A stretch of DNA of 64,000 bases. It comes from Desulfobacteraceae bacterium (lineage in GTDB: Bacteria > Desulfobacterota > Desulfobacteria > Desulfobacterales > Desulfosalsimonadaceae). The position numbers and the translations under genes were made by a program. The first letter of the stretch is position 1. The number at the start of each line of letters is the position of its first letter. Shown here one piece after another: positions 1 to 64,000 of this stretch. The notes below the pieces were generated by a model. That model did not search any database. It was not told the DNA's origin and was given only the letters and a program-made list of their open reading frames with translations. Location of the stretch: positions 1 through 64,000 of the forward strand of contig QZJS01000053.1 in assembly GCA_003597945.1 (NCBI GenBank). The letters are read 5' to 3'.

Positions 1-1340
1 AGTTTGGCGTTGCGCTTGTCCACCATGGACGCCCGCACATCAATGGCCTCGCTGGAATGCCCGTCCGGCCGGTGCTCGTTTCCGGAAACCATGACAAGGG
101 TGCGGCCGTTGCAGGGCAGGGCCCGGGGCGAAACCCCGTCCGATGCAAGAGCGTATCGCTTATAGGATGCGGGATCGTCTAAATCCGCGTCGGTGACGAT
201 ATACCGGTTAATCGCCGCAGGTATTAACAATGTTGAAGCCGTTACAAAAACGGAATCATTGAGATACTGGTCGGTCAGGATGACCACCGGCGTCTGGTAT
301 TTATCGGCCAGTTCAAATGCCCTTTGGGTAATCTCAAAGGCATCTTCGACCGTGGCCGGCGCAAACACAAACCGGGGGAACTCATCAGGGGCGGCCCGGA
401 TCACAAATAAAAGATCTCCCTGGCCGGTTCGGGTGGCCATGCCCGTGGCCGGTCCCGGTCGCTGGGCGTTGATGACCACGATGGGGGTTTCGGTGATGCC
501 CGCAAGCCCGAGCGCTTCGGTCATGAGACTAAATCCGCCGCCGGAAGTGGCGGTTATGGAACGCGCACCGGCAAATGAGGCCCCGATGATCATATTGATG
601 GCGGCAATTTCATCTTCGGCCTGTTCCACCACCAGATTCAGGTCTCTGGTAAATTCGGACAGATGCTGAATAATCCCCGTGGCCGGCGACATGGGGTAAA
701 ACGCGGCAAACCGGCAGTCCGCCGCAACCGAACCCAGGGCAAAGGCTTTTGCGCCGGTTAAGAGTTTGCCTTCGGGTTTTGTCGGAAATATCTCGGGAAT
801 TTTCCATTTAAAAGCGATATCAGCCGCGGCCTTAAAACCGAGATCAGCGGCCTTGATGTTGTCGGCCGCGACGGATGGGTCCTTTTTCTCAAACTGTTTT
901 TTCAACACGGCGGTAAGCAGATCAAAGGGCGCGCCCAGCAGCGAAAGGCAGGCCGACGCGGCAACGGTATTGGCCATGATCTTTCCCCCTGCCTGCTTTG
1001 CCAAAGCGTTTATGGGCAGACGCACCGCCGATTCGGCCGACGCGGATATCTCCTCATCCATGAGCATCAGACCGTCGGTTACAACCTCATGCCGGTGCAG
1101 ATCGTATGTTTTTGCATCCATGCATACCAGAAGGTGAACCGGCCGGCGCGGGGCCTGTATCGGCCGGTCGCTGATGCGGATCTGGAAAAAGCTGTGCCCG
1201 CCCCGGATGCGCGATTCAAAATCATTGATGGCCATGACGTAAAGGCCGGCCCCGTGACAGACCAGGCCCAGAAGATCTCCGACGGTCTGAATCCCTTGGC
1301 CGGCTTCGCCGCCGATGGTGACGGTGACATCAAAAGACAT
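1..1340 (-). CDS. 2-oxoacid:acceptor oxidoreductase, gamma-alpha fused subunit (partial, runs off left edge)
   Basis: Minus-strand reading from ATG at 1340: MSFDVTVTIGGEAGQGIQTVGDLLGLV..., then ...AAFYPMSPATGIIQHLSEF...QAEDEIAAINMIIGASFAGARSITATSGGGFSLM; open to the window edge, so absent from the ORF track. Confidence 0.85.
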   Translation of the reverse strand, partial: MSFDVTVTIGGEAGQGIQTVGDLLGLVCHGAGLYVMAINDFESRIRGGHSFFQIRISDRPIQAPRRPVHLLVCMDAKTYDLHRHEVVTDGLMLMDEEISASAESAVRLPINALAKQAGGKIMANTVAASACLSLLGAPFDLLTAVLKKQFEKKDPSVAADNIKAADLGFKAAADIAFKWKIPEIFPTKPEGKLLTGAKAFALGSVAADCRFAAFYPMSPATGIIQHLSEFTRDLNLVVEQAEDEIAAINMIIGASFAGARSITATSGGGFSLMTEALGLAGITETPIVVINAQRPGPATGMATRTGQGDLLFVIRAAPDEFPRFVFAPATVEDAFEITQRAFELADKYQTPVVILTDQYLNDSVFVTASTLLIPAAINRYIVTDADLDDPASYKRYALASDGVSPRALPCNGRTLVMVSGNEHRPDGHSSEAIDVRASMVDKRNAK

Positions 1341-1390
1341 ATTTTATTCCTCCTTTGGTCCGGTGGCGACAAAACGCCGGGTCTGTCAGG

Positions 1391-2155
1391 CTACCCGAAT
1401 AGATTGTCAAGGGCCATCATAATGATAAAACCGATCATAACGCCGTATGTCGCCTGCCGCGATTTTCCTCTTGAATGGGTTTCGGGAATAATCTCATCAC
1501 TGATGACAAAAAGCATGGCGCCGGCCGCATAGGCCAGGGCAAAAGGCAGAATCGGCTGAAAGACCGTCACCGCGCCGGCCCCCAACAACCCGCCCACCGG
1601 CTCCACCAGACCGGTCAGGGTCGCAATCCCGATGGCCTTCCAACGGGAATACCCCAGGCCGATCAACGGCAGGGCAACAGCCAGTCCTTCGGGCATATTC
1701 TGGAGACCGATGCCGATGGCAAGAGTGGTGCCGGCAGCGATATCGCCGGTGCCGAATCCTACGCCCACGGCCAGGCCCTCGGGAAAATTATGTATGGCAA
1801 TGGCGAAAACAAAAAGCCAGATCCGCTTTATATCGGACGCCGGTCCTTCGGGTCCTTTGAAAAAATGCTCATGGGGGAGCCATTTGTCAACCAGATCGAG
1901 TGAAATCGCGCCAAACAGGATTCCGGCCATGACCACGAAAACACCGTATCCGGGCCAGAGCAGATTGCCGGATTCAATACCGGGAACGATCAGAGAAAAC
2001 GCGGTAGCCGCCAGCATCACGCCGGCGGCGGCGCCGAGCATGATATTGAGCAGATTGCGGGAAACATCCTTGAAAAAAAGAACCGGCAGGGCCCCGATCC
2101 CCGTTCCCAGACCGGCCAGAAGACTGGCGATAAACCCGTAGATAAAAATCGTCAT
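1391..2155 (-). CDS. ZIP family metal transporter
   Basis: 254 aa; multi-TM with HNFPEGLAVG and NMPEGLAVALPL motifs typical of ZIP/GufA. Confidence 0.88.
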   Translation of the reverse strand: MTIFIYGFIASLLAGLGTGIGALPVLFFKDVSRNLLNIMLGAAAGVMLAATAFSLIVPGIESGNLLWPGYGVFVVMAGILFGAISLDLVDKWLPHEHFFKGPEGPASDIKRIWLFVFAIAIHNFPEGLAVGVGFGTGDIAAGTTLAIGIGLQNMPEGLAVALPLIGLGYSRWKAIGIATLTGLVEPVGGLLGAGAVTVFQPILPFALAYAAGAMLFVISDEIIPETHSRGKSRQATYGVMIGFIIMMALDNLFG

Positions 2156-2263
2156 GTCTCACCTTTCAGGAAAACGGATACTGGTGTCCGCACAAATAAT
2201 ACTATTTGAAACAGCTTCTAAAAAATAATTATAATGCGCCCGATAAACAGCGGTAAACGGTAT

Positions 2264-3955
2264 CTATTCCCCGAGCCACAGCGGGGTCCCGGGTGATTCG
2301 GCCATCAATTTTTCCTGGGCGCCCATCAATGTCTTGAACCCGCCGCTCAGATTCCGGGAATCAAAACCGCTCTGTATTAAAATCCGGTGAGCGATATATC
2401 CCCGAAGGCCCACGGCGCAAAAGGGGATGTAGCGCTTTTTCGAATCCAGACCGGAAAGACGGCTCCGAAGCTCATGCAGCGGGATATGCAGGGCGCCGTT
2501 GATTTTACCCGATTGTTTCAATTCATCCCTGTTTCTGACATCCAGGAGAACGTCATTTTCCGGATCAAGCAGAGTAAACTCCTCCCAGTTGATATTGCGG
2601 ACATCGCCCCTGATCAGGTTGGCCGCGGCGAATCCGGCGATATTGACCGGGTCTTTGGCCGAGGAGTACGGCGGCGCATAAGCCAGTTCCAGCTCTTCGA
2701 GATGGAAAACCGTCATGGAACCATGAATGGCCGTGGCGATCACGTCGATGCGTTTGTCAACCCCTTCCCTGCCGAAGATCTGGGCGCCCAGGATGCGGCC
2801 GTTGTTGGGGGCGAACAGCAGTTTGATAGCCATCATCTCAGCGCCGGGATAGTATGACGCGTGGGACCCCGAATGGGTGTAGCTGACCAGGTACGGAATG
2901 TCTCTGGCCTTGAGGATTTTCTCGCTCAGCCCGGTGGATGCCAGGGTCGCGTCAAAAATCTTGACCACCGACGTCCCCAGCGTCCCCTTGAAGGTCGAAG
3001 AACGGCCCATGATATTGTCGGCCGCAATTCTCCCCTGTTTGTTGGCCGGACCCGCAAGGGGGGTTGTGGTGCGCCTGCCGGTAAGATAATCGAAAATTTC
3101 GGTTGCATCTCCCACCGCATAGATATCCGGGTCCGATGTGCGCATGGACGCGTCCACCCGGATGCCGCCCATGGGGCCGATCTCCAGGCCGGCATCCTTT
3201 GCCAGCCGGTTCTCGGGCCGGATGCCCACGCACACAATGGCCAGGTCGCAAACAAGACGACGGCCTTTTTCGGTTTCCACCGCCAGCCTTTTGCCGTCTT
3301 GCGCAAAGGATTTAATGCCGTCGGACCGGATGCAGTCCACCCTTTTTTCCTCCAGGTAGCCTTGCACCAGGCCGGCCATTTCATGATCCAGCAAGGGCAT
3401 GACGTGCTCCAGTCGCTCCACGATGGTGACGCCGACGCCCCGGTGGACCAGATTCTCGGCCATTTCCAGGCCGATGAATCCGCCGCCCACCACCACGGCG
3501 GATTCCGGCTTATTCCGGTCCACAAACGCCTTTATCCGGTCCATGTCGGGAATATTGCGGAGATTGAAGATATTTTCCAGCTCAATGCCGGCAAGCGGGG
3601 GCTTGACCGGCTCAGCCCCGGGGGCGAGCATCAGTTTATCGTAGGTCTCGGTGTAAGTCTTTCCGGATTCCAGATTTTTCACGGTAACGGTTTTTGCGGA
3701 TCGGTCAATGGACGCGACCTCGCAAAACACCCGGACATCAATGGCATAACGATTCCGGAAATCATCGGCGGTGGTGACCAGCAGATTCTGCCGTTTTTTG
3801 ATGATATCGCCGATATAATAGGGCAGTCCGCAATTGGCGAACGAGATGAATTCCCCTCTTTCAAACAAAATGATTTCCGCATGCTCATTAAGGCGTCTTG
3901 CACGGGCCGCGGCCGTGGCGCCGCCGGCCACGCCGCCGACAATCAAGAGTTTCAC
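2264..3955 (-). CDS. FAD-dependent CoA-disulfide reductase-like oxidoreductase with C-terminal rhodanese domain
   Basis: 563 aa; N-terminal GGVAGGATAAARARR, FISFANCGLPYYIG active-site Cys, C-terminal DVRNRDELKQSG...CAVGLRGYIA rhodanese-like. Confidence 0.9.
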   Translation of the reverse strand: MKLLIVGGVAGGATAAARARRLNEHAEIILFERGEFISFANCGLPYYIGDIIKKRQNLLVTTADDFRNRYAIDVRVFCEVASIDRSAKTVTVKNLESGKTYTETYDKLMLAPGAEPVKPPLAGIELENIFNLRNIPDMDRIKAFVDRNKPESAVVVGGGFIGLEMAENLVHRGVGVTIVERLEHVMPLLDHEMAGLVQGYLEEKRVDCIRSDGIKSFAQDGKRLAVETEKGRRLVCDLAIVCVGIRPENRLAKDAGLEIGPMGGIRVDASMRTSDPDIYAVGDATEIFDYLTGRRTTTPLAGPANKQGRIAADNIMGRSSTFKGTLGTSVVKIFDATLASTGLSEKILKARDIPYLVSYTHSGSHASYYPGAEMMAIKLLFAPNNGRILGAQIFGREGVDKRIDVIATAIHGSMTVFHLEELELAYAPPYSSAKDPVNIAGFAAANLIRGDVRNINWEEFTLLDPENDVLLDVRNRDELKQSGKINGALHIPLHELRSRLSGLDSKKRYIPFCAVGLRGYIAHRILIQSGFDSRNLSGGFKTLMGAQEKLMAESPGTPLWLGE

Positions 3956-4225
3956 GATGGGTTATCCTTTCGCAATGAATTTACAAACAGAGGTATCGGT
4001 CACTGCCATGTTTTCATATTTTCACAAATGATGGTTCCTTAAGAATGATATGGCCAAAATAACAGTTATCGCGTTGAAAAACAAGGCGCCTCTATTCCAC
4101 TCTTTGTTTTTCCGCCGAGACGGACGTATTTGGTTTAACCCCATCGGGAAAAAACAAATGCGGTGTTGCGCTGAAACCATCTTTTTGAGGGGTTTTTACA
4201 AAAAATTTGCCGAAGAGGAGCGCTC

Positions 4226-4813
4226 TTACTCTTTATCGGCGGTTTCAGACAGGATCAAGCCTTCGCCCGGGAAAACCTCGCGTTCGGATACGGGTGTTTT
4301 CCGGGTGGGCGCGGGCCATCGGCCGGGCTGCATGTCCGGGCCTTTTTCGGCTTCAGCAGACGGATATTTGTCTTTGATGGCGGGATGCTTTCGCAGGTCG
4401 ATGTTTCTGATCTCCACGGAAAACTCAATGGGAATGTTGTTGGGATCAAAGGTATAGATGGAGCAGATAAAGCCGTGGTCAATGACTTCCGAAACCCAGA
4501 ATCCGGCGGCTTCGATTTTATCCTTTAACTCCCAGAGGTTATCGTAATCCGAAACACCGAAGGATACGTGATCAAAGGAAAACGGACCGGCAACCGGGAC
4601 CCCGTGATCTTTTAATACGGCTTTTTTTGTGTCCGGCCATTCAAAAAACGCGACCATGTCGGTTTTAGATAATTCAAAAAAATAATGCCGGTACTTGCCG
4701 TTTCCGAGGCCGGCCACCAGCCGCATGCCCAGCAGGTCCCGCCAGTAGCGGATGGTGCCGTCCATGTCGCCGGTGGCAAACGCCAGATGATGAACGCCGG
4801 TAAATTGTGCCAT
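4226..4813 (-). CDS. VOC family (glyoxalase-like) protein
   Basis: 195 aa; FTGVHHLAFATGDMDGTIRYWRDLLGMRLV. Confidence 0.85.
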   Translation of the reverse strand: MAQFTGVHHLAFATGDMDGTIRYWRDLLGMRLVAGLGNGKYRHYFFELSKTDMVAFFEWPDTKKAVLKDHGVPVAGPFSFDHVSFGVSDYDNLWELKDKIEAAGFWVSEVIDHGFICSIYTFDPNNIPIEFSVEIRNIDLRKHPAIKDKYPSAEAEKGPDMQPGRWPAPTRKTPVSEREVFPGEGLILSETADKE

Positions 4814-4816
4814 AAT

Positions 4817-5434
4817 TCAAAAACCCATGACCTTGTCGGCCAGCTGCATGGCGGTGACGATATCGAGCATGTTGGTGGTCTGACCGATTGCTTTTTGGTC
4901 CATAAGATCAAAATGGGTCAAACAGGTGCCGCACACCAGAATAACTATGCCTTCTTTTTCAAGGGCCGTCAATTCCGAAAGTACTTCAGAACCGGATACG
5001 GTCAGTTTGACGCCGTTGTTTAAAAACACCAGACGCCACAGTTCCCGGCCCAGTTCCCGGCAGGTTTTGATAAAGCTGATCATCAGTTTTTTGCCGAGTT
5101 CATCATCTCCGAATCCGATCCGGTCGGTGGTGATCATGACCATGATTTTTTTTTCGGTGCTTTCCGGACATATGGCCGGCCCCGCCTCTTTAGCGGGTTC
5201 TGAAGATAGTTTTGCCGGCGATCCGGAACCGGTGCGTCCCGTGATCCGGAAATTTTCGCCATCCCGGTCAATATCTGTTTCATAGGATCGGGATTCAAGA
5301 AACCGGGTGACATTCTGCTTTGCCGCGTCATTATCGACGATGATTACGATTTGACCGGGTTTTTCCTTTTCAAGGGCATCGCGTGTCAGCAGGACAGGCG
5401 CCGGGCATGCCAGTTTTCGTGCGTCAATTTCCAT
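4817..5434 (-). CDS. yedF: Sulfurtransferase-like selenium metabolism protein YedF
   Basis: 205 aa; TusA-like N-terminus EIDARKLACPAPVLLTRDALE plus DsrE-like C-terminal domain. Confidence 0.85.
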   Translation of the reverse strand: MEIDARKLACPAPVLLTRDALEKEKPGQIVIIVDNDAAKQNVTRFLESRSYETDIDRDGENFRITGRTGSGSPAKLSSEPAKEAGPAICPESTEKKIMVMITTDRIGFGDDELGKKLMISFIKTCRELGRELWRLVFLNNGVKLTVSGSEVLSELTALEKEGIVILVCGTCLTHFDLMDQKAIGQTTNMLDIVTAMQLADKVMGF

Positions 5435-5580
5435 TATGATTTTTCTCCATTTTTTTTACCGCTTCGCAAAATGATTCGCTGTCGTTTTTTTTGCTACCGT
5501 CTGTTTCGTTACCGTCTTGTCATATTAACGGTTTCATAATAAAATATTATATGCTATACATCTATATTTCAAATTCAAAA

Positions 5581-5610
5581 TTTCAATGATATTTTTAGAA
5601 ACCATTGAAA
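5581..5610 (+). promoter_or_regulatory. Inverted repeat TTTCAATG-N14-CATTGAAA upstream of lysR-type gene (candidate operator)
   Basis: Exact 8-bp inverted repeat in the divergent yedF/lysR intergenic region, about 33 bp upstream of ATG 5643. Confidence 0.5.
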
Positions 5611-5642
5611 ATATCAATTATTGACGTTGGGGGAGATTGTTT

Positions 5643-6569
5643 ATGGATGTGTGGCATCTGAAAATTTTTAAAGAGGTGGTGGAACGTAAAAGTTTTTCCC
5701 ATGCGGCCAAAGCGGTTAACCTGACGCAGCCCACGGTGAGCAGCCATATCAAGGAACTGGAAAACCATTTCGGTTGCCGTCTGCTGGATCGTCTCGGCAG
5801 GCAGGCCCTGCCGACCCGGGCAGGCGAATTGCTCTATACCCACGCGGCAAAAATACTGGCGCAGTTTGCGGAAACCGAGTCAGTCATGGCCGGATTTTTA
5901 GGAAAGATCAGCGGCCAACTGACCATCGGCGGGAGCACCATACCCGGCGGTTACATACTGCCACGAGTCATCGGCCGGTTTCTCAACCGACATCAGAACG
6001 TTCATATTTCATTAATTGTCGGCGATACGGAGCAGATTATCGAGGATATTCTCTCGTCTAAACTCGAAATCGGAATCGTGGGCGCCAGAATCGAAACCGG
6101 GCGAATCATCCAGACCCGGCTGATCGAAGACGACATGCGACTGATTGTGCCGGAAAACCATAAATGGGCGGGCAAAAAACAAGTCAGCCTGAACATGATG
6201 CTCAGGGAACCGTTCATCATAAGGGAAAATGGGTCCGGAACCCGAAAAACCCTCCAACAGCGTCTGACGGAAACCGACGGTGACATCAGTAGGCTCAATA
6301 TCATTGCCGAAATGGGAAGCACGGCCGCGGTGATCCAGGGCATCAAGAACAACATCGGCATCTCCATTCTCTCACCCATTGCGGTGGCTGAAGAATTGGC
6401 CGCCGGCACCCTCAAGGCCCTGACCGTAAACGGCATGCGCTTAAAACGGCATTTTTATCTGACCGTCCACCAGGACCGCGCCGCATCCCCGCTGTGCGCG
6501 GCGTTCACCGATTTTCTCAAACAAATGTTTTCAGCGGAAAAACAGGAACGGGCTTTATCATATGACTGA
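5643..6569 (+). CDS. LysR family transcriptional regulator (selenium-associated type by context)
   Basis: HTH MDVWHLKIFKEVVERKSFSHAAKAVNLTQPTVSSHIKELE; ATG 5643 preceded by GGGGGAG. Confidence 0.88.
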   Translation: MDVWHLKIFKEVVERKSFSHAAKAVNLTQPTVSSHIKELENHFGCRLLDRLGRQALPTRAGELLYTHAAKILAQFAETESVMAGFLGKISGQLTIGGSTIPGGYILPRVIGRFLNRHQNVHISLIVGDTEQIIEDILSSKLEIGIVGARIETGRIIQTRLIEDDMRLIVPENHKWAGKKQVSLNMMLREPFIIRENGSGTRKTLQQRLTETDGDISRLNIIAEMGSTAAVIQGIKNNIGISILSPIAVAEELAAGTLKALTVNGMRLKRHFYLTVHQDRAASPLCAAFTDFLKQMFSAEKQERALSYD

Positions 6570-7332
6570 AAAAATAAATCCGGATCATGTCGCCATCGTA
6601 TTAAACCGACCGCGATATCCGGAAAATATCGGTTCCGCGGCAAGAGCCATCAAAAACATGGGTTTTTCCCGTCTTATGGTGGTGGATCCGGAAAATTACG
6701 ACATGGGAAAAATTCAACGGCTGGCCACCCACGCGGCCAAAGATGTGGTGGAGGGCATCAAGTTGTTTGCGGATCTGGGAACGGCGCTGTCGTCTTTTCA
6801 TTATGTGGTTGGCACCACCGCACGGATGGGCGCACAGCGGCAGATGGTGTCGTCGCCGACGGAACTTGCGTCAAAATTGATCGCGGTTGCCGCAGAAAAT
6901 CAGGTGGCCGTTGTTTTCGGTTCCGAGGATCGGGGGCTAACCAATGACGACATCCGCCTCTGCCATGCCCTGATCAATATCCCCACCGCGGATTTTGCTT
7001 CCCTCAACCTGGCCCATGCCGTCATGATCGTGTGTTACGCATTATTTAACGCGAGCCGGCCCGCAACAAAGACCTTTGTTCCCCGCCTGGCCACCCGGCA
7101 CGAACTCGACGGCATGTACGAGCAGGTCCGGGAGATCCTGGTTCGCATCAATTACATTCTGCCCGAAAACCCGGATTACTGGATGAACAAGATCCGGTTT
7201 TACCTCTCCCGGCTCCCCTTGAGGGCCAGGGAAGTCGCCGTGATCCGCGGCATCTGCCGACAGATCGACTGGTACGGTAAAAAATGCTATCAGGACGGCC
7301 GGGACGACCGAAACCCTGAATCCGCTTCATAA
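6562..7332 (+). CDS. trmJ: TrmH/SpoU family RNA methyltransferase (TrmJ-like)
   Basis: 256 aa; VLNRPRYPENIGSAARAIKNMGF, VVFGSEDRGLTNDDI, LNLAHAVMIVCYAL. Confidence 0.82.
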   Translation: MTEKINPDHVAIVLNRPRYPENIGSAARAIKNMGFSRLMVVDPENYDMGKIQRLATHAAKDVVEGIKLFADLGTALSSFHYVVGTTARMGAQRQMVSSPTELASKLIAVAAENQVAVVFGSEDRGLTNDDIRLCHALINIPTADFASLNLAHAVMIVCYALFNASRPATKTFVPRLATRHELDGMYEQVREILVRINYILPENPDYWMNKIRFYLSRLPLRAREVAVIRGICRQIDWYGKKCYQDGRDDRNPESAS

Positions 7333-7347
7333 CCTTTCATACCCCAT

Positions 7348-8370
7348 TTACGCCCCGTAATATTGTCGATACCATGCGATAAATCGCCTGATGCCTTCTT
7401 CAATGGGCGTTTGCGGCCGGAACCCGACCGCTTCATATAAATCATCGATATCCGCATAGGTCGCCGCCACATCCCCGGGCTGGAGATCAAGAAAAACCTT
7501 GTCGGCTTTCCGGTCCAGGGCTTCCTCGATGGTCTCGATAAATTTCAGCAGGCCCACGGGCCGGTTGTTGCCGATATTGTAGATGCGATACGGCGCATAA
7601 GAGGTTCCCGGGTCGGGTGCGTCTCCGGACCACCCAGGATCAGGGGCGGGGAGTTGTTTCATGACCCGGGCAACACCTTCCACAATATCGTCGATATAGG
7701 TAAAATCCCGCTTCATGTTGCCGTGGTTGAAGACCTGGATGGGTTGCCCGGAAAGAATCGCCTTTGTGAAAAGAAAAAGCGCCATGTCCGGCCTCCCCCA
7801 TGGTCCGTAAACCGTGAAAAACCGCAAACCCGTGCAGGGAAGACCATAGAGGTGACTGTAAGTGTGTGCCATCAGCTCGTTTGACTTTTTGGTGGCCGCA
7901 TACAGGGATACCGGATGATCGACATTATGATGTACGGAAAATGGCATGGCGGTGTTGGCCCCGTAAACCGAACTGGATGAGGCGAACACCAGGTGTCTGA
8001 CGCCATGATGCCGGCAGCATTCCAGGATATTGACGAATCCGGCAAGATTGGCGCTGACATAGGCATGAGGATTGGTCAGGGAATATCTTACCCCGGCCTG
8101 GGCCGCCAGGTTGACCGCCACGTCCACGGGTTCGGATGCAAAGATTTTTTCAAGCCCGGAAAGATCACACAGATCCGTCCGGAAAAATGTAAACCCCTTG
8201 TAAGGTTCAAGCAGCGCCAGCCGATTCTCCTTCAACCCGACATCATAATAGGCGTTCATATTATCGATGCCGGTGACGCGCACCCCCGCCTCAAGCAGAT
8301 GCCGGCTCAGATGAAAGCCGATAAAACCGGCCGCGCCGGTCACCAGTGCATGGTTAACATTTAAATCCAT
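7348..8370 (-). CDS. NAD-dependent epimerase, UDP-glucuronate 4-epimerase-like
   Basis: 340 aa; [49 protein letters not shown]. Confidence 0.88.
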
Positions 8371-8411
8371 TGATCACACCTGCCTTTGATTAATGTATCC
8401 AGTAAAAAGGC

Positions 8412-9929
8412 TTATGTCAGACGCCTTAGGGTTTCCACCACCAGGCGGACCCCGAAACCAGTGCCGCCGGCGGGACAATAAGGTCCTTCTTTCCGGGCAT
8501 AAGCCGGACCGGCGATATCAATATGCGCCCAACGGGTAGTACCGACAAAATCCGCCAGGAACAGGGCAGCGGTTATGGCGCCTCCCCACCGGTTAGCGGC
8601 GGCATTTTTCATATCAGCGAAATCGCTTTTCATCATTTCCTTGTAGTCATCCGGCATGGGCAGGGCCCAGCAGCGTTCGTGGGTGGATTCTCCGGCGGCG
8701 ACAATGGCTTCGGAAAGCGCGGGATCGGGTGAGAACACGCCGGCGATTTTTTCCCCGAGGGCCACCACGCACGCGCCGGTCAGTGTGGCAAGATCGATCA
8801 TCAAGTCCGGTTTGTAATTTTTTATGGCATAAGCCATGGCGTCGACGAGAATCAGACGGCCTTCGGCGTCCGTATTGGTGATTTCCACGGTTTTTCCGGA
8901 ATAGGTTCTGATGATATCTCCGGGTCGGGAAGCATCGCCGGATACCATGTTTTCCACCACCGGAATCACGCCGATGACCCGATATACGACCTTAAGCCGC
9001 GCTATGGCAATCAGGATCGCGGCAACCGCGGCCGCGCCGGCCATGTCCATTTTCATGTCCTCCAACCCGGAAGAGGACTTGAGGTTAATGCCGCCGGAAT
9101 CAAAGGTCACGCCCTTGCCCACCAGGACGACGGTTTTGATATTTTCAGATTTTTTCCCTTTTTTTCGCGCATGATGATCCAGAATCAGCATCCGGGGCCG
9201 GCTGCGGCTGCCGGCGCCCACGGCCAGAATGGCGCCCATCCGGTTTTTTCTGAGGGTCTGCTCATCTAAAAGGGTAATATTGATGTTTTCTTTTTCCACG
9301 GCTTTGTGAATCGACCGTACGAAACGATCCGGCCGCTTTTCATTGGGCGGCATGCTGACCCACTCCCTGGCCATGACGGTGGAAGAACAGACGGTTTCGA
9401 TCCGCCCCACCAGGTCGGAGAATGCCTGGCCGTCGGCATTGTTGGTATAAACGGCGATTTCTTTCAACGGCCTGTTTTTCTTGTCCTGTTTGTAGTGATC
9501 AAACAGATGATTGGCCAGATATGCCCCTTCCAGCAATGACGTCAGCATTGACGGTAAATTCATGGATATTTTTCCGGCATCCGGGCTGCAAAAAACCATG
9601 TCTTCGATATTTTTCCGGATGCATTCCTTAACGGCCTTACCCGTTGCCCGGCGCAGGCATTCCGCATCGATTTTTTCGCTTTTGCCCAATCCGATGAACA
9701 TGATCCGGTCCGCCTGTATGCCCAGGGGACGGTGAAAGATGAACTCATCTTCTTTGCTTCCCTTGAAATCACTGATGTTTTCGACAAAATGCATCAGCCC
9801 GGCAACAGCCGGATCAGAGTGGATATCAACATCCTCGCAAACGGGAATCACTATGCATCCCGTCTGAATGTCTGTCGGATTTTCAGATCGTATCTTTAAC
9901 AATTTTTCACCTCTTTGGCAGCGCAGCAT
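8412..9929 (-). CDS. pepA: Leucyl aminopeptidase (M17)
   Basis: 505 aa; VGKGVTFDSGGINLKSS and NTDAEGRLILVDA signature. Confidence 0.92.
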   Translation of the reverse strand: MLRCQRGEKLLKIRSENPTDIQTGCIVIPVCEDVDIHSDPAVAGLMHFVENISDFKGSKEDEFIFHRPLGIQADRIMFIGLGKSEKIDAECLRRATGKAVKECIRKNIEDMVFCSPDAGKISMNLPSMLTSLLEGAYLANHLFDHYKQDKKNRPLKEIAVYTNNADGQAFSDLVGRIETVCSSTVMAREWVSMPPNEKRPDRFVRSIHKAVEKENINITLLDEQTLRKNRMGAILAVGAGSRSRPRMLILDHHARKKGKKSENIKTVVLVGKGVTFDSGGINLKSSSGLEDMKMDMAGAAAVAAILIAIARLKVVYRVIGVIPVVENMVSGDASRPGDIIRTYSGKTVEITNTDAEGRLILVDAMAYAIKNYKPDLMIDLATLTGACVVALGEKIAGVFSPDPALSEAIVAAGESTHERCWALPMPDDYKEMMKSDFADMKNAAANRWGGAITAALFLADFVGTTRWAHIDIAGPAYARKEGPYCPAGGTGFGVRLVVETLRRLT

Positions 9930-9932
9930 CCG

Positions 9933-10316
9933 TTAGGACTGCTGCTGAGTTCTTTCCTTTTGGATCATATCATAGGCATTGCGGATTTCCGTGAACTTGT
10001 CATGGGCGATCCGGATGAATTCTTCCGGCAACCCCCTGGCGGCAATGGCATCCGGGTGAAACTCCCGGACTTTTTGCCGGTATGCCTGTTTGATCTTTGC
10101 ATCGGAATCCGCGGGCACGCATTCCAGAACCGCATAAGCATGATCCGAAGAACGCGCGGAACGCGCGGAAGGAATCCTTTCAGATGTCGCATTTGCCCCG
10201 TCGAACATATGACCGAAGAGCGCCCCGGCAATGGCGCCCACCGGTCCACCCATGGCAAAACCCACGGCGCCGCCCACAAGTTTACCCTTATTACTCTTAT
10301 TACCCTTAAGCCCCAT
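9933..10316 (-). CDS. J-domain protein with N-terminal glycine-zipper-like segment
   Basis: 127 aa; GGAVGFAMGGPVGAIAGALFG then AYAVLECVPADSDAKIKQAYRQKVREFHPD. Confidence 0.82.
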   Translation of the reverse strand: MGLKGNKSNKGKLVGGAVGFAMGGPVGAIAGALFGHMFDGANATSERIPSARSARSSDHAYAVLECVPADSDAKIKQAYRQKVREFHPDAIAARGLPEEFIRIAHDKFTEIRNAYDMIQKERTQQQS

Positions 10317-10334
10317 TTATGTTCCTATTCTTTT

Positions 10335-11582
10335 TTAGACCGCCAACAGTTCCTTACGCAGCAGATCAAGGGTACCCATAGCAAAAATCTGTTTATTATA
10401 CAACCGATCCTTAAACGGAGATTGATGTTTTCGGGAAAAAACCCCTTTCGGCCCGGCAATGCCGATGCAGACACATCCCACGGGCTTGCCTTCCGTGGCG
10501 CCCGAAGGGCCGGCAATGCCGGTGACCGATACCCCGTAATCCGCGCCCGCGATTCGTTTTACGCCTTCCGCCATCTGCATGGCCGTTTCTTCGGAAACCG
10601 CCCCGAACGCGGCGATGGTATCTTTAGAAACACCTAATAAATCGGTCTTTGCGCGATTGGCATACGTAACGGCGGAAAGCAAAAAATAGGCCGAACTGCC
10701 GGCCACGTTGGTGATCCAATCCGATATCAGACCGCCCGTGCAGCTTTCCGCCACGGCCAGGGTCGCGCCATTTTGGCGCAGCAACTGCCCCACGGTTTCT
10801 TCCATGGTCTGCCCTGTAGATGAAAACAGATGATCCCCGATTTGAGCCATTACCCAGGCATGGGCATTTGCAAGATCGCGGTCCGGATAGCCGGACCCAT
10901 GGCCGATGGCCGATAATTTCACATAAATTGCGGGAAAACGGGCAATTGTGCCGATCCTGACACCGGGATGCAGGTCTTTAAAATGTTTCAGTTTGTCATT
11001 GATGCGCGCCTCCGGGACGCCGAACACGGAGACCGAACGTGTCAATAGAACAGCGTCGTCGCTGCCCGATCGGGCCAGTAGATCCGGGATCACCGCGGTG
11101 GCCAGCATATGCGCCATTTCCACGGGCACGCCGGGCAGAAAATAGAACCGGCATCGATTGACGGTCATCAAAAAACCCGGCGCGGTGCCCCGGGAATTTA
11201 AAAGCGGGACCGCGCCCTGGGGAAGCAGGGCCTGCTTATGGTCCGACGGGGACATGGAACGGGAAAATCGCCTGAAAAATTCAGCAATACCGGCCAGGGC
11301 AGCCGCGTTTTCCAGCAGCGGCACGCCGGCGGCCAGGGCGGCGGCCTCTGCCGTCAGATCATCCATGGTGGGACCCAGACCGCCCGTGACCACGGCAATA
11401 TCGGCCCGAGTCGCGACTTCAAGCAGCACCGCCGCCAGCGTCTCCAGGTCGTCGCCAACGCAGGTATGCCGCGAAATCTTTATTCCCGCATCAGCGAGCG
11501 CGGCCGCAATATGGGCCGCATTGCTGTCAACTATGGTTCCCTGGCACACTTCATCGCCCGTAGACAAAAGTTCGGCAATCAT
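10335..11582 (-). CDS. cinA: CinA family competence/damage-inducible protein (nicotinamide-nucleotide amidase type)
   Basis: 415 aa; AELLSTGDEVCQGTIVDSNAAHIA, VTGGLGPTMDDLTAEAAA, AVAESCTGGLISDWITNVAGSSAYF. Confidence 0.9.
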   Translation of the reverse strand: MIAELLSTGDEVCQGTIVDSNAAHIAAALADAGIKISRHTCVGDDLETLAAVLLEVATRADIAVVTGGLGPTMDDLTAEAAALAAGVPLLENAAALAGIAEFFRRFSRSMSPSDHKQALLPQGAVPLLNSRGTAPGFLMTVNRCRFYFLPGVPVEMAHMLATAVIPDLLARSGSDDAVLLTRSVSVFGVPEARINDKLKHFKDLHPGVRIGTIARFPAIYVKLSAIGHGSGYPDRDLANAHAWVMAQIGDHLFSSTGQTMEETVGQLLRQNGATLAVAESCTGGLISDWITNVAGSSAYFLLSAVTYANRAKTDLLGVSKDTIAAFGAVSEETAMQMAEGVKRIAGADYGVSVTGIAGPSGATEGKPVGCVCIGIAGPKGVFSRKHQSPFKDRLYNKQIFAMGTLDLLRKELLAV

Positions 11583-11637
11583 TTATCCTCCTGAGGCGGC
11601 TAAGTAATAGTGGGCATGAAAACTAAAGACTGAAACA

Positions 11638-12744
11638 TCAGATATCATCGGCCGCCAGGTCGCAGCATTTTATGGCGCTTTGATCGAGCATGCGCGGCAG
11701 CCCGCCGCGGTCGGACGGGATAAAGCCCATGGATTTTCGCCACACTTCATCATCCTCCATGCAGAAATAGATCAAGACATCCGGCGCATGGGACCGGATC
11801 CGGTCGATCATCCGACGGTACATGGCAATGCGCAGCGGCTTGAAATAGCGCATCTTCCCATCCAGCCCCTTGACAAACTCTCCGCAGGCAATGGCTGATC
11901 TCGGGAACCGCTGTTCAATAACGGTTTTAAGCGCGGGCATAAACCTCAAGGTGCCCAGGCTGATCCATACGACATTGCTTGGGTCCACGGATTGAAACAA
12001 TCGATCGATCACAAATAGATAATCGGTTTCACACCCCGGGTAAATGATGATGGGATCAAAATGAAACGCCAGCGGATATCCTTTTGCCTGGGCCTGGGAT
12101 GCCGCGACCAACCGGGCCTGCAGCTTGGTTGTCCGCCTTTCCTCGCCGGAGATGATGGTTTCCGTATTTAATGACCAGGCCAGGATGGTTTTGCGTTGAT
12201 GCCGGATCGGCAGCAGGTGCCCGATATTGACGGTCTTTGTTTTTAATTCGAGCACCGCGCGTTTCTGTTCGGCAAAACGACGGATCAACCGCTCTGAAAA
12301 CGGCAGAATATCATCCCAGATCAGGCTGTCGGTGAATTCGCCAGTACCAATGCGCGTGACGGTGTTTTCACCAAACAGACGGTCAAGGGCCGCAAACAGA
12401 TCCCCGTGGTTGACGAAATACTGGAGCACGGGCGGATGAAAATAGGATTGCAGGATGCAATAGGCGCAATCCATGGTGCAGAAAGTGCCGATATGCAGAA
12501 TCCGGTACCCGCAGCAGGTGTAATGACTGGTTCCGGGACAGTCCCGGACAAAGGCGCCCCTGTTCCGGGTGAGATAAAGGACGGTTTTGGCCAGACCCTC
12601 GGGATCGGGCGCATTGGAAAGAATGTCATGGATATGGCCGGCCCCGTCCACCACCCGGCACGGCACCTTCATCTTGTCACGGATCGCTTTGGTTTCCGGC
12701 AAATCCGCGACATCGCTGTCAATGTAGAGGGTCGAAATCTTCAA
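11638..12744 (-). CDS. SPL-type (spore photoproduct lyase-like) radical SAM protein
   Basis: 368 aa; radical SAM Cys motif FCTMDCAYCILQSYF and GTGEFTDSL. Confidence 0.8.
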   Translation of the reverse strand: MKISTLYIDSDVADLPETKAIRDKMKVPCRVVDGAGHIHDILSNAPDPEGLAKTVLYLTRNRGAFVRDCPGTSHYTCCGYRILHIGTFCTMDCAYCILQSYFHPPVLQYFVNHGDLFAALDRLFGENTVTRIGTGEFTDSLIWDDILPFSERLIRRFAEQKRAVLELKTKTVNIGHLLPIRHQRKTILAWSLNTETIISGEERRTTKLQARLVAASQAQAKGYPLAFHFDPIIIYPGCETDYLFVIDRLFQSVDPSNVVWISLGTLRFMPALKTVIEQRFPRSAIACGEFVKGLDGKMRYFKPLRIAMYRRMIDRIRSHAPDVLIYFCMEDDEVWRKSMGFIPSDRGGLPRMLDQSAIKCCDLAADDI

Positions 12745-13708
12745 AATCTTTATTGATCATCGACAAGAAATCCGGATCACGGGCCAGGGCATGCAAACCG
12801 GCAATCTGAATCTCGAGCTGTTCTAAAGATTGAAAATCAAGCACCACCCGATGCCGGTCCGCCTCAAAATCCTCGGGCGGGATCATTGACATGCCCTGGG
12901 GCAGAGACAGCTTTCGCATCTTCTGCCGGTACTGATCCCCGAAAGCCGCCATCACGGGAAACCGGCGGCGTCTGAGAATATCCATCAACCCGCGGATTTT
13001 CCGGGGACGATCAAGGTCCCCATCCGTTAACACACCCCGACATGCTTCATCAGACAACAGGGCTGCGTCCCCGGCCGGATCAATGCGCACAAGGTCCTGC
13101 ACCCATTGCAGAATGTCCTTCTGCTGGTTGAGGGTGGGTCTGAGCTGCTCAAAAACCGCGATCAGCCGTTTGGCCAGAGAGGGAGAAAAAATCGCATCAA
13201 GGCCAAGGGCGATGCTTAAGGGAATGGCGCCGGATAAAATGGCCTGCTGCAATGGCCCGGAAAGCGCGGTGATCCGGAGCAGTTTTTTGACCAGTCCGGG
13301 ATTCACCTCCATGCCGAGCCGCTTTGCGGCCTGACTCAGTTCAACCCCATCTCCGTAGAAAGCCGACAGCTTTGAAAGCGCGATGGATTGCTCGATCAGA
13401 TTGAGTTGACGATGAAACGTGTTGTCCGCGATGGCGACGCCGAGACAGTCGGATGCGGACGCATCACCGGGCATGATCCTGGCTTCGATTCCGGTCCGGC
13501 CCAGCATTCGGCACGCCAGTACGCGCTTAAATCCGGCCACGACAATACAGGCGCCATCCTCTGCTTCATAAAGGATCGGGGGATAAAGCAGCCCGATCCT
13601 GTCAATGGCGGCGGCAAGGTTATCGATGGGGCCCTGTGTTGATATCCGGAAACGCGCGTCTTTAACATCGATGCTGCGGAGCAGAATACTTTTAAAGCTA
13701 AATCGCAT
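12719..13708 (-). CDS. ParB N-terminal (ParB/Srx-like) domain protein
   Basis: 329 aa; [55 protein letters not shown]. Confidence 0.78.
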
Positions 13709-14600
13709 CGGGGGTTCCGGTCAGCAGGGTGAGTGCTTCGCGGTATTTCAGACGGGTATTTTCAATGACCTCGGGCGGCAGTTCGGGCGCGGGAGGAGTT
13801 TTATTCCATTTGATGGATATGAGATAATCCCGCAGATACTGCTTATCGAAACTTTCCTGGGCGCCGCCCGGCTGATAGCGGTCTTTCGGCCAGAAGCGCG
13901 AGGAATCCGGAGTCAGGATTTCATCAATGAGAATCAGCCGGCCTTCAAAAATACCGAATTCAAATTTGGTATCGGCGATAATAATCCCTCGGGTCGCGGC
14001 ATATGCCGCGCCCTCTCGGTAAAGCGCGATGCTCAGGCGTCTGACATCATCGGCCGGCCCGGGGCCGATGAGCCGCACCACCTCATCATAATCGATATTA
14101 ATATCATGGGCGCCGAGTTCTTCCTTTGTGGAAGGCGTAAAAATGGGTTCGGGCAGTTGATCCGATTCTTTCAGGCCGTCCGGCAATGCAATGCCGCAGA
14201 TTGTCCCATCCTCAAGGTAGGACTTCCAGCCGGACCCGGATATATAACCACGGACCACGCATTCCACGGGCAACGGTTTGGCCTTGCGCACCAGCATGCT
14301 CCGGCCGCGCAACACATCCGCATAGGGCCGGCATGCTTCGGGATAGTCGTTGACATTACTTGAAATCAGATGATTGGGAACCAGATCGGCCATGCGGTCA
14401 AACCAGAACAGTGAAATTTCAGTCAGGATTTCGCCTTTCTGTGGAACGGGATTGGGCATGATGACATCAAAAGCGGAAATGCGGTCCGTGGCAACCATAA
14501 GAAGCGCGTCGCCCAGATCATAAAGATCTCTTACTTTTCCGCGTTTTATTAATTTTAAGCCTGGAAAATCGGTTTCATGGACGGTGGTGATTGTTTTCAT
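13698..14600 (-). CDS. purC: Phosphoribosylaminoimidazole-succinocarboxamide synthase
   Basis: 300 aa; [58 protein letters not shown]. Confidence 0.95.
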
Positions 14601-14663
14601 GTATCTTCCGTATCTTTTTAAAAAAAATTCAGTTATGGCGACGGCGACAGCATCAACGGTGTT

Positions 14664-15011
14664 TTATCCATACTGCTTTTCAAACGCCTGGATATATTTT
14701 TTCAGCAATTCCAGGTCATTGGGTTTAAGATGAATAAATAAAATCCCTGCCTCGAACTTGCCTTCATCGCCGCGATTACAGTAAACAACTTTTCCTTTTA
14801 AATCAACGACTTCATCCTCAATACCGATGGACAATAACACGATATACTTTGTCTCAATCGGTTCATGGGTCTCCAGCCGAAGCCCGCTTTCGCTGATATC
14901 TAATGTCCGGCCCATCCCCTGGGTCCATGCCTTGCCGTCGGTATCCACGCATACATACGTCAACAGGTTTAATGAATCATACCGCTCGTGCTTTCGCTTG
15001 TTGTCGGTCAT
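14664..15011 (-). CDS. PilZ domain protein
   Basis: 115 aa; KRKHERYDSLNLLTYVCVD...GRTLDISESGLRLET. Confidence 0.8.
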   Translation of the reverse strand: MTDNKRKHERYDSLNLLTYVCVDTDGKAWTQGMGRTLDISESGLRLETHEPIETKYIVLLSIGIEDEVVDLKGKVVYCNRGDEGKFEAGILFIHLKPNDLELLKKYIQAFEKQYG

Positions 15012-15125
15012 TGCCAGGCTCCTTGTCGGTTAAATAAAATACTTGCTGCCGAAACCACCATCACACATCGTTTACCTAAAAAATCAATACTGTTTGGAAT
15101 ATGCCGTGTGCCGGCGCATATCTAA

Positions 15126-16316
15126 TTATTCATCAGCATACTTTTTGTATATATCAACAACCCGCCGGGTCGTCACGGATGTACATGTTGCCGTGTGTTG
15201 GGCCATATTCATCAATGTATTTGAAAGATTATCATATTCTTCCTTGATAACGGCTATATCGATTTCAGTCGCTTCAAAAGCATCATCGATATAAGCTTCG
15301 GCTGCAAACGGCTCGTGGGATGTCTGTAAAAAAGGGATATTGCCGACAATATCTCCTTGGGACAAGTGACATAACTCGACCAATTGCCTGCCTTCTTTCC
15401 GGACGATTTTCACCTGCCCGGAGGTAATCATGAAAACTTTCTCCTTATTGAACTTGTCTGTGATAAACGGCTTCATACCTTTAACATCGGCCATGTGCAT
15501 ATGATTCATGAGAGCATCGGCGCAAAAGGTTGTGATCTGTTTAAACCGCTTGTCAAGGGAGCGCAGAATGATTTTGAGATGCTCCGATAAGTTCACGAAT
15601 TCACGATAAATGCGGACGAAATCAAGAACACCCAGCTGCACCCGCCCCACCGCGACAACCGTAGCATTCCGCATATACCCCTTTTCCGCTATGGATTCAA
15701 GGCTGCCGACAAATGCACCTTCCCCCAGTCGAACGATCCGCGAGACGCCCTCGGGCATCAAACGGATCACCTCCACCGTCCCTTTCAGGACCACCCACAA
15801 CCAATTGCCGTATTTCTCCTGTATAACAATCTCCCTGCCATTGGCAAACTCTTCTTCATCCACCACATAAATATAATCGATTAAAGGGCCACGGACCAGA
15901 GGCAGATCCGATTCATCTTCGGTAATCAGGTTTGACTGCTTCTGTACGGAAGCGCGGCCCAGTTTTTCAACAGCGCCGTCATCAACCATTCGCAATCCAT
16001 CTAGAATCAGTTCCATGCGATTTTTTTTAATCAGTTTCTGTGAGGAAATCGGTTCCGCCGAGAATTCGAACTGTGCATCCATCCAGCCGAAAAGCGTATT
16101 AAGCGCCTCCTGTCCCTGTAATTCGCCGTTCTCAGCATTAACGGGATTGCCCTCCTCAAGAAAAATGTAACCCGGGTGAGGTGCGTAAAGGCTCGTCAGT
16201 TTGAGAATGCCCGTACTCCCGTTGCCGCCGAGGATCTGAAGCATTTCACCGAGATTGATAAAGCTCAGGCTGCCCTTTAAAACCACATTCGACTTATTCA
16301 TGATCCATCCGCCCAT
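15126..16316 (-). CDS. DUF4388-type domain protein with two cyclic-nucleotide-binding-like domains
   Basis: 396 aa; KGSLSFINLGEMLQILGGNGSTGILKL N-terminus; GRASVQKQ...EKYGNWLWVVLKGTVEVIRLMPEGVSRIVRLGEGAFVG and a second cNMP-like repeat. Confidence 0.75.
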   Translation of the reverse strand: MGGWIMNKSNVVLKGSLSFINLGEMLQILGGNGSTGILKLTSLYAPHPGYIFLEEGNPVNAENGELQGQEALNTLFGWMDAQFEFSAEPISSQKLIKKNRMELILDGLRMVDDGAVEKLGRASVQKQSNLITEDESDLPLVRGPLIDYIYVVDEEEFANGREIVIQEKYGNWLWVVLKGTVEVIRLMPEGVSRIVRLGEGAFVGSLESIAEKGYMRNATVVAVGRVQLGVLDFVRIYREFVNLSEHLKIILRSLDKRFKQITTFCADALMNHMHMADVKGMKPFITDKFNKEKVFMITSGQVKIVRKEGRQLVELCHLSQGDIVGNIPFLQTSHEPFAAEAYIDDAFEATEIDIAVIKEEYDNLSNTLMNMAQHTATCTSVTTRRVVDIYKKYADE

Positions 16317-16918
16317 TTGAATTCTTTTTGAAGATGCGCAAGGATCAGCTTGATGGTATGGGTCAGAGTTTTGCCCACCCCTTCTCCGGTCAATGCGCTG
16401 GTGGGAAAAGACTGCACTTTCAACTGGCGGTTGAGTTCTTTTTCCATTTTTTCAATAGACATGATGGGCAATCCCGTATTTTCCAGGTCGCGTTTATTGT
16501 ATTGAAGCGACAGTGGAATTCTACGGATGTCGAGACCCATTTTCTTTAAATTCTCATGCAGATCTTTAAGCGACATCATGTTTTTTTCACGCCGGACCGC
16601 CAATGAATCAGCGACGAAAATGATTCCGTCCGCACCCCTCAATACGAGTTCTCGAGTGGCGCGGTATTTGACCTGGCCCGGCACGGTATATAACTGGACC
16701 CGAACATCACACCCCCTGATCTTGCCCAGCCCAATGGGCAGAAAATCAAAAAACAGGGTCCGGTCCCCTTCTGTGTCGATGGATATCATCTTGCCGGCCA
16801 CCTGTTTGGAAAAATTTTTATTAATATATTCTAAATTTGCTGTTTTCCCGCTCCTGCCGGGTCCGTAATAGACGAGCTTGCATTCAATCTGCCGGTTCTT
16901 TAAATTAATGACTGCCAT
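16298..16918 (-). CDS. MglA-like small GTPase
   Basis: 206 aa; VYYGPGRSGKTANLEYINKNF, YTVPGQVKYRATRELVLRGADGIIFVADS, LQYNKRDL. Confidence 0.9.
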   Translation of the reverse strand: MAVINLKNRQIECKLVYYGPGRSGKTANLEYINKNFSKQVAGKMISIDTEGDRTLFFDFLPIGLGKIRGCDVRVQLYTVPGQVKYRATRELVLRGADGIIFVADSLAVRREKNMMSLKDLHENLKKMGLDIRRIPLSLQYNKRDLENTGLPIMSIEKMEKELNRQLKVQSFPTSALTGEGVGKTLTHTIKLILAHLQKEFKWADGS

Positions 16919-16969
16919 CGCAATCCGACTCCCATCCCACTGGTTTTTTCCTTATATACCGCTCACTGA

Positions 16970-17887
16970 TCAGGATTTGATGTCGATAATTTTAATCGAA
17001 AAACTGTAGTCCCCCCTTTTGGGTCCCGCTTCAATGGCTTTTTTTGACGACAGGAATCCGGTGCCCGAAAAAATCGCCGCCGGCGAATAAAAAATAATGT
17101 CTTTTAACATATTTCCCGGATTCAGACCATTTATCAGATCCTTTTCCTTTTTGGGAATAATGATCTGGATGTATTTACCCGACTGAAAGCTCACCTCAAA
17201 CTCAACCCGTTCTCCTTTTCTGGGACCACCCGGCAAAGAAAATTTTGTGGCGCTGATATCGAGAATATCTTCATCATTGATTTCGGAATCCGGTTCGATG
17301 GTTTTCTGGAGTTCAACCCCGGCAATTTCCCGGGTGACGCCGGCGGCTGCTAAAACCTCCTGAAAATGACCAAGGACAATGGCCAGTTCTTCGGGTGGGA
17401 AAAACCGGGTTTTCTTCCATTTCTGAAAAAGGGAAACGGCATATTCCACGTAATTCTGCTGTATCCAGCACGAAAGAAGATTCTTGGCCGCTTCCACACG
17501 AAGCGACTCGTATTCCAGTAAACGCGTCAATTCCTCAATAGCTTTATCATATTGCCCGAACTTGGCCAATGCGATGGCGCCTCCTAATGAGGATGAACCT
17601 TTGGCCTCCGGATCATCATAGGTGAACATTTCCTTCATCAATGTCTGGGCGTCTTCGGAAACTTTAGGCGGCGGCGTCGGGGCGCTGATCCGTTTCATCT
17701 TCTTGTTCAACTCGTCGATCCTGGAGGCGATTTTTGCCAGAAGAGATTTTCTTTGCCGGATATTGCTGTTGGCTTTGATGAGGGCCTCGATAGCGGTATA
17801 TTTATCAATAGCCTCATCTAACAGACCCTGGCTGCGGTAAAGTTCGGCCTCTTTAAAATCCAGCTTGATTTTGCTTATCAGGTCCAT
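16970..17887 (-). CDS. TPR-like protein of unknown function
   Basis: 305 aa; KEAELYRSQGLLDEAIDKYTAIEALI, KFGQYDKAIEELTRLLEYES helical repeats. Confidence 0.6.
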   Translation of the reverse strand: MDLISKIKLDFKEAELYRSQGLLDEAIDKYTAIEALIKANSNIRQRKSLLAKIASRIDELNKKMKRISAPTPPPKVSEDAQTLMKEMFTYDDPEAKGSSSLGGAIALAKFGQYDKAIEELTRLLEYESLRVEAAKNLLSCWIQQNYVEYAVSLFQKWKKTRFFPPEELAIVLGHFQEVLAAAGVTREIAGVELQKTIEPDSEINDEDILDISATKFSLPGGPRKGERVEFEVSFQSGKYIQIIIPKKEKDLINGLNPGNMLKDIIFYSPAAIFSGTGFLSSKKAIEAGPKRGDYSFSIKIIDIKS

Positions 17888-18137
17888 TAATCGCCCTTGC
17901 TTCTCCGGAAACCCCTTCCGGCCGAAAATAAAAAATAATGATCAGATGTCAGCAGATACCTTACCATATTTTCTTACGGCTGTTAATGATTAAGTTTAAT
18001 GTAATCGTAAAAAGTTTTTTTCTAACAGGAATCCGCATCCTCAAATAAAAAGACGGCGTTTTCAACAATAAACAAAATCCTTCAGAAATCAAAAAAGGCT
18101 ACCACTGCATGATAATTATCTCAAGAAAATTTTGCAG

Positions 18138-20861
18138 TTAGCTTCCCCGCAACAGCTCTTTGCGAACCGCCGTTCCCAGTTTTTCGATGCTGTACGGTTT
18201 TTTTAAAAATTCGCCCGCACCGGCCTGTCGGGCTGCGGCAACGTCCTCGGTTACGGAGAATCCGCTGGCAATGACCGCGCGCTGTCCGGGGCACTGCCGC
18301 GCAATCCGCTTATAAGTTTCCAGACCGCTCATGCCCGTGGGCATGATCATATCCAGCAGAATCAGGTCCACCGAGTTTTTACCGACATAGGTTAAGGCCT
18401 CGGCACCGCTGGAAACCGATTCCGCCTCATAACCTAAAGCCGTCAACATTTGCGTGGCGATTTCCCGCTGGTTTTCTTCATCATCCACCACAAGAATTTT
18501 TTCACCATGCCCCAGAAGCATATCACGGGGCAGACGGGATACGGAATCCTTGATGCTTTCCCGGGTGATGGGAAAATAAAGATCAAAACGGGTACCGTCT
18601 TCATTACTGATCACGTTGATATAACCGCTGTGGTCCTGGATCGTATTCCACACCACGGTCAGACCAAGGCCGGTGCCGCTGCGACCCATCACCTTCCTGG
18701 TATAAAACGGCTCAAAAATGCGTTCGATTTCATTCTTTGAGATACCCGGACCGCTGTCGGCCACGGACAAAAGGGCGTATTCGCCGATCTGGACATCACT
18801 GTAGCCCTTTAATGGCTTATCAAGATAACAGTTGCTGGTGGATATGACAATTTCACCAATGGTTTCAACTGCTTCGGCCGCGTTAATCACCAGGTTCATC
18901 AGGCTTTTACGGATATGCAGGCGGGAGCCCTTTACATTAAACACCTCTGTTTCAAGAACGGTTTTAACCTGAACATCAGGGTAATAATTTCTCAGTTTAT
19001 GATATTCCGGTGAAATCAGGTATTCCTTGACCACGCTGTTAATATTGAGCGGTTCCCGCGTACACGCGAACCCCCTGGAAATAGTGGTCAGATCATTGAC
19101 CACGGCAGCGGCGCGTTCGCCGGACTCCTGGATGGTTTTAAGTGCCTTTCGCGTTTTCTCATCGAGGCCCGGTTTCATCAGAAGCAATTCCGGATAACTC
19201 ACGATGCCTGAAAGGATATTGTTCAAGTCATGGGCAACGCCGCCGGCAAGAAGCCCGAGGGCTTCCATCTTTTTCGCCAGGGCCAGCTTTTCACGCAGGG
19301 ACTGGGTTTCTTCTTCAGCCGCCTTCCGGTCGGAAATATCTCTTACAACGGAAACCGCCACGCTTTTCCCATAATAAGCCATTGCACGATTCCGAATAAC
19401 AATAGGAAACCGTGAACCATCTTTCCTGATGCCCTCAACTTCTGAAAAGCGGAAAGCATTGACCATTTGTTTAAAATTTATCTCGTCGCGGTATTCCGGG
19501 GAGATGACATCCAGAAACTTTTTCTTTCCGATTACTTCCTTACGGTCGTATCCGAACATTTTTAAAAACTGCTCGTTGACCTGGAGCACAATGCCGTTAT
19601 CATGAATGGTGATCGCTTCCAAAGCGGCATCCGAAAGTTGACGGAAACGCTCTTCGCTTTCCCTCAGCGCTTTAACGGAACGTTTCCGATCGGTGACATC
19701 CCGGAAATTCCAGACGCGGCCGATGATGGCCCCGGCCTGCTTGAGCGGGCATGAAAACCGCTCGAAAACCCGCCCGTCCCGGAAAAAAATTTCATCCAGT
19801 ATTTCAGAGTCGGTTTGATAAAATTCATCCGTCTTTTGTTTGAAACTGCCGGGATTATTCATCTGTCCCGCCAGATAGTCAATCAGTTCCGACTCAAAAT
19901 GGTTCTTCTTAAATTCCTCCGGGAGTTTCAACATCTGATAAAATCTGTCGTTTGCATTAATGATGCTGCGGTTTTTATCCACCACGAGAATCCCACCTGC
20001 GGAACTTTCGAAGATAGCCCTTAGCTGAGCCTCGTTGCTGCGAATGGCAGCTTCACTTTTCTTCCGCTCCCGAATCTCGACCTCCAACTGCCGGTTCAGT
20101 GCGGCCAGCGTGGTTTCCCTTCTGCGAACCTGGCCGGCCATGTTCACAAAATTGCTGACGATCAAGTTAATTTCCTTCTGTTTAGCGGCGGGGAATCGAT
20201 AGTCGTAATTGCCCATGGAAATCTGGTGGATTCCCTGCATCAGCGACTCAAACGGTTTTCCCATAAACAATCTCAAAAAAAAGCTGGTCACAAGAATCAA
20301 CGATAAAATGATCAGTAACAGCGTTAGAAAACTAGATTGCAAAAGCTGTTCAAGATTGTCCTGATAAACTCTTCGCGTCAAACCGATCTCCACATGACCG
20401 ATGCTCCGGCCCTCATGTCGAATGTCGGATGATGCTATAATAATATCTTTTTCCCTTGACTTGGTCTTGGAAAACAGTACCTGCTCGGAAAAAGACCGGG
20501 GCGAAGCCTGATGTTTCTCGGATATCTTAAGGTTAGCCACGAGTGCGTTGGTAAAATAGGAATCCGCGATCTTGATGACGCTGTTGTGATCCAGTGTCCA
20601 GAGGGGCAGTTCAAGACTGTCGGCCAGATAGAGGATATATTCATCCGCCAGTTGCTTGAGGCGATTTTCTTCCTGCCGCAACAAATAAAGATAACTGGCG
20701 AAAATGGTGATCATGGAAACCGTGATCACCATCAATACAAGGCCGACGGTCAGATCTCTTGCGATGGTCCGTTCACCGGCGAACACATTCCCAAGACCCC
20801 TTTTGAATGATTCCGATTCCATCTGACCGTTGCTGTTGGATGTGATAAGGTGGTTGGCCAC
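18138..20861 (-). CDS. Hybrid sensor histidine kinase (TM, HAMP-like, PAS domains, HATPase, receiver)
   Basis: 907 aa; AGGVAHDLNNILSGIVSYPELL, ADSGPGISKNEIERIFEPFYTRKVMGRSGTGLGL, ILVVDDEENQREIATQML. Confidence 0.92.
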   Translation of the reverse strand: MANHLITSNSNGQMESESFKRGLGNVFAGERTIARDLTVGLVLMVITVSMITIFASYLYLLRQEENRLKQLADEYILYLADSLELPLWTLDHNSVIKIADSYFTNALVANLKISEKHQASPRSFSEQVLFSKTKSREKDIIIASSDIRHEGRSIGHVEIGLTRRVYQDNLEQLLQSSFLTLLLIILSLILVTSFFLRLFMGKPFESLMQGIHQISMGNYDYRFPAAKQKEINLIVSNFVNMAGQVRRRETTLAALNRQLEVEIRERKKSEAAIRSNEAQLRAIFESSAGGILVVDKNRSIINANDRFYQMLKLPEEFKKNHFESELIDYLAGQMNNPGSFKQKTDEFYQTDSEILDEIFFRDGRVFERFSCPLKQAGAIIGRVWNFRDVTDRKRSVKALRESEERFRQLSDAALEAITIHDNGIVLQVNEQFLKMFGYDRKEVIGKKKFLDVISPEYRDEINFKQMVNAFRFSEVEGIRKDGSRFPIVIRNRAMAYYGKSVAVSVVRDISDRKAAEEETQSLREKLALAKKMEALGLLAGGVAHDLNNILSGIVSYPELLLMKPGLDEKTRKALKTIQESGERAAAVVNDLTTISRGFACTREPLNINSVVKEYLISPEYHKLRNYYPDVQVKTVLETEVFNVKGSRLHIRKSLMNLVINAAEAVETIGEIVISTSNCYLDKPLKGYSDVQIGEYALLSVADSGPGISKNEIERIFEPFYTRKVMGRSGTGLGLTVVWNTIQDHSGYINVISNEDGTRFDLYFPITRESIKDSVSRLPRDMLLGHGEKILVVDDEENQREIATQMLTALGYEAESVSSGAEALTYVGKNSVDLILLDMIMPTGMSGLETYKRIARQCPGQRAVIASGFSVTEDVAAARQAGAGEFLKKPYSIEKLGTAVRKELLRGS

Positions 20862-21035
20862 TGGCGGATTGCCGGCTACCCTGAATTAATGCTTTGTACC
20901 AGGTGATTGTTTAAATATTTACGTTTAATCCGGTCCATTGTCAAGTTCTGTCTTTAACAATTCTGCCTTTAACAATATATTGATAATTATAAAAATTCAA
21001 ATAGATAAACGCGTAAGTCATCGTTAAAATATCTA

Positions 21036-21064
21036 TTGACATGCCACGGGATATCAAGTGTAAA
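21036..21064 (+). promoter_or_regulatory. Candidate sigma70 promoter for mdh (TTGACA-17-TGTAAA)
   Basis: Consensus -35, 17-bp spacer, near-consensus -10 upstream of mdh. Confidence 0.45.
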
Positions 21065-21152
21065 TATAAGGGACATGCCTGCGGCAACAAATCTCCCTGC
21101 GGCAATAGGCGCCGACAGCGGATACAAACCACTGAATCCCTATTTTTATTAA

Positions 21153-22106
<954 letters not shown>

Positions 22107-22196
22107 GACGGGGCCGATTCATCCTCTGTTGCTTATAACATAAAGCCGCACGGGCGGCGACACGGACCGACGCCCCGTATACCGGGGAATCGACAT

Positions 22197-24044
22197 CTAT
22201 TGGTTGTTATCCGTCAGGGAAAGGGCTGCCAGCACGCGGGATGCGATTTTCCGGTTCATTCCCGGAAGGACCGTTAGCTCGTCGATGGAAGCCCGGGCGA
22301 TTCCCGCGATGCCGCCGTAGGTTTTCAGCAATACCGCCTTTCGTTTCGGGCCGATGCCGGAGATAAAATCGAGCCGGGAGCGGAGGGCGGACCGGTTTCG
22401 GGCCTTGCGATGAAACGACAAGGCCAGGCGATGGGCCTCATCCCGGATCCCGGCCAGAAAATAACGCACCTCGGCCTGGCGGGTAAGATTAAGTGGATTG
22501 GCCCGGCCGGGTTTATAAATATTATCCTGCCCGGCTTTTTCCGTCCCGTCAGCCTTGGCGATGCCGATCACGTCCATCTCCTGGTCCAGGCTCAATTCGT
22601 TAAGAACCGATACCGCGATATGCAGCTGGCCTTTGCCGCCGTCGACCATGATCAGATCCGGCATCTCCGCTGATGAACGGGCCTTGTCGAAACGGCGGGA
22701 GAGCACTTCCTTCATGCACGCATAATCATCCTGAACGCCGATGACGGTTCGGATCCGATAGCGCCGGTGGGCTGACGGATCAGGCCTGCCGTTAATAAAC
22801 ACGGCCATTCCCGACACCATGTTTGTCCCGGAAATCCCTGAATTGTCGAAACATTCAATGCGCCGCGGAAAACGTGACAACTTAAGATGATGCCGCACGG
22901 AATCCAACAGTGCCTCTTCGGAATTTTCGGCGTCGGCGAACGCCTTCAACCGAAGCGCGGCATTTTCGGCGGCCATGGTGAGCAACCGCCTCCTGGCCCC
23001 CCTGGCCGGAGCGAGGATGACGACTTTGCGCCCCTTCAATTCCGACAGCCATTGACCGTAAATATCGCCATCCTCAGGACGGACCGGAACAAGGATCTCC
23101 CTGGGGATATCATGGGTCTGCTGGTAATGGTGCTTGCAAAACGCGCCGATGATCTCAGCATCGCCGGCCACGGCCTGCCGGACGGGATAATGCCGCACCC
23201 CCAGGAGGCGTCCTTCCCGGATAAACATGACCACCACCATGGCCCGGCCGTTGTCTCTTGCCAGGCCAACCACGTCACGGTCCAGAAAATCATTGGTCAC
23301 CACGTCCTGTTTTTCCACCACCTGCCGCACGGCAAAAAGCCGGTCCCGGAGCCGGGCCGCCTGTTCGAATTCCTGGCGCTCGGCGGCGGCCTGCATGTCG
23401 GCTTTTATCTTATCCATTAATATGCGGGGCCGGCCGCTTAAAAAAAGCCGCACCTGGTCTGTCATGTCAGCATAGACCGCCGGGTCCACCGGCAGGTTGC
23501 ACGGGGCCAGACAGAGCCCCATCTGGTGATTCAGGCAGGGCCGGGGCCGTTTTTGGACCTCCGGGGTCCGGCATTTCCGAAGTTTGAAGGCCTTATTAAT
23601 GAGTTTTAAGGTTTGACGAAGGGCCAAACCCGAGGCATAGGGACCGAAATAGAGCGCCCCGTCCCGCCGGGTTTTGCGCACGACCTGGAGGCAGGGATAC
23701 GGCGCGTTGATATCTATACGCAGGGAGGGATAGCGCTTATCGTCCTTTAAAATGACGTTATAGGCCGGCTTGTGGCGCCGGATCAGGTTGGCTTCCAGAA
23801 TCAGGGCTTCCTGGGCCGTGGCCGTGACAATGGTTTCCACATCCGCGATTTTTTCAACTAAAAGCGCGGTCTTGGCGTCCGGACGTCCATCGGCGCCGAT
23901 ATAGGAGGAGAGCCGGCTTTTGAGATTGACGGCCTTGCCCACGTAAATCACCGCCCCGCCGGCGTCTTTCATCAGATAAACGCCCGGAGCCGCCGGGATT
24001 TCAGGCAGCTTTTCCGCGATGACCGTATTCATTCCTATCCTCAC
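22197..24044 (-). CDS. uvrC: Excinuclease ABC subunit C
   Basis: 615 aa; GIY-YIG type N-terminus [47 protein letters not shown]. Confidence 0.95.
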
Positions 24045-26038
24045 GACGCCATCAGGAACATGGCCCGCAGCTCCCGGATCCGGTCGCGCAACTGGGCAGC
24101 GCGTTCAAATTTCAGGCTCCGGGCCGCTTCCTTCATCTCTTTTTCCATTCCTTCGATAAGATGTTCCAGATCATCGGTGGAGGAATAGGCGGCAAGCTTT
24201 TCTTCCATCTCCAGCCGCTGCTGTTCGGCAGCCGGGTGATCGGCCACGATAAACGAAGAGGATATTTTCTTTTCAATGGATGCGGGCGTGATGTGATGGA
24301 CCCGGTTGAACGCTTCCTGAATTTTCCGGCGGCGGACGGTCTCATCCGCGGCGTTTTTCATGGAAGCGGTCACGGTATCGGCATACATGATCACCGTGCC
24401 GTTAAGATTGCGGGCAGCCCGGCCGCAGGTCTGAATCAAAGACCGGGCGGACCGGAGAAAGCCCTCCTTGTCCGCGTCGAGAATGGCCACCAGGGAGACC
24501 TCGGGAATATCAAGCCCCTCCCGGAGGAGATTGATGCCCACCAGCACGTCAAACTCGCCGAGCCGGAGGGAATGGATGATATCGATCCGCTCCAGGGTTT
24601 TAATATCCGAATGGAGATATCGCACGGCAACGCCGAGATCCGCGTAATAATCGGTAAGGTCCTCGGCCATCCGCTTGGTCAGTGTGGTGATCAGGACCCG
24701 CTCTTTGCGTTCCACGCGGAGCCGGATTTCTTCAAACAGGTCATCCACCTGGTTTTGGGCCGGTCTGAATTCAATCCTGGGATCGATAAGCCCCGTGGGC
24801 CTGACGATCTGTTCGACAACAGCGCCACTGGAACATTCAAGCTCGTAATCAGACGGTGTGGCGGATACAAACACGGCCTGGGAGACCCTTTTTTCAAATT
24901 CATCAAACCGCAACGGCCGGTTATCAAGGGCCGACGGGAGCCGGAAGCCGTATTGCACAAGGGTTTCCTTGCGGGAACGGTCCCCATTGTACATCCCCCT
25001 GATCTGGGGGACGGTGATGTGGCTTTCATCAATGAACACCAGGTAATCATCCGGGAAATAATCGAGCAGCACCGGCGGCGGCTGACCGGCTTCGCGGCCG
25101 GTGATATGCCTTGCATAATTCTCGATGCCGTTGCAATAACCGATCTCGAGAATCATTTCCAGGTCAAAAAGGGTCCGTTCCTCGATGCGCTGGGCTTCAA
25201 TGAGCTTGTTGCCGGAGAAAAACCAGTCGGTCCGTTCTTTTAATTCCCTTTTAACGCGGTCGATGATCTGCCTGCGGGTCTGCTTTTTGGTGACATAATG
25301 ACTGGCGGGATAGATGGTCATCCGGTTAAAGCTTTGCAGCCGCTTTCCGGTGAGGGGATCGAATTCATCGATGGTGTCGATCTCGTCCCCGAAAAAATCA
25401 ACCCGAACGGCCCGGTCTTCTTCGTATGCCGGAAAAATCTCCACTCGGTCCCCCCTTACCCGAAACACGCCCCGGTGAAAATCAATATCATTGCGTTCAT
25501 ATTGAACTTCAACGAGTTTTGAAAGCAACTGGCCGCGTGACATGGCCATGCCGGCTTCCAGATCAATGCGCAGGGCCAGGTAATCCTCGGGCGCGCCAAG
25601 ACCGAAAATGCACGATACACTGGCCACCACCAGGGTGTCACGGCGGGACAGGGCCGATCGCGTGGCGGAATGCCGCATCTTGTCGATCATTTCATTGATG
25701 GATGAGTCCTTCTGGATGTAGGTGTCGCTGACCGGCAAATAGGCTTCGGGCTGGTAATAGTCATAATAGCTGACGAAATACTCCACGGCGTTATTGGGAA
25801 AAAGTGATTTAAACTCACTGTAGAGCTGGGCCGCCAGGGTCTTGTTGGGGGCGATCACCAGGGCCGGCTTCTGGACCCGGGCCACGATATTGGCCATGGT
25901 AAAGGTCTTGCCGGAACCGGTGACCCCCAGCAGGACCTGGTGTTTTTTTCCGGAAACAAGACCGCCGACCAAAGCGTCGATGGCGGCGGGCTGATCCCCC
26001 TGGGGGATCATGTCAGTGACGAGTTCAAAATCAGGCAT
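24041..26038 (-). CDS. uvrB: Excinuclease ABC subunit B
   Basis: 665 aa; [60 protein letters not shown]. Confidence 0.96.
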
Positions 26039-26110
26039 GAATGATAAATACGGACGGGTTAAATGACGATGCTTCCCTAAAAAATCGAATTTTACAACCT
26101 TATCAACTAT

Positions 26111-27571
26111 CTATCGGATAAACTTCCAGCCGGTGCCGTCGGACCGGTCCTCCAGCACGATATTCATGGTCTTCAGCCGGTCCCGTATCTCATCGGCCTT
26201 CTTGAAATCCCGGTCTGCCCGGGCGGCTTCGCGTTCGCGGATCAACGCTTCGACGGCTTCGGGATCAACGGTATTTGCGGCCATGTCCATTTGCCGCCGC
26301 CGGGTCATATATTCCCCGGGAGATTCGGCCATGATCCCCAGAATACGCCCCATACGAAGCAGATCAATAATTTGCGATCCCAGGGCTGTCTTATCCTCTT
26401 CGCCGGCGCCCGCCTCCAGGGCGTCCAGACGCCGGTTAAAGGTTCTGACCACATCAAACAGGACGCCGGATGCCAGGGCGGAATTGAAATCATCGTTCAT
26501 TGCATCACTGAAACGTCGCCAATCTTTTGTTTGGGTCTCTTCAAGAACGGCTGCCGCCGTTTCAAGATCGGGCAGGTCAGCCGCACTTTTTTCAATCCGT
26601 TCCAGAAGGGCGTAAATCTTATCTAACGAAACGCCCGCGTCCCGGATGGCCTGCTCATTGAAATCCACGGGGCTCCGGTAATGGCTGGAGAGCAGAAAGA
26701 GCCGCAGGGCCTCAGGATGGCAGGTTTTGAGTATCTCCCGGATGGTGCGGAAATTGCCCAGGGATTTAGACATTTTTTCCTGGTCGATATTGACGAATCC
26801 GTTGTGCAGCCAGTATTTGACGAACGTTTTGCCAAAGGCCGCCTCGGACTGGGCGATCTCGTTTTCATGGTGGGGAAAAATCAGATCCTTGCCGCCGCCG
26901 TGGATATCAAAACTTTCCCCCAGATAATCGGCGCCCATGGCCGAGCATTCGATGTGCCACCCGGGCCGCCCCTTTCCCCAGGGACTGTCCCAGAAGGGCT
27001 CGCCCGGCTTGGACGCTTTCCACAACACGAAATCAAATGGGTTTTCCTTGCGGGTATCAATGTCGACCCGGGCGCCGGCCTCCATGTCGTCGAGCTTCCG
27101 ACCGGAAAGTTTACCGTAGCCGTCATGGGCGCTCACCCGGAAAAACACGTCCCCGTCCGCGGCATAGGCATATCCATTTTCAAACAGGCGCTGGATCACG
27201 ACGATGATCTGGGGAATATGCTCCGTGGCTTTGGGCTCAATGGTGGGCCGCAGATTGTTTAAGGCATCCATGTCCTCGTGAAACTCAATGATGTATTTTT
27301 CCGCAAGGGCCTGGGTGGTCATGCCCAGTTCATTGGCCCGGTTGATGATCTTGTCGTCGATATCCGTAAAATTGCGGACATAGGTCACTTCATACCCACA
27401 TGCAATCAGGTACCGGAAAATCATATCAAACACCACCACCGACCGGGCATGGCCGATATGGCAGGAGTCATAGACCGTTGGCCCGCAGACATACATCCGC
27501 ACCTTGCCCGGAATCATGGGCTCAAACGGTTCTTTGGCGCGGGTTAACGTATTGTAAACACGAATCGTCAT
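26111..27571 (-). CDS. cysS: Cysteinyl-tRNA synthetase
   Basis: 486 aa; MYVCGPTVYDSCHIGHARS, HIECSAMG, KMSKSLGNF. Confidence 0.96.
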   Translation of the reverse strand: MTIRVYNTLTRAKEPFEPMIPGKVRMYVCGPTVYDSCHIGHARSVVVFDMIFRYLIACGYEVTYVRNFTDIDDKIINRANELGMTTQALAEKYIIEFHEDMDALNNLRPTIEPKATEHIPQIIVVIQRLFENGYAYAADGDVFFRVSAHDGYGKLSGRKLDDMEAGARVDIDTRKENPFDFVLWKASKPGEPFWDSPWGKGRPGWHIECSAMGADYLGESFDIHGGGKDLIFPHHENEIAQSEAAFGKTFVKYWLHNGFVNIDQEKMSKSLGNFRTIREILKTCHPEALRLFLLSSHYRSPVDFNEQAIRDAGVSLDKIYALLERIEKSAADLPDLETAAAVLEETQTKDWRRFSDAMNDDFNSALASGVLFDVVRTFNRRLDALEAGAGEEDKTALGSQIIDLLRMGRILGIMAESPGEYMTRRRQMDMAANTVDPEAVEALIREREAARADRDFKKADEIRDRLKTMNIVLEDRSDGTGWKFIR

Positions 27572-27598
27572 CGGTATTCCATTCTTTGAGTTGCAATT

Positions 27599-28066
27599 TC
27601 AATCCAGCAGGGCCACACACATGGCGGCAATGCCTTCCCTTCTTCCGATAAACCCCATCCCCTCCGAGGTGGTGGCCTTGATATTGACATCGTCCGGAGG
27701 CACGCCCAGCACCCGGCTGATGTTTTCCCGCATGGCCGGGATATGGGGCCACATCCGGGGAGCTTCGGCAAGGATGGTGGCGTCGATATTGGCAACGGCC
27801 AGGCCCCGGGAACGGACCAGATCCATGGTCCGCTCCAGCAGAACCAGACTGTCGATATCCTTGAACGCCGGATCCGTATCCGGAAAATGCCTTCCGATAT
27901 CCCCCATGCCCGCGGCCCCGAGGAGCGCGTCGCAAAGGGCATGAAGCAGTACATCGGCATCCGAATGGCCCGCCAGCCCCTGTTCATGGGGAATGGTCAC
28001 TCCGCCCAGGACCAGGGAACGGCCGTCCGCAAAGGCATGAACGTCATATCCGATTCCGACCCTCAT
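27599..28066 (-). CDS. ispF: 2-C-methyl-D-erythritol 2,4-cyclodiphosphate synthase
   Basis: 155 aa; RVGIGYDVHAFADGRSLVLGGV, GHSDADVLLHALCDALLGAAGMGDIG. Confidence 0.95.
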   Translation of the reverse strand: MRVGIGYDVHAFADGRSLVLGGVTIPHEQGLAGHSDADVLLHALCDALLGAAGMGDIGRHFPDTDPAFKDIDSLVLLERTMDLVRSRGLAVANIDATILAEAPRMWPHIPAMRENISRVLGVPPDDVNIKATTSEGMGFIGRREGIAAMCVALLD

Positions 28067-28809
28067 TATTCCGCCATCCCGCTGATAAACGCCGCCACGT
28101 TCCGGCCCAGAACCTGGTGATTGTATCCGCCCTCAAACACACCATAACAACCGCCCCGGTTTTTCCGGGCCGCGGCCCGCACCATGCGCCCGATTTCCTG
28201 ATAATCCTCGGTTTCCAACAGCCCGCCCCAGTCCTGGCGATGATGGTCGAAACCGGCGGAAACACCGATCATGTCGACTTTATGATGGGAAAGAACGGCC
28301 TCCACGTCGTTTAAATATTCCTGCCGCCGGTTTTTGGCCGGGTTGTGAATATGAACCCAGTCCCGGTCCCCCAGGATATTGACGGTGCCGTCGCCGTAGT
28401 GAAGATCGATATCGAGCACCAGGGCCGAATGGATCAGATTCTCGGTTTTCAGGCAGAGCAGCGCGATGGCCATGTTGTTGAAATAGCAGAACCCCCAGGC
28501 CGTATCGGCTGATGCGTGATGTCCCGGCGGGCGGATCAGGGCGAAGCAGGGCTCCTCCATGGCGATGCGGGCCGCCGTAACGGCCCCGCCCGCGGCCAAG
28601 GCCGCGATATCGTAGACACCTTCCCTTCTCACATCAGCGATATGACCGGAGGTATGGGCCAGTTCGATCTCCTCTGGCGTCGCCGGTTCGGGAGCGATCA
28701 GGTCGACATCCGGCGGCAGCAGCGATACGGCTGCCTGCATGCGGCCCATGGCCGCTGCCGGATCACCGGCATAGACCATATGGAACTGAGTGTCAAAAAT
28801 AACTTTCAC
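28066..28809 (-). CDS. Histone deacetylase/acetoin-utilization (AcuC/AphA-like) family protein
   Basis: 247 aa; ALIRPPGHHASADTAWGFCYFNNMAIAL, VLDIDLHYGDGTVNIL. Confidence 0.87.
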   Translation of the reverse strand: MKVIFDTQFHMVYAGDPAAAMGRMQAAVSLLPPDVDLIAPEPATPEEIELAHTSGHIADVRREGVYDIAALAAGGAVTAARIAMEEPCFALIRPPGHHASADTAWGFCYFNNMAIALLCLKTENLIHSALVLDIDLHYGDGTVNILGDRDWVHIHNPAKNRRQEYLNDVEAVLSHHKVDMIGVSAGFDHHRQDWGGLLETEDYQEIGRMVRAAARKNRGGCYGVFEGGYNHQVLGRNVAAFISGMAE

Positions 28810-28811
28810 GG

Positions 28812-30545
28812 CTAAAATCCATAAAAAAGTCCAAGCCTTATGGTAACGCCGCCGATATCCTGACCATTGTCTCCGAATCGATCGATCTCGCTGTAGACCG
28901 CTTCAATAACGGCGCCGGTGTTCTCGTAGCGAGGGTCCATATTGTAGAGCGTCAGCCCGGCCCGGCCGTGCCAGCCGCCGACCCATTCTTCAATTTCAGG
29001 ATCACTGCCTTTGATTCTGGTTCTTTCCCGGCAATACCAGTAATCCGGTCCGGCGCCGACAAATCCCGAAACATAGGGGAATAACTTCATATGCAGTTTC
29101 AGGGAGGCCGTCACCGGCACCAGGGTAAACCTGGTCCCGATATCCGTTGGATCCCCGGATACGGTCAACCGTTTGCCCGTCTTTTTCATAAACCCGGATT
29201 CAATGCCCATGGAAACAAATTTCCCGAAGCGCCGCTCAAAAAATGCGAACACCGGATACGTATCGTCTCCATAATAATCCTCAAACTCGGATTCCGCGGG
29301 GATCAGCCAACCCGCGGACACGCCCGCGATATTGCCGGGCGCCTTGTCGCCGGCCCGGGCGTCGGATGGCGCCGTCCAGACAAACAGGATCATCGCCATC
29401 ATAACAATCAGCGTGCGGCGGCGCCGGCCATGCATCCCCGGCGCCGGGTCGACAATGCGCCGCGCAAACAGCAATCGATGCCCCAAAACGCATCCCGCAA
29501 TGAAAAAGACCCAGACCCCTGCAAGAATCCATCCGTAAGCCGGGCGCCAACTCCCGGCGGAAGCGATGAAACAGCCGCCTTCAAACGTGTCCGTATCGAG
29601 AAAGGAACGGGTATCTTCCACATCTACGGAGACTTCCGCCGAGCCCTGGCTCTCATTGCCGCCGGCGTCATAGGCGGTTACCGCAAAATACCAGGTGACG
29701 CCTTCGGGGACATCCGAGAACACATGGGACATGTTTTTGCCGATATCAAGGGATGCGGCGTAACGGCCCGTCTCCGTCCCGTAATGAATGATATGACCCG
29801 CGAAATCAACCATGCCCGAATTGCCGTTGTCAATGCGGACGGTGATCTCCCGGATACCGCTCATGCGCCCGGATACCCCGGAAGGCACATTGGGCGGTCG
29901 CGTGTCCGGCAGGGTATCGATGATGATTTCATCGGAAACATCGGACTCGTTGTCCGATTCATCCACGGCCGAGACGGCGAAGTAATACCGGCCTGACGGG
30001 CTCAGTCCGGTGACGGTAAACGAGGCTGGCGCATTTTTATCGGCTTGAACCGCGGCGCCGTAGATGCCCGACGCCGTCCCCTGGTAGACATTATAATGGC
30101 TCAGGTCGCTTCCCGAATTGGCATTCCATCGCAGGGTCACCGAGGTTCCGGTAACGGCGCTGAGCGCGGTCACGTCCAGTCCCGACGGTACCTCCGGGGC
30201 GAGCTTATCCTGGGTGGTGGTAATCGATTTCACCGAAGATTTCTGGGATTCGGTCCCGGCGGAAAATGAGGATACCGCCACATAATAGACTGTTCCCTGC
30301 AGCAGCCCTGAAATGGTATACGTGTTTGCGGAAGAATCGACCTGGTCCCGATTGCTGAGATTCCCCGATGTGGTTCCCCAGTAGACATAATATCCTTCGG
30401 CCAGAGTTTCCCGGGTCCAGGTAACGGTAATGGTACTGACGGTGGCGCTAAGGGTGACATTCTGCGGGATTTCAGCGGCCCGCAGCAGATGGCCCGGAAA
30501 TCCCGCCGCCATAATGATTAACAATGCGATAATTTGCTTTTTCAT
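28812..30545 (-). CDS. Fibronectin type III repeat protein fused to a C-terminal outer-membrane beta-barrel-like region
   Basis: Three FN3-like repeats, GGCFIASA + TM + Arg cluster, then a second signal-peptide-like segment MHGRRRRTLIVMMAMILFVWTAPSDARA and barrel-like region ending LFYGF. Confidence 0.7.
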   Translation of the reverse strand: MKKQIIALLIIMAAGFPGHLLRAAEIPQNVTLSATVSTITVTWTRETLAEGYYVYWGTTSGNLSNRDQVDSSANTYTISGLLQGTVYYVAVSSFSAGTESQKSSVKSITTTQDKLAPEVPSGLDVTALSAVTGTSVTLRWNANSGSDLSHYNVYQGTASGIYGAAVQADKNAPASFTVTGLSPSGRYYFAVSAVDESDNESDVSDEIIIDTLPDTRPPNVPSGVSGRMSGIREITVRIDNGNSGMVDFAGHIIHYGTETGRYAASLDIGKNMSHVFSDVPEGVTWYFAVTAYDAGGNESQGSAEVSVDVEDTRSFLDTDTFEGGCFIASAGSWRPAYGWILAGVWVFFIAGCVLGHRLLFARRIVDPAPGMHGRRRRTLIVMMAMILFVWTAPSDARAGDKAPGNIAGVSAGWLIPAESEFEDYYGDDTYPVFAFFERRFGKFVSMGIESGFMKKTGKRLTVSGDPTDIGTRFTLVPVTASLKLHMKLFPYVSGFVGAGPDYWYCRERTRIKGSDPEIEEWVGGWHGRAGLTLYNMDPRYENTGAVIEAVYSEIDRFGDNGQDIGGVTIRLGLFYGF

Positions 30546-30641
30546 GCCATCCCCCATCCGCTGGTGGTTTAAGATTTCAAAATTATTCCTTTATTCCTGA
30601 ATTTCTTCTCAAAAAAATAAACGATAATGATCTGTCAGATA

Positions 30642-31409
30642 TTAAGCCCGTTGCCGGATCAGGGAGAACATGCCGCCGGGATCATCGGTCATGATCACGT
30701 CAACGCCCCATTGCAAGGCCTGCTCAACGGTTTCGCGGGAATTGCAGGAATAGGTCATGATTTTAAGGCCGCACCGGCGGCTCAGCGCGACAAAGTCGGC
30801 ATTCAGACGAGAAAATTCAAGACCCCATCCACACAGCGCCGCCGCATCCATCCCGATCCCGGAAACCGTTTCGACGGCGTGCTCCAGATTTAAAACGCAT
30901 TTGCGGTCCGGATCATGTTCCAAAACGATGCGCAGCAATTCCGGATCAAAGGAAAGCACATACAGGTTATCCTGGAACTCGCCGGGCACGGACGTTCGCA
31001 TCTGAATAGCGACGGATCGGGCCAGTTTCCGATACAGCGCTTCATGCATCATGTCGGGCGCCGGCTTGATTTCCACCATCAGGCGGGTCCGATGGGCGTA
31101 TAACGCCAAAACCTCTTCAAGGGTCAGGAGTTTCTCGCCGGCATGGGCGGGAGAAAACCATCTTCCCCAGTCCATATCCGCCAGTTCATCAAACGTATAG
31201 TCCGCCGCCGAATCCCGGCTTCCGTTGATTTTTTGCAACGTGTCATCATGAAAAATCACCGGCATCCCGTCACGGCTGCTCTGAACATCGAACTCAATGC
31301 CGTCGACGGGAAATGACAGTGCCCTGTCAAACGCGGACCGCGTATTTTCCGGGGCCTCTGCCATGGCCCCGCGATGGGCCACCAGCCATGGCATCATGGG
31401 CGCGTCCAA
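30642..31409 (-). CDS. Glycerophosphodiester phosphodiesterase family protein
   Basis: 255 aa; LVAHRGAMAEAPENTRSAFDRAL, GIEFDVQSSRDGMPVIFHDDTL. Confidence 0.92.
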   Translation of the reverse strand: MDAPMMPWLVAHRGAMAEAPENTRSAFDRALSFPVDGIEFDVQSSRDGMPVIFHDDTLQKINGSRDSAADYTFDELADMDWGRWFSPAHAGEKLLTLEEVLALYAHRTRLMVEIKPAPDMMHEALYRKLARSVAIQMRTSVPGEFQDNLYVLSFDPELLRIVLEHDPDRKCVLNLEHAVETVSGIGMDAAALCGWGLEFSRLNADFVALSRRCGLKIMTYSCNSRETVEQALQWGVDVIMTDDPGGMFSLIRQRA

Positions 31410-31439
31410 AGCATCTCCCGCCGCACGCCGGATATTTTT

Positions 31440-31652
31440 TCAATAATTTCTGATATCGTTGACATATTCGGCAAAATTTCTTGTTTCCAGAAAACGGCTG
31501 ATCAGCTCATTGAGTTTTTCCGCGGTATCCACCCGGTAGCGCCCCTTTTCATCGGCGCCGGCCATCTGTTTGGCATTTTTTACCACCGTTTCGATTATCG
31601 CGGTGGAAATTTTTATATGGGTATTGATGGTAATCATTTCGGATGATCCCAT
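31440..31652 (-). CDS. Small hypothetical protein (70 aa)
   Basis: Uninterrupted ORF in an intergenic space; no recognised domain. Confidence 0.45.
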   Translation of the reverse strand: MGSSEMITINTHIKISTAIIETVVKNAKQMAGADEKGRYRVDTAEKLNELISRFLETRNFAEYVNDIRNY

Positions 31653-31841
31653 TATTTCCGGATCTCCTTTTCCTTTTTTAAAATTTATTTTACGAGCGCA
31701 TCAAAACCGACGAAATCGTATAAGGCCCATTAACGATTGATTCGTGAGTCTCTTTTACGAAAGCATTGATTCTGTTTATCTCATTACAAGACAGATCTCA
31801 AGAGCTTAACGGCATATACCTAAAAATAACGCAGCATCCCT

Positions 31842-34604
31842 TTATGCCTTAAGAACGATTCCCCATGGCAGGTCTTCCCCGAACATCAGGGCCTCGTCTT
31901 GCCGTGCAAGGGGGATCACCGCGGTCAGAAACCGAATTTTGTCCGCCATCTGGTTCTGTTCCAACCAGTCCGACACACGCTCATGGGTGTCCGGGTCAAC
32001 GTCCCGCACGCGATCTCCAGTTTTTCTGGCCATCTGAATCAATGCATTTCCAATCGGTAAAGGGTTGCGCGGCTGCATATCCATAAGACGGTCCATCCAA
32101 TACGCAACTTCTGCCGGAGGCACCACCCGGTCCACCGGACCGTAAAGCAGGTCCCTGGCCCCGATCCGTGAAAGCGCCCATACCATCTGGGGAACAATTT
32201 TGCGGGGTTGAAGGGCATCCAGCAACATTCTTCCGAATTCGATCTTGTCTCTTACCGCCAGGCGTTCCAAGTTGGCAATGGCCATCCAGATTTCATAATG
32301 TTCCTGTGTCGGTATCCTGGCCTTGCTTCCTTTTTTTGGAACCAGCCGGGAGCGGATATCCTGGATGAACTGCCGCTGTTGGCCGGATGAGAGCCCGCCC
32401 GCCACGCGGCGCCACAGTATCCACCATTCCTGGTTGACCTGGGGATTTTTGCCGAACAGAACCCCCGGCTTGTAGATCTTCCACAATTGCCTTATGCGCT
32501 GTTCATCCAGTCCGTCCCCGAAACCCGGACGCAGAAAGTACCCGGCCAGGTTCAGCCAGCGAATTTCGTGGTCAGCGGAAAAACGACGACTGCCGACCAT
32601 CGCAAGCAGGGTATCGGCCAGTCCGCGGATGAAACTCAGGGGCCATTTCTCACGGGAACGACCCACGATATCGGATATGGATTTGATGATCCGGTTCAAT
32701 GATGCCGAATCGCAATATTGGGAAAAAGCGTTTTCAAGCAGAGAAACCGATTCTTCAACCACGCCGGATTCATAGAATTCGCCATCCTGAACGCCGGTTT
32801 CGCCATTTACATTCCGGAGCTGAAACTGAAGCCGCCATCGATGCGGACTGGAAAGAGACCGGCACCAGACGGCCAATACGCCCATTTCCGTGTATTCCGC
32901 CTCTATTTGCACCGGAATCGTGGTTTTCACCCCCTTTCGACCAAACTGGATCACGGTCTGCACCGGGGGTAAAGGGGTCAGTGTATCGTCCACGGGGATC
33001 AGATCCCCGCATTTATCGCCGCTGCGGTAACTGGAACTGTAAAGCGCAAAATTAACCGCCTGATTTGCGAGCACGTCAAACACGCGATCCGGCAGGCTGA
33101 TCCTCACGCCTTCTTCGGTCCCGCGTTCCACCAGGCAGATGGCGGTAGCCTGGCCCCCGATTTTATCCGCTCCGCCGGCAAGGCCCAGGTAATAGGCCCA
33201 GGCACTGCCGCTGCCCACGCGCACTCCCTGCCCCGCCTTGACCAGGCCGTAATATCCCGCGCCCAGAGCCACCGCCAGATCCGGTTCCGGGTTTTCCAGT
33301 ACCCTGGGCGGGCCGGTGTCGGGTTCAGAAAACCAGTGACGGATCGCCTCACGGATCCGCTCCTGGACCACCCCGGCTTTCAAGGAGCCGCCGTTAAAGA
33401 GTATGAAATCCGGAAACGGTGCTTTCCGCAGGAGCTGGTGCACCGCCTCCCGGTGCTTTTCCAGAAACATGCCGATGTGACGGGTAATGGCCGGTTCCGT
33501 GGCATAGGGAAGGCCGAATTCGGAAATCCCCTTACGGCCGTGGGGCGGGGCGGCGGCATCCGGCTTCACAAGGGGGAAAAACCCGTTTAAAACGATGTTT
33601 TCAAGGGTCTGGCGGTCGATTTTGGCGCTCTGGGTCCCGCCGATGAGCCGTGTGCCCTCTCCCATCATGGTCACGGTATCGCTGCTGATGTCGGAATCGA
33701 GGATATTCTCCTTGGCCTGCCGGCACAAATGACAAAGGGTCTTCCATCGGTCCGTGGTCAGAGGTCCCTGCCGGGAAAACGTTTTTTCAACATGCCGGGC
33801 CAGGGCCAGGTCAATATTGTCGCCCCCCAGAATCAGATGGTCTCCCACGGCGATCCGGACAAAACGGGGTGCGCCTTCGGTTTCCTCCAGGGTGATGAGC
33901 GTGAAATCCGTGGTGCCGCCGCCCACATCGCAGACCAGGACAAGCTGGCCGGGCCGGATATGATCCTGCCAGTCGGATTCATGGGAAATCAGCCAACTGT
34001 AAAACGCGGCCAGCGGCTCCTCCAGAAGGGTGACATTTGCCAGACCGGCGATATTGGCGGCTTCAACGGTGAGATCCCGGGCCACTTCGTCAAACGACGC
34101 GGGAACGGTGATGATAATGGTCTGGTTTTCAAGATAGAGCGCGTCATCATCTGCCCGCATGCTGTTCCATGCCAGGCGGATATGTTTCAAATAGGCGGCC
34201 GTTGCCTGCACGGGAGAAATTTTGCGAACATCATCGCCCGATCCCCATGGCAGAATGGGCGCCCGCCGGTCCGCGCCGCTGTGACACAGCCAGCTTTTGG
34301 CCGAAGCCACCAGACGGCCGGGAACCCGGGAGCCGTGATCCCTGGCGAACCTGCCCACAAACCCGGGATCATCGCTTTGCCACGGAAGGCGGATCGCCGC
34401 TTCGGAAATATCATAGCCGCCGGGAAGATAGCAGAAAGACGGCAGCACCGGCAGCGGGCTGACCTCCCCCGGTCCGGTCAACTGTGGTATTTTAAACAGC
34501 CGGATGCCCCGATTTCTTCGGTTTTCCGCCTGAAGGTCGACATAGGATACGGCGGAATTGGTGGTGCCAAGGTCAATGCCGATGATGTATCGCTTTTCGT
34601 CCAT
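31842..34604 (-). CDS. Hsp70 family protein (large divergent)
   Basis: MDEKRYIIGIDLGTTNSAVSYVDL, LVCDVGGGTTDFTLI; ATG 34604 chosen because the longer ORF would overlap the upstream hsp70-like gene. Confidence 0.85.
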   Translation of the reverse strand: MDEKRYIIGIDLGTTNSAVSYVDLQAENRRNRGIRLFKIPQLTGPGEVSPLPVLPSFCYLPGGYDISEAAIRLPWQSDDPGFVGRFARDHGSRVPGRLVASAKSWLCHSGADRRAPILPWGSGDDVRKISPVQATAAYLKHIRLAWNSMRADDDALYLENQTIIITVPASFDEVARDLTVEAANIAGLANVTLLEEPLAAFYSWLISHESDWQDHIRPGQLVLVCDVGGGTTDFTLITLEETEGAPRFVRIAVGDHLILGGDNIDLALARHVEKTFSRQGPLTTDRWKTLCHLCRQAKENILDSDISSDTVTMMGEGTRLIGGTQSAKIDRQTLENIVLNGFFPLVKPDAAAPPHGRKGISEFGLPYATEPAITRHIGMFLEKHREAVHQLLRKAPFPDFILFNGGSLKAGVVQERIREAIRHWFSEPDTGPPRVLENPEPDLAVALGAGYYGLVKAGQGVRVGSGSAWAYYLGLAGGADKIGGQATAICLVERGTEEGVRISLPDRVFDVLANQAVNFALYSSSYRSGDKCGDLIPVDDTLTPLPPVQTVIQFGRKGVKTTIPVQIEAEYTEMGVLAVWCRSLSSPHRWRLQFQLRNVNGETGVQDGEFYESGVVEESVSLLENAFSQYCDSASLNRIIKSISDIVGRSREKWPLSFIRGLADTLLAMVGSRRFSADHEIRWLNLAGYFLRPGFGDGLDEQRIRQLWKIYKPGVLFGKNPQVNQEWWILWRRVAGGLSSGQQRQFIQDIRSRLVPKKGSKARIPTQEHYEIWMAIANLERLAVRDKIEFGRMLLDALQPRKIVPQMVWALSRIGARDLLYGPVDRVVPPAEVAYWMDRLMDMQPRNPLPIGNALIQMARKTGDRVRDVDPDTHERVSDWLEQNQMADKIRFLTAVIPLARQDEALMFGEDLPWGIVLKA

Positions 34605-34617
34605 TCTGATTTGTCCC

Positions 34618-36453
34618 TTATCCGGCCTGTTCCCGCACGTTGAATTCGAGTTTCCATTGCTTATCGTCGTCCGCGGGCACGCACCAGAGTTCAATGGTGC
34701 CGATTTCCGTGACCCGGATTTCAATGGTCACACGGATAATGCTGCCGGGTTCGCCGTCCAGGGATGTTTCAATGGTGGTGATCTCTTCGATATCACCCTG
34801 CCAGTCCTCGACGATATGGCCGATGGCGTCGGTTTTGCGCACGGAAGACCCCAGAAAATCGAAACGCACGGGCTCTCCCACCACCAGCACGAATTCCTTG
34901 TCCCTGATGTTGGCGTCGGTTCCCTCTTCCATGCCGAACGGCGCCACGCAAAGCGCCTTGACCGGCGCGGGCATGCCGGGAACCGCGGGCATGGATGCGG
35001 CCACGCCGATATAATAGGACTTGCCAAGACCGCCCCGGATCCGGATGCCGGAACCGCGGCGGGCCAGGCCATAATAGGCCGCGCCCCGTGCCACGGCCAA
35101 ATCCGTGTCATGGGTCGCAATTTCGCGGATGCCGGTCTTCGATCCGTCCGGATGCCAGGTACCCATTGCCCGGACAATACGGTCGCGCAGAGAGGCGGCC
35201 TTCATGACCCCGCCGTTAAACAGCACCGCCGTGGGAATGCGCCCGCCGGCGTCCTGTTCAATAACCTGCCGGTTTAAAAATCGGGCCAAGTGACGGGTCA
35301 CGGCCGGATCGGATTCATAAAAGAGTCCGGCTTCCTTGAGCCCGATCCGGGAATCTTTTTTCGGCTGCTCGTCAAATTCGCAAAAAGGGAAAAAGCCGTC
35401 CATGATGACGTTTTTTATCCCGTCGGATGTCAGTGACGTTTTTAACGTGCCGCCGATCAGGCTGCTGCCCCGTCCCAGGATGGTCACCGGATATTCGGAT
35501 GTGTCCGGATGGGATAAAATGGCTTCCTTGGCCGTGCGGCAGCTCTGGATCAGCCCCCGCATCTGCCATGGGTCCAAACGGGTCCCGGCATCGGCCATGT
35601 TTCGCGATACATCATAGGCCAGGGCAAGGTCCATGTTGTCGCCGCCCACCAACAGATGATCGCCCACGGCGATCCGCTCCAGGGCCAGTTCGCCATTGTC
35701 CTCGGACACCCGTATCAAACTGAAATCCGCGGTGCCGCCGCCGATATCGCAGACCAGAACCAGGTCGCCCTTGCGGACCTTTTTCCGCCAGGCATCGCCC
35801 GATGACGCGATCCATGAATAAAAAGCGGCCTGTGGTTCCTCCAGCAGCGTGATATGCGCCAGTCCGGCCATTTCCGCGGCCCGGACCGTCAGCTCCCTTG
35901 CCACGGCGTCAAAAGACGCGGGCACGGTCAGGAAAATCTCCTGATTTTCCATATTCAGGGACGGGTCATCTCCCGCCATCCGGAAGTTCCAGGCATTCCG
36001 GATATGGCCCAGAATCATGGCCGACGCGGCAACGGGCGAAAACCCCGGCACGTCATCCGGGCGCCCCCAGGGCAAGACATCCTTGTTCCGATCGATCATG
36101 GTATGGCAGAGCCATGATTTGGCCGAGGCGATCATGCGCTGGGGAACCTCGGCCCCGCGGTCCCGGGCGTATTCCCCGACGATTAGATGGTTTTCAGGGT
36201 CCCATGGCAGGGAAAACGCGTGATTCGCTGTTTCATGAGGGCTCGGTATATAGATAAAGGACGGCAACACCTGCCGGTTTTCCATGACACCGGCGCCGAC
36301 GAACTGTGGAATTTCAAGGATACTGATGCGATCCGATTTTTCCGGATTCTTCGGATACTCCTGATTCTCCGGGCTGTCGTCGATGGCGGTATAGGCCACC
36401 ACGCTGTTGGTGGTTCCCAGATCAATTCCGATAATATAGGCGGGTTTGTTCAA
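34618..36453 (-). CDS. Hsp70 family protein
   Basis: 611 aa; YIIGIDLGTTNSVVAYTAI, LLEEPQAAFYSWI, LVCDIGGGTADFSLI. Confidence 0.88.
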   Translation of the reverse strand: MNKPAYIIGIDLGTTNSVVAYTAIDDSPENQEYPKNPEKSDRISILEIPQFVGAGVMENRQVLPSFIYIPSPHETANHAFSLPWDPENHLIVGEYARDRGAEVPQRMIASAKSWLCHTMIDRNKDVLPWGRPDDVPGFSPVAASAMILGHIRNAWNFRMAGDDPSLNMENQEIFLTVPASFDAVARELTVRAAEMAGLAHITLLEEPQAAFYSWIASSGDAWRKKVRKGDLVLVCDIGGGTADFSLIRVSEDNGELALERIAVGDHLLVGGDNMDLALAYDVSRNMADAGTRLDPWQMRGLIQSCRTAKEAILSHPDTSEYPVTILGRGSSLIGGTLKTSLTSDGIKNVIMDGFFPFCEFDEQPKKDSRIGLKEAGLFYESDPAVTRHLARFLNRQVIEQDAGGRIPTAVLFNGGVMKAASLRDRIVRAMGTWHPDGSKTGIREIATHDTDLAVARGAAYYGLARRGSGIRIRGGLGKSYYIGVAASMPAVPGMPAPVKALCVAPFGMEEGTDANIRDKEFVLVVGEPVRFDFLGSSVRKTDAIGHIVEDWQGDIEEITTIETSLDGEPGSIIRVTIEIRVTEIGTIELWCVPADDDKQWKLEFNVREQAG

Positions 36454-36488
36454 ATCATTGCTCCAATCGTTACCATAACTTAAAAAAA

Positions 36489-37322
36489 CTATAAAATCTC
36501 AACTTCCGCCGGGGAAATCACCCGGGGATTATGGCCGGGATTGAGCACCGGCAATTCAATCCTGCCGGCCTGCCAGCCTTTGTGCCGGAGAATCCCCTTG
36601 AACGGGGGCTCGCCCGCAATATTTCCAGTCAGCTTGATGGCATCGGTATCAAAATTTTTCGGCACCAGGATTTCCTCGCCCTCCTGTTTTTCGATGACGG
36701 CCTTTGGTTTTAAATATTTTTGCAGGGTCTTGCTGCAATTTTCATGAATATTGCGGACCGCGACCCCGATCTGTGCGTCATCATAAGGGGTTAAATCCTC
36801 GGCAAAAAAATCTATAAGGCGCCCTTCCCGCTGAAAAACCGACAACAAATGCAGGTAAAGGCGCTGCATGCGGGCCTGCTGGTCTGCTTCGGACTCCCGG
36901 GCATCGGCTCCGGCATCGGCCGGCTCAGGGTATCCGGCCGGCATGGCCGCCTTTGTTTTTTGCTCCCGGGTTGCCTTTGTTTTTTCCGCTTTGGTTTCAA
37001 CGTCCACGCCAAAACGGTTTATGGCTTTGGCAACCGAACGGCGCAGGATCAACCAGAAGATCAGTGCCAGTAAGAAAAACACCGCGCCGGTAAGCGGAAT
37101 GAAAAAATGCCCCGCATAATCAATCCAGGGTTGTATCTGATCAAAACCCGCCTGAAATTCAGGCTGCCGGGCTGACGCATCCTGGAGTACCGGCAGCGGC
37201 AGCGCGGAAAAAAGGAATCGCCATCCCGCGTAACCGGCAAACACCACCATCAGGGCCATCATGGTAAAAAACACAAGGTTCCAGAGCAGAATCCGTCTGG
37301 AACATGATTTCATGACATTCAT
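36489..37322 (-). CDS. DUF2760-like membrane protein
   Basis: 277 aa; two N-terminal TM segments, FQREGRLIDFFAEDLTPYDDAQIGVAVRNIHENCSKTL; next to the Hsp70 pair. Confidence 0.72.
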   Translation of the reverse strand: MNVMKSCSRRILLWNLVFFTMMALMVVFAGYAGWRFLFSALPLPVLQDASARQPEFQAGFDQIQPWIDYAGHFFIPLTGAVFFLLALIFWLILRRSVAKAINRFGVDVETKAEKTKATREQKTKAAMPAGYPEPADAGADARESEADQQARMQRLYLHLLSVFQREGRLIDFFAEDLTPYDDAQIGVAVRNIHENCSKTLQKYLKPKAVIEKQEGEEILVPKNFDTDAIKLTGNIAGEPPFKGILRHKGWQAGRIELPVLNPGHNPRVISPAEVEIL

Positions 37323-37663
37323 GCATTTCCTCCTGCATGTTGCGTTTTCCGTTGATTGACATCATCCTAAAACAAACTTACTTTGCTTATTAGCTTATTA
37401 AATGATATTTATAAAAGTTTTGCTATGGGAAAAGACTCATATCGCCGAATACCCGGCTGCAGAGGCAATTAATTAAAATCATTCGCTCCATGAGTCAAGG
37501 ATCTTTTAACCGATAAATATTGCAGATGGTACGCAACAGCGAAGGTTTTTCGCGATCCCCGGTCTGAAAGACCGGCTTATTTTAATTGTAAAATTAATTG
37601 ATCCCGGAAAAATATCATGATAATGTTTTCCTCTATTGGAAAAAAACTTCAGGAAAAGAAATC

Positions 37664-37843
37664 ATGATCATCAAACGAGATAAATTTGACTTTGAAATCG
37701 GATACCTGGTAAAAAGCCCCTGCAGGGACTGCGCCCATCGGAAAAATCTGCCGCAGTGCGCGGACCAGTGCAGTCTTATCAATAAAGTTCGGATCATTCT
37801 GGCAAGGGGCATCTCCTGCGCCGGCCGTTATTCGACTTATTGA
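37664..37843 (+). CDS. Small Cys-rich hypothetical protein (59 aa)
   Basis: MIIKRDKFDFEIGYLVKSPCRDCAHRKNLPQCADQCSLINKVRIILARGISCAGRYSTY; preceded by AGGAAA. Confidence 0.5.
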   Translation: MIIKRDKFDFEIGYLVKSPCRDCAHRKNLPQCADQCSLINKVRIILARGISCAGRYSTY

Positions 37844-38023
37844 CACCACATCTGAGAGTCTCCATCATGCAACAACACCGCCACTCGCTAAACACCCAGC
37901 CGACCGAATTCTCATGCACATTCACCAAGAGCATCGATAACGGCGGTGTATTTTCAAAACGAAGCTGATGTAATCGGGATATCCTTTATCGCGTTAAACA
38001 TAAACCCCATACAGGAAATGCAA

Positions 38024-38629
38024 ATGAAAAAAAGAATGTTTGCCATATGGTTTTTTGTGGGAATCACCTGCGGTTATCCATTAAATGCATGCCTTGCCCA
38101 GAGCTTTGACGTGCAGTTACTCGCCAACCAGTCGGCTCTTGACGGCGAATTCAATGCCATGATCGATCTGCCAGAGAGTATGCTTACCACAGGGATCGGC
38201 GGAGTATATAAGGATGATCATTACCGATACTTGAATGCCGGGCTTGCCGTCGGCAATGAGCTGATTACAGAGGGTCTGTCAGGAGAACTCGGCATTTTCG
38301 GCAATATCGGCCGGGTATTCCGGGCCGACCATAAAGCTACTCTGGCTAGTGCCGGATTTGCGATATCGGCTTCTTTTGATTTTGCCAAAGGCATCCAGGA
38401 GGACGTTCCGCTGATGCTGATGACACGAATTTCGCTGTCGCCCTCGCCGCTTTGTTTCCAGGATACGGATAAATTCGCGGAAATTATTGCGGAAATAAGT
38501 TGGATGGCGCTCAAACAGGCCGCGGTGGTGGCCCGATACCGCTATCTTGATGCGGATTTTGAGAGAAAAGACGCCAAGTGGCAGAAGACCGACAACGCGG
38601 GGTATCTGGGCCTGCGATTTATCTTCTAG
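38024..38629 (+). CDS. Hypothetical exported/outer-membrane beta-barrel-like protein
   Basis: Signal peptide MKKRMFAIWFFVGITCGYPLNACLAQS, C-terminus GYLGLRFIF. Confidence 0.6.
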   Translation: MKKRMFAIWFFVGITCGYPLNACLAQSFDVQLLANQSALDGEFNAMIDLPESMLTTGIGGVYKDDHYRYLNAGLAVGNELITEGLSGELGIFGNIGRVFRADHKATLASAGFAISASFDFAKGIQEDVPLMLMTRISLSPSPLCFQDTDKFAEIIAEISWMALKQAAVVARYRYLDADFERKDAKWQKTDNAGYLGLRFIF

Positions 38630-38650
38630 CACGGACGGCACGACAAAATA

Positions 38651-38692
38651 ATGAGAACCCGCGGCGGCGGATTAGCCGCGGCGGGTTCTCAT
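38651..38692. terminator. Strong hairpin between convergent genes, no T tract
   Basis: ATGAGAACCCGC...GCGGGTTCTCAT, 12-bp perfect outer arms. Confidence 0.4.
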
Positions 38693-38792
38693 GAGCAGCA
38701 GGAACGGCATCATAGTCAACAATGTTTATTCGGCCGGATTCAAACCCGGCATGCGCTCATCCTTATTCAGATGCTTTTCCTTCGAGGACTTC

Positions 38793-39083
38793 TTACAACT
38801 TCCCTATGGTAATGCGATCTAAATTATCCGATAAAATTTTCGGACCGATCCCCTTGACGTTGAGCAGGTCCTGAGCACTTTCAAAAGGTCCCGATTCTTC
38901 ACGATAATCAATAATACGCTGAGCCAGCGACTCCCCGACCCCTTTCAGCAAAGTCAGTTCTTCCAGTGTCGCGGTATTAATATTGATTTTTTCTCCATGA
39001 TCATCGGCCCAGCCGGCACCAGCCATACTCAGCACAAAAGCAAAAACCATGAAAAACGCAGCAATTTTAATCATTCTTTTCAT
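38793..39083 (-). CDS. ComEA-like helix-hairpin-helix protein
   Basis: 96 aa; signal peptide, INTATLEELTLLKGVGESLAQRIIDYREESGPFESAQDLLNVKGIG. Confidence 0.9.
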   Translation of the reverse strand: MKRMIKIAAFFMVFAFVLSMAGAGWADDHGEKININTATLEELTLLKGVGESLAQRIIDYREESGPFESAQDLLNVKGIGPKILSDNLDRITIGKL

Positions 39084-39487
39084 GTCGGCCCTCCGTTAGT
39101 CTTAAATGATAAAAACAATGATGCCATATTCGGAAAACGGCTTTTCCGGCTGCTACTCAATAATGGGACAAATATCATAACTACCGACAAAACATACGAA
39201 CGCATTTTACCCGAAAATGATTAAGTGTCAAGAACTAATTTTATATAAGATATTGAATACAGACATAAACTTAACGTTACCGTAAACTGTAACTTTAGCT
39301 ATGTATGAAGACAAATGCGGGTTAATAAGTCAGATGTTGTATATTAGTAGTCTATCTCATGATAGGCGGGGAGTGACAATATGAAGAAAAACGGCTGAAA
39401 ATATGTTAGCCGCCGGGGACTCCCGCACTGGACGCGGAAATCCCCGGACTTTGCGAAAGATTATGATGAATATGCGTGTTCGGGCGT

Positions 39488-39515
39488 AAACTCAACCTTT
39501 ATCAAGGTTGGGTTT
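39488..39515 (-). terminator. Hairpin at the 3' end of the 39514 minus-strand gene
   Basis: AAACTCAACCTT-TATC-AAGGTTGGGTTT. Confidence 0.45.
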
Positions 39516-40083
39516 ATAAATCCGCATCAGTTGCAACAAGCGTTTCAAAAGCCACCATGGCCTTAATCAGGCCCGTGATCACGGCGGTTGTGCCGGGAGT
39601 CGGCTCGCCGGTATAGAGTTGATCAAAGCTCATTTTCTCCCGGATGGACCGCCCCGCGAACAAATCGAGAAAGGAGCGGTCCTTGAAGGACTGGTCCCGC
39701 TCCCGTGCCCGCTGGATATAGAGATCCCTGACCACCAGGTCTGCATCCAGACCGAACACGAATTCCACGGCCCCGAACTGCCCTTTCTGTGTGGAGGGAA
39801 TGATGGTGCCGATGACTTGCCCCTTTTCGTCGGTCATTTCAAAATACTGAAACTGATCCTGCTGACCGGGCAGCAGCTCATATCCCACGATCTCCTCGAT
39901 GGTTTTCCGCTGGGCCGGCGTTATTCTGACATTGACCGTTTTATAATCCCGGGCGTCGGGGAAAATCCGGGTCATGGTCCGCTCGGGGTTCCGCCACACG
40001 CACAGGTAAATATCCTGGGCCGATCCCGGCGAAACGCTAAAGATTATAAGAAAACAGACGATAAAGCTGAAATATGACTTCAT
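39514..40083 (-). CDS. Exported protein, possibly FMN-binding (NosR/RnfG)-like
   Basis: MKSYFSFIVCFLIIFSVSPGSAQD signal; FGAVEFVFGLDADLVVRDLYIQRARE...GEPTPGTTAVITGLIKAM resembles FMN-binding proteins but lacks a clear SGAT motif. Confidence 0.5.
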   Translation of the reverse strand: MKSYFSFIVCFLIIFSVSPGSAQDIYLCVWRNPERTMTRIFPDARDYKTVNVRITPAQRKTIEEIVGYELLPGQQDQFQYFEMTDEKGQVIGTIIPSTQKGQFGAVEFVFGLDADLVVRDLYIQRARERDQSFKDRSFLDLFAGRSIREKMSFDQLYTGEPTPGTTAVITGLIKAMVAFETLVATDADL

Positions 40084-41086
40084 GATGCGATGGGCTGTTC
40101 CCGGCATAACGATATCCTCCTCTGATGGTAAACCAGGGTGGTTTGCCGGTGAATCCGGCAAACCACTCATCTTTAAATTCCGATCCATGCCAAACCAGAT
40201 TGGCGGCAAAGTTCAAATCGAACCGCGGCAGCAGGGCATAATCCATGGCGGCAAAACCCGCGGTCATTGAACGATGATCGACCCTGCCTGCGCTCAATTC
40301 CACTCTGCCAAGCCATCGGCCCAGATAAAGGGTGGCATCCAGGCCGCCCACGGCCCGCTGCAGGGCACTGTCCTTATCCATATTCATATCCGCATCCCCA
40401 TTGGGATCCGCAGCATGAACACGGATCGATTTTCCCACTGCCGCAGATACTCCTATGGAAAATTCCTCGGTATCTCCGGGAGTGAAACCGATCCGGGCCG
40501 TGCCCAGACTCAGGTTGAGGTCGTCCGGCGTACCCCGGGGACCGTATCCCTGGGTAATTGACGCCGCGTAATCGAGCGGACCGTTCACTCCGGAGAGCAT
40601 GAAGCCGTTGTCGACATTCATACCCAGAACCGCGCCGTGGGGCATATCATAGAGAAGCCGGGAAGCCGAAAACCCGGGCAGCAGTCCCCAGGGGAGGCCG
40701 AAACGTCCGGCGGTGATGTTCCATGCGCCCATGGGTCCTTTGTATTGACCGTAGACTTCGTGCAGCATCACATCGGAAAAATTATCTTCGGCCTCCACCA
40801 GTCCGAACAGGATGAGGCGATCCCCCTTGTTGTCGGAAAATGTCTTCCGGACGGAAGCGCCCACCAGGTGAATGTCAGCGTCGTGCTCCTCCCATTCGGT
40901 CAGACGATACCGCGCATCACCGTCAACGGAAAGGTTCCATGTGGCCTGGACTCCTCCGGGAATCAAAGCGAACAAAAACAGAACCATGGCGGCCATCAGT
41001 GATGTGCGCCTGACCCAAGGTGCCAGCGTAATAAATAAACGTGTTAACATTTCAAACAGATCAAGTTTCAATTCGGCCGTCTTCAA
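40037..41086 (-). CDS. Outer-membrane beta-barrel/porin-like protein
   Basis: 349 aa; signal-like N-terminus, amphipathic beta-strand pattern. Confidence 0.6.
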   Translation of the reverse strand: MKTAELKLDLFEMLTRLFITLAPWVRRTSLMAAMVLFLFALIPGGVQATWNLSVDGDARYRLTEWEEHDADIHLVGASVRKTFSDNKGDRLILFGLVEAEDNFSDVMLHEVYGQYKGPMGAWNITAGRFGLPWGLLPGFSASRLLYDMPHGAVLGMNVDNGFMLSGVNGPLDYAASITQGYGPRGTPDDLNLSLGTARIGFTPGDTEEFSIGVSAAVGKSIRVHAADPNGDADMNMDKDSALQRAVGGLDATLYLGRWLGRVELSAGRVDHRSMTAGFAAMDYALLPRFDLNFAANLVWHGSEFKDEWFAGFTGKPPWFTIRGGYRYAGNSPSHHEVIFQLYRLFSYNL

Positions 41087-41729
41087 TGTGCACCTTCCGC
41101 CTGCAGCGTTTTACGATATCCTGGTTATGGGTGACCACAACGACGGTGACGCCTTCCTGGTTGAGCTGTTCGAATATCTTCATGATCATGTCCGCGTTGC
41201 GGGAATCCAGATTGCCGGTGGGTTCGTCCGCCAGGAGTATGGGCGGCGCGTTGATCAGGCTGCGGGCGATGGCCACCCGCTGCATCTCACCGCCGGACAG
41301 CTGATTCGGCAAATGATGCAGCCGGTTGCCCAGACCCACCATTTCAAGCAGTTCCCCTGCCCGGCCGTTGCTTGGCTTCCCCACAAACAGAGACGGCAGG
41401 GATACGTTCTCCAGCACACTTAATGTAGGTATCAGGAAAAACTGCTGAAACACGAAGCCGATGGCGCTCCGGCGAAGCCGCGTGAGGCCGGCTTCGGTTT
41501 TCTCGTGCACCTCCTGTCCATCAAGGATCACCCGACCGCGGGAGGGGCGATCCAGACATCCCATAATATTCATCAGGGTGGTCTTTCCCGATCCGGAATG
41601 ACCGACCACCGCAACATACTCGCCCGGTGTCACCGCCAGTGAAACATCCCGGAGCGCGTGAACGGTTTCCGATCCCCGGCGGTAATCCTTGGACACATTT
41701 TCGAGTTCAATCACAGATCCGTTATTCAT
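41061..41729 (-). CDS. ABC transporter ATP-binding protein (LolD/MacB type)
   Basis: 222 aa; VGHSGSGKTTLMNIMGCLDRPSRG, LSGGEMQRVAIARSL, LLADEPTGNLDS. Confidence 0.93.
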   Translation of the reverse strand: MNNGSVIELENVSKDYRRGSETVHALRDVSLAVTPGEYVAVVGHSGSGKTTLMNIMGCLDRPSRGRVILDGQEVHEKTEAGLTRLRRSAIGFVFQQFFLIPTLSVLENVSLPSLFVGKPSNGRAGELLEMVGLGNRLHHLPNQLSGGEMQRVAIARSLINAPPILLADEPTGNLDSRNADMIMKIFEQLNQEGVTVVVVTHNQDIVKRCRRKVHIEDGRIET

Positions 41730-42897
41730 TTCTCAGCACCTCCATGGGAACGATTTTCGCCGCCCGGAACGCGGGGTAAAGAGAACATGCCACGCCGATG
41801 AACGTGCACAGCGCAAACGCCGTCAGGGCAATGCCCATATCCGGCCTGGCAATGGCTCCGGATGGAACGTAGGCCACCAGAAATTTCCGCAGCAGATTGC
41901 CGGACAGCGGGCTCAACAGCATGCCGACCGCGGCCCCGAAGGTGCTGCCCATAACGGCGATGGCCGCCGTTTCCAGGGAAATCAGGCGGATCAGATCGTA
42001 TTTGCCGGCGCCCACGCATTTGAGATAGGCGATTTCCCGGCGACGCTCCAGAACGGCCATGAGCATGGTGTTGATGATGCCGAATACGGAGATCACAAAG
42101 GCCACGGCCACCATAACAAACATGATGGCCCGGGTGGCGCCGAAGAATTCCAGTATCCCATCACTTAACTCCTTGGAACCGATTATGAAATAATCGGGCG
42201 GCATCATGGCTCTCAATCGCGTCTGGATGTAATCCATATTGCTGATGTCATTGAGTTTGATTGCCACGGCGGACAGTTTCCCCTCCCGGCCCACCATGGC
42301 CTGGGCCGTGTGCAGGGGAAGGAAAAACGTGCCGTCGTCCTGGCTGTAGTTGCGTTCAAGAAGGCCTGAAACAACAAATTCCCGGTCAAAATGCTCGCTG
42401 TACATCCGATCGCCCACGGCAAGATATTCGATACGGGCCATTTCCGCGCCGAGGATCACGGAATCGTCGGACGTGAACCAGCCGCCAGCCGCAAACCGCC
42501 AGTCGGGCTTGATGGAACGAACCGCCTCGGTGACGCCCATGAAGATATCGGTCCGGGATCCGTCATCGGTGGTGACCGCAAACAGCTTGAAAGGCATCAC
42601 GGCATCGAGCTCCGGCATCCCCTGGATTCGGGTGACAATATCCTCTTCCACATAAAGGGGACTCAGACCGCCCTGGGCGATGACGGAGGCGGCCTCAATG
42701 GGGCAGCCCTCCTTGGTGATGTAAAGATGGACGCCGGTGTTATTAACCAGGTCGTCGGTCACGGCGGATGAATATCCCTGGTCCAGGGAAAGCACCACGC
42801 TGAGGGTGGCCGCCGACACCGCCAGGCTCAACCCCGTGAGCAGGCTGCGGACGGGATTGCGCCGGAGATTGCTTAACGCAACTTTAAGAAAAGACAT
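41722..42897 (-). CDS. ABC transporter permease (FtsX/MacB type)
   Basis: 391 aa; N-terminal TM, periplasmic domain, 3 C-terminal TMs; SVFGIINTMLMAVLERRREIAYLKCVGA. Confidence 0.9.
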   Translation of the reverse strand: MSFLKVALSNLRRNPVRSLLTGLSLAVSAATLSVVLSLDQGYSSAVTDDLVNNTGVHLYITKEGCPIEAASVIAQGGLSPLYVEEDIVTRIQGMPELDAVMPFKLFAVTTDDGSRTDIFMGVTEAVRSIKPDWRFAAGGWFTSDDSVILGAEMARIEYLAVGDRMYSEHFDREFVVSGLLERNYSQDDGTFFLPLHTAQAMVGREGKLSAVAIKLNDISNMDYIQTRLRAMMPPDYFIIGSKELSDGILEFFGATRAIMFVMVAVAFVISVFGIINTMLMAVLERRREIAYLKCVGAGKYDLIRLISLETAAIAVMGSTFGAAVGMLLSPLSGNLLRKFLVAYVPSGAIARPDMGIALTAFALCTFIGVACSLYPAFRAAKIVPMEVLRNE

Positions 42898-42909
42898 GAC
42901 CGCCTCCTT

Positions 42910-43302
42910 CTACAGTTGCAGGCCGAGGGCCGTATACACGGTCTGGCCCTCACCGGCGATGACTTCGGTGTAAACGGTTACGGCGTCGCCGCGTTTCATT
43001 TTCGGCAATTTAAATCCCCGCGGATAAACGGCGACGGTATGAACCCCGTCCTGAAAATTAAAATGACAACGCGAGCCGCATATGCTTGATACCGTCCCCG
43101 TAAGAACAATGGTCTTCCCATCGTAATCAGCAGGATTTTCGACCACGGAAGCCAGCTTGACAACGGAGGCATGTTCCGGGATTTCCTGCCCAAGATGCTC
43201 CCCGGCAACAGCCGCGGAAATGTTGCAGCCAAACACCAGCGCGATCATGATCGTCAATGTAAAATATATATTAAACCATCTATTTTTCGATTTTCTATCC
43301 AT
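42910..43302 (-). CDS. Exported OB-fold-like protein
   Basis: 130 aa; VVENPADYDGKTIVLTGTVSSICGSRCHFNFQDG. Confidence 0.6.
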   Translation of the reverse strand: MDRKSKNRWFNIYFTLTIMIALVFGCNISAAVAGEHLGQEIPEHASVVKLASVVENPADYDGKTIVLTGTVSSICGSRCHFNFQDGVHTVAVYPRGFKLPKMKRGDAVTVYTEVIAGEGQTVYTALGLQL

Positions 43303-43391
43303 GTTAAATCCCTTTCATTTTTATATTCTTGGTTCCATGTTGAATGAGAATGCCGCAAAGAAGCAAGGTTCCGCCTGCTTTTCTCGAACGG

Positions 43392-43441
43392 CCGCGACGA
43401 ATCCTGGAAAAAATACAAATAAACCGTCGCGGAATTTTTTT
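43392..43441 (+). terminator. Hairpin CCGCGACG...CGTCGCGG followed by T7 on + strand
   Basis: 8-bp perfect stem, 25-nt loop, then AATTTTTTT; no + strand gene immediately upstream. Confidence 0.35.
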
Positions 43442-43569
43442 ACATTCAAGATGACATCCATACGCAGGAAAAAAACGACGCAGCTTTATCACCTCAACGC
43501 TGAGGAGCCGACGGCGCAACTCTTGCGGATGCCGGTTTCAATACAAATTGGAATAATTGGGGAAAGGGA

Positions 43570-44064
43570 TCAAATCAGAAGGATGGTGGAGGAAATATGC
43601 GGCGGAATCCGTTCCAGATCCCGCTCGAATGAAAAAGCGGCGCAAAACAAAAAATTATGGATCGGCGGCATGAATGCCGAAGGAAGGGACGGTTGAAACT
43701 GAACATCCGTAAATGACGGCCGGCGGTCATCCTTGATGAAGGACTGGGTCACGGCCGGCGGCGGGCTTTCGGAGGCGCAGCAGCAGACCGGATGGAAATC
43801 CATGCAATCCCGGTCAACGATTTCGGCAAGGAAAATACCGGAAACCGGCATCGGCGCACATGCATTGTCACAGCAGCATGCGGGCACAGGGTTCTCATAA
43901 GAGGCTGATGTTGCCGTTTGAAGGGGGTCCGCCTTACCTTCAATAGCGCAATCGCACTTATGGGCTTCAATGATCGATGGCCCAACCATGGAAAATACCA
44001 GGGCCGCCATCACCATCCATGCGCAAATAGGTTTATTAAAAGTCAAATGTTTCACCTGAACCAT
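43570..44064 (-). CDS. Cys-rich exported hypothetical protein
   Basis: 164 aa; signal-like N-terminus, CDC, CCCDNAC and CCC clusters. Confidence 0.55.
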   Translation of the reverse strand: MVQVKHLTFNKPICAWMVMAALVFSMVGPSIIEAHKCDCAIEGKADPLQTATSASYENPVPACCCDNACAPMPVSGIFLAEIVDRDCMDFHPVCCCASESPPPAVTQSFIKDDRRPSFTDVQFQPSLPSAFMPPIHNFLFCAAFSFERDLERIPPHISSTILLI

Positions 44065-44245
44065 TCCTGCCGTTTTTCACAAATGTACCCGTTTTGTGGA
44101 AAGCTAATTATCCGGACCATCAAAGTCAAGGGATTTTCCATCCCTGCCTGAAAGATCATATTCCCCTGCTATTTAAAACCAGAGGTCTATTCCATGATTT
44201 CATGACCATGGCGAGGACGATAAGGTAATAAGGCACTTGCGGTTC

Positions 44246-45091
44246 TCAGGCGTCAGGAAAGTAAATGGTTTCGCATCGTCCTTTTCCATCTATGCCCGCA
44301 TACCCGTCAAGGGGAAGGACGTCTTTCTCAATCACCCGCCCCTGGGGCAGAATGGCGTTTCGCTCCAGATAATATCGGGACAGCAGAGGTCTTTTGGCAA
44401 AACCCAGACCGGCGATGCCCTGGGCCACTTCATGATCCCCCAGCTTGAGATATGAGCCCTGGGGATTGACGGCCATGCGAAAACAGCCTTTGTTGGGAAT
44501 AACGGTTTCGATGAGGTTGCGGTTGCGGACCGAAAAAGTGGTCAGCGATTTTTCATCCCGAATGAGGAACCCCTGGCGGACCACATGCAAGGTGAGAATA
44601 TGGCGACCGTTTTCGGACAAGTCGCAGGTCATGGCTTCCGGTGTGATGGTAAAACGCATATCAGCGATAAATTTCGGGTATCCCCATTCCCCCCGGCCGG
44701 CATCCCGGGCGGTTTGGTTGGTCACCGGCAGATGGATGACCAGTGATCCGAATCCCGGATATCGCCCCTCCAGCAGCGCGGGAAGCAGGAGCGGCGGCGG
44801 CTTATGACCATGCACCACCGGCACGATGATGCCGACTTCCCCGTATGGACCGATGGATGTTTCCAGATAATTGAAGGCGACAACACCCACCAGCGCCCTG
44901 TTGCCCGGTAAACTGACCGGATGAAGGCGCTTACCGGGCATCAGTGCCTCAACGGCATGCTTATCGGCGGTATAAAAAAGCGCGAAAGCGTCGTCGCGGA
45001 AATACAGCACCGGACATTTGAAAGTAGCGACGCCATGGGAAAGAATTTTTCCGGGTCGCAAGGATGAAGCGAAAAAAGGATTCATGAGCAC
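44246..45091 (-). CDS. Acetoacetate decarboxylase family protein
   Basis: 281 aa; GVVAFNYLETSIGPYGEVGIIVPV, REWGYPKF-like GEWGYPKFIADM. Confidence 0.78.
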   Translation of the reverse strand: MLMNPFFASSLRPGKILSHGVATFKCPVLYFRDDAFALFYTADKHAVEALMPGKRLHPVSLPGNRALVGVVAFNYLETSIGPYGEVGIIVPVVHGHKPPPLLLPALLEGRYPGFGSLVIHLPVTNQTARDAGRGEWGYPKFIADMRFTITPEAMTCDLSENGRHILTLHVVRQGFLIRDEKSLTTFSVRNRNLIETVIPNKGCFRMAVNPQGSYLKLGDHEVAQGIAGLGFAKRPLLSRYYLERNAILPQGRVIEKDVLPLDGYAGIDGKGRCETIYFPDA

Positions 45092-45400
45092 CTTCCATCT
45101 TTAAGCTATTCGGTCGATAAATTAAAATCGCCTGATTTTTTCTCGGAACAATCTATGTATTACGCTTTTCCAACAGGACTTTTTTATCCGTTTTACGAAT
45201 ACAAGTCAAATTCAAATCAAAGGATAACATACCCCTAACTGTTGAAATGATTGTTTTCCCATAATCGCACATTCACCAGATGTCAAAGACTTGACGTGAA
45301 GAGTAAAAGCGGCTCGCCAAAAAAACAGGATGCCGGTGATGTTGTTACGGTAACATCGGAACTGACAGTGGATGGAGCAATACCGGGCGCTTATGGGCAA

Positions 45401-46228
45401 TTACGGCTGCGCTTCGTTTTCAACGCGGTCTCTTCGGGATAAAATGACATCCGGATCGATCTCTCCGATATGGTTGAAGACATAATCTGGCTGATAGGGA
45501 AAACGGTTCATGATTTCCCTGTCCGTCACGCCGGACAGCACCAGGCAGGTGGTCATGCCCGATTCCAGGCCGCCCATGATGTCCGTGTCCATTCTATCCC
45601 CGATCATAAAACAGTTTGCCGAATGCACCCCCAGTTTTTTGCGCGCCAGAAACATCATGACCGGGTTTGGCTTTCCGAGAAAATACGGAGACACCCCGGT
45701 CACTTTTTCAATGGGGGTTACCAGAGCGCCGCAGGCGGGCACCGGCCCCCGCAGACTCGGGCCAGTTAAATCCGGATTGGTGGCAATGAATTTCGCTCCC
45801 TCCTGAATCAACAGGGTCGCTTCAATGATTTTAGCGTAATCATATTCCTCGGTCTCCCCGATGATGACATAATCCGGTTTTTTGGTAGTGACTTCAATAT
45901 TGGCCTGCTCCAGTTCGTCCAGCACGCCTTTGCCGCCGATCACATAGGCCGAACAGCCCCCCGGTCGCTGGACCTTCAGAAAACTCGCGGTGGCCATGGC
46001 TGAAGTGTAGAAACAATCCGCATCGACTTTAATGCCCATGCCTTGCAGGCGGTCCTGTAATTCCAGCCGGGTGTGATAGGAGTTATTGGTTAAAAACAGG
46101 AATTTGTAACCGCCCTGAATCAGGCGGTCCACAAATTCACTGGCGCCGGCGATCAGTTTCGAACCGGTATACACGACGCCGTCCATATCCATAATAAAGG
46201 ATTTCCGGTAGCTTCTCTGTTCGCTCAT
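45401..46228 (-). CDS. HAD-IIA family (NagD-like) hydrolase
   Basis: FIMDMDGVVYTGSKLIAGASEFVDRL, NPDLTGPSLRGPVPACGAL, MIGDRMDTDIMGGLESGM. Confidence 0.9.
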   Translation of the reverse strand: MSEQRSYRKSFIMDMDGVVYTGSKLIAGASEFVDRLIQGGYKFLFLTNNSYHTRLELQDRLQGMGIKVDADCFYTSAMATASFLKVQRPGGCSAYVIGGKGVLDELEQANIEVTTKKPDYVIIGETEEYDYAKIIEATLLIQEGAKFIATNPDLTGPSLRGPVPACGALVTPIEKVTGVSPYFLGKPNPVMMFLARKKLGVHSANCFMIGDRMDTDIMGGLESGMTTCLVLSGVTDREIMNRFPYQPDYVFNHIGEIDPDVILSRRDRVENEAQP

Positions 46229-46384
46229 GATAACGGCCTTTTCTATGTTTCTATGATTAATGATAAATGATGTTTTTTTAACGGCGCATAAAGCAAAAAG
46301 CAACGCCATTTTTTTGCCGTAATGATCTCGCTGGGAAACAAACGGCTTTAAATCAATCTTTTTCATCTCAATGATAAAAAACGC

Positions 46385-46413
46385 TTGACAACATATTTTG
46401 ACCCGGTTATTCA
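46385..46413 (+). promoter_or_regulatory. Candidate sigma70 promoter of dtxR-like gene (TTGACA-17-TATTCA)
   Basis: Consensus -35, 17-bp spacer, near-consensus -10. Confidence 0.5.
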
Positions 46414-46425
46414 GGGGTTAAAAAA

Positions 46426-46445
46426 TTATTATATATATCTAACAA
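46426..46445. promoter_or_regulatory. Candidate operator TTATTATATATATCTAACAA, site 1
   Basis: Imperfect 20-bp palindrome; reverse complement starts TTGTTAGA, as does site 2 upstream of feoA. Confidence 0.45.
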
Positions 46446-46456
46446 TATGAGGTGTC

Positions 46457-47032
46457 ATGAAATCGCAACCAAATGAAAATACACAAGAAAAGCCCATTAC
46501 ATCGGTCATGGAGGATTATCTTGAAGCGATTTTTGACCTGGACCGGGAAAAAAAAACCATACGGGTAAAAGACATCGCAAAGAAGATGGACGTGAAGATG
46601 CCCACGGTCACCAGCATGCTCAAAACGTTAAACGACAGGGGTCTCGTCCATTACGAAAAATACGAATATGTGGAGCTGACCAGAGACGGCGCGAGCGTCG
46701 GCAGAGAAATGCACCGCCGGCATCTGATCCTGCGAAAATTTTTAACCACAATCCTGAAAATCAATCCCGCCGTGGCCGATGATGAAGCCTGCAGAACGGA
46801 ACACGCTCTCAGCGAGGAAACCCTGAAAAGCCTCACGGACTTCATGGCCTTTATCCAGTCCTGCCCGAGAACGGGTCAGAGCTGGCTGGAGCATTTTGAG
46901 ACCTATCGGACGCAAGGACGTGTGCCGGAAAAATGCCGCGACCGCGGCGATGGGTTTTCATGTGAATTCAAAGACTGCGTTGATTCTTCACAAAGTCCCG
47001 GATCAATCAGAACAAAGAATGAAATTAAATAG
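46457..47032 (+). CDS. DtxR/MntR-family metal-dependent transcriptional regulator
   Basis: 191 aa; SVMEDYLEAIFDLDREKKTIRVKDIAKKMDVKMPTVTSMLKTLNDRGLV. Confidence 0.9.
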   Translation: MKSQPNENTQEKPITSVMEDYLEAIFDLDREKKTIRVKDIAKKMDVKMPTVTSMLKTLNDRGLVHYEKYEYVELTRDGASVGREMHRRHLILRKFLTTILKINPAVADDEACRTEHALSEETLKSLTDFMAFIQSCPRTGQSWLEHFETYRTQGRVPEKCRDRGDGFSCEFKDCVDSSQSPGSIRTKNEIK

Positions 47033-47042
47033 ATTGTAATTA

Positions 47043-47086
47043 AACCGCTCTGCCGGCAACGCCGGTCAAGGCGGTTATTTTTTAAC
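47043..47086 (+). terminator. Rho-independent terminator after dtxR-like gene
   Basis: AACCGC-TCTGCCGGCAACGCCGGTCAAG-GCGGTT followed by ATTTTTT. Confidence 0.7.
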
Positions 47087-47090
47087 CTTT

Positions 47091-47110
47091 TTGTTAGAGA
47101 TATAAAACAA
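47091..47110. promoter_or_regulatory. Candidate operator TTGTTAGAGATATAAAACAA, site 2
   Basis: TTGTT-N10-AACAA dyad overlapping a TATAAA -10-like element 48 bp upstream of feoA. Confidence 0.45.
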
Positions 47111-47157
47111 TAAATGGCTCTTCTTATTCTTTTAAAAATTCAAGGAGAAAAGAAACG

Positions 47158-47397
47158 ATGGAATCAACACTCAAAGACATGGCCGTGGGAGAAACCGGAA
47201 CCGTTGCCGGTTATACAAAAGGGGTATCGGTCTACCGGGAAAAACTGCTGGCCATGGGCCTGACCCGGGGCACGGAAATCCTGGTGGAACGAATCGCGCC
47301 CATGGGTGATCCCGTGGAAATCAGAATGCGGGGTTTTTCCCTTTCCCTGAGAAAAGATGAAGCCTCCGCATTACTGGTGGAAAGGAGCAAATCATGA
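47158..47397 (+). CDS. feoA: FeoA family protein
   Basis: 79 aa; LAMGLTRGTEILVERIAPMGDPVEIRMRGFSLSLRKDEA. Confidence 0.93.
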   Translation: MESTLKDMAVGETGTVAGYTKGVSVYREKLLAMGLTRGTEILVERIAPMGDPVEIRMRGFSLSLRKDEASALLVERSKS

Positions 47398-49730
47398 AAA
47401 AACAAAAACAGGTAATCGGCGTTGTCGGAAACCCCAACTGCGGAAAAACCACCCTGTTTAATGCGCTCACCGGCTCCAGGCAGCGGGTGGGCAACTGGCC
47501 GGGAGTCACCGTGGACCGCAAATCCGGCGAATACATTCACAACGGGAAAAAAATCAAGGTGGTGGATCTGCCCGGCATCTATTCCCTTTCCGCGGCATCG
47601 GCGGACGAAGCCGTGGCCCGGGATTATATCCTTTCCGGCGAGGCGGATCTGATCGTCAATATCGTGGATGCCTCCAACCTGGAGCGCAATCTTTATCTTA
47701 CCGTACAGCTCCTGGAAATGAAAGCGCCCCTGCTGATTGCCTTGAATATGATGGATGCGGCCCATGAACGCCGGATTGAAATCGATATCCCCCTGCTGAG
47801 CGAACGCCTGGGATGTCCGGTGGTGCCGCTGGTAGCTTCAAGGGGAAAGGGAGTCAATGAGTTGCGCACGGAAATCAGCCGCCGGGCCTCGGAAAATGCA
47901 CGTCCCGCGCTTGAGGTGATCTATCCCGAAGAAATTGAGGAAGCGCTGGATGAATTAATTCCGCTGGTCCGGGAGGCGGGCCTGGATAAAAAAATGAATC
48001 CTCGGTATGCCGCGGTCAAATTGCTGGAAGGCGATGAATGGATCGGCGCGCTGGCGGGCGACCGGGCCCTTGAATCCCGCGACGGCTGCCTGAAAAAAAT
48101 CGAAGACAAGCTGGATGAGGAGGCCGATATCCTGCTGGCCGACACCCGCTACAGTCTGATCCGCCGGCTGACCCGGGAGGCTGTTACCATGGGAAGCCGC
48201 GTCGGCAAAACCGTTTCGGACAAAATCGACCGCATCGTGCTTAACCGGGCCATGGGAATTCCCGTCTTTCTGATCGCCATGTATCTGATGTTCATGGTGA
48301 CCATCAACCTCGGCGGCGCGTTCATCGATTTCTTCGACATTCTCGTGGGAACCGTCTTTGTGGACGGATTCGGCGAACTGCTGGCGGCCATGGGATCGCC
48401 CGAATGGCTGACGACCCTTCTTGCCGGCGGCATCGGCGGAGGTATCCAGACCATCGCCACCTTTATCCCGCCCATCGGGTTCATGTTCCTGTGTCTCTGC
48501 CTTCTGGAAGATTCAGGATACATGGCCCGGGCCGCCTTTGTCATGGACCGGTTTATGCGGTTCATCGGTCTGCCCGGCAAGGCGTTTGTCCCCATGCTGG
48601 TGGGATTCGGGTGCAACGTGCCGGCCATCATGGCCACCCGCACCCTGGAAAACCAGCGGGACCGCACCCTGACCATCATGATGAATCCCTTCATGTCCTG
48701 CGGGGCGCGTTTGCCGGTTTACGCGCTTTTTGCCGCCGCCTTCTTCCCGGTGGCCGGCCAGAACCTGGTGTTCGGGTTGTACCTGATTGGCATCGGCTTT
48801 GCCGTGCTTACCGGCCTTGTTCTGAAAAACACCCTACTCAAAGGCGACGCCACCCCTTTTTTAATGGAGCTGCCCCCCTACCATCGACCGACGTTCAAGG
48901 GTGTGGTGTTAAGGGCATGGGACCGCCTCAGAACTTTTATCTTCCGCGCAGGGAAAATCATCATCCCGGTGGTGGTGATCTTAAGTTTTCTCAACTCCAT
49001 GGGAACCGACGGATCTTTCGGCAATGAAGATTCTAATCATTCGGTCTTAAGCGCCATCGGCAAATCCATCACGCCAATCTTTTCGCCCATGGGCATTGAT
49101 CAGGAAAACTGGCCCGCCACGGTGGGTATTTTTACCGGCATTTTCGCCAAGGAAGCGGCGGTGGGGACCCTGGATGCGTTATACGGCCAGATGGATGCCG
49201 CTGCCGCCGGATCGAGCGGGGATGAACAATCCTTTGATTTCCTGGGCGGCATTACGGAAGCCTTTCTTTCGATACAAGACAATCTTATGGGAATGGCCGA
49301 TACCGCTCTTGATCCGCTCGGCCTTTCCATCGGAGATATAAGCGCCATTGAAACCGCCGCCCAGGAGCAGGGCGTGGGACTGGGCACCTTCGGCACCATG
49401 GCCGGTCTGTTTGACGGAAAAATCGGGGCCTTCGCCTACCTGCTGTTCATCCTGCTCTATTTCCCATGCGTGGCGGCCATTGCGGCCGTATACAGGGAAA
49501 CCGACCTGAAATGGACGGCATTCGCCGGGGCCTGGACCACCGGCCTGGCCTATATGGCGGCTGTGATCTTTTACCAGGCGGCCACCATCAGCCGGCATCC
49601 GGCATCTTCCCTGACCTGGATCGGCGTCATGATCGGCATTTTCGTCTGTGTGCTCCTGATTTTAAAACAGATAGGAACCAAAGAAAAACAATGGGGACAT
49701 CGTCTCGACCCCGCAAGGAGCAGGATATGA
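47394..49730 (+). CDS. feoB: Ferrous iron transporter B
   Basis: 778 aa; GVVGNPNCGKTTLFNALTGSRQRVGNWPGVTVDRK; multi-TM permease. Confidence 0.96.
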   Translation: MKKQKQVIGVVGNPNCGKTTLFNALTGSRQRVGNWPGVTVDRKSGEYIHNGKKIKVVDLPGIYSLSAASADEAVARDYILSGEADLIVNIVDASNLERNLYLTVQLLEMKAPLLIALNMMDAAHERRIEIDIPLLSERLGCPVVPLVASRGKGVNELRTEISRRASENARPALEVIYPEEIEEALDELIPLVREAGLDKKMNPRYAAVKLLEGDEWIGALAGDRALESRDGCLKKIEDKLDEEADILLADTRYSLIRRLTREAVTMGSRVGKTVSDKIDRIVLNRAMGIPVFLIAMYLMFMVTINLGGAFIDFFDILVGTVFVDGFGELLAAMGSPEWLTTLLAGGIGGGIQTIATFIPPIGFMFLCLCLLEDSGYMARAAFVMDRFMRFIGLPGKAFVPMLVGFGCNVPAIMATRTLENQRDRTLTIMMNPFMSCGARLPVYALFAAAFFPVAGQNLVFGLYLIGIGFAVLTGLVLKNTLLKGDATPFLMELPPYHRPTFKGVVLRAWDRLRTFIFRAGKIIIPVVVILSFLNSMGTDGSFGNEDSNHSVLSAIGKSITPIFSPMGIDQENWPATVGIFTGIFAKEAAVGTLDALYGQMDAAAAGSSGDEQSFDFLGGITEAFLSIQDNLMGMADTALDPLGLSIGDISAIETAAQEQGVGLGTFGTMAGLFDGKIGAFAYLLFILLYFPCVAAIAAVYRETDLKWTAFAGAWTTGLAYMAAVIFYQAATISRHPASSLTWIGVMIGIFVCVLLILKQIGTKEKQWGHRLDPARSRI

Positions 49731-49951
49731 TTCTTTCCGAAATCAAAAAATACCTGATGAAGAACAAGCGTGCGACCCTGGGCGACCTGGCCCTGCATTT
49801 CGATATTGACCCCGATGCCATGCGGGACATGCTCAATCATTGGATACGTAGAGGAAATGCGATGAAATCGGACCTGCGCGCCGCCTGCAATGCGACCTGT
49901 TCCCGGTGCTGCAATGCGTCCGCCATGGAAATATACGAATGGATTCATTAA
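49727..49951 (+). CDS. FeoC-like transcriptional regulator/accessory protein
   Basis: 74 aa from ATG 49727, ATGA overlap with feoB stop; MILSEIKKYLMKNKRATLGDLALHFDIDPDAMRDMLNHWIRRGN...CNATCSRCC. Confidence 0.8.
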   Translation: MILSEIKKYLMKNKRATLGDLALHFDIDPDAMRDMLNHWIRRGNAMKSDLRAACNATCSRCCNASAMEIYEWIH

Positions 49952-49993
49952 ACAAAAATCAGATCAAACACATAAAAAATGGAGGTTTGCAAC

Positions 49994-51145
49994 ATGAAGG
50001 AAATAAAGAAAATGATTTTGTCGTTGATGTTTCCGGTTTTGATCAGCCTGCCGCTGTTTGCTTTGGCACAGGAGCCCATTATCGGCGATATTGCCGATTA
50101 TACGGCATCCGGCGCAAGCACCGGCGGCGTCCGAAGCCTTGATCAGCGCGCCGCCCATCTGGAGACACTCACCGGAAGCGCGGTCGAGGGTGACAACTGG
50201 TATGACCGCGTCCGAATCGGCGGGCTGGTGGAAGTCGAGGCCGGGTATGAAAAAAGAAAGTTCAATGACCCGGCCGCCGAAGATGAAACAACCGGCGACG
50301 TGGACGTGGCAGCGGTTGAGCTGGATATGGATGTCAGAATTGTGGATCACGTGGACGGCCATGTGCTGATCAAATACGAAGAAGGCGATGTTTTTCTGGA
50401 TGAAGGTTTCATCACCCTGACCGGCGGCGACGACCTGCCGGCCTACCTGATCGCCGGCCGGCAGTACATTCCTTTCGGGAACTTCGACAGTCATTTCGTC
50501 ACGGACCCCACCACCCTGATGCTGGGAGAGACCAACGAAGGCGCCGTGGTGGCCGGATACCGGTTGGGCGACGACATGGCCGACCTGGCACTGGGCGCAT
50601 TCAAGGGGAAAGTCCGCAAGTCCGGCGATGACGACACCATCGACGGTTACGTGGCCAGCCTGACGGCAACCCCTTTTGAAGGGCTGGTATTCGGCGCTTC
50701 CTACACCTCCAGCCTGGCGGCCGCGGATGCGTTTGCCGATGAGGTCACCGATACCGAAAACATGGCTTCCCATGTGGCCGGCTTCAGCGCCCACGTGTCC
50801 CTTGAGTTTCTGGATAGCTTCAAGTTTATGGGAGAATACGTCGGCGCGCTGGAACGCTTCCGGGCCGGCGAAATTTATGACCCCGCCGACGACAAACCAC
50901 GAAAGCCTAAGGCCTGGAACGCGGAACTGGCATTTGCGGTAACCGATGCCGTGGAAATCACCGCCCGTTGCGGCGGATCAGAGGACGGCGCCGACCTGCT
51001 GCCCGAATCCCAATACGGCGCGGTGATCAACTGGAGATTCTTCGATAACACCAACCTGGCCCTGGAATATCTCTACGGCAAGTTCGAAAACGACGATCAC
51101 GGCAAAACCCATACGGTCACGGCCCAGCTTGCGGTTGAATTTTAA
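49994..51145 (+). CDS. LbtU-like siderophore/outer-membrane porin
   Basis: Signal peptide MKEIKKMILSLMFPVLISLPLFALAQE; WYDRVRIGGLVEVEAGYEKR; beta-barrel ending VTAQLAVEF. Confidence 0.72.
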   Translation: MKEIKKMILSLMFPVLISLPLFALAQEPIIGDIADYTASGASTGGVRSLDQRAAHLETLTGSAVEGDNWYDRVRIGGLVEVEAGYEKRKFNDPAAEDETTGDVDVAAVELDMDVRIVDHVDGHVLIKYEEGDVFLDEGFITLTGGDDLPAYLIAGRQYIPFGNFDSHFVTDPTTLMLGETNEGAVVAGYRLGDDMADLALGAFKGKVRKSGDDDTIDGYVASLTATPFEGLVFGASYTSSLAAADAFADEVTDTENMASHVAGFSAHVSLEFLDSFKFMGEYVGALERFRAGEIYDPADDKPRKPKAWNAELAFAVTDAVEITARCGGSEDGADLLPESQYGAVINWRFFDNTNLALEYLYGKFENDDHGKTHTVTAQLAVEF

Positions 51146-51253
51146 CAAAAGCATTTCACTTGAATTTTTGCATTTGAAATGCATAAATTAAACCATGTGG
51201 GTATGGATAAAGGCCGATTTTCAAAAAGACCGGTTTAGAGAAAGGCATGTAAA

Positions 51254-52714
51254 ATGAGAAAAGCGCTGTTTCTGGCGGGCGATTTTATCGAAACGCCCGA
51301 TCAAATCGAAGTGACCGATCCCTATTCCGGTCAAATAATCGCCGCAGTCTGCGCAGCGAATGAAAAGATCACCGCTGAGGCCGTGGACCGGGCACTTGAT
51401 GCGCAGCCGGCCATGGACGCGCTGTCCTCGGGCGAAGTCAGCGTCATCCTGAACAATATCGCCAGCGGCCTTCAGGCACGATCGGCCGAACTCACCGACC
51501 TGATCATTGCCGAAGCCGGCAAACCAAGATTATATGCCCGAGGCGAAGTATCCAGGGCCATCGAAACCTTCAAGGTCGCCGCCGAGGAATGCAAGCGCCT
51601 TCCCCATGAGATTATCGACCTGGAATGGACATCCGCCGGAAAGGGAAAGCAGGGAAAGCTGATCTACCGGAGCGCCGGTGTGGCACTGGGCATTTCGCCG
51701 TTTAATTTCCCCCTCAACCTGGTGGCCCACAAGGCGGCCCCGGCCATTGCGGCGCGGTCACCCATCATCCTCAAGCCGTCTTCAGTCACCCCCCTGTCTG
51801 CCCTGCTTTTGACTGAAATCGTGGCGGTATCGGGCCTGCCCAAAGGCGCGTTTTCCGTGCTGCCCTGCTCGCGGGACGCGGCCCGGAAGTTGGTGGAACA
51901 CGATTCCATCGCCGTGCTTTCCTTTACCGGATCACCGGCGGTTGGCTGGAATATGAAGCAGCGGGCCGGCAAAAAAAAGGTGGTCCTGGAACTGGGCGGA
52001 AACGCGGCGGCCATCGTCCACAAAGACGCGGATATGGACGCGGCCCTGCAAAAGCTTATTATGGGCGGGTTTGCCTACAGCGGCCAGGTCTGCATTCACA
52101 CCCAGCGAATCCTGGTGCATGAATCCCTTTATCCACGGTTCCTGGAGCGTTACGCGGACATGGCTCGCGCCATCCCGGCCGGCGACCCGCGCGATGAACA
52201 GACGCGGATCAGCGTCATGATCGACGAAAAAAACGCCAGCCGCGTAAGGGATTGGCTGGCCGAAGCCATCGATAGCGGTGCAACGGCGGTTACGGGAAAC
52301 AAGGATACCGACGGCGACGCCCAAAAATCCGCGGCAATGAACATCGCCGTCGAAAAAATCAGCTCCTACGTGGCCCCCACCGTCGTCATCGGCGCCGGCA
52401 AGGGAATGAAAATCTGGGATGAGGAAGTCTTCGGCCCCGTGGTCTGCCTGCGGCCTTATGTTGACATCGACGAAGCCATTGAGCTGGTCAACGAAAGCCG
52501 ATTCGGGTTGCAGGCCGCGCTGTTTTCCGACAGCCGATCCGTCATCGAACACTGCTTCCGCCGGATCGAAGTTGGCGCCCTGATCGTCAACGACGCCACC
52601 ACTTTCCGGATGGACCACATGCCCTACGGCGGCGTCAAGGATTCCGGCTTCGGCCGCGAAGGCGTCAAATACGCCATGTTGGATTACCTGGAACCGCGCC
52701 TGCTGGTCTGTTAA
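51254..52714 (+). CDS. Aldehyde dehydrogenase family protein
   Basis: 486 aa; FNFPLNLVAHKAAPAIAARSPIILKPSS, VLELGGNAAAIV, FAYSGQVCIHTQRI. Confidence 0.93.
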   Translation: MRKALFLAGDFIETPDQIEVTDPYSGQIIAAVCAANEKITAEAVDRALDAQPAMDALSSGEVSVILNNIASGLQARSAELTDLIIAEAGKPRLYARGEVSRAIETFKVAAEECKRLPHEIIDLEWTSAGKGKQGKLIYRSAGVALGISPFNFPLNLVAHKAAPAIAARSPIILKPSSVTPLSALLLTEIVAVSGLPKGAFSVLPCSRDAARKLVEHDSIAVLSFTGSPAVGWNMKQRAGKKKVVLELGGNAAAIVHKDADMDAALQKLIMGGFAYSGQVCIHTQRILVHESLYPRFLERYADMARAIPAGDPRDEQTRISVMIDEKNASRVRDWLAEAIDSGATAVTGNKDTDGDAQKSAAMNIAVEKISSYVAPTVVIGAGKGMKIWDEEVFGPVVCLRPYVDIDEAIELVNESRFGLQAALFSDSRSVIEHCFRRIEVGALIVNDATTFRMDHMPYGGVKDSGFGREGVKYAMLDYLEPRLLVC

Positions 52715-52767
52715 TCCGGCGGTCAGAGCTACAATATTGATATGTATTATAGATTTAAAGATTTATA

Positions 52768-52796
52768 TTGACAGTCTCCCGGCAAACCCTTATAAA
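52768..52796 (+). promoter_or_regulatory. Candidate sigma70 promoter TTGACA-17-TATAAA
   Basis: Consensus -35 and near-consensus -10 with 17-bp spacer upstream of the DEAD-box helicase. Confidence 0.65.
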
Positions 52797-52840
52797 GGTT
52801 CATATCGCAATTTTTCCTGGACAACAAACAGACATGGCAA

Positions 52841-52870
52841 GCCCCGGAACAATTCCGGGGCTTTTTTTTT
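52841..52870 (+). terminator. Intrinsic terminator in the helicase 5' leader
   Basis: GCCCCGGAA-CAA-TTCCGGGGC followed by T9, 23 nt upstream of helicase ATG. Confidence 0.85.
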
Positions 52871-52893
52871 GCCCATTTACTAAAAGAGGTTTT

Positions 52894-54138
52894 ATGATTT
52901 TTTCAAGTTTCAAGTTCAATCCATTTGTAGCGGCCGGTATTACCACCGCGGGATACACAGATCCGACGCCCATCCAAATCCAGGCGATCCCGCCGATCAT
53001 GGCCGGAAACGACGTTGTGGGCCTGGCCCAGACCGGCACCGGCAAAACCGCGGCCTTTGTGCTGCCCATTCTGCATCGCCTGATGGCCGGAAAACGGGGC
53101 GTCACCCGTGCGCTCATCGTGGCGCCGACCCGTGAACTGGCCGAACAGATCCACGACGCTATCGTCGTTTTGGGAAAAAAAACCGGTCTTCGAAGCATGT
53201 CCATTTATGGCGGCGTGGCCATCGGCCCCCAGATCAAGTCGGGCAAAAAAGCCGATATTATCGTGGCCTGTCCCGGTCGTCTTCTTGATCATATCAATCG
53301 TAGAACCGTGGACCTATCGGCCCTTGAAGTGCTGGTTCTCGATGAAGCCGATCACATGTTCGACATGGGGTTTCTGCCCGATATCCGCCGCATCCTGAAA
53401 CAGATCCCGGCAAAACGCCAGACCCTGCTTTTTTCAGCCACCATGCCCCCGGAAATCAGACGCCTTGCCAATGAAAGCCTCACCGACCCGGTCACCGTGC
53501 AGGTGGGGATCACCGCTCCGGCCGAAACCGTTTCCCACGCGCTCTATCCTGTGGCGCAACATCTTAAAACGCCGCTTTTATTGAAACTACTCCAGCATAC
53601 CCGGGCCACTTCAGTACTGGTCTTCACCCGCACCAAGCACCGGGCCAAGCGCCTCGGCGAACAGTTGAGCCGGGCCGGATACAAGACGGCTTCGCTCCAG
53701 GGCAACCTCTCACAGAACCGGCGGCAGGACGCCATCAACGGCTTCCGCGACGGGACCTACCAGATACTGGTGGCCACCGACATCGCCGCCCGGGGCATTG
53801 ATATCGCCAACGTATCCCACGTGATCAACTACGATATCCCCAATACCGCCGACGCCTACATCCACCGCATCGGCCGGACCGGACGCGCCACGTGCACCGG
53901 CGACGCCTTCACCCTGATCACCACCGATGACGCCCAGATGGTGCGCGCCATTGACCGGGTCATCGGATCACCGGTCGAACGCCGGACACTTTCCGATTTT
54001 AATTACACGGCGCCATGCGCCAAAGCCGACCGGACCGATCGATCCGAATCCCCACGCCCGATCAACCGAAACCACGCCGGCCGAAAACCGGCGATCCGCC
54101 GACCGGCTTCAGCAGCGAGGGCGTCCGGTATGGCATAA
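52894..54138 (+). CDS. DEAD/DEAH-box RNA helicase (RhlE-like)
   Basis: MIFSSFKFNPFVAAGITTAGYTDPTPIQIQAIP, AQTGTGKTAAFVLP, VLDEADHMFDMGF; SD AAAGAGG. Confidence 0.94.
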   Translation: MIFSSFKFNPFVAAGITTAGYTDPTPIQIQAIPPIMAGNDVVGLAQTGTGKTAAFVLPILHRLMAGKRGVTRALIVAPTRELAEQIHDAIVVLGKKTGLRSMSIYGGVAIGPQIKSGKKADIIVACPGRLLDHINRRTVDLSALEVLVLDEADHMFDMGFLPDIRRILKQIPAKRQTLLFSATMPPEIRRLANESLTDPVTVQVGITAPAETVSHALYPVAQHLKTPLLLKLLQHTRATSVLVFTRTKHRAKRLGEQLSRAGYKTASLQGNLSQNRRQDAINGFRDGTYQILVATDIAARGIDIANVSHVINYDIPNTADAYIHRIGRTGRATCTGDAFTLITTDDAQMVRAIDRVIGSPVERRTLSDFNYTAPCAKADRTDRSESPRPINRNHAGRKPAIRRPASAARASGMA

Positions 54139-54180
54139 TCGATAGCCGCCACCCGCGCCTGTTGGCCTTTTAGCAGAGAT

Positions 54181-54310
54181 TTACGGTTTAAAAATTTTCA
54201 GCGTCAACTCTTTGATGCTTCGATAATGCTTGGCATTGCTCGAAGCCAGGGGAAGGTTGTTTTCCGCGACGGTGGCCGCCACGATGGCGTCAAGGGTTAT
54301 CCTATCCGTC
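54181..54310 (-). pseudogene. Truncated PIN-domain (VapC-like) C-terminal remnant
   Basis: Minus-strand reading ITLDAIVAATVAENNLPLASSNAKHYRSIKELTLKIFKP*, no N-terminal half upstream. Confidence 0.6.
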
Positions 54311-54571
54311 CATCCTTTTCCGGACAGTTCCGATAACAATCATCGCAATGCCCATGGGAACAATGGTAATCATGCTGAGCGTCGCCATCATTCCGTATGC
54401 ACTGGTATCGTGGGGAGTGGTGATGACCAGTTCATGGTAGACGCATGAACCGATAAAGAACAGCCCGGCAAGAAGCAGAACGGCGCCCGCGGCGGCCGCT
54501 GTCCGCGGCAGGAAGTATCCAATGAGCATTGCAATCAGGATACTTGTCAGAATGTAAAAGAAAAGGTTCAT
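54302..54571 (-). CDS. Small membrane protein (89 aa)
   Basis: Three predicted TM segments; no recognised family. Confidence 0.5.
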   Translation of the reverse strand: MNLFFYILTSILIAMLIGYFLPRTAAAAGAVLLLAGLFFIGSCVYHELVITTPHDTSAYGMMATLSMITIVPMGIAMIVIGTVRKRMDG

Positions 54572-54701
54572 CCAGGCATTTTTTCAGCAATCTGTTAACA
54601 CAGCTTCTGATTAAAATTGATGAAAGGCTCTAAAACCTGTAGAATTCGCTCTACCGTCTCGGTAATCTCCCAAACAAAAGGGTCGGGGTTTTCAAAACAC
54701 G

Positions 54702-55577
54702 CTATTTCTCGTGCTTGTAATACATGACGCCGATGGCTTCGGGGCCGGCGTTGATGCCGATGGACGGGCCGAAATAGGTACGGTAAACCTCGCGGCAGTC
54801 GAAGGTGTCGGTGAACACGGTCCGCAGATTGGCCACAAGGTCCAAATTTCTGCCGTGGGCGATGGCCAGACTGATGGGCTGGGAGCCGATTTCCTTCTTG
54901 ATCATGTCGAGCATGGAAAGGATCATGTTGGGCTGCTTGCCGAAAAGCCGGGTTTTCACCTCAAGCCTGCCGTCCTCGAACCCGAGCACGGGCTTGACGC
55001 CCAGGGTAAGGCCCAGCAGGGATTTGAATCCGCCGATTTTTTTTCTTTTCCGCAGGTATTTGAGAGTGGGAATGGCGAGGTATGAAGTCGTCCCATCCAG
55101 CATCCGCTTTACCTCGTAGACAACGCTGCCCAATTCCTTTCCGGCTTTAAACATCTTGGCCGCCTCAATGACGGCGACCCCAAAGCCCATGCTGCATGAT
55201 CGGGAGTCCATGATTTCGACCCGGCATTTGGCGTCCTTGAATTCTTCCGTCACTTTTTTAGCCGTGTTAAACGTCTCGCTCAAGGCGGCCGAACAATGAA
55301 TGATCAGGATTTCATCATAACGGGATGTCCACTGCATGAATTTAAGCGCATATTCCTGGTAGGGAACGGGCTCGGTATGCATGGTTTTGTATTTTTCATA
55401 GTTTTCATAGAACTCCATGATGTTGATATCGATCCCGTCTTTGTATGTTCTTCCATCCAGAACCACATTGACCGGTAAAACTTCAATTCCCAGCTTTTTT
55501 GCAATATTGGCCGGAATATCGGCGGTGCTGTCGGTGACGATCAGTCGTTTCATGTTTTCTCCCCCCTCTGGCGTCAA
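54702..55577 (-). CDS. DegV family protein
   Basis: 291 aa; LIVTDSTADIPANIAKKLGIEVLPVNVVLDGRTYKDGIDI. Confidence 0.92.
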   Translation of the reverse strand: MTPEGGENMKRLIVTDSTADIPANIAKKLGIEVLPVNVVLDGRTYKDGIDINIMEFYENYEKYKTMHTEPVPYQEYALKFMQWTSRYDEILIIHCSAALSETFNTAKKVTEEFKDAKCRVEIMDSRSCSMGFGVAVIEAAKMFKAGKELGSVVYEVKRMLDGTTSYLAIPTLKYLRKRKKIGGFKSLLGLTLGVKPVLGFEDGRLEVKTRLFGKQPNMILSMLDMIKKEIGSQPISLAIAHGRNLDLVANLRTVFTDTFDCREVYRTYFGPSIGINAGPEAIGVMYYKHEK

Positions 55578-55709
55578 ATCGTTTACGCTGTTATCAAACG
55601 GTTAAAACAGAAAAGTAAATTGGGTTGAGTATATGATCAACTCGTTAAAAATTCAATATATTTTGGATTTTTACGCGGAATGTCGACTGCGGCGGGCAAC
55701 CCGGTTCAT

Positions 55710-57107
55710 TTAATCGCGCCGGATGCCGTATTTTCGCATACGCTTCCAGACGGTTATGCGGCTGATCCCCATTCGCCTGGCGGTTTCGGATTGATTCCAT
55801 CCGGTCTCACGGAGCATGTTCAGAAGCATCTGCTTCTCATCGGCGTGGTTCGCCTGTGGGAAATGCGCTGCTTTTCGCGGGTACGCCGTCGGCGACATGT
55901 TTCCCGCGCCTGATCCGGAGGTGATCCGATGCGGCAGGTGATCGACGCCGATACTGTTGCCCGGGCATAAAATAAACGCGTATTCGATGGTGTTTCGTAA
56001 TTCCCTGATATTGCCCGGCCATGAATAATTAACCAGAACGTCCATGGCTTCAGACGTCACCCCGGTGATCCGCTTTCCGCTGGTTTTAATATTTTGCCGG
56101 ATAAGATGCTGGACGATGGCGGGAATGTCTTCAATGCGTTGATGCAGGGGCGGACAATAGAGAGGAAACACGTTGATACGGAAAAACAGGTCTTCCCGGA
56201 ACAGTCCCCGGGCAACCATGTTTTCCAGGTCCTTATTGGTGGCGGTGATGATGCGGACATCCACCGGTACGGGGTGATGATCACCGACGCGTTCAATGGT
56301 TTTTTCCTCCAGAACGCGAAGCAGCTTCACCTGTATGGATAAGGGAAGATCTCCGATTTCATCAAGAAAGAGGCTGCCCTCGTGGGCCGCCTCAAACCGG
56401 CCGATCCGATTTTTCTCGGCGCCGGTGAACGCCCCTTTGACATGACCGAACAGCTCGCTTTCCAGCAGATTTTCATTCAGGGCCGCACAGTTAACTTTTA
56501 TAAAGGCCTTATCCAGGCGAGGACCAGCCTCGTGAAGGGCCCGCGCCACCAGTTCCTTGCCGGTGCCGCTTTCACCCTGGATCACTACCGGCGCATCCGA
56601 CTGAGCCGCGATGTCGATCAGTTGGAAAAGACGGCGGGTCAGATCGGATTTGCCCACCAGTCCAAAATACCCTTCATCCAGGTGCAAACTCCGGCGGAGA
56701 GATTTGATTTCCTGCTCCTGCCGTATGATGGGGGACATGTCGGTCAGAATTTCAACAGCCCCGAAAGTTTCGCCGTCGGCATTCCGAAGCACCGTTGCAC
56801 TTTTAAGGATATGGACGATCCGGCCGTCTTTATGGGTGATCATGCATTTTTTCGCCCGCATTTTCCCTACGGAAAAAAACCGGCACCATTTTTCCACGGG
56901 CCCCTGGGCGATAATTTTACAGCCGGTACAGTTGAGAATGCGGCAATCATTGGCCTTCAGTTCTTCCTCGGTATACCCGGTCAATCGTTCAGCCGCGGGA
57001 TTGGCCGCCATGATCCGACCGCGATGATCAATGATCAGAAGCCCGTCGTTAACGGTGTCCACAATGGTACGCCAATGCGCGCCGATACTCTCCGAAACTT
57101 CGTTCAT
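55710..57107 (-). CDS. Sigma-54 interaction domain transcriptional activator with PAS domain and Fis-type HTH
   Basis: 465 aa; [50 protein letters not shown]-terminal [24 protein letters not shown]. Confidence 0.94.
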
Positions 57108-57149
57108 GAGATCTCCCGTCCTGGTGCGGCGATAAAACGTTAATTGTTA

Positions 57150-57201
57150 TGTTAACCTGTTAAATAGTGTATTAACAGTTGTTAATATAACCATGTTAAC
57201 A
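57150..57201. promoter_or_regulatory. Cluster of five TGTTAA/TTAACA repeats (candidate activator binding sites)
   Basis: TGTTAAC 57150, TGTTAA 57158, TTAACA 57172, TGTTAA 57180, TGTTAACA 57194. Confidence 0.55.
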
Positions 57202-57330
57202 CTTTTTGGCAATATCGATTTCTTGCTTTTCAATCATTTTCGTTCTATCATTTAAACGTTGCCGACAAATAAGGGCTTCTGAAAAAAGTCCTGAATCTGC
57301 GCCCTTCATTTTCAGAGGATGCATAATTTT

Positions 57331-57345
57331 TGGCATTTCAATTGC
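57331..57345 (+). promoter_or_regulatory. Sigma-54 (-24/-12) promoter
   Basis: TGGCATTTCAATTGC with exact GG-N10-GC spacing. Confidence 0.72.
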
Positions 57346-57448
57346 ATATGTGATTCTTTCAAGCTGTACGGAAAATGGTTATCAGGCACGTGTGGGGCAT
57401 CCCCCCCGCACCATGAGTGATCTTTAACCGCTTTACAGGAGGAACGCC

Positions 57449-59149
57449 ATGCAATTATCCAAACCATCCTTAATCCGCCTTACCACGGCAATCATCATCG
57501 CGATTGCCGTTTTAACGGCATTCTACTTACCGGCCATCGCCGCTGATGATCTGGAATCCCTCAAAAAAGAGGTGGACGCGTTAAACCGGAAAATCGAAAA
57601 AATGGAAAAACAGGGCGCATGGGTCAAAGACGACGTTGATGAGCTTTCCACCCGAATGGATGCGGCCGAAATGCATACCGCCACGGACAAACTTTCACTC
57701 GGCATTGAATTTCGCACCAAAGCCGACAGCATCCATTACGAGGACATCCGGTCGGCCCCGCCGGCCTTGATCCAGACCTTTTTCACGCCCCCGCCGAACG
57801 GATTCAACGGCGCCACGCTCTCCCAGATTCAAACCGCCATCGGCGGAATGGCCATGAGCGGGAATATCCCGCCCCCCCAATCCTATGATGTCGACAACGA
57901 CATTATCTATACCAATAAATTCCGGCTGAATATGAAAGGGGTGGTTAATCCGCATCTGAAATTCGACGGCCGTCTGGCTGCCTATAAGGTTTTCGGCGAC
58001 AGTACCGGGGTCAAATTCAACCAGGGCAGCCTTGGCGATATCAGCTTTGACGGGAATTCATCCAGCCTTCCCCATGGAGACGTCATCCATCTGGAACGGG
58101 CCTATTTCGCGCTGAGTGATGAATACCGCAATGTTCCCGTCAGCCTTTCCCTCGGACGGCGGCCATCCACGGACGGCCCTCCTCTGGAATACGGGAATTA
58201 CAGTCTGGTCGGCGGATCTCCGGTGGCCACCATCATCAACTGGCAATTTGACGGCGCCTCCCTCGGTTTCGGGCTTGAAAATCTCACCGGCGTTCCGGGG
58301 GCATCGTTTAAAATCTGTTACGGCGTGGGATTTGAATCCGACTGGGGCAATTCCACATCCTTAAACTACATGGAGTCCGACCTGGAAGACGTGCATATGC
58401 TCGGCTTCATCTCCGATCTTTACGACAACGGCACAACCAACCTGATGCTCAATTACGCCCGGGCATGGGATATTACCGACGGATTCACCGGATTGTCGGT
58501 CATGCCCTTTATTGTGGCAAAAGCCGACAATAACGGCGACGGCGAGAGCGAGTACTATTTTGAACAAAACCGCGGCGGATACATCAGCCGCATGGAACCC
58601 CAGACCAATATCGGCGACTGGGATGCGGCCTCTCTGCTCCTTCGGACCAACCTGAAACCGTATGTTGCCGATATTGATTTTTTCCTGGCCGGATCATGGA
58701 CCCATACCGATCCTTCCCAGATATCGAAAAATCCTTTTTTTGAAATCATGGGCATGGGCCTGCTGAGTTCCAACGGCGACCTTATGAGCCGTCACGGATA
58801 TTCAATCTATACGGGTGCGCTGTTTCCCATGCCCCTGCAGGCAAGGCTTGGCCTGGAATACAATATGGGCACCAAATACTGGTTCAATTTCACCGGGGCC
58901 GAAGACTCCCTGATCGGAAGCAAGCTGGCGGCCCGGGGCGAGGTTTATGAAGCCTACTACATTCAGCCGCTGTTTGAACGTCACTTCTTTGTCAAGCTCG
59001 GCGGCCAGCACTATGATTACCGGTATACCGGCAGCGGAAATCCATTGGGGGAACCCGTCAGCATTGCCTCAGCCAATGCCCTGAATGCCATAAATCCCGT
59101 TACCGACAAGGTATATAATTATTATCTTTCCGCAACGGTCCAGTTCTAA
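57449..59149 (+). CDS. DUF3373-like outer-membrane protein with N-terminal coiled coil
   Basis: 566 aa; signal peptide, LESLKKEVDALNRKIEKMEKQ, beta-barrel ending YYLSATVQF. Confidence 0.75.
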   Translation: MQLSKPSLIRLTTAIIIAIAVLTAFYLPAIAADDLESLKKEVDALNRKIEKMEKQGAWVKDDVDELSTRMDAAEMHTATDKLSLGIEFRTKADSIHYEDIRSAPPALIQTFFTPPPNGFNGATLSQIQTAIGGMAMSGNIPPPQSYDVDNDIIYTNKFRLNMKGVVNPHLKFDGRLAAYKVFGDSTGVKFNQGSLGDISFDGNSSSLPHGDVIHLERAYFALSDEYRNVPVSLSLGRRPSTDGPPLEYGNYSLVGGSPVATIINWQFDGASLGFGLENLTGVPGASFKICYGVGFESDWGNSTSLNYMESDLEDVHMLGFISDLYDNGTTNLMLNYARAWDITDGFTGLSVMPFIVAKADNNGDGESEYYFEQNRGGYISRMEPQTNIGDWDAASLLLRTNLKPYVADIDFFLAGSWTHTDPSQISKNPFFEIMGMGLLSSNGDLMSRHGYSIYTGALFPMPLQARLGLEYNMGTKYWFNFTGAEDSLIGSKLAARGEVYEAYYIQPLFERHFFVKLGGQHYDYRYTGSGNPLGEPVSIASANALNAINPVTDKVYNYYLSATVQF

Positions 59150-59190
59150 ATGCATTTATTCCCCATATTCCCAAAAAAGGAGAAAACGCC

Positions 59191-59520
59191 ATGATGAAAC
59201 CGTTTGTTTCCGTCATCTGCTCGTTTTGCTTTGTCATTGCCGCCGCGGGCATCAGCCCGGCCGCGGACGAAGGCAATGAGCGCAAAGGCAAGTACATGTT
59301 CCGTTCCAACTGCCGGGTCTGTCATAAAGACGGGGCTTCCGCACCGGCGCTCAATCCCAACAGCAAAACCCAGGCCCAGTGGGAGCGGGCTTTTGAAAAA
59401 TATGAGCGACTTGACTGCGCGGAGGAATGGAACAAGCTGTCCGAGCAGGACCGCAAGGACATTCTGACTTATCTGACCAAATATGCGTTTGATTCTCCGT
59501 CCCCGGCAACCTGTGAATAA
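59191..59520 (+). CDS. Monoheme c-type cytochrome
   Basis: 109 aa; signal peptide and one CxxCH (NCRVCHKDG). Confidence 0.85.
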   Translation: MMKPFVSVICSFCFVIAAAGISPAADEGNERKGKYMFRSNCRVCHKDGASAPALNPNSKTQAQWERAFEKYERLDCAEEWNKLSEQDRKDILTYLTKYAFDSPSPATCE

Positions 59521-59546
59521 TTATTTCGAGATGAAGGGGCAGCATC

Positions 59547-61151
59547 GTGAACCATAGATTGATTAAGTTTGCGGCATGCATCATCGCCGGCGGCATTCTT
59601 GTTTCAGGGGCCGCCGGCCTGGCCGAAGACGCCGACTCGATCGCTCCGGGGCGCAAAATGGCCCAGCAGGCCATGCATATCCCCGAGCACTGGACCACCG
59701 CCGATCATTCCGCCTTCGAGATATTAAACCAGCCCTTTGAAAACGGAAACGATATCACAGCCGCCTGCCTTTCCTGCCATACCCAGGCCGACGCCCAGTT
59801 TCGTGAAACCATTCACTGGACATGGTTGTCGCCCTATGATGAAAGCGGTGAGACCGGAAAAGCCGGCTATTCCGTCAATAATTTCTGCATCTCGGCCAAT
59901 AAGATGGAAGACAAGGACTGTTCATCGTGTCATACCGGCTGGAACGGCAAACACGAATCCATCAACTGCCTGCTTTGCCATTCGAAAAAAGATATTAAAT
60001 GGCGGGATGAGTTCAAGGATTATCAGTATTTCAAGGAAACCGGGGAAACGGAGATCGCCGGCGAGATCCAGCAGACCATTCGGGAAGGCGTCACCTCCAT
60101 CGGACTTCCGGGCCGACGGCATTGCGGCAAGTGTCATTTTTACGGCGGCGGCGGTGAAGCGGTCAAACACGGCGACCTGGACGCGTCTTTGATCAGCCCT
60201 AAAAAGACCCTTGACGTGCACATGGGTTCCGACGGCCAGGCCTTCGAGTGTACCCGCTGTCACACCACCACCGGCCATCGAATCGCCGGCCGGGTCTATT
60301 CCACGCCGGCGTCCATCGACCGGAAAAGTCTGGTGGAGCATGATCTGGTGCCGAAAATCATGTGCGAATCCTGCCACACCGCCAGTCCGCATGAAATCGG
60401 AGACAAAATGAACGATCATACGGACCGCGTGGCCTGTCAGAGTTGCCATATCCCGACATTCGCCAGGGAGCATCCCACCAAAATGTGGTGGGACTGGTCC
60501 AAGGCGGGGAAACTCAAAGACGGCAAACCCTATCAGGAACTCGGCGAATTCGACCGGCCGGTTTACAAGTCCATCAAGGGAGAATTCCGCTGGGAAAAGG
60601 ACGTTATTCCTGAATATTACTGGTATAACGGCTCCATCACCACATTAAAGGCCAATGACACGATCGATCCGTCCGTCACCGTGCCGGTAAGCTGGCCCGT
60701 CGGCAGCCGGGACGATGCGAATTCCCGCATTTTTCCGTTTAAGGTGCACCGGGGAAAACAGCCCTACGATAAGGTTAACAAGAATCTTATCGCGGCCCTG
60801 CTTTCACCCACGGTTGACGGATACTGGAAAACCTTCGACTGGGATGACGCCATCCGGCGGGGCATGGACATCATGGGCCTTCCCTATTCCGGGGAACTCG
60901 GGTTCGTTGATTCCAAATACGTGTTTCCGTCCACCCATATGGTGGCCCCCAAAGACGACGCCGTAAGCTGCCGGGAATGCCATCGGCGCGAGAACGGCCG
61001 CATGGCCAATCTTTCCGGTTTTTACATGCCCGGCCGGGATTATTTCAAATTGCTGGATATGGGGGGATGGGCCATTGTGTTGGCGGCGTTTCTCGGGGTG
61101 CTGGTTCACGGGCTGAGCCGGATATTTCTCAATGGCGGCAAAAGGAAATAA
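59547..61151 (+). CDS. Octaheme c-type cytochrome, tetrathionate reductase (OTR) family
   Basis: 534 aa; eight CxxCH motifs (CLSCH, CSSCH, CLLCH, CGKCH, CTRCH, CESCH, CQSCH, CRECH), signal peptide, C-terminal TM. Confidence 0.88.
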   Translation: MNHRLIKFAACIIAGGILVSGAAGLAEDADSIAPGRKMAQQAMHIPEHWTTADHSAFEILNQPFENGNDITAACLSCHTQADAQFRETIHWTWLSPYDESGETGKAGYSVNNFCISANKMEDKDCSSCHTGWNGKHESINCLLCHSKKDIKWRDEFKDYQYFKETGETEIAGEIQQTIREGVTSIGLPGRRHCGKCHFYGGGGEAVKHGDLDASLISPKKTLDVHMGSDGQAFECTRCHTTTGHRIAGRVYSTPASIDRKSLVEHDLVPKIMCESCHTASPHEIGDKMNDHTDRVACQSCHIPTFAREHPTKMWWDWSKAGKLKDGKPYQELGEFDRPVYKSIKGEFRWEKDVIPEYYWYNGSITTLKANDTIDPSVTVPVSWPVGSRDDANSRIFPFKVHRGKQPYDKVNKNLIAALLSPTVDGYWKTFDWDDAIRRGMDIMGLPYSGELGFVDSKYVFPSTHMVAPKDDAVSCRECHRRENGRMANLSGFYMPGRDYFKLLDMGGWAIVLAAFLGVLVHGLSRIFLNGGKRK

Positions 61152-61155
61152 CAAG

Positions 61156-61809
61156 ATGTCGAAAAAAATGAAACCCGTTTATCTGTATACGCGTTATGAG
61201 CGATCCTGGCACTGGCTCCAGATGGCGCTGATCTTCATTCTGTTGATCACCGGCCTTGAAGTGCATGGCGTTTTCACCCTGTTCGGATTCAAGCGGGCCG
61301 TTGCCATACACAACTTTACGGGAATTTCGTGGCTGATCGCCTTTGCGTTTTTTATCTTCTGGCTGTTTACCACCGGGGAATGGAAACAGTATATCCCTAC
61401 CACCAAAAAACTGTTTGCCGTTATGCTTTATTATGGATACGGCATCTTCAAAGGCCAGCCGCACCCGGTGCCCAAGCGCAAGGAAGCCAAACATAACCCG
61501 CTGCAGCGCCTGACCTACCTTGGTCTGGCGGCCTTGCTGCTGCCGCTGCAAATGATCAGCGGACTGCTTTACTGGACTTACAACTCCTGGCCGGCCGACT
61601 GGCCCTTTTTCAACGCTCTGACCCTGGGAATGGTAGCATTTGTACATATGGCCCTGGCATTTGCCATTCTTGGTTTCATTATCGTCCATGTGTATATGAC
61701 CACAACCGGGCACACCTTGTTTGCGCACATAAAAAGCATGATCACGGGATGGGAGGAAATTGAGGAAGACGAGCCCATCGAGGCATGGGAATACAAAAAA
61801 CACGCTTGA
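61156..61809 (+). CDS. Membrane cytochrome b (cytochrome b/b6 or cytochrome b561-like)
   Basis: MSKKMKPVYLYTRYERSWHWLQMALIFILLITGLEVH; multi-TM with conserved His. Confidence 0.83.
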   Translation: MSKKMKPVYLYTRYERSWHWLQMALIFILLITGLEVHGVFTLFGFKRAVAIHNFTGISWLIAFAFFIFWLFTTGEWKQYIPTTKKLFAVMLYYGYGIFKGQPHPVPKRKEAKHNPLQRLTYLGLAALLLPLQMISGLLYWTYNSWPADWPFFNALTLGMVAFVHMALAFAILGFIIVHVYMTTTGHTLFAHIKSMITGWEEIEEDEPIEAWEYKKHA

Positions 61810-61873
61810 CAAGTTAAAAATATCCTGTTAGCGATTGATTCGTAAATAAAAATTCTTGTGTGCGGTCGGTAAA

Positions 61874-61957
61874 ATGAATTATAGAGCCAATTTCAACATC
61901 CTGATACTTATTCTCATCCTCATCGTCGCTGTAGGCGGCGGCGGGGGCGGGTGTTGA
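61874..61957 (+). CDS. ilv leader peptide, MNYRANFNILILILILIVAVGGGGGGC
   Basis: 27-codon ORF with 5 Ile, 4 Leu and 2 Val codons within 12 consecutive codons, directly upstream of a terminator and ilvD. Confidence 0.88.
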   Translation: MNYRANFNILILILILIVAVGGGGGGC

Positions 61958-62032
61958 TAATGGCCTGATTTAAAACAGATAAAATCAAAAAAGACCGTTA
62001 TCAGCACCAAAGCTGATAACGGTCTTTTTTTT
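61893..62032 (+). promoter_or_regulatory. Transcription attenuator for ilvD(-ilvB)
   Basis: 1:2 pairing TCAACATCC(61893-61901)/GGGTGTTGA(61949-61957); 2:3 pairing TGTTGATAATGG(61952-61963)/CCGTTATCAGCA(61995-62006); 3:4 terminator below. Confidence 0.85.
61993..62032 (+). terminator. Attenuator terminator
   Basis: GACCGTTATCAGC-ACCAAA-GCTGATAACGGTC followed by T8. Confidence 0.93.
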
Positions 62033-62049
62033 CCATGGAGGGTCAGATC

Positions 62050-63717
62050 ATGCATAGCGACAAGGCCAAAAAAGGGATAGAACGCGCGCCGCACCGGTCT
62101 TTGCTCAAGGCCATCGGATACACGGACGAAGAAATCGGGCGCCCCCTGGTCGGCATCGCCAATTCGGTCAACAGCATCGTGCCGGGGCATGTGCACCTGG
62201 ACAGGATCACCGAAGCGGTCAAGGCCGGGATTTATATGGCCGGCGGGACCCCCGTTGAGTTCGGGGTCATCGGCGTTTGCGACGGCATTGCCATGAATCA
62301 TGTGGGCATGAAGTATTCCCTGGGCAGCCGCGAGCTGATCGCCGATTCGGTGGAAGTCATGGCAACGGCCCACGCCTTTGACGCCATGGTGATGGTTCCC
62401 AACTGCGACAAAATCGTGCCCGGCATGCTCATGGCCGCGGCCCGGCTGGATCTGCCGGCGATTTTCATCAGCGGCGGTCCCATGCTGGCCGGCCGGCACC
62501 CCTTTGATCCGACACGGAAAGTGGACCTGATATCGGTTTTCGAGGCCGTTGGCGCGGTGCGGGCCGGAAAAATGGCCGAGGAAGAACTGCTGGCCATCGA
62601 GGATGCTGCCTGCCCCACCTGCGGGTCCTGTTCCGGCATGTTTACCGCCAATTCCATGAACTGCCTGACCGAGGTTATCGGCCTGGGCCTTCCCGGCAAC
62701 GGGACGATCCCGGCGGTGATGTCGGCCCGATTGCGCCTGGCAAAACTTGCCGGCATGAAAATCATGGAACTGCTGGAAAAAAAGATTACCCCCCGGTCCA
62801 TCCTCACGCCGGCGGCGTTTGAAAACGCCCTGACCGTGGATATGGCCCTGGGGTGTTCCACCAACACGGTGCTGCATCTGATGGCCCTGGCCCATGAGGC
62901 CGGAACGCCCATCGCCCTGGACCTGATCAACGAGATCAGCGGGCGCACGCCCCATCTCTGCTCGTTGAGCCCGGGGGGCAGGCACCACATCGAGGATCTT
63001 CATAACGCCGGCGGACTGCCGGCCCTGATGAAGATCCTGCTGGAGAAAGGATTGCTTCATGGTGACGCCATAACCGTCACCGCCGGCACTGTACGCGATA
63101 ATGTCGCGTCGGCAAGGGTCCTTGATCCGGACGTGATCCGTCCCTTAGACAATCCGTATCACGAAAAAGGCGGCCTGGCTGTATTGTTCGGCAATCTCGC
63201 GCCCAACGGTTGCGTGGTCAAACAGTCCGCGGTGGTGGAACAGATGATGCGGCACCAGGGACCGGCAAGGGTTTTTGATTCCGAGGAAGACGCGAGCAAA
63301 GCCATCCTCGGGGGCAAAATCAATAAAGGCGACGTGGTGGTGATCCGCTATGAAGGCCCCATGGGCGGGCCGGGCATGCGGGAAATGCTGACCCCGACTT
63401 CGTCGATTGCGGGCATGGGACTTGACGCCCATGTGGCTCTGATCACGGACGGCCGTTTCTCCGGAGGAACCCGGGGAGCCGCCATCGGCCACGTGTCCCC
63501 CGAGGCCATGCAGCAGGGACCCATTGCCGCGGTCCGGGAAGGCGATATGATCGCCATTGATATTCCGGATAAAAAGATTACTCTGATGGTTGATGACGCC
63601 GAGATCAAAACGCGGCTGACCACATGGCAAAAACCCGCGCCCCGCATCACAAAGGGCTATATGGCCCGGTATGCCCGGATGGTTTCATCCGCGGACAAGG
63701 GCGCGGTCATGGAATAA
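62050..63717 (+). CDS. ilvD: Dihydroxy-acid dehydratase
   Basis: [58 protein letters not shown] 62050 preceded by GGAGGG. Confidence 0.96.
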
Positions 63718-63810
63718 AACAGGAATCATGAAAAACATCAATCACCCAAACCGTATCCGGCCGCTGCAATCTCCTGCTGGTCGGAAGCGATATTCTAAGG
63801 AAGAGTGAAT

Positions 63811-64000
63811 ATGAGCAAAATGACGGGAGCGCAGATCCTGCTGCGCATGTTAAAGGAAGAAGGGGTGGATACCATTTTCGGATATCCCGGGGGCGCGGTG
63901 CTCGATATTTATGATGAGCTTTACCGCTCCGATATGCGGCACATCCTGGTACGCCACGAACAGGGCGCCATTCACGCGGCCGACGGCTATGCACGGGTAA
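63811..64000 (+). CDS. ilvB: Acetolactate synthase large subunit (partial, runs off right edge)
   Basis: [63 protein letters not shown]. Confidence 0.93.

Follow-up and report, generated by a model that had tools for sequence, protein, structure and literature searches.

A probable ribosome-mediated transcription attenuator upstream of the ilvD-ilvB-ilvN-ilvC-cimA-leuA operon and its relatives across an order of sulfate-reducer-type bacteria

The region upstream of ilvD in the 64,000-nucleotide stretch of DNA analyzed here (the window) very probably encodes a ribosome-mediated transcription attenuator like those of the E. coli his, leu and ilv operons, as judged from its sequence. A first-pass annotation had proposed this classical logic, and the leader ORF, the exclusive pairings, their conservation and their covariation all fit it; leader translation, ribosome stalling, termination and amino acid-dependent read-through are the steps that we infer from these features. 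The elements of the region are as follows.

61874-61957, forward strand: leader peptide ORF, MNYRANFNILILILILIVAVGGGGGGC followed by the stop codon, 27 aa; putative regulatory Ile/Leu run at codons 9-18
61893-61901, forward strand: segment 1, TCAACATCC, within the leader ORF, where the Ile/Leu run begins; pairs with 61949-61957
61949-61963, forward strand: segment 2, GGGTGTTGATAATGG, overlapping the leader stop TGA
61987-62032, forward strand: intrinsic terminator 3:4, a 19-bp stem including an A:U flank, with T8 at 62025-62032
61995-62008, forward strand: segment 3, CCGTTATCAGCACC, shared by the antiterminator (as its 3' arm) and the terminator (as its 5' arm)
62012-62024, forward strand: segment 4, pairing with 61993-62005 in the terminator core
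62037-62042, forward strand: Shine-Dalgarno sequence of ilvD, GGAGGG
62050-63717, forward strand: ilvD, dihydroxy-acid dehydratase, first structural gene, above the TIGR00110 cut-off
63805-64000, forward strand: start of ilvB; the operon runs past the window end into ilvN, ilvC, cimA and leuA

The 27-aa ORF with a near-continuous Ile/Leu/Val run that had been called by eye is present at 61874-61957, and read directly its densest stretch is Ile, Leu or Val at 10 of 10 codons. Among 4000 dinucleotide shuffles of the region 61810-62034, none produced an ORF with at least 9 such codons per 10, and none exceeded 8. Pairing of the leader start region with the Shine-Dalgarno partner has a predicted energy of −4.2 kcal/mol. 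This signal is also modest in relatives, where the leader median is −3.7 versus −0.9 for random upstream sequence, and it is weaker than that of ilvD itself in relatives (median −8.8 kcal/mol). A Gly6 tract (GGCGGCGGCGGGGGCGGG) sets this leader apart from those of its relatives and is associated with a strong extra hairpin within the ORF (61913-61957). A scan of 61600-62300 found no sigma-70 consensus promoter.

Behind the terminator lie ilvD at 62050 and ilvB at 63805, in the order first described; the ilvD start is at 62050 and not at the mechanical ORF start of 62035. Curated NCBIfam models name six genes in the operon, ilvD-ilvB-ilvN-ilvC-cimA-leuA, which is partly outside the window. Given this gene set, the Ile, Leu and Val codons of the leader match all of the operon products.

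The three pairings 1:2, 2:3 and 3:4 are mutually exclusive, and formation of the antiterminator 2:3 excludes the terminator. The lengths proposed earlier for these pairings needed some correction. The 1:2 protector pairing is 9 bp as claimed (61893-61901 with 61949-61957), and is longer in many relatives; the family copy of segment 1 is ATTATCAACC. The antiterminator pairing stands, but it spans 14 bp (GGTGTTGATAATGG with CCGTTATCAGCACC) and not 12. The 13-bp terminator stem and its T8 were correctly read; the 13 bp are a G/C-containing core (61993-62005 with 62012-62024), which the A:U flank extends to 19 bp. Segment 2 indeed overlaps the leader stop codon, TGA at 61955-61957. The predicted energies are −11.3 kcal/mol for the 1:2 duplex, −21.0 for the 2:3 hairpin and −28.1 for the 3:4 terminator, and the region 61860-62050 folds with a z-score of −5.6.

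Staged folding with alternative ribosome positions gave 2:3 or 3:4 accordingly. With a ribosome at codons 9-20 and segment 3 fully transcribed, folding predicts the 2:3 hairpin; with a ribosome at the stop codon, 3:4 alone can form; and without translation 1:2 and 3:4 form together. When charged Ile- and Leu-tRNA are scarce, a ribosome would thus stall in the Ile/Leu run and cover segment 1, freeing segment 2 for the antiterminator and allowing RNA polymerase to continue into ilvD-ilvB-ilvN-ilvC-cimA-leuA. When charged tRNA is plentiful, the ribosome would reach the stop codon and cover segment 2, and the terminator would form. If the leader is left untranslated, 1:2 would form and termination would be the default. 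Antitermination would have to be kinetic, because the terminator is the more stable structure once segment 4 has been made, as is also the case in classical attenuators. Under an assumed ribosome footprint, only a stall that places the A-site at about codons 9-15 would mask segment 1, and Ile and Leu are therefore predicted to count more than Val here; by this geometry, the Val codons at positions 18 and 20 may matter little in the present genome.

Relatives of IlvD were gathered by protein search, the leader playing no part in their choice. The same arrangement is carried by 37 ilvD loci, including all 30 loci from one protein search, and the carriers include Desulfatitalea alkaliphila, Desulfobacula and Desulfamplus. 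At these loci an Ile/Leu/Val-rich leader of about 27-35 aa ends 77-188 nt upstream of ilvD, with its stop codon at or near segment 2, usually GTTGATAATGG; CCGTTATCAGC with its complement, and the T-run, are present as well. The relatives keep xGTTGATAATGG, which overlaps the leader stop or lies just past it. Among the leaders, residues differ greatly in order and identity, and the Ile/Leu/Val enrichment is constant. Codon choice in the 37 leaders favors ATT, CTT, GTC and GTA; ilvD itself favors ATC, CTG and GTG. Perhaps this bias keeps the run unstructured or draws on particular tRNAs. For IlvD relatives at greater distance, from Clostridia, Spirochaetes and other groups, no such leader was found.

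The first-pass annotation had named loss of the leader ORF or of the 2:3 complementarity in relatives, and compensatory changes in homologous upstream regions, as the observations that would bear on its proposal. Both the ORF and the pairing are kept at the 37 aligned loci, where 2:3 is paired in 94.6% of cells and compensatory changes occur in 5 of its 13 pairs. The comparison with shuffled alignments ignores relatedness, and the resulting numbers are not probabilities: across the 37 sequences, the double-change cells of 2:3 number 15, where shuffling gives 3.9 on average, and 0 of 500 shuffles reach the observed value on any measure. The terminator 3:4 covaries too in this alignment, more weakly than 2:3. 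In a set of 123 loci whose segments were located by motif, kinship again being ignored, the double-change cells number 77 for 2:3 (maximum of 52 in 300 shuffles), 28 for 3:4 (shuffle maximum 14) and 51 for 1:2 (shuffle maximum 47), the last being weak covariation. A portion of these changes, those from G-C to U-A within one clade, may represent few events. The antiterminator nevertheless appears to be under selection, since its double changes exceed those of the shuffles even though 2:3 is not the minimum-energy fold. The support for 1:2 comes mainly from conserved complementarity in the compared sequences.

A covariance model of the element (R1) matched 224 of the order's 248 genomes; among the 151 of high quality, 143 had a match. 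We checked ten R1-negative genomes of the order, and in most of them either ilvD/ilvB are missing or a contig end cuts the operon. Four nearly complete genomes (G087, G077, G127 and G161) returned no hit for ilvD or ilvB, which suggests branched-chain amino acid auxotrophy or an unusual route; the incomplete genome G219 likewise gave no match. In another four (G136, G205, G147 and G244) the ilv genes lie at contig ends, and in G089 ilvD comes after cimA. Of 248 genomes sampled across the phylum as a whole, R1 matched 22, those outside the order mostly weakly. Inspection outside the order found Ile/Leu/Val leaders before cimA, cimA-leuA, leuA or ilvB in 11 genomes, with 3 discarded. Where R1 matched a second time on the opposite strand, in this genome and others, it had read the symmetric hairpin backwards, and these matches were set aside, as were the weak matches L189, L190, L192, L287, L288, L291 and L292, which are terminators with no convincing leader ORF. 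One locus (L285, G144:C1:4106800-4110400) holds segments 2-4 twice: the additional copy, whose leader seems broken, is found 1.8 kb upstream of the ilvD leader and precedes an ATPase-like ORF, as if the leader had been duplicated with an insertion.

This distribution bears on a simpler reading, in which the hairpin belongs to the upstream cytochrome gene, as its ordinary intergenic terminator or a weak constitutive attenuator, and is preceded by a chance hydrophobic ORF. The upstream gene does end only 65 nt before the leader, and a terminator in this position would also end the upstream transcript. However, the leader, segment 2 and the 2:3 covariation occur order-wide and accompany ilv, cimA and leu genes, not the upstream gene, and the shuffles yield no chance ORF like the leader. 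We consider this reading very improbable.

The codons of the leaders follow the genes behind them. In leaders before a lone cimA, a gene of the isoleucine branch, Ile makes up 77% of the Ile/Leu/Val codons (n = 6), two of these leaders also holding a short Leu run; before cimA-leuA, Leu makes up 47% (n = 7), most with a long Leu run. Both classes are small samples that come in part from a single family (f123). Leaders of ilvD-first operons are mixed (38/32/30, n = 37). That leader codon content tracks the operon points to codon sensing by a ribosome, and not to a function of the peptide or to an RNA aptamer. Were the peptide itself the agent, as a small membrane protein or a nascent-chain arrest peptide that acts independently of codon starvation, its marked hydrophobicity would be explained, but the residues vary widely in order and identity as the Ile/Leu/Val enrichment persists, and the Ile-dominated cimA leaders and the Leu runs before cimA-leuA fit codon sensing instead of a fixed arrest motif. 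We therefore regard an acting peptide as highly unlikely.

Leaders of this family also occur at other genes. Two extra ilvB paralogs (L295, G069:C45, and L253, G107:C18), 51% and 65% identical to the IlvB of the window, have their own Ile-dominated leaders apart from the main ilvD operon. A further leader of this family, again dominated by Ile, lies on the minus strand of G069:C5:55000-61200 (L248), ahead of a cupin-type regulator and an acyl-CoA synthetase. Among NCBIfam models the synthetase matches MbcS best (502 bits, under the cut-off of 850), and the locus may represent an isoleucine-controlled salvage route from 2-methylbutyrate. We lean cautiously toward a single homologous attenuator module that has spread phylum-wide to ilvD, ilvB, cimA, cimA-leuA, leuA and perhaps a branched-chain acyl-CoA synthetase, its codons being rewritten for each operon. 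Common descent of all copies, over convergence, is suggested by the CCGTTATCAG/CTGATAACGG core that their sequences share.

A third reading places a riboswitch or a T-box, that is, an RNA-only or tRNA-binding sensor, on the same terminator, with the ORF incidental. The layout of operon and terminator is typical of such elements. An Rfam search of the window at loose thresholds, however, found no family at its threshold; the sub-threshold matches fall on the terminator hairpin alone, the best being Thr_leader at 23.9 bits against a gathering threshold of 55, and no T-box is among the matches up to E = 1. Conservation resides in the amino acids of the ORF and in segments 1-4, with no separate aptamer, and the amino acid content of the leader follows the operon. 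A sensor of this kind has very little probability in our estimation. Rfam also found no T-box at the leaderless ilvD loci of clostridial, spirochaete and other relatives, so that an exchange of leader for T-box at ilvD is not supported.

The ribosome-mediated attenuator resembles several described systems. As in the E. coli ilvGMEDA, ilvBN, leuABCD and his leaders, a short ORF rich in the amino acids of the pathway is followed by segments 1-4 with the alternatives 1:2, 2:3 and 3:4, with segment 2 at the leader stop and the terminator before the first structural gene. It differs from them in its phylum, in its operon (ilvD-ilvB-ilvN-ilvC-cimA-leuA) and in having no Rfam leader model above threshold. 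The T-box of Firmicutes ilv/leu operons serves the same pathway through a terminator/antiterminator switch, but senses uncharged tRNA directly, independently of translation. The Corynebacterium ilvBNC leader, or ilvB-II uORF motif (PMC10272879, PMC11857589), also has an Ile/Leu/Val-rich uORF and a terminator with antiterminator before ilv genes; compared by description only, it differs in being actinobacterial with ilvB first. The ilv attenuators of Staphylococcus aureus and Listeria (PMC5794164, PMC5864092) likewise place a leader peptide before branched-chain amino acid biosynthesis genes, but, again compared by description only, belong to Firmicutes and act together with CodY.

The literature searched, which covered few subscription-journal papers and not the main comparative study of proteobacterial attenuators, yielded no description of such a leader for Deltaproteobacteria, Desulfo- taxa or Desulfobacterota. 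The leaders that it does describe are from Corynebacterium, Staphylococcus, Listeria and Actinobacteria, and one wide-ranging survey of terminators mentions leader peptides for Proteobacteria generally.

The mechanism proposed here is a textbook one; what appears new is a taxonomically broad element in an order of sulfate-reducer-type bacteria. It provides a control element for branched-chain amino acid synthesis in a large group of anaerobes for which neither the literature searched nor Rfam describes a leader, and it comes with a ready covariance model. With leaders that are recoded in front of the cimA, leuA and ilv operons, the leader codons could predict the amino acid that an operon serves.
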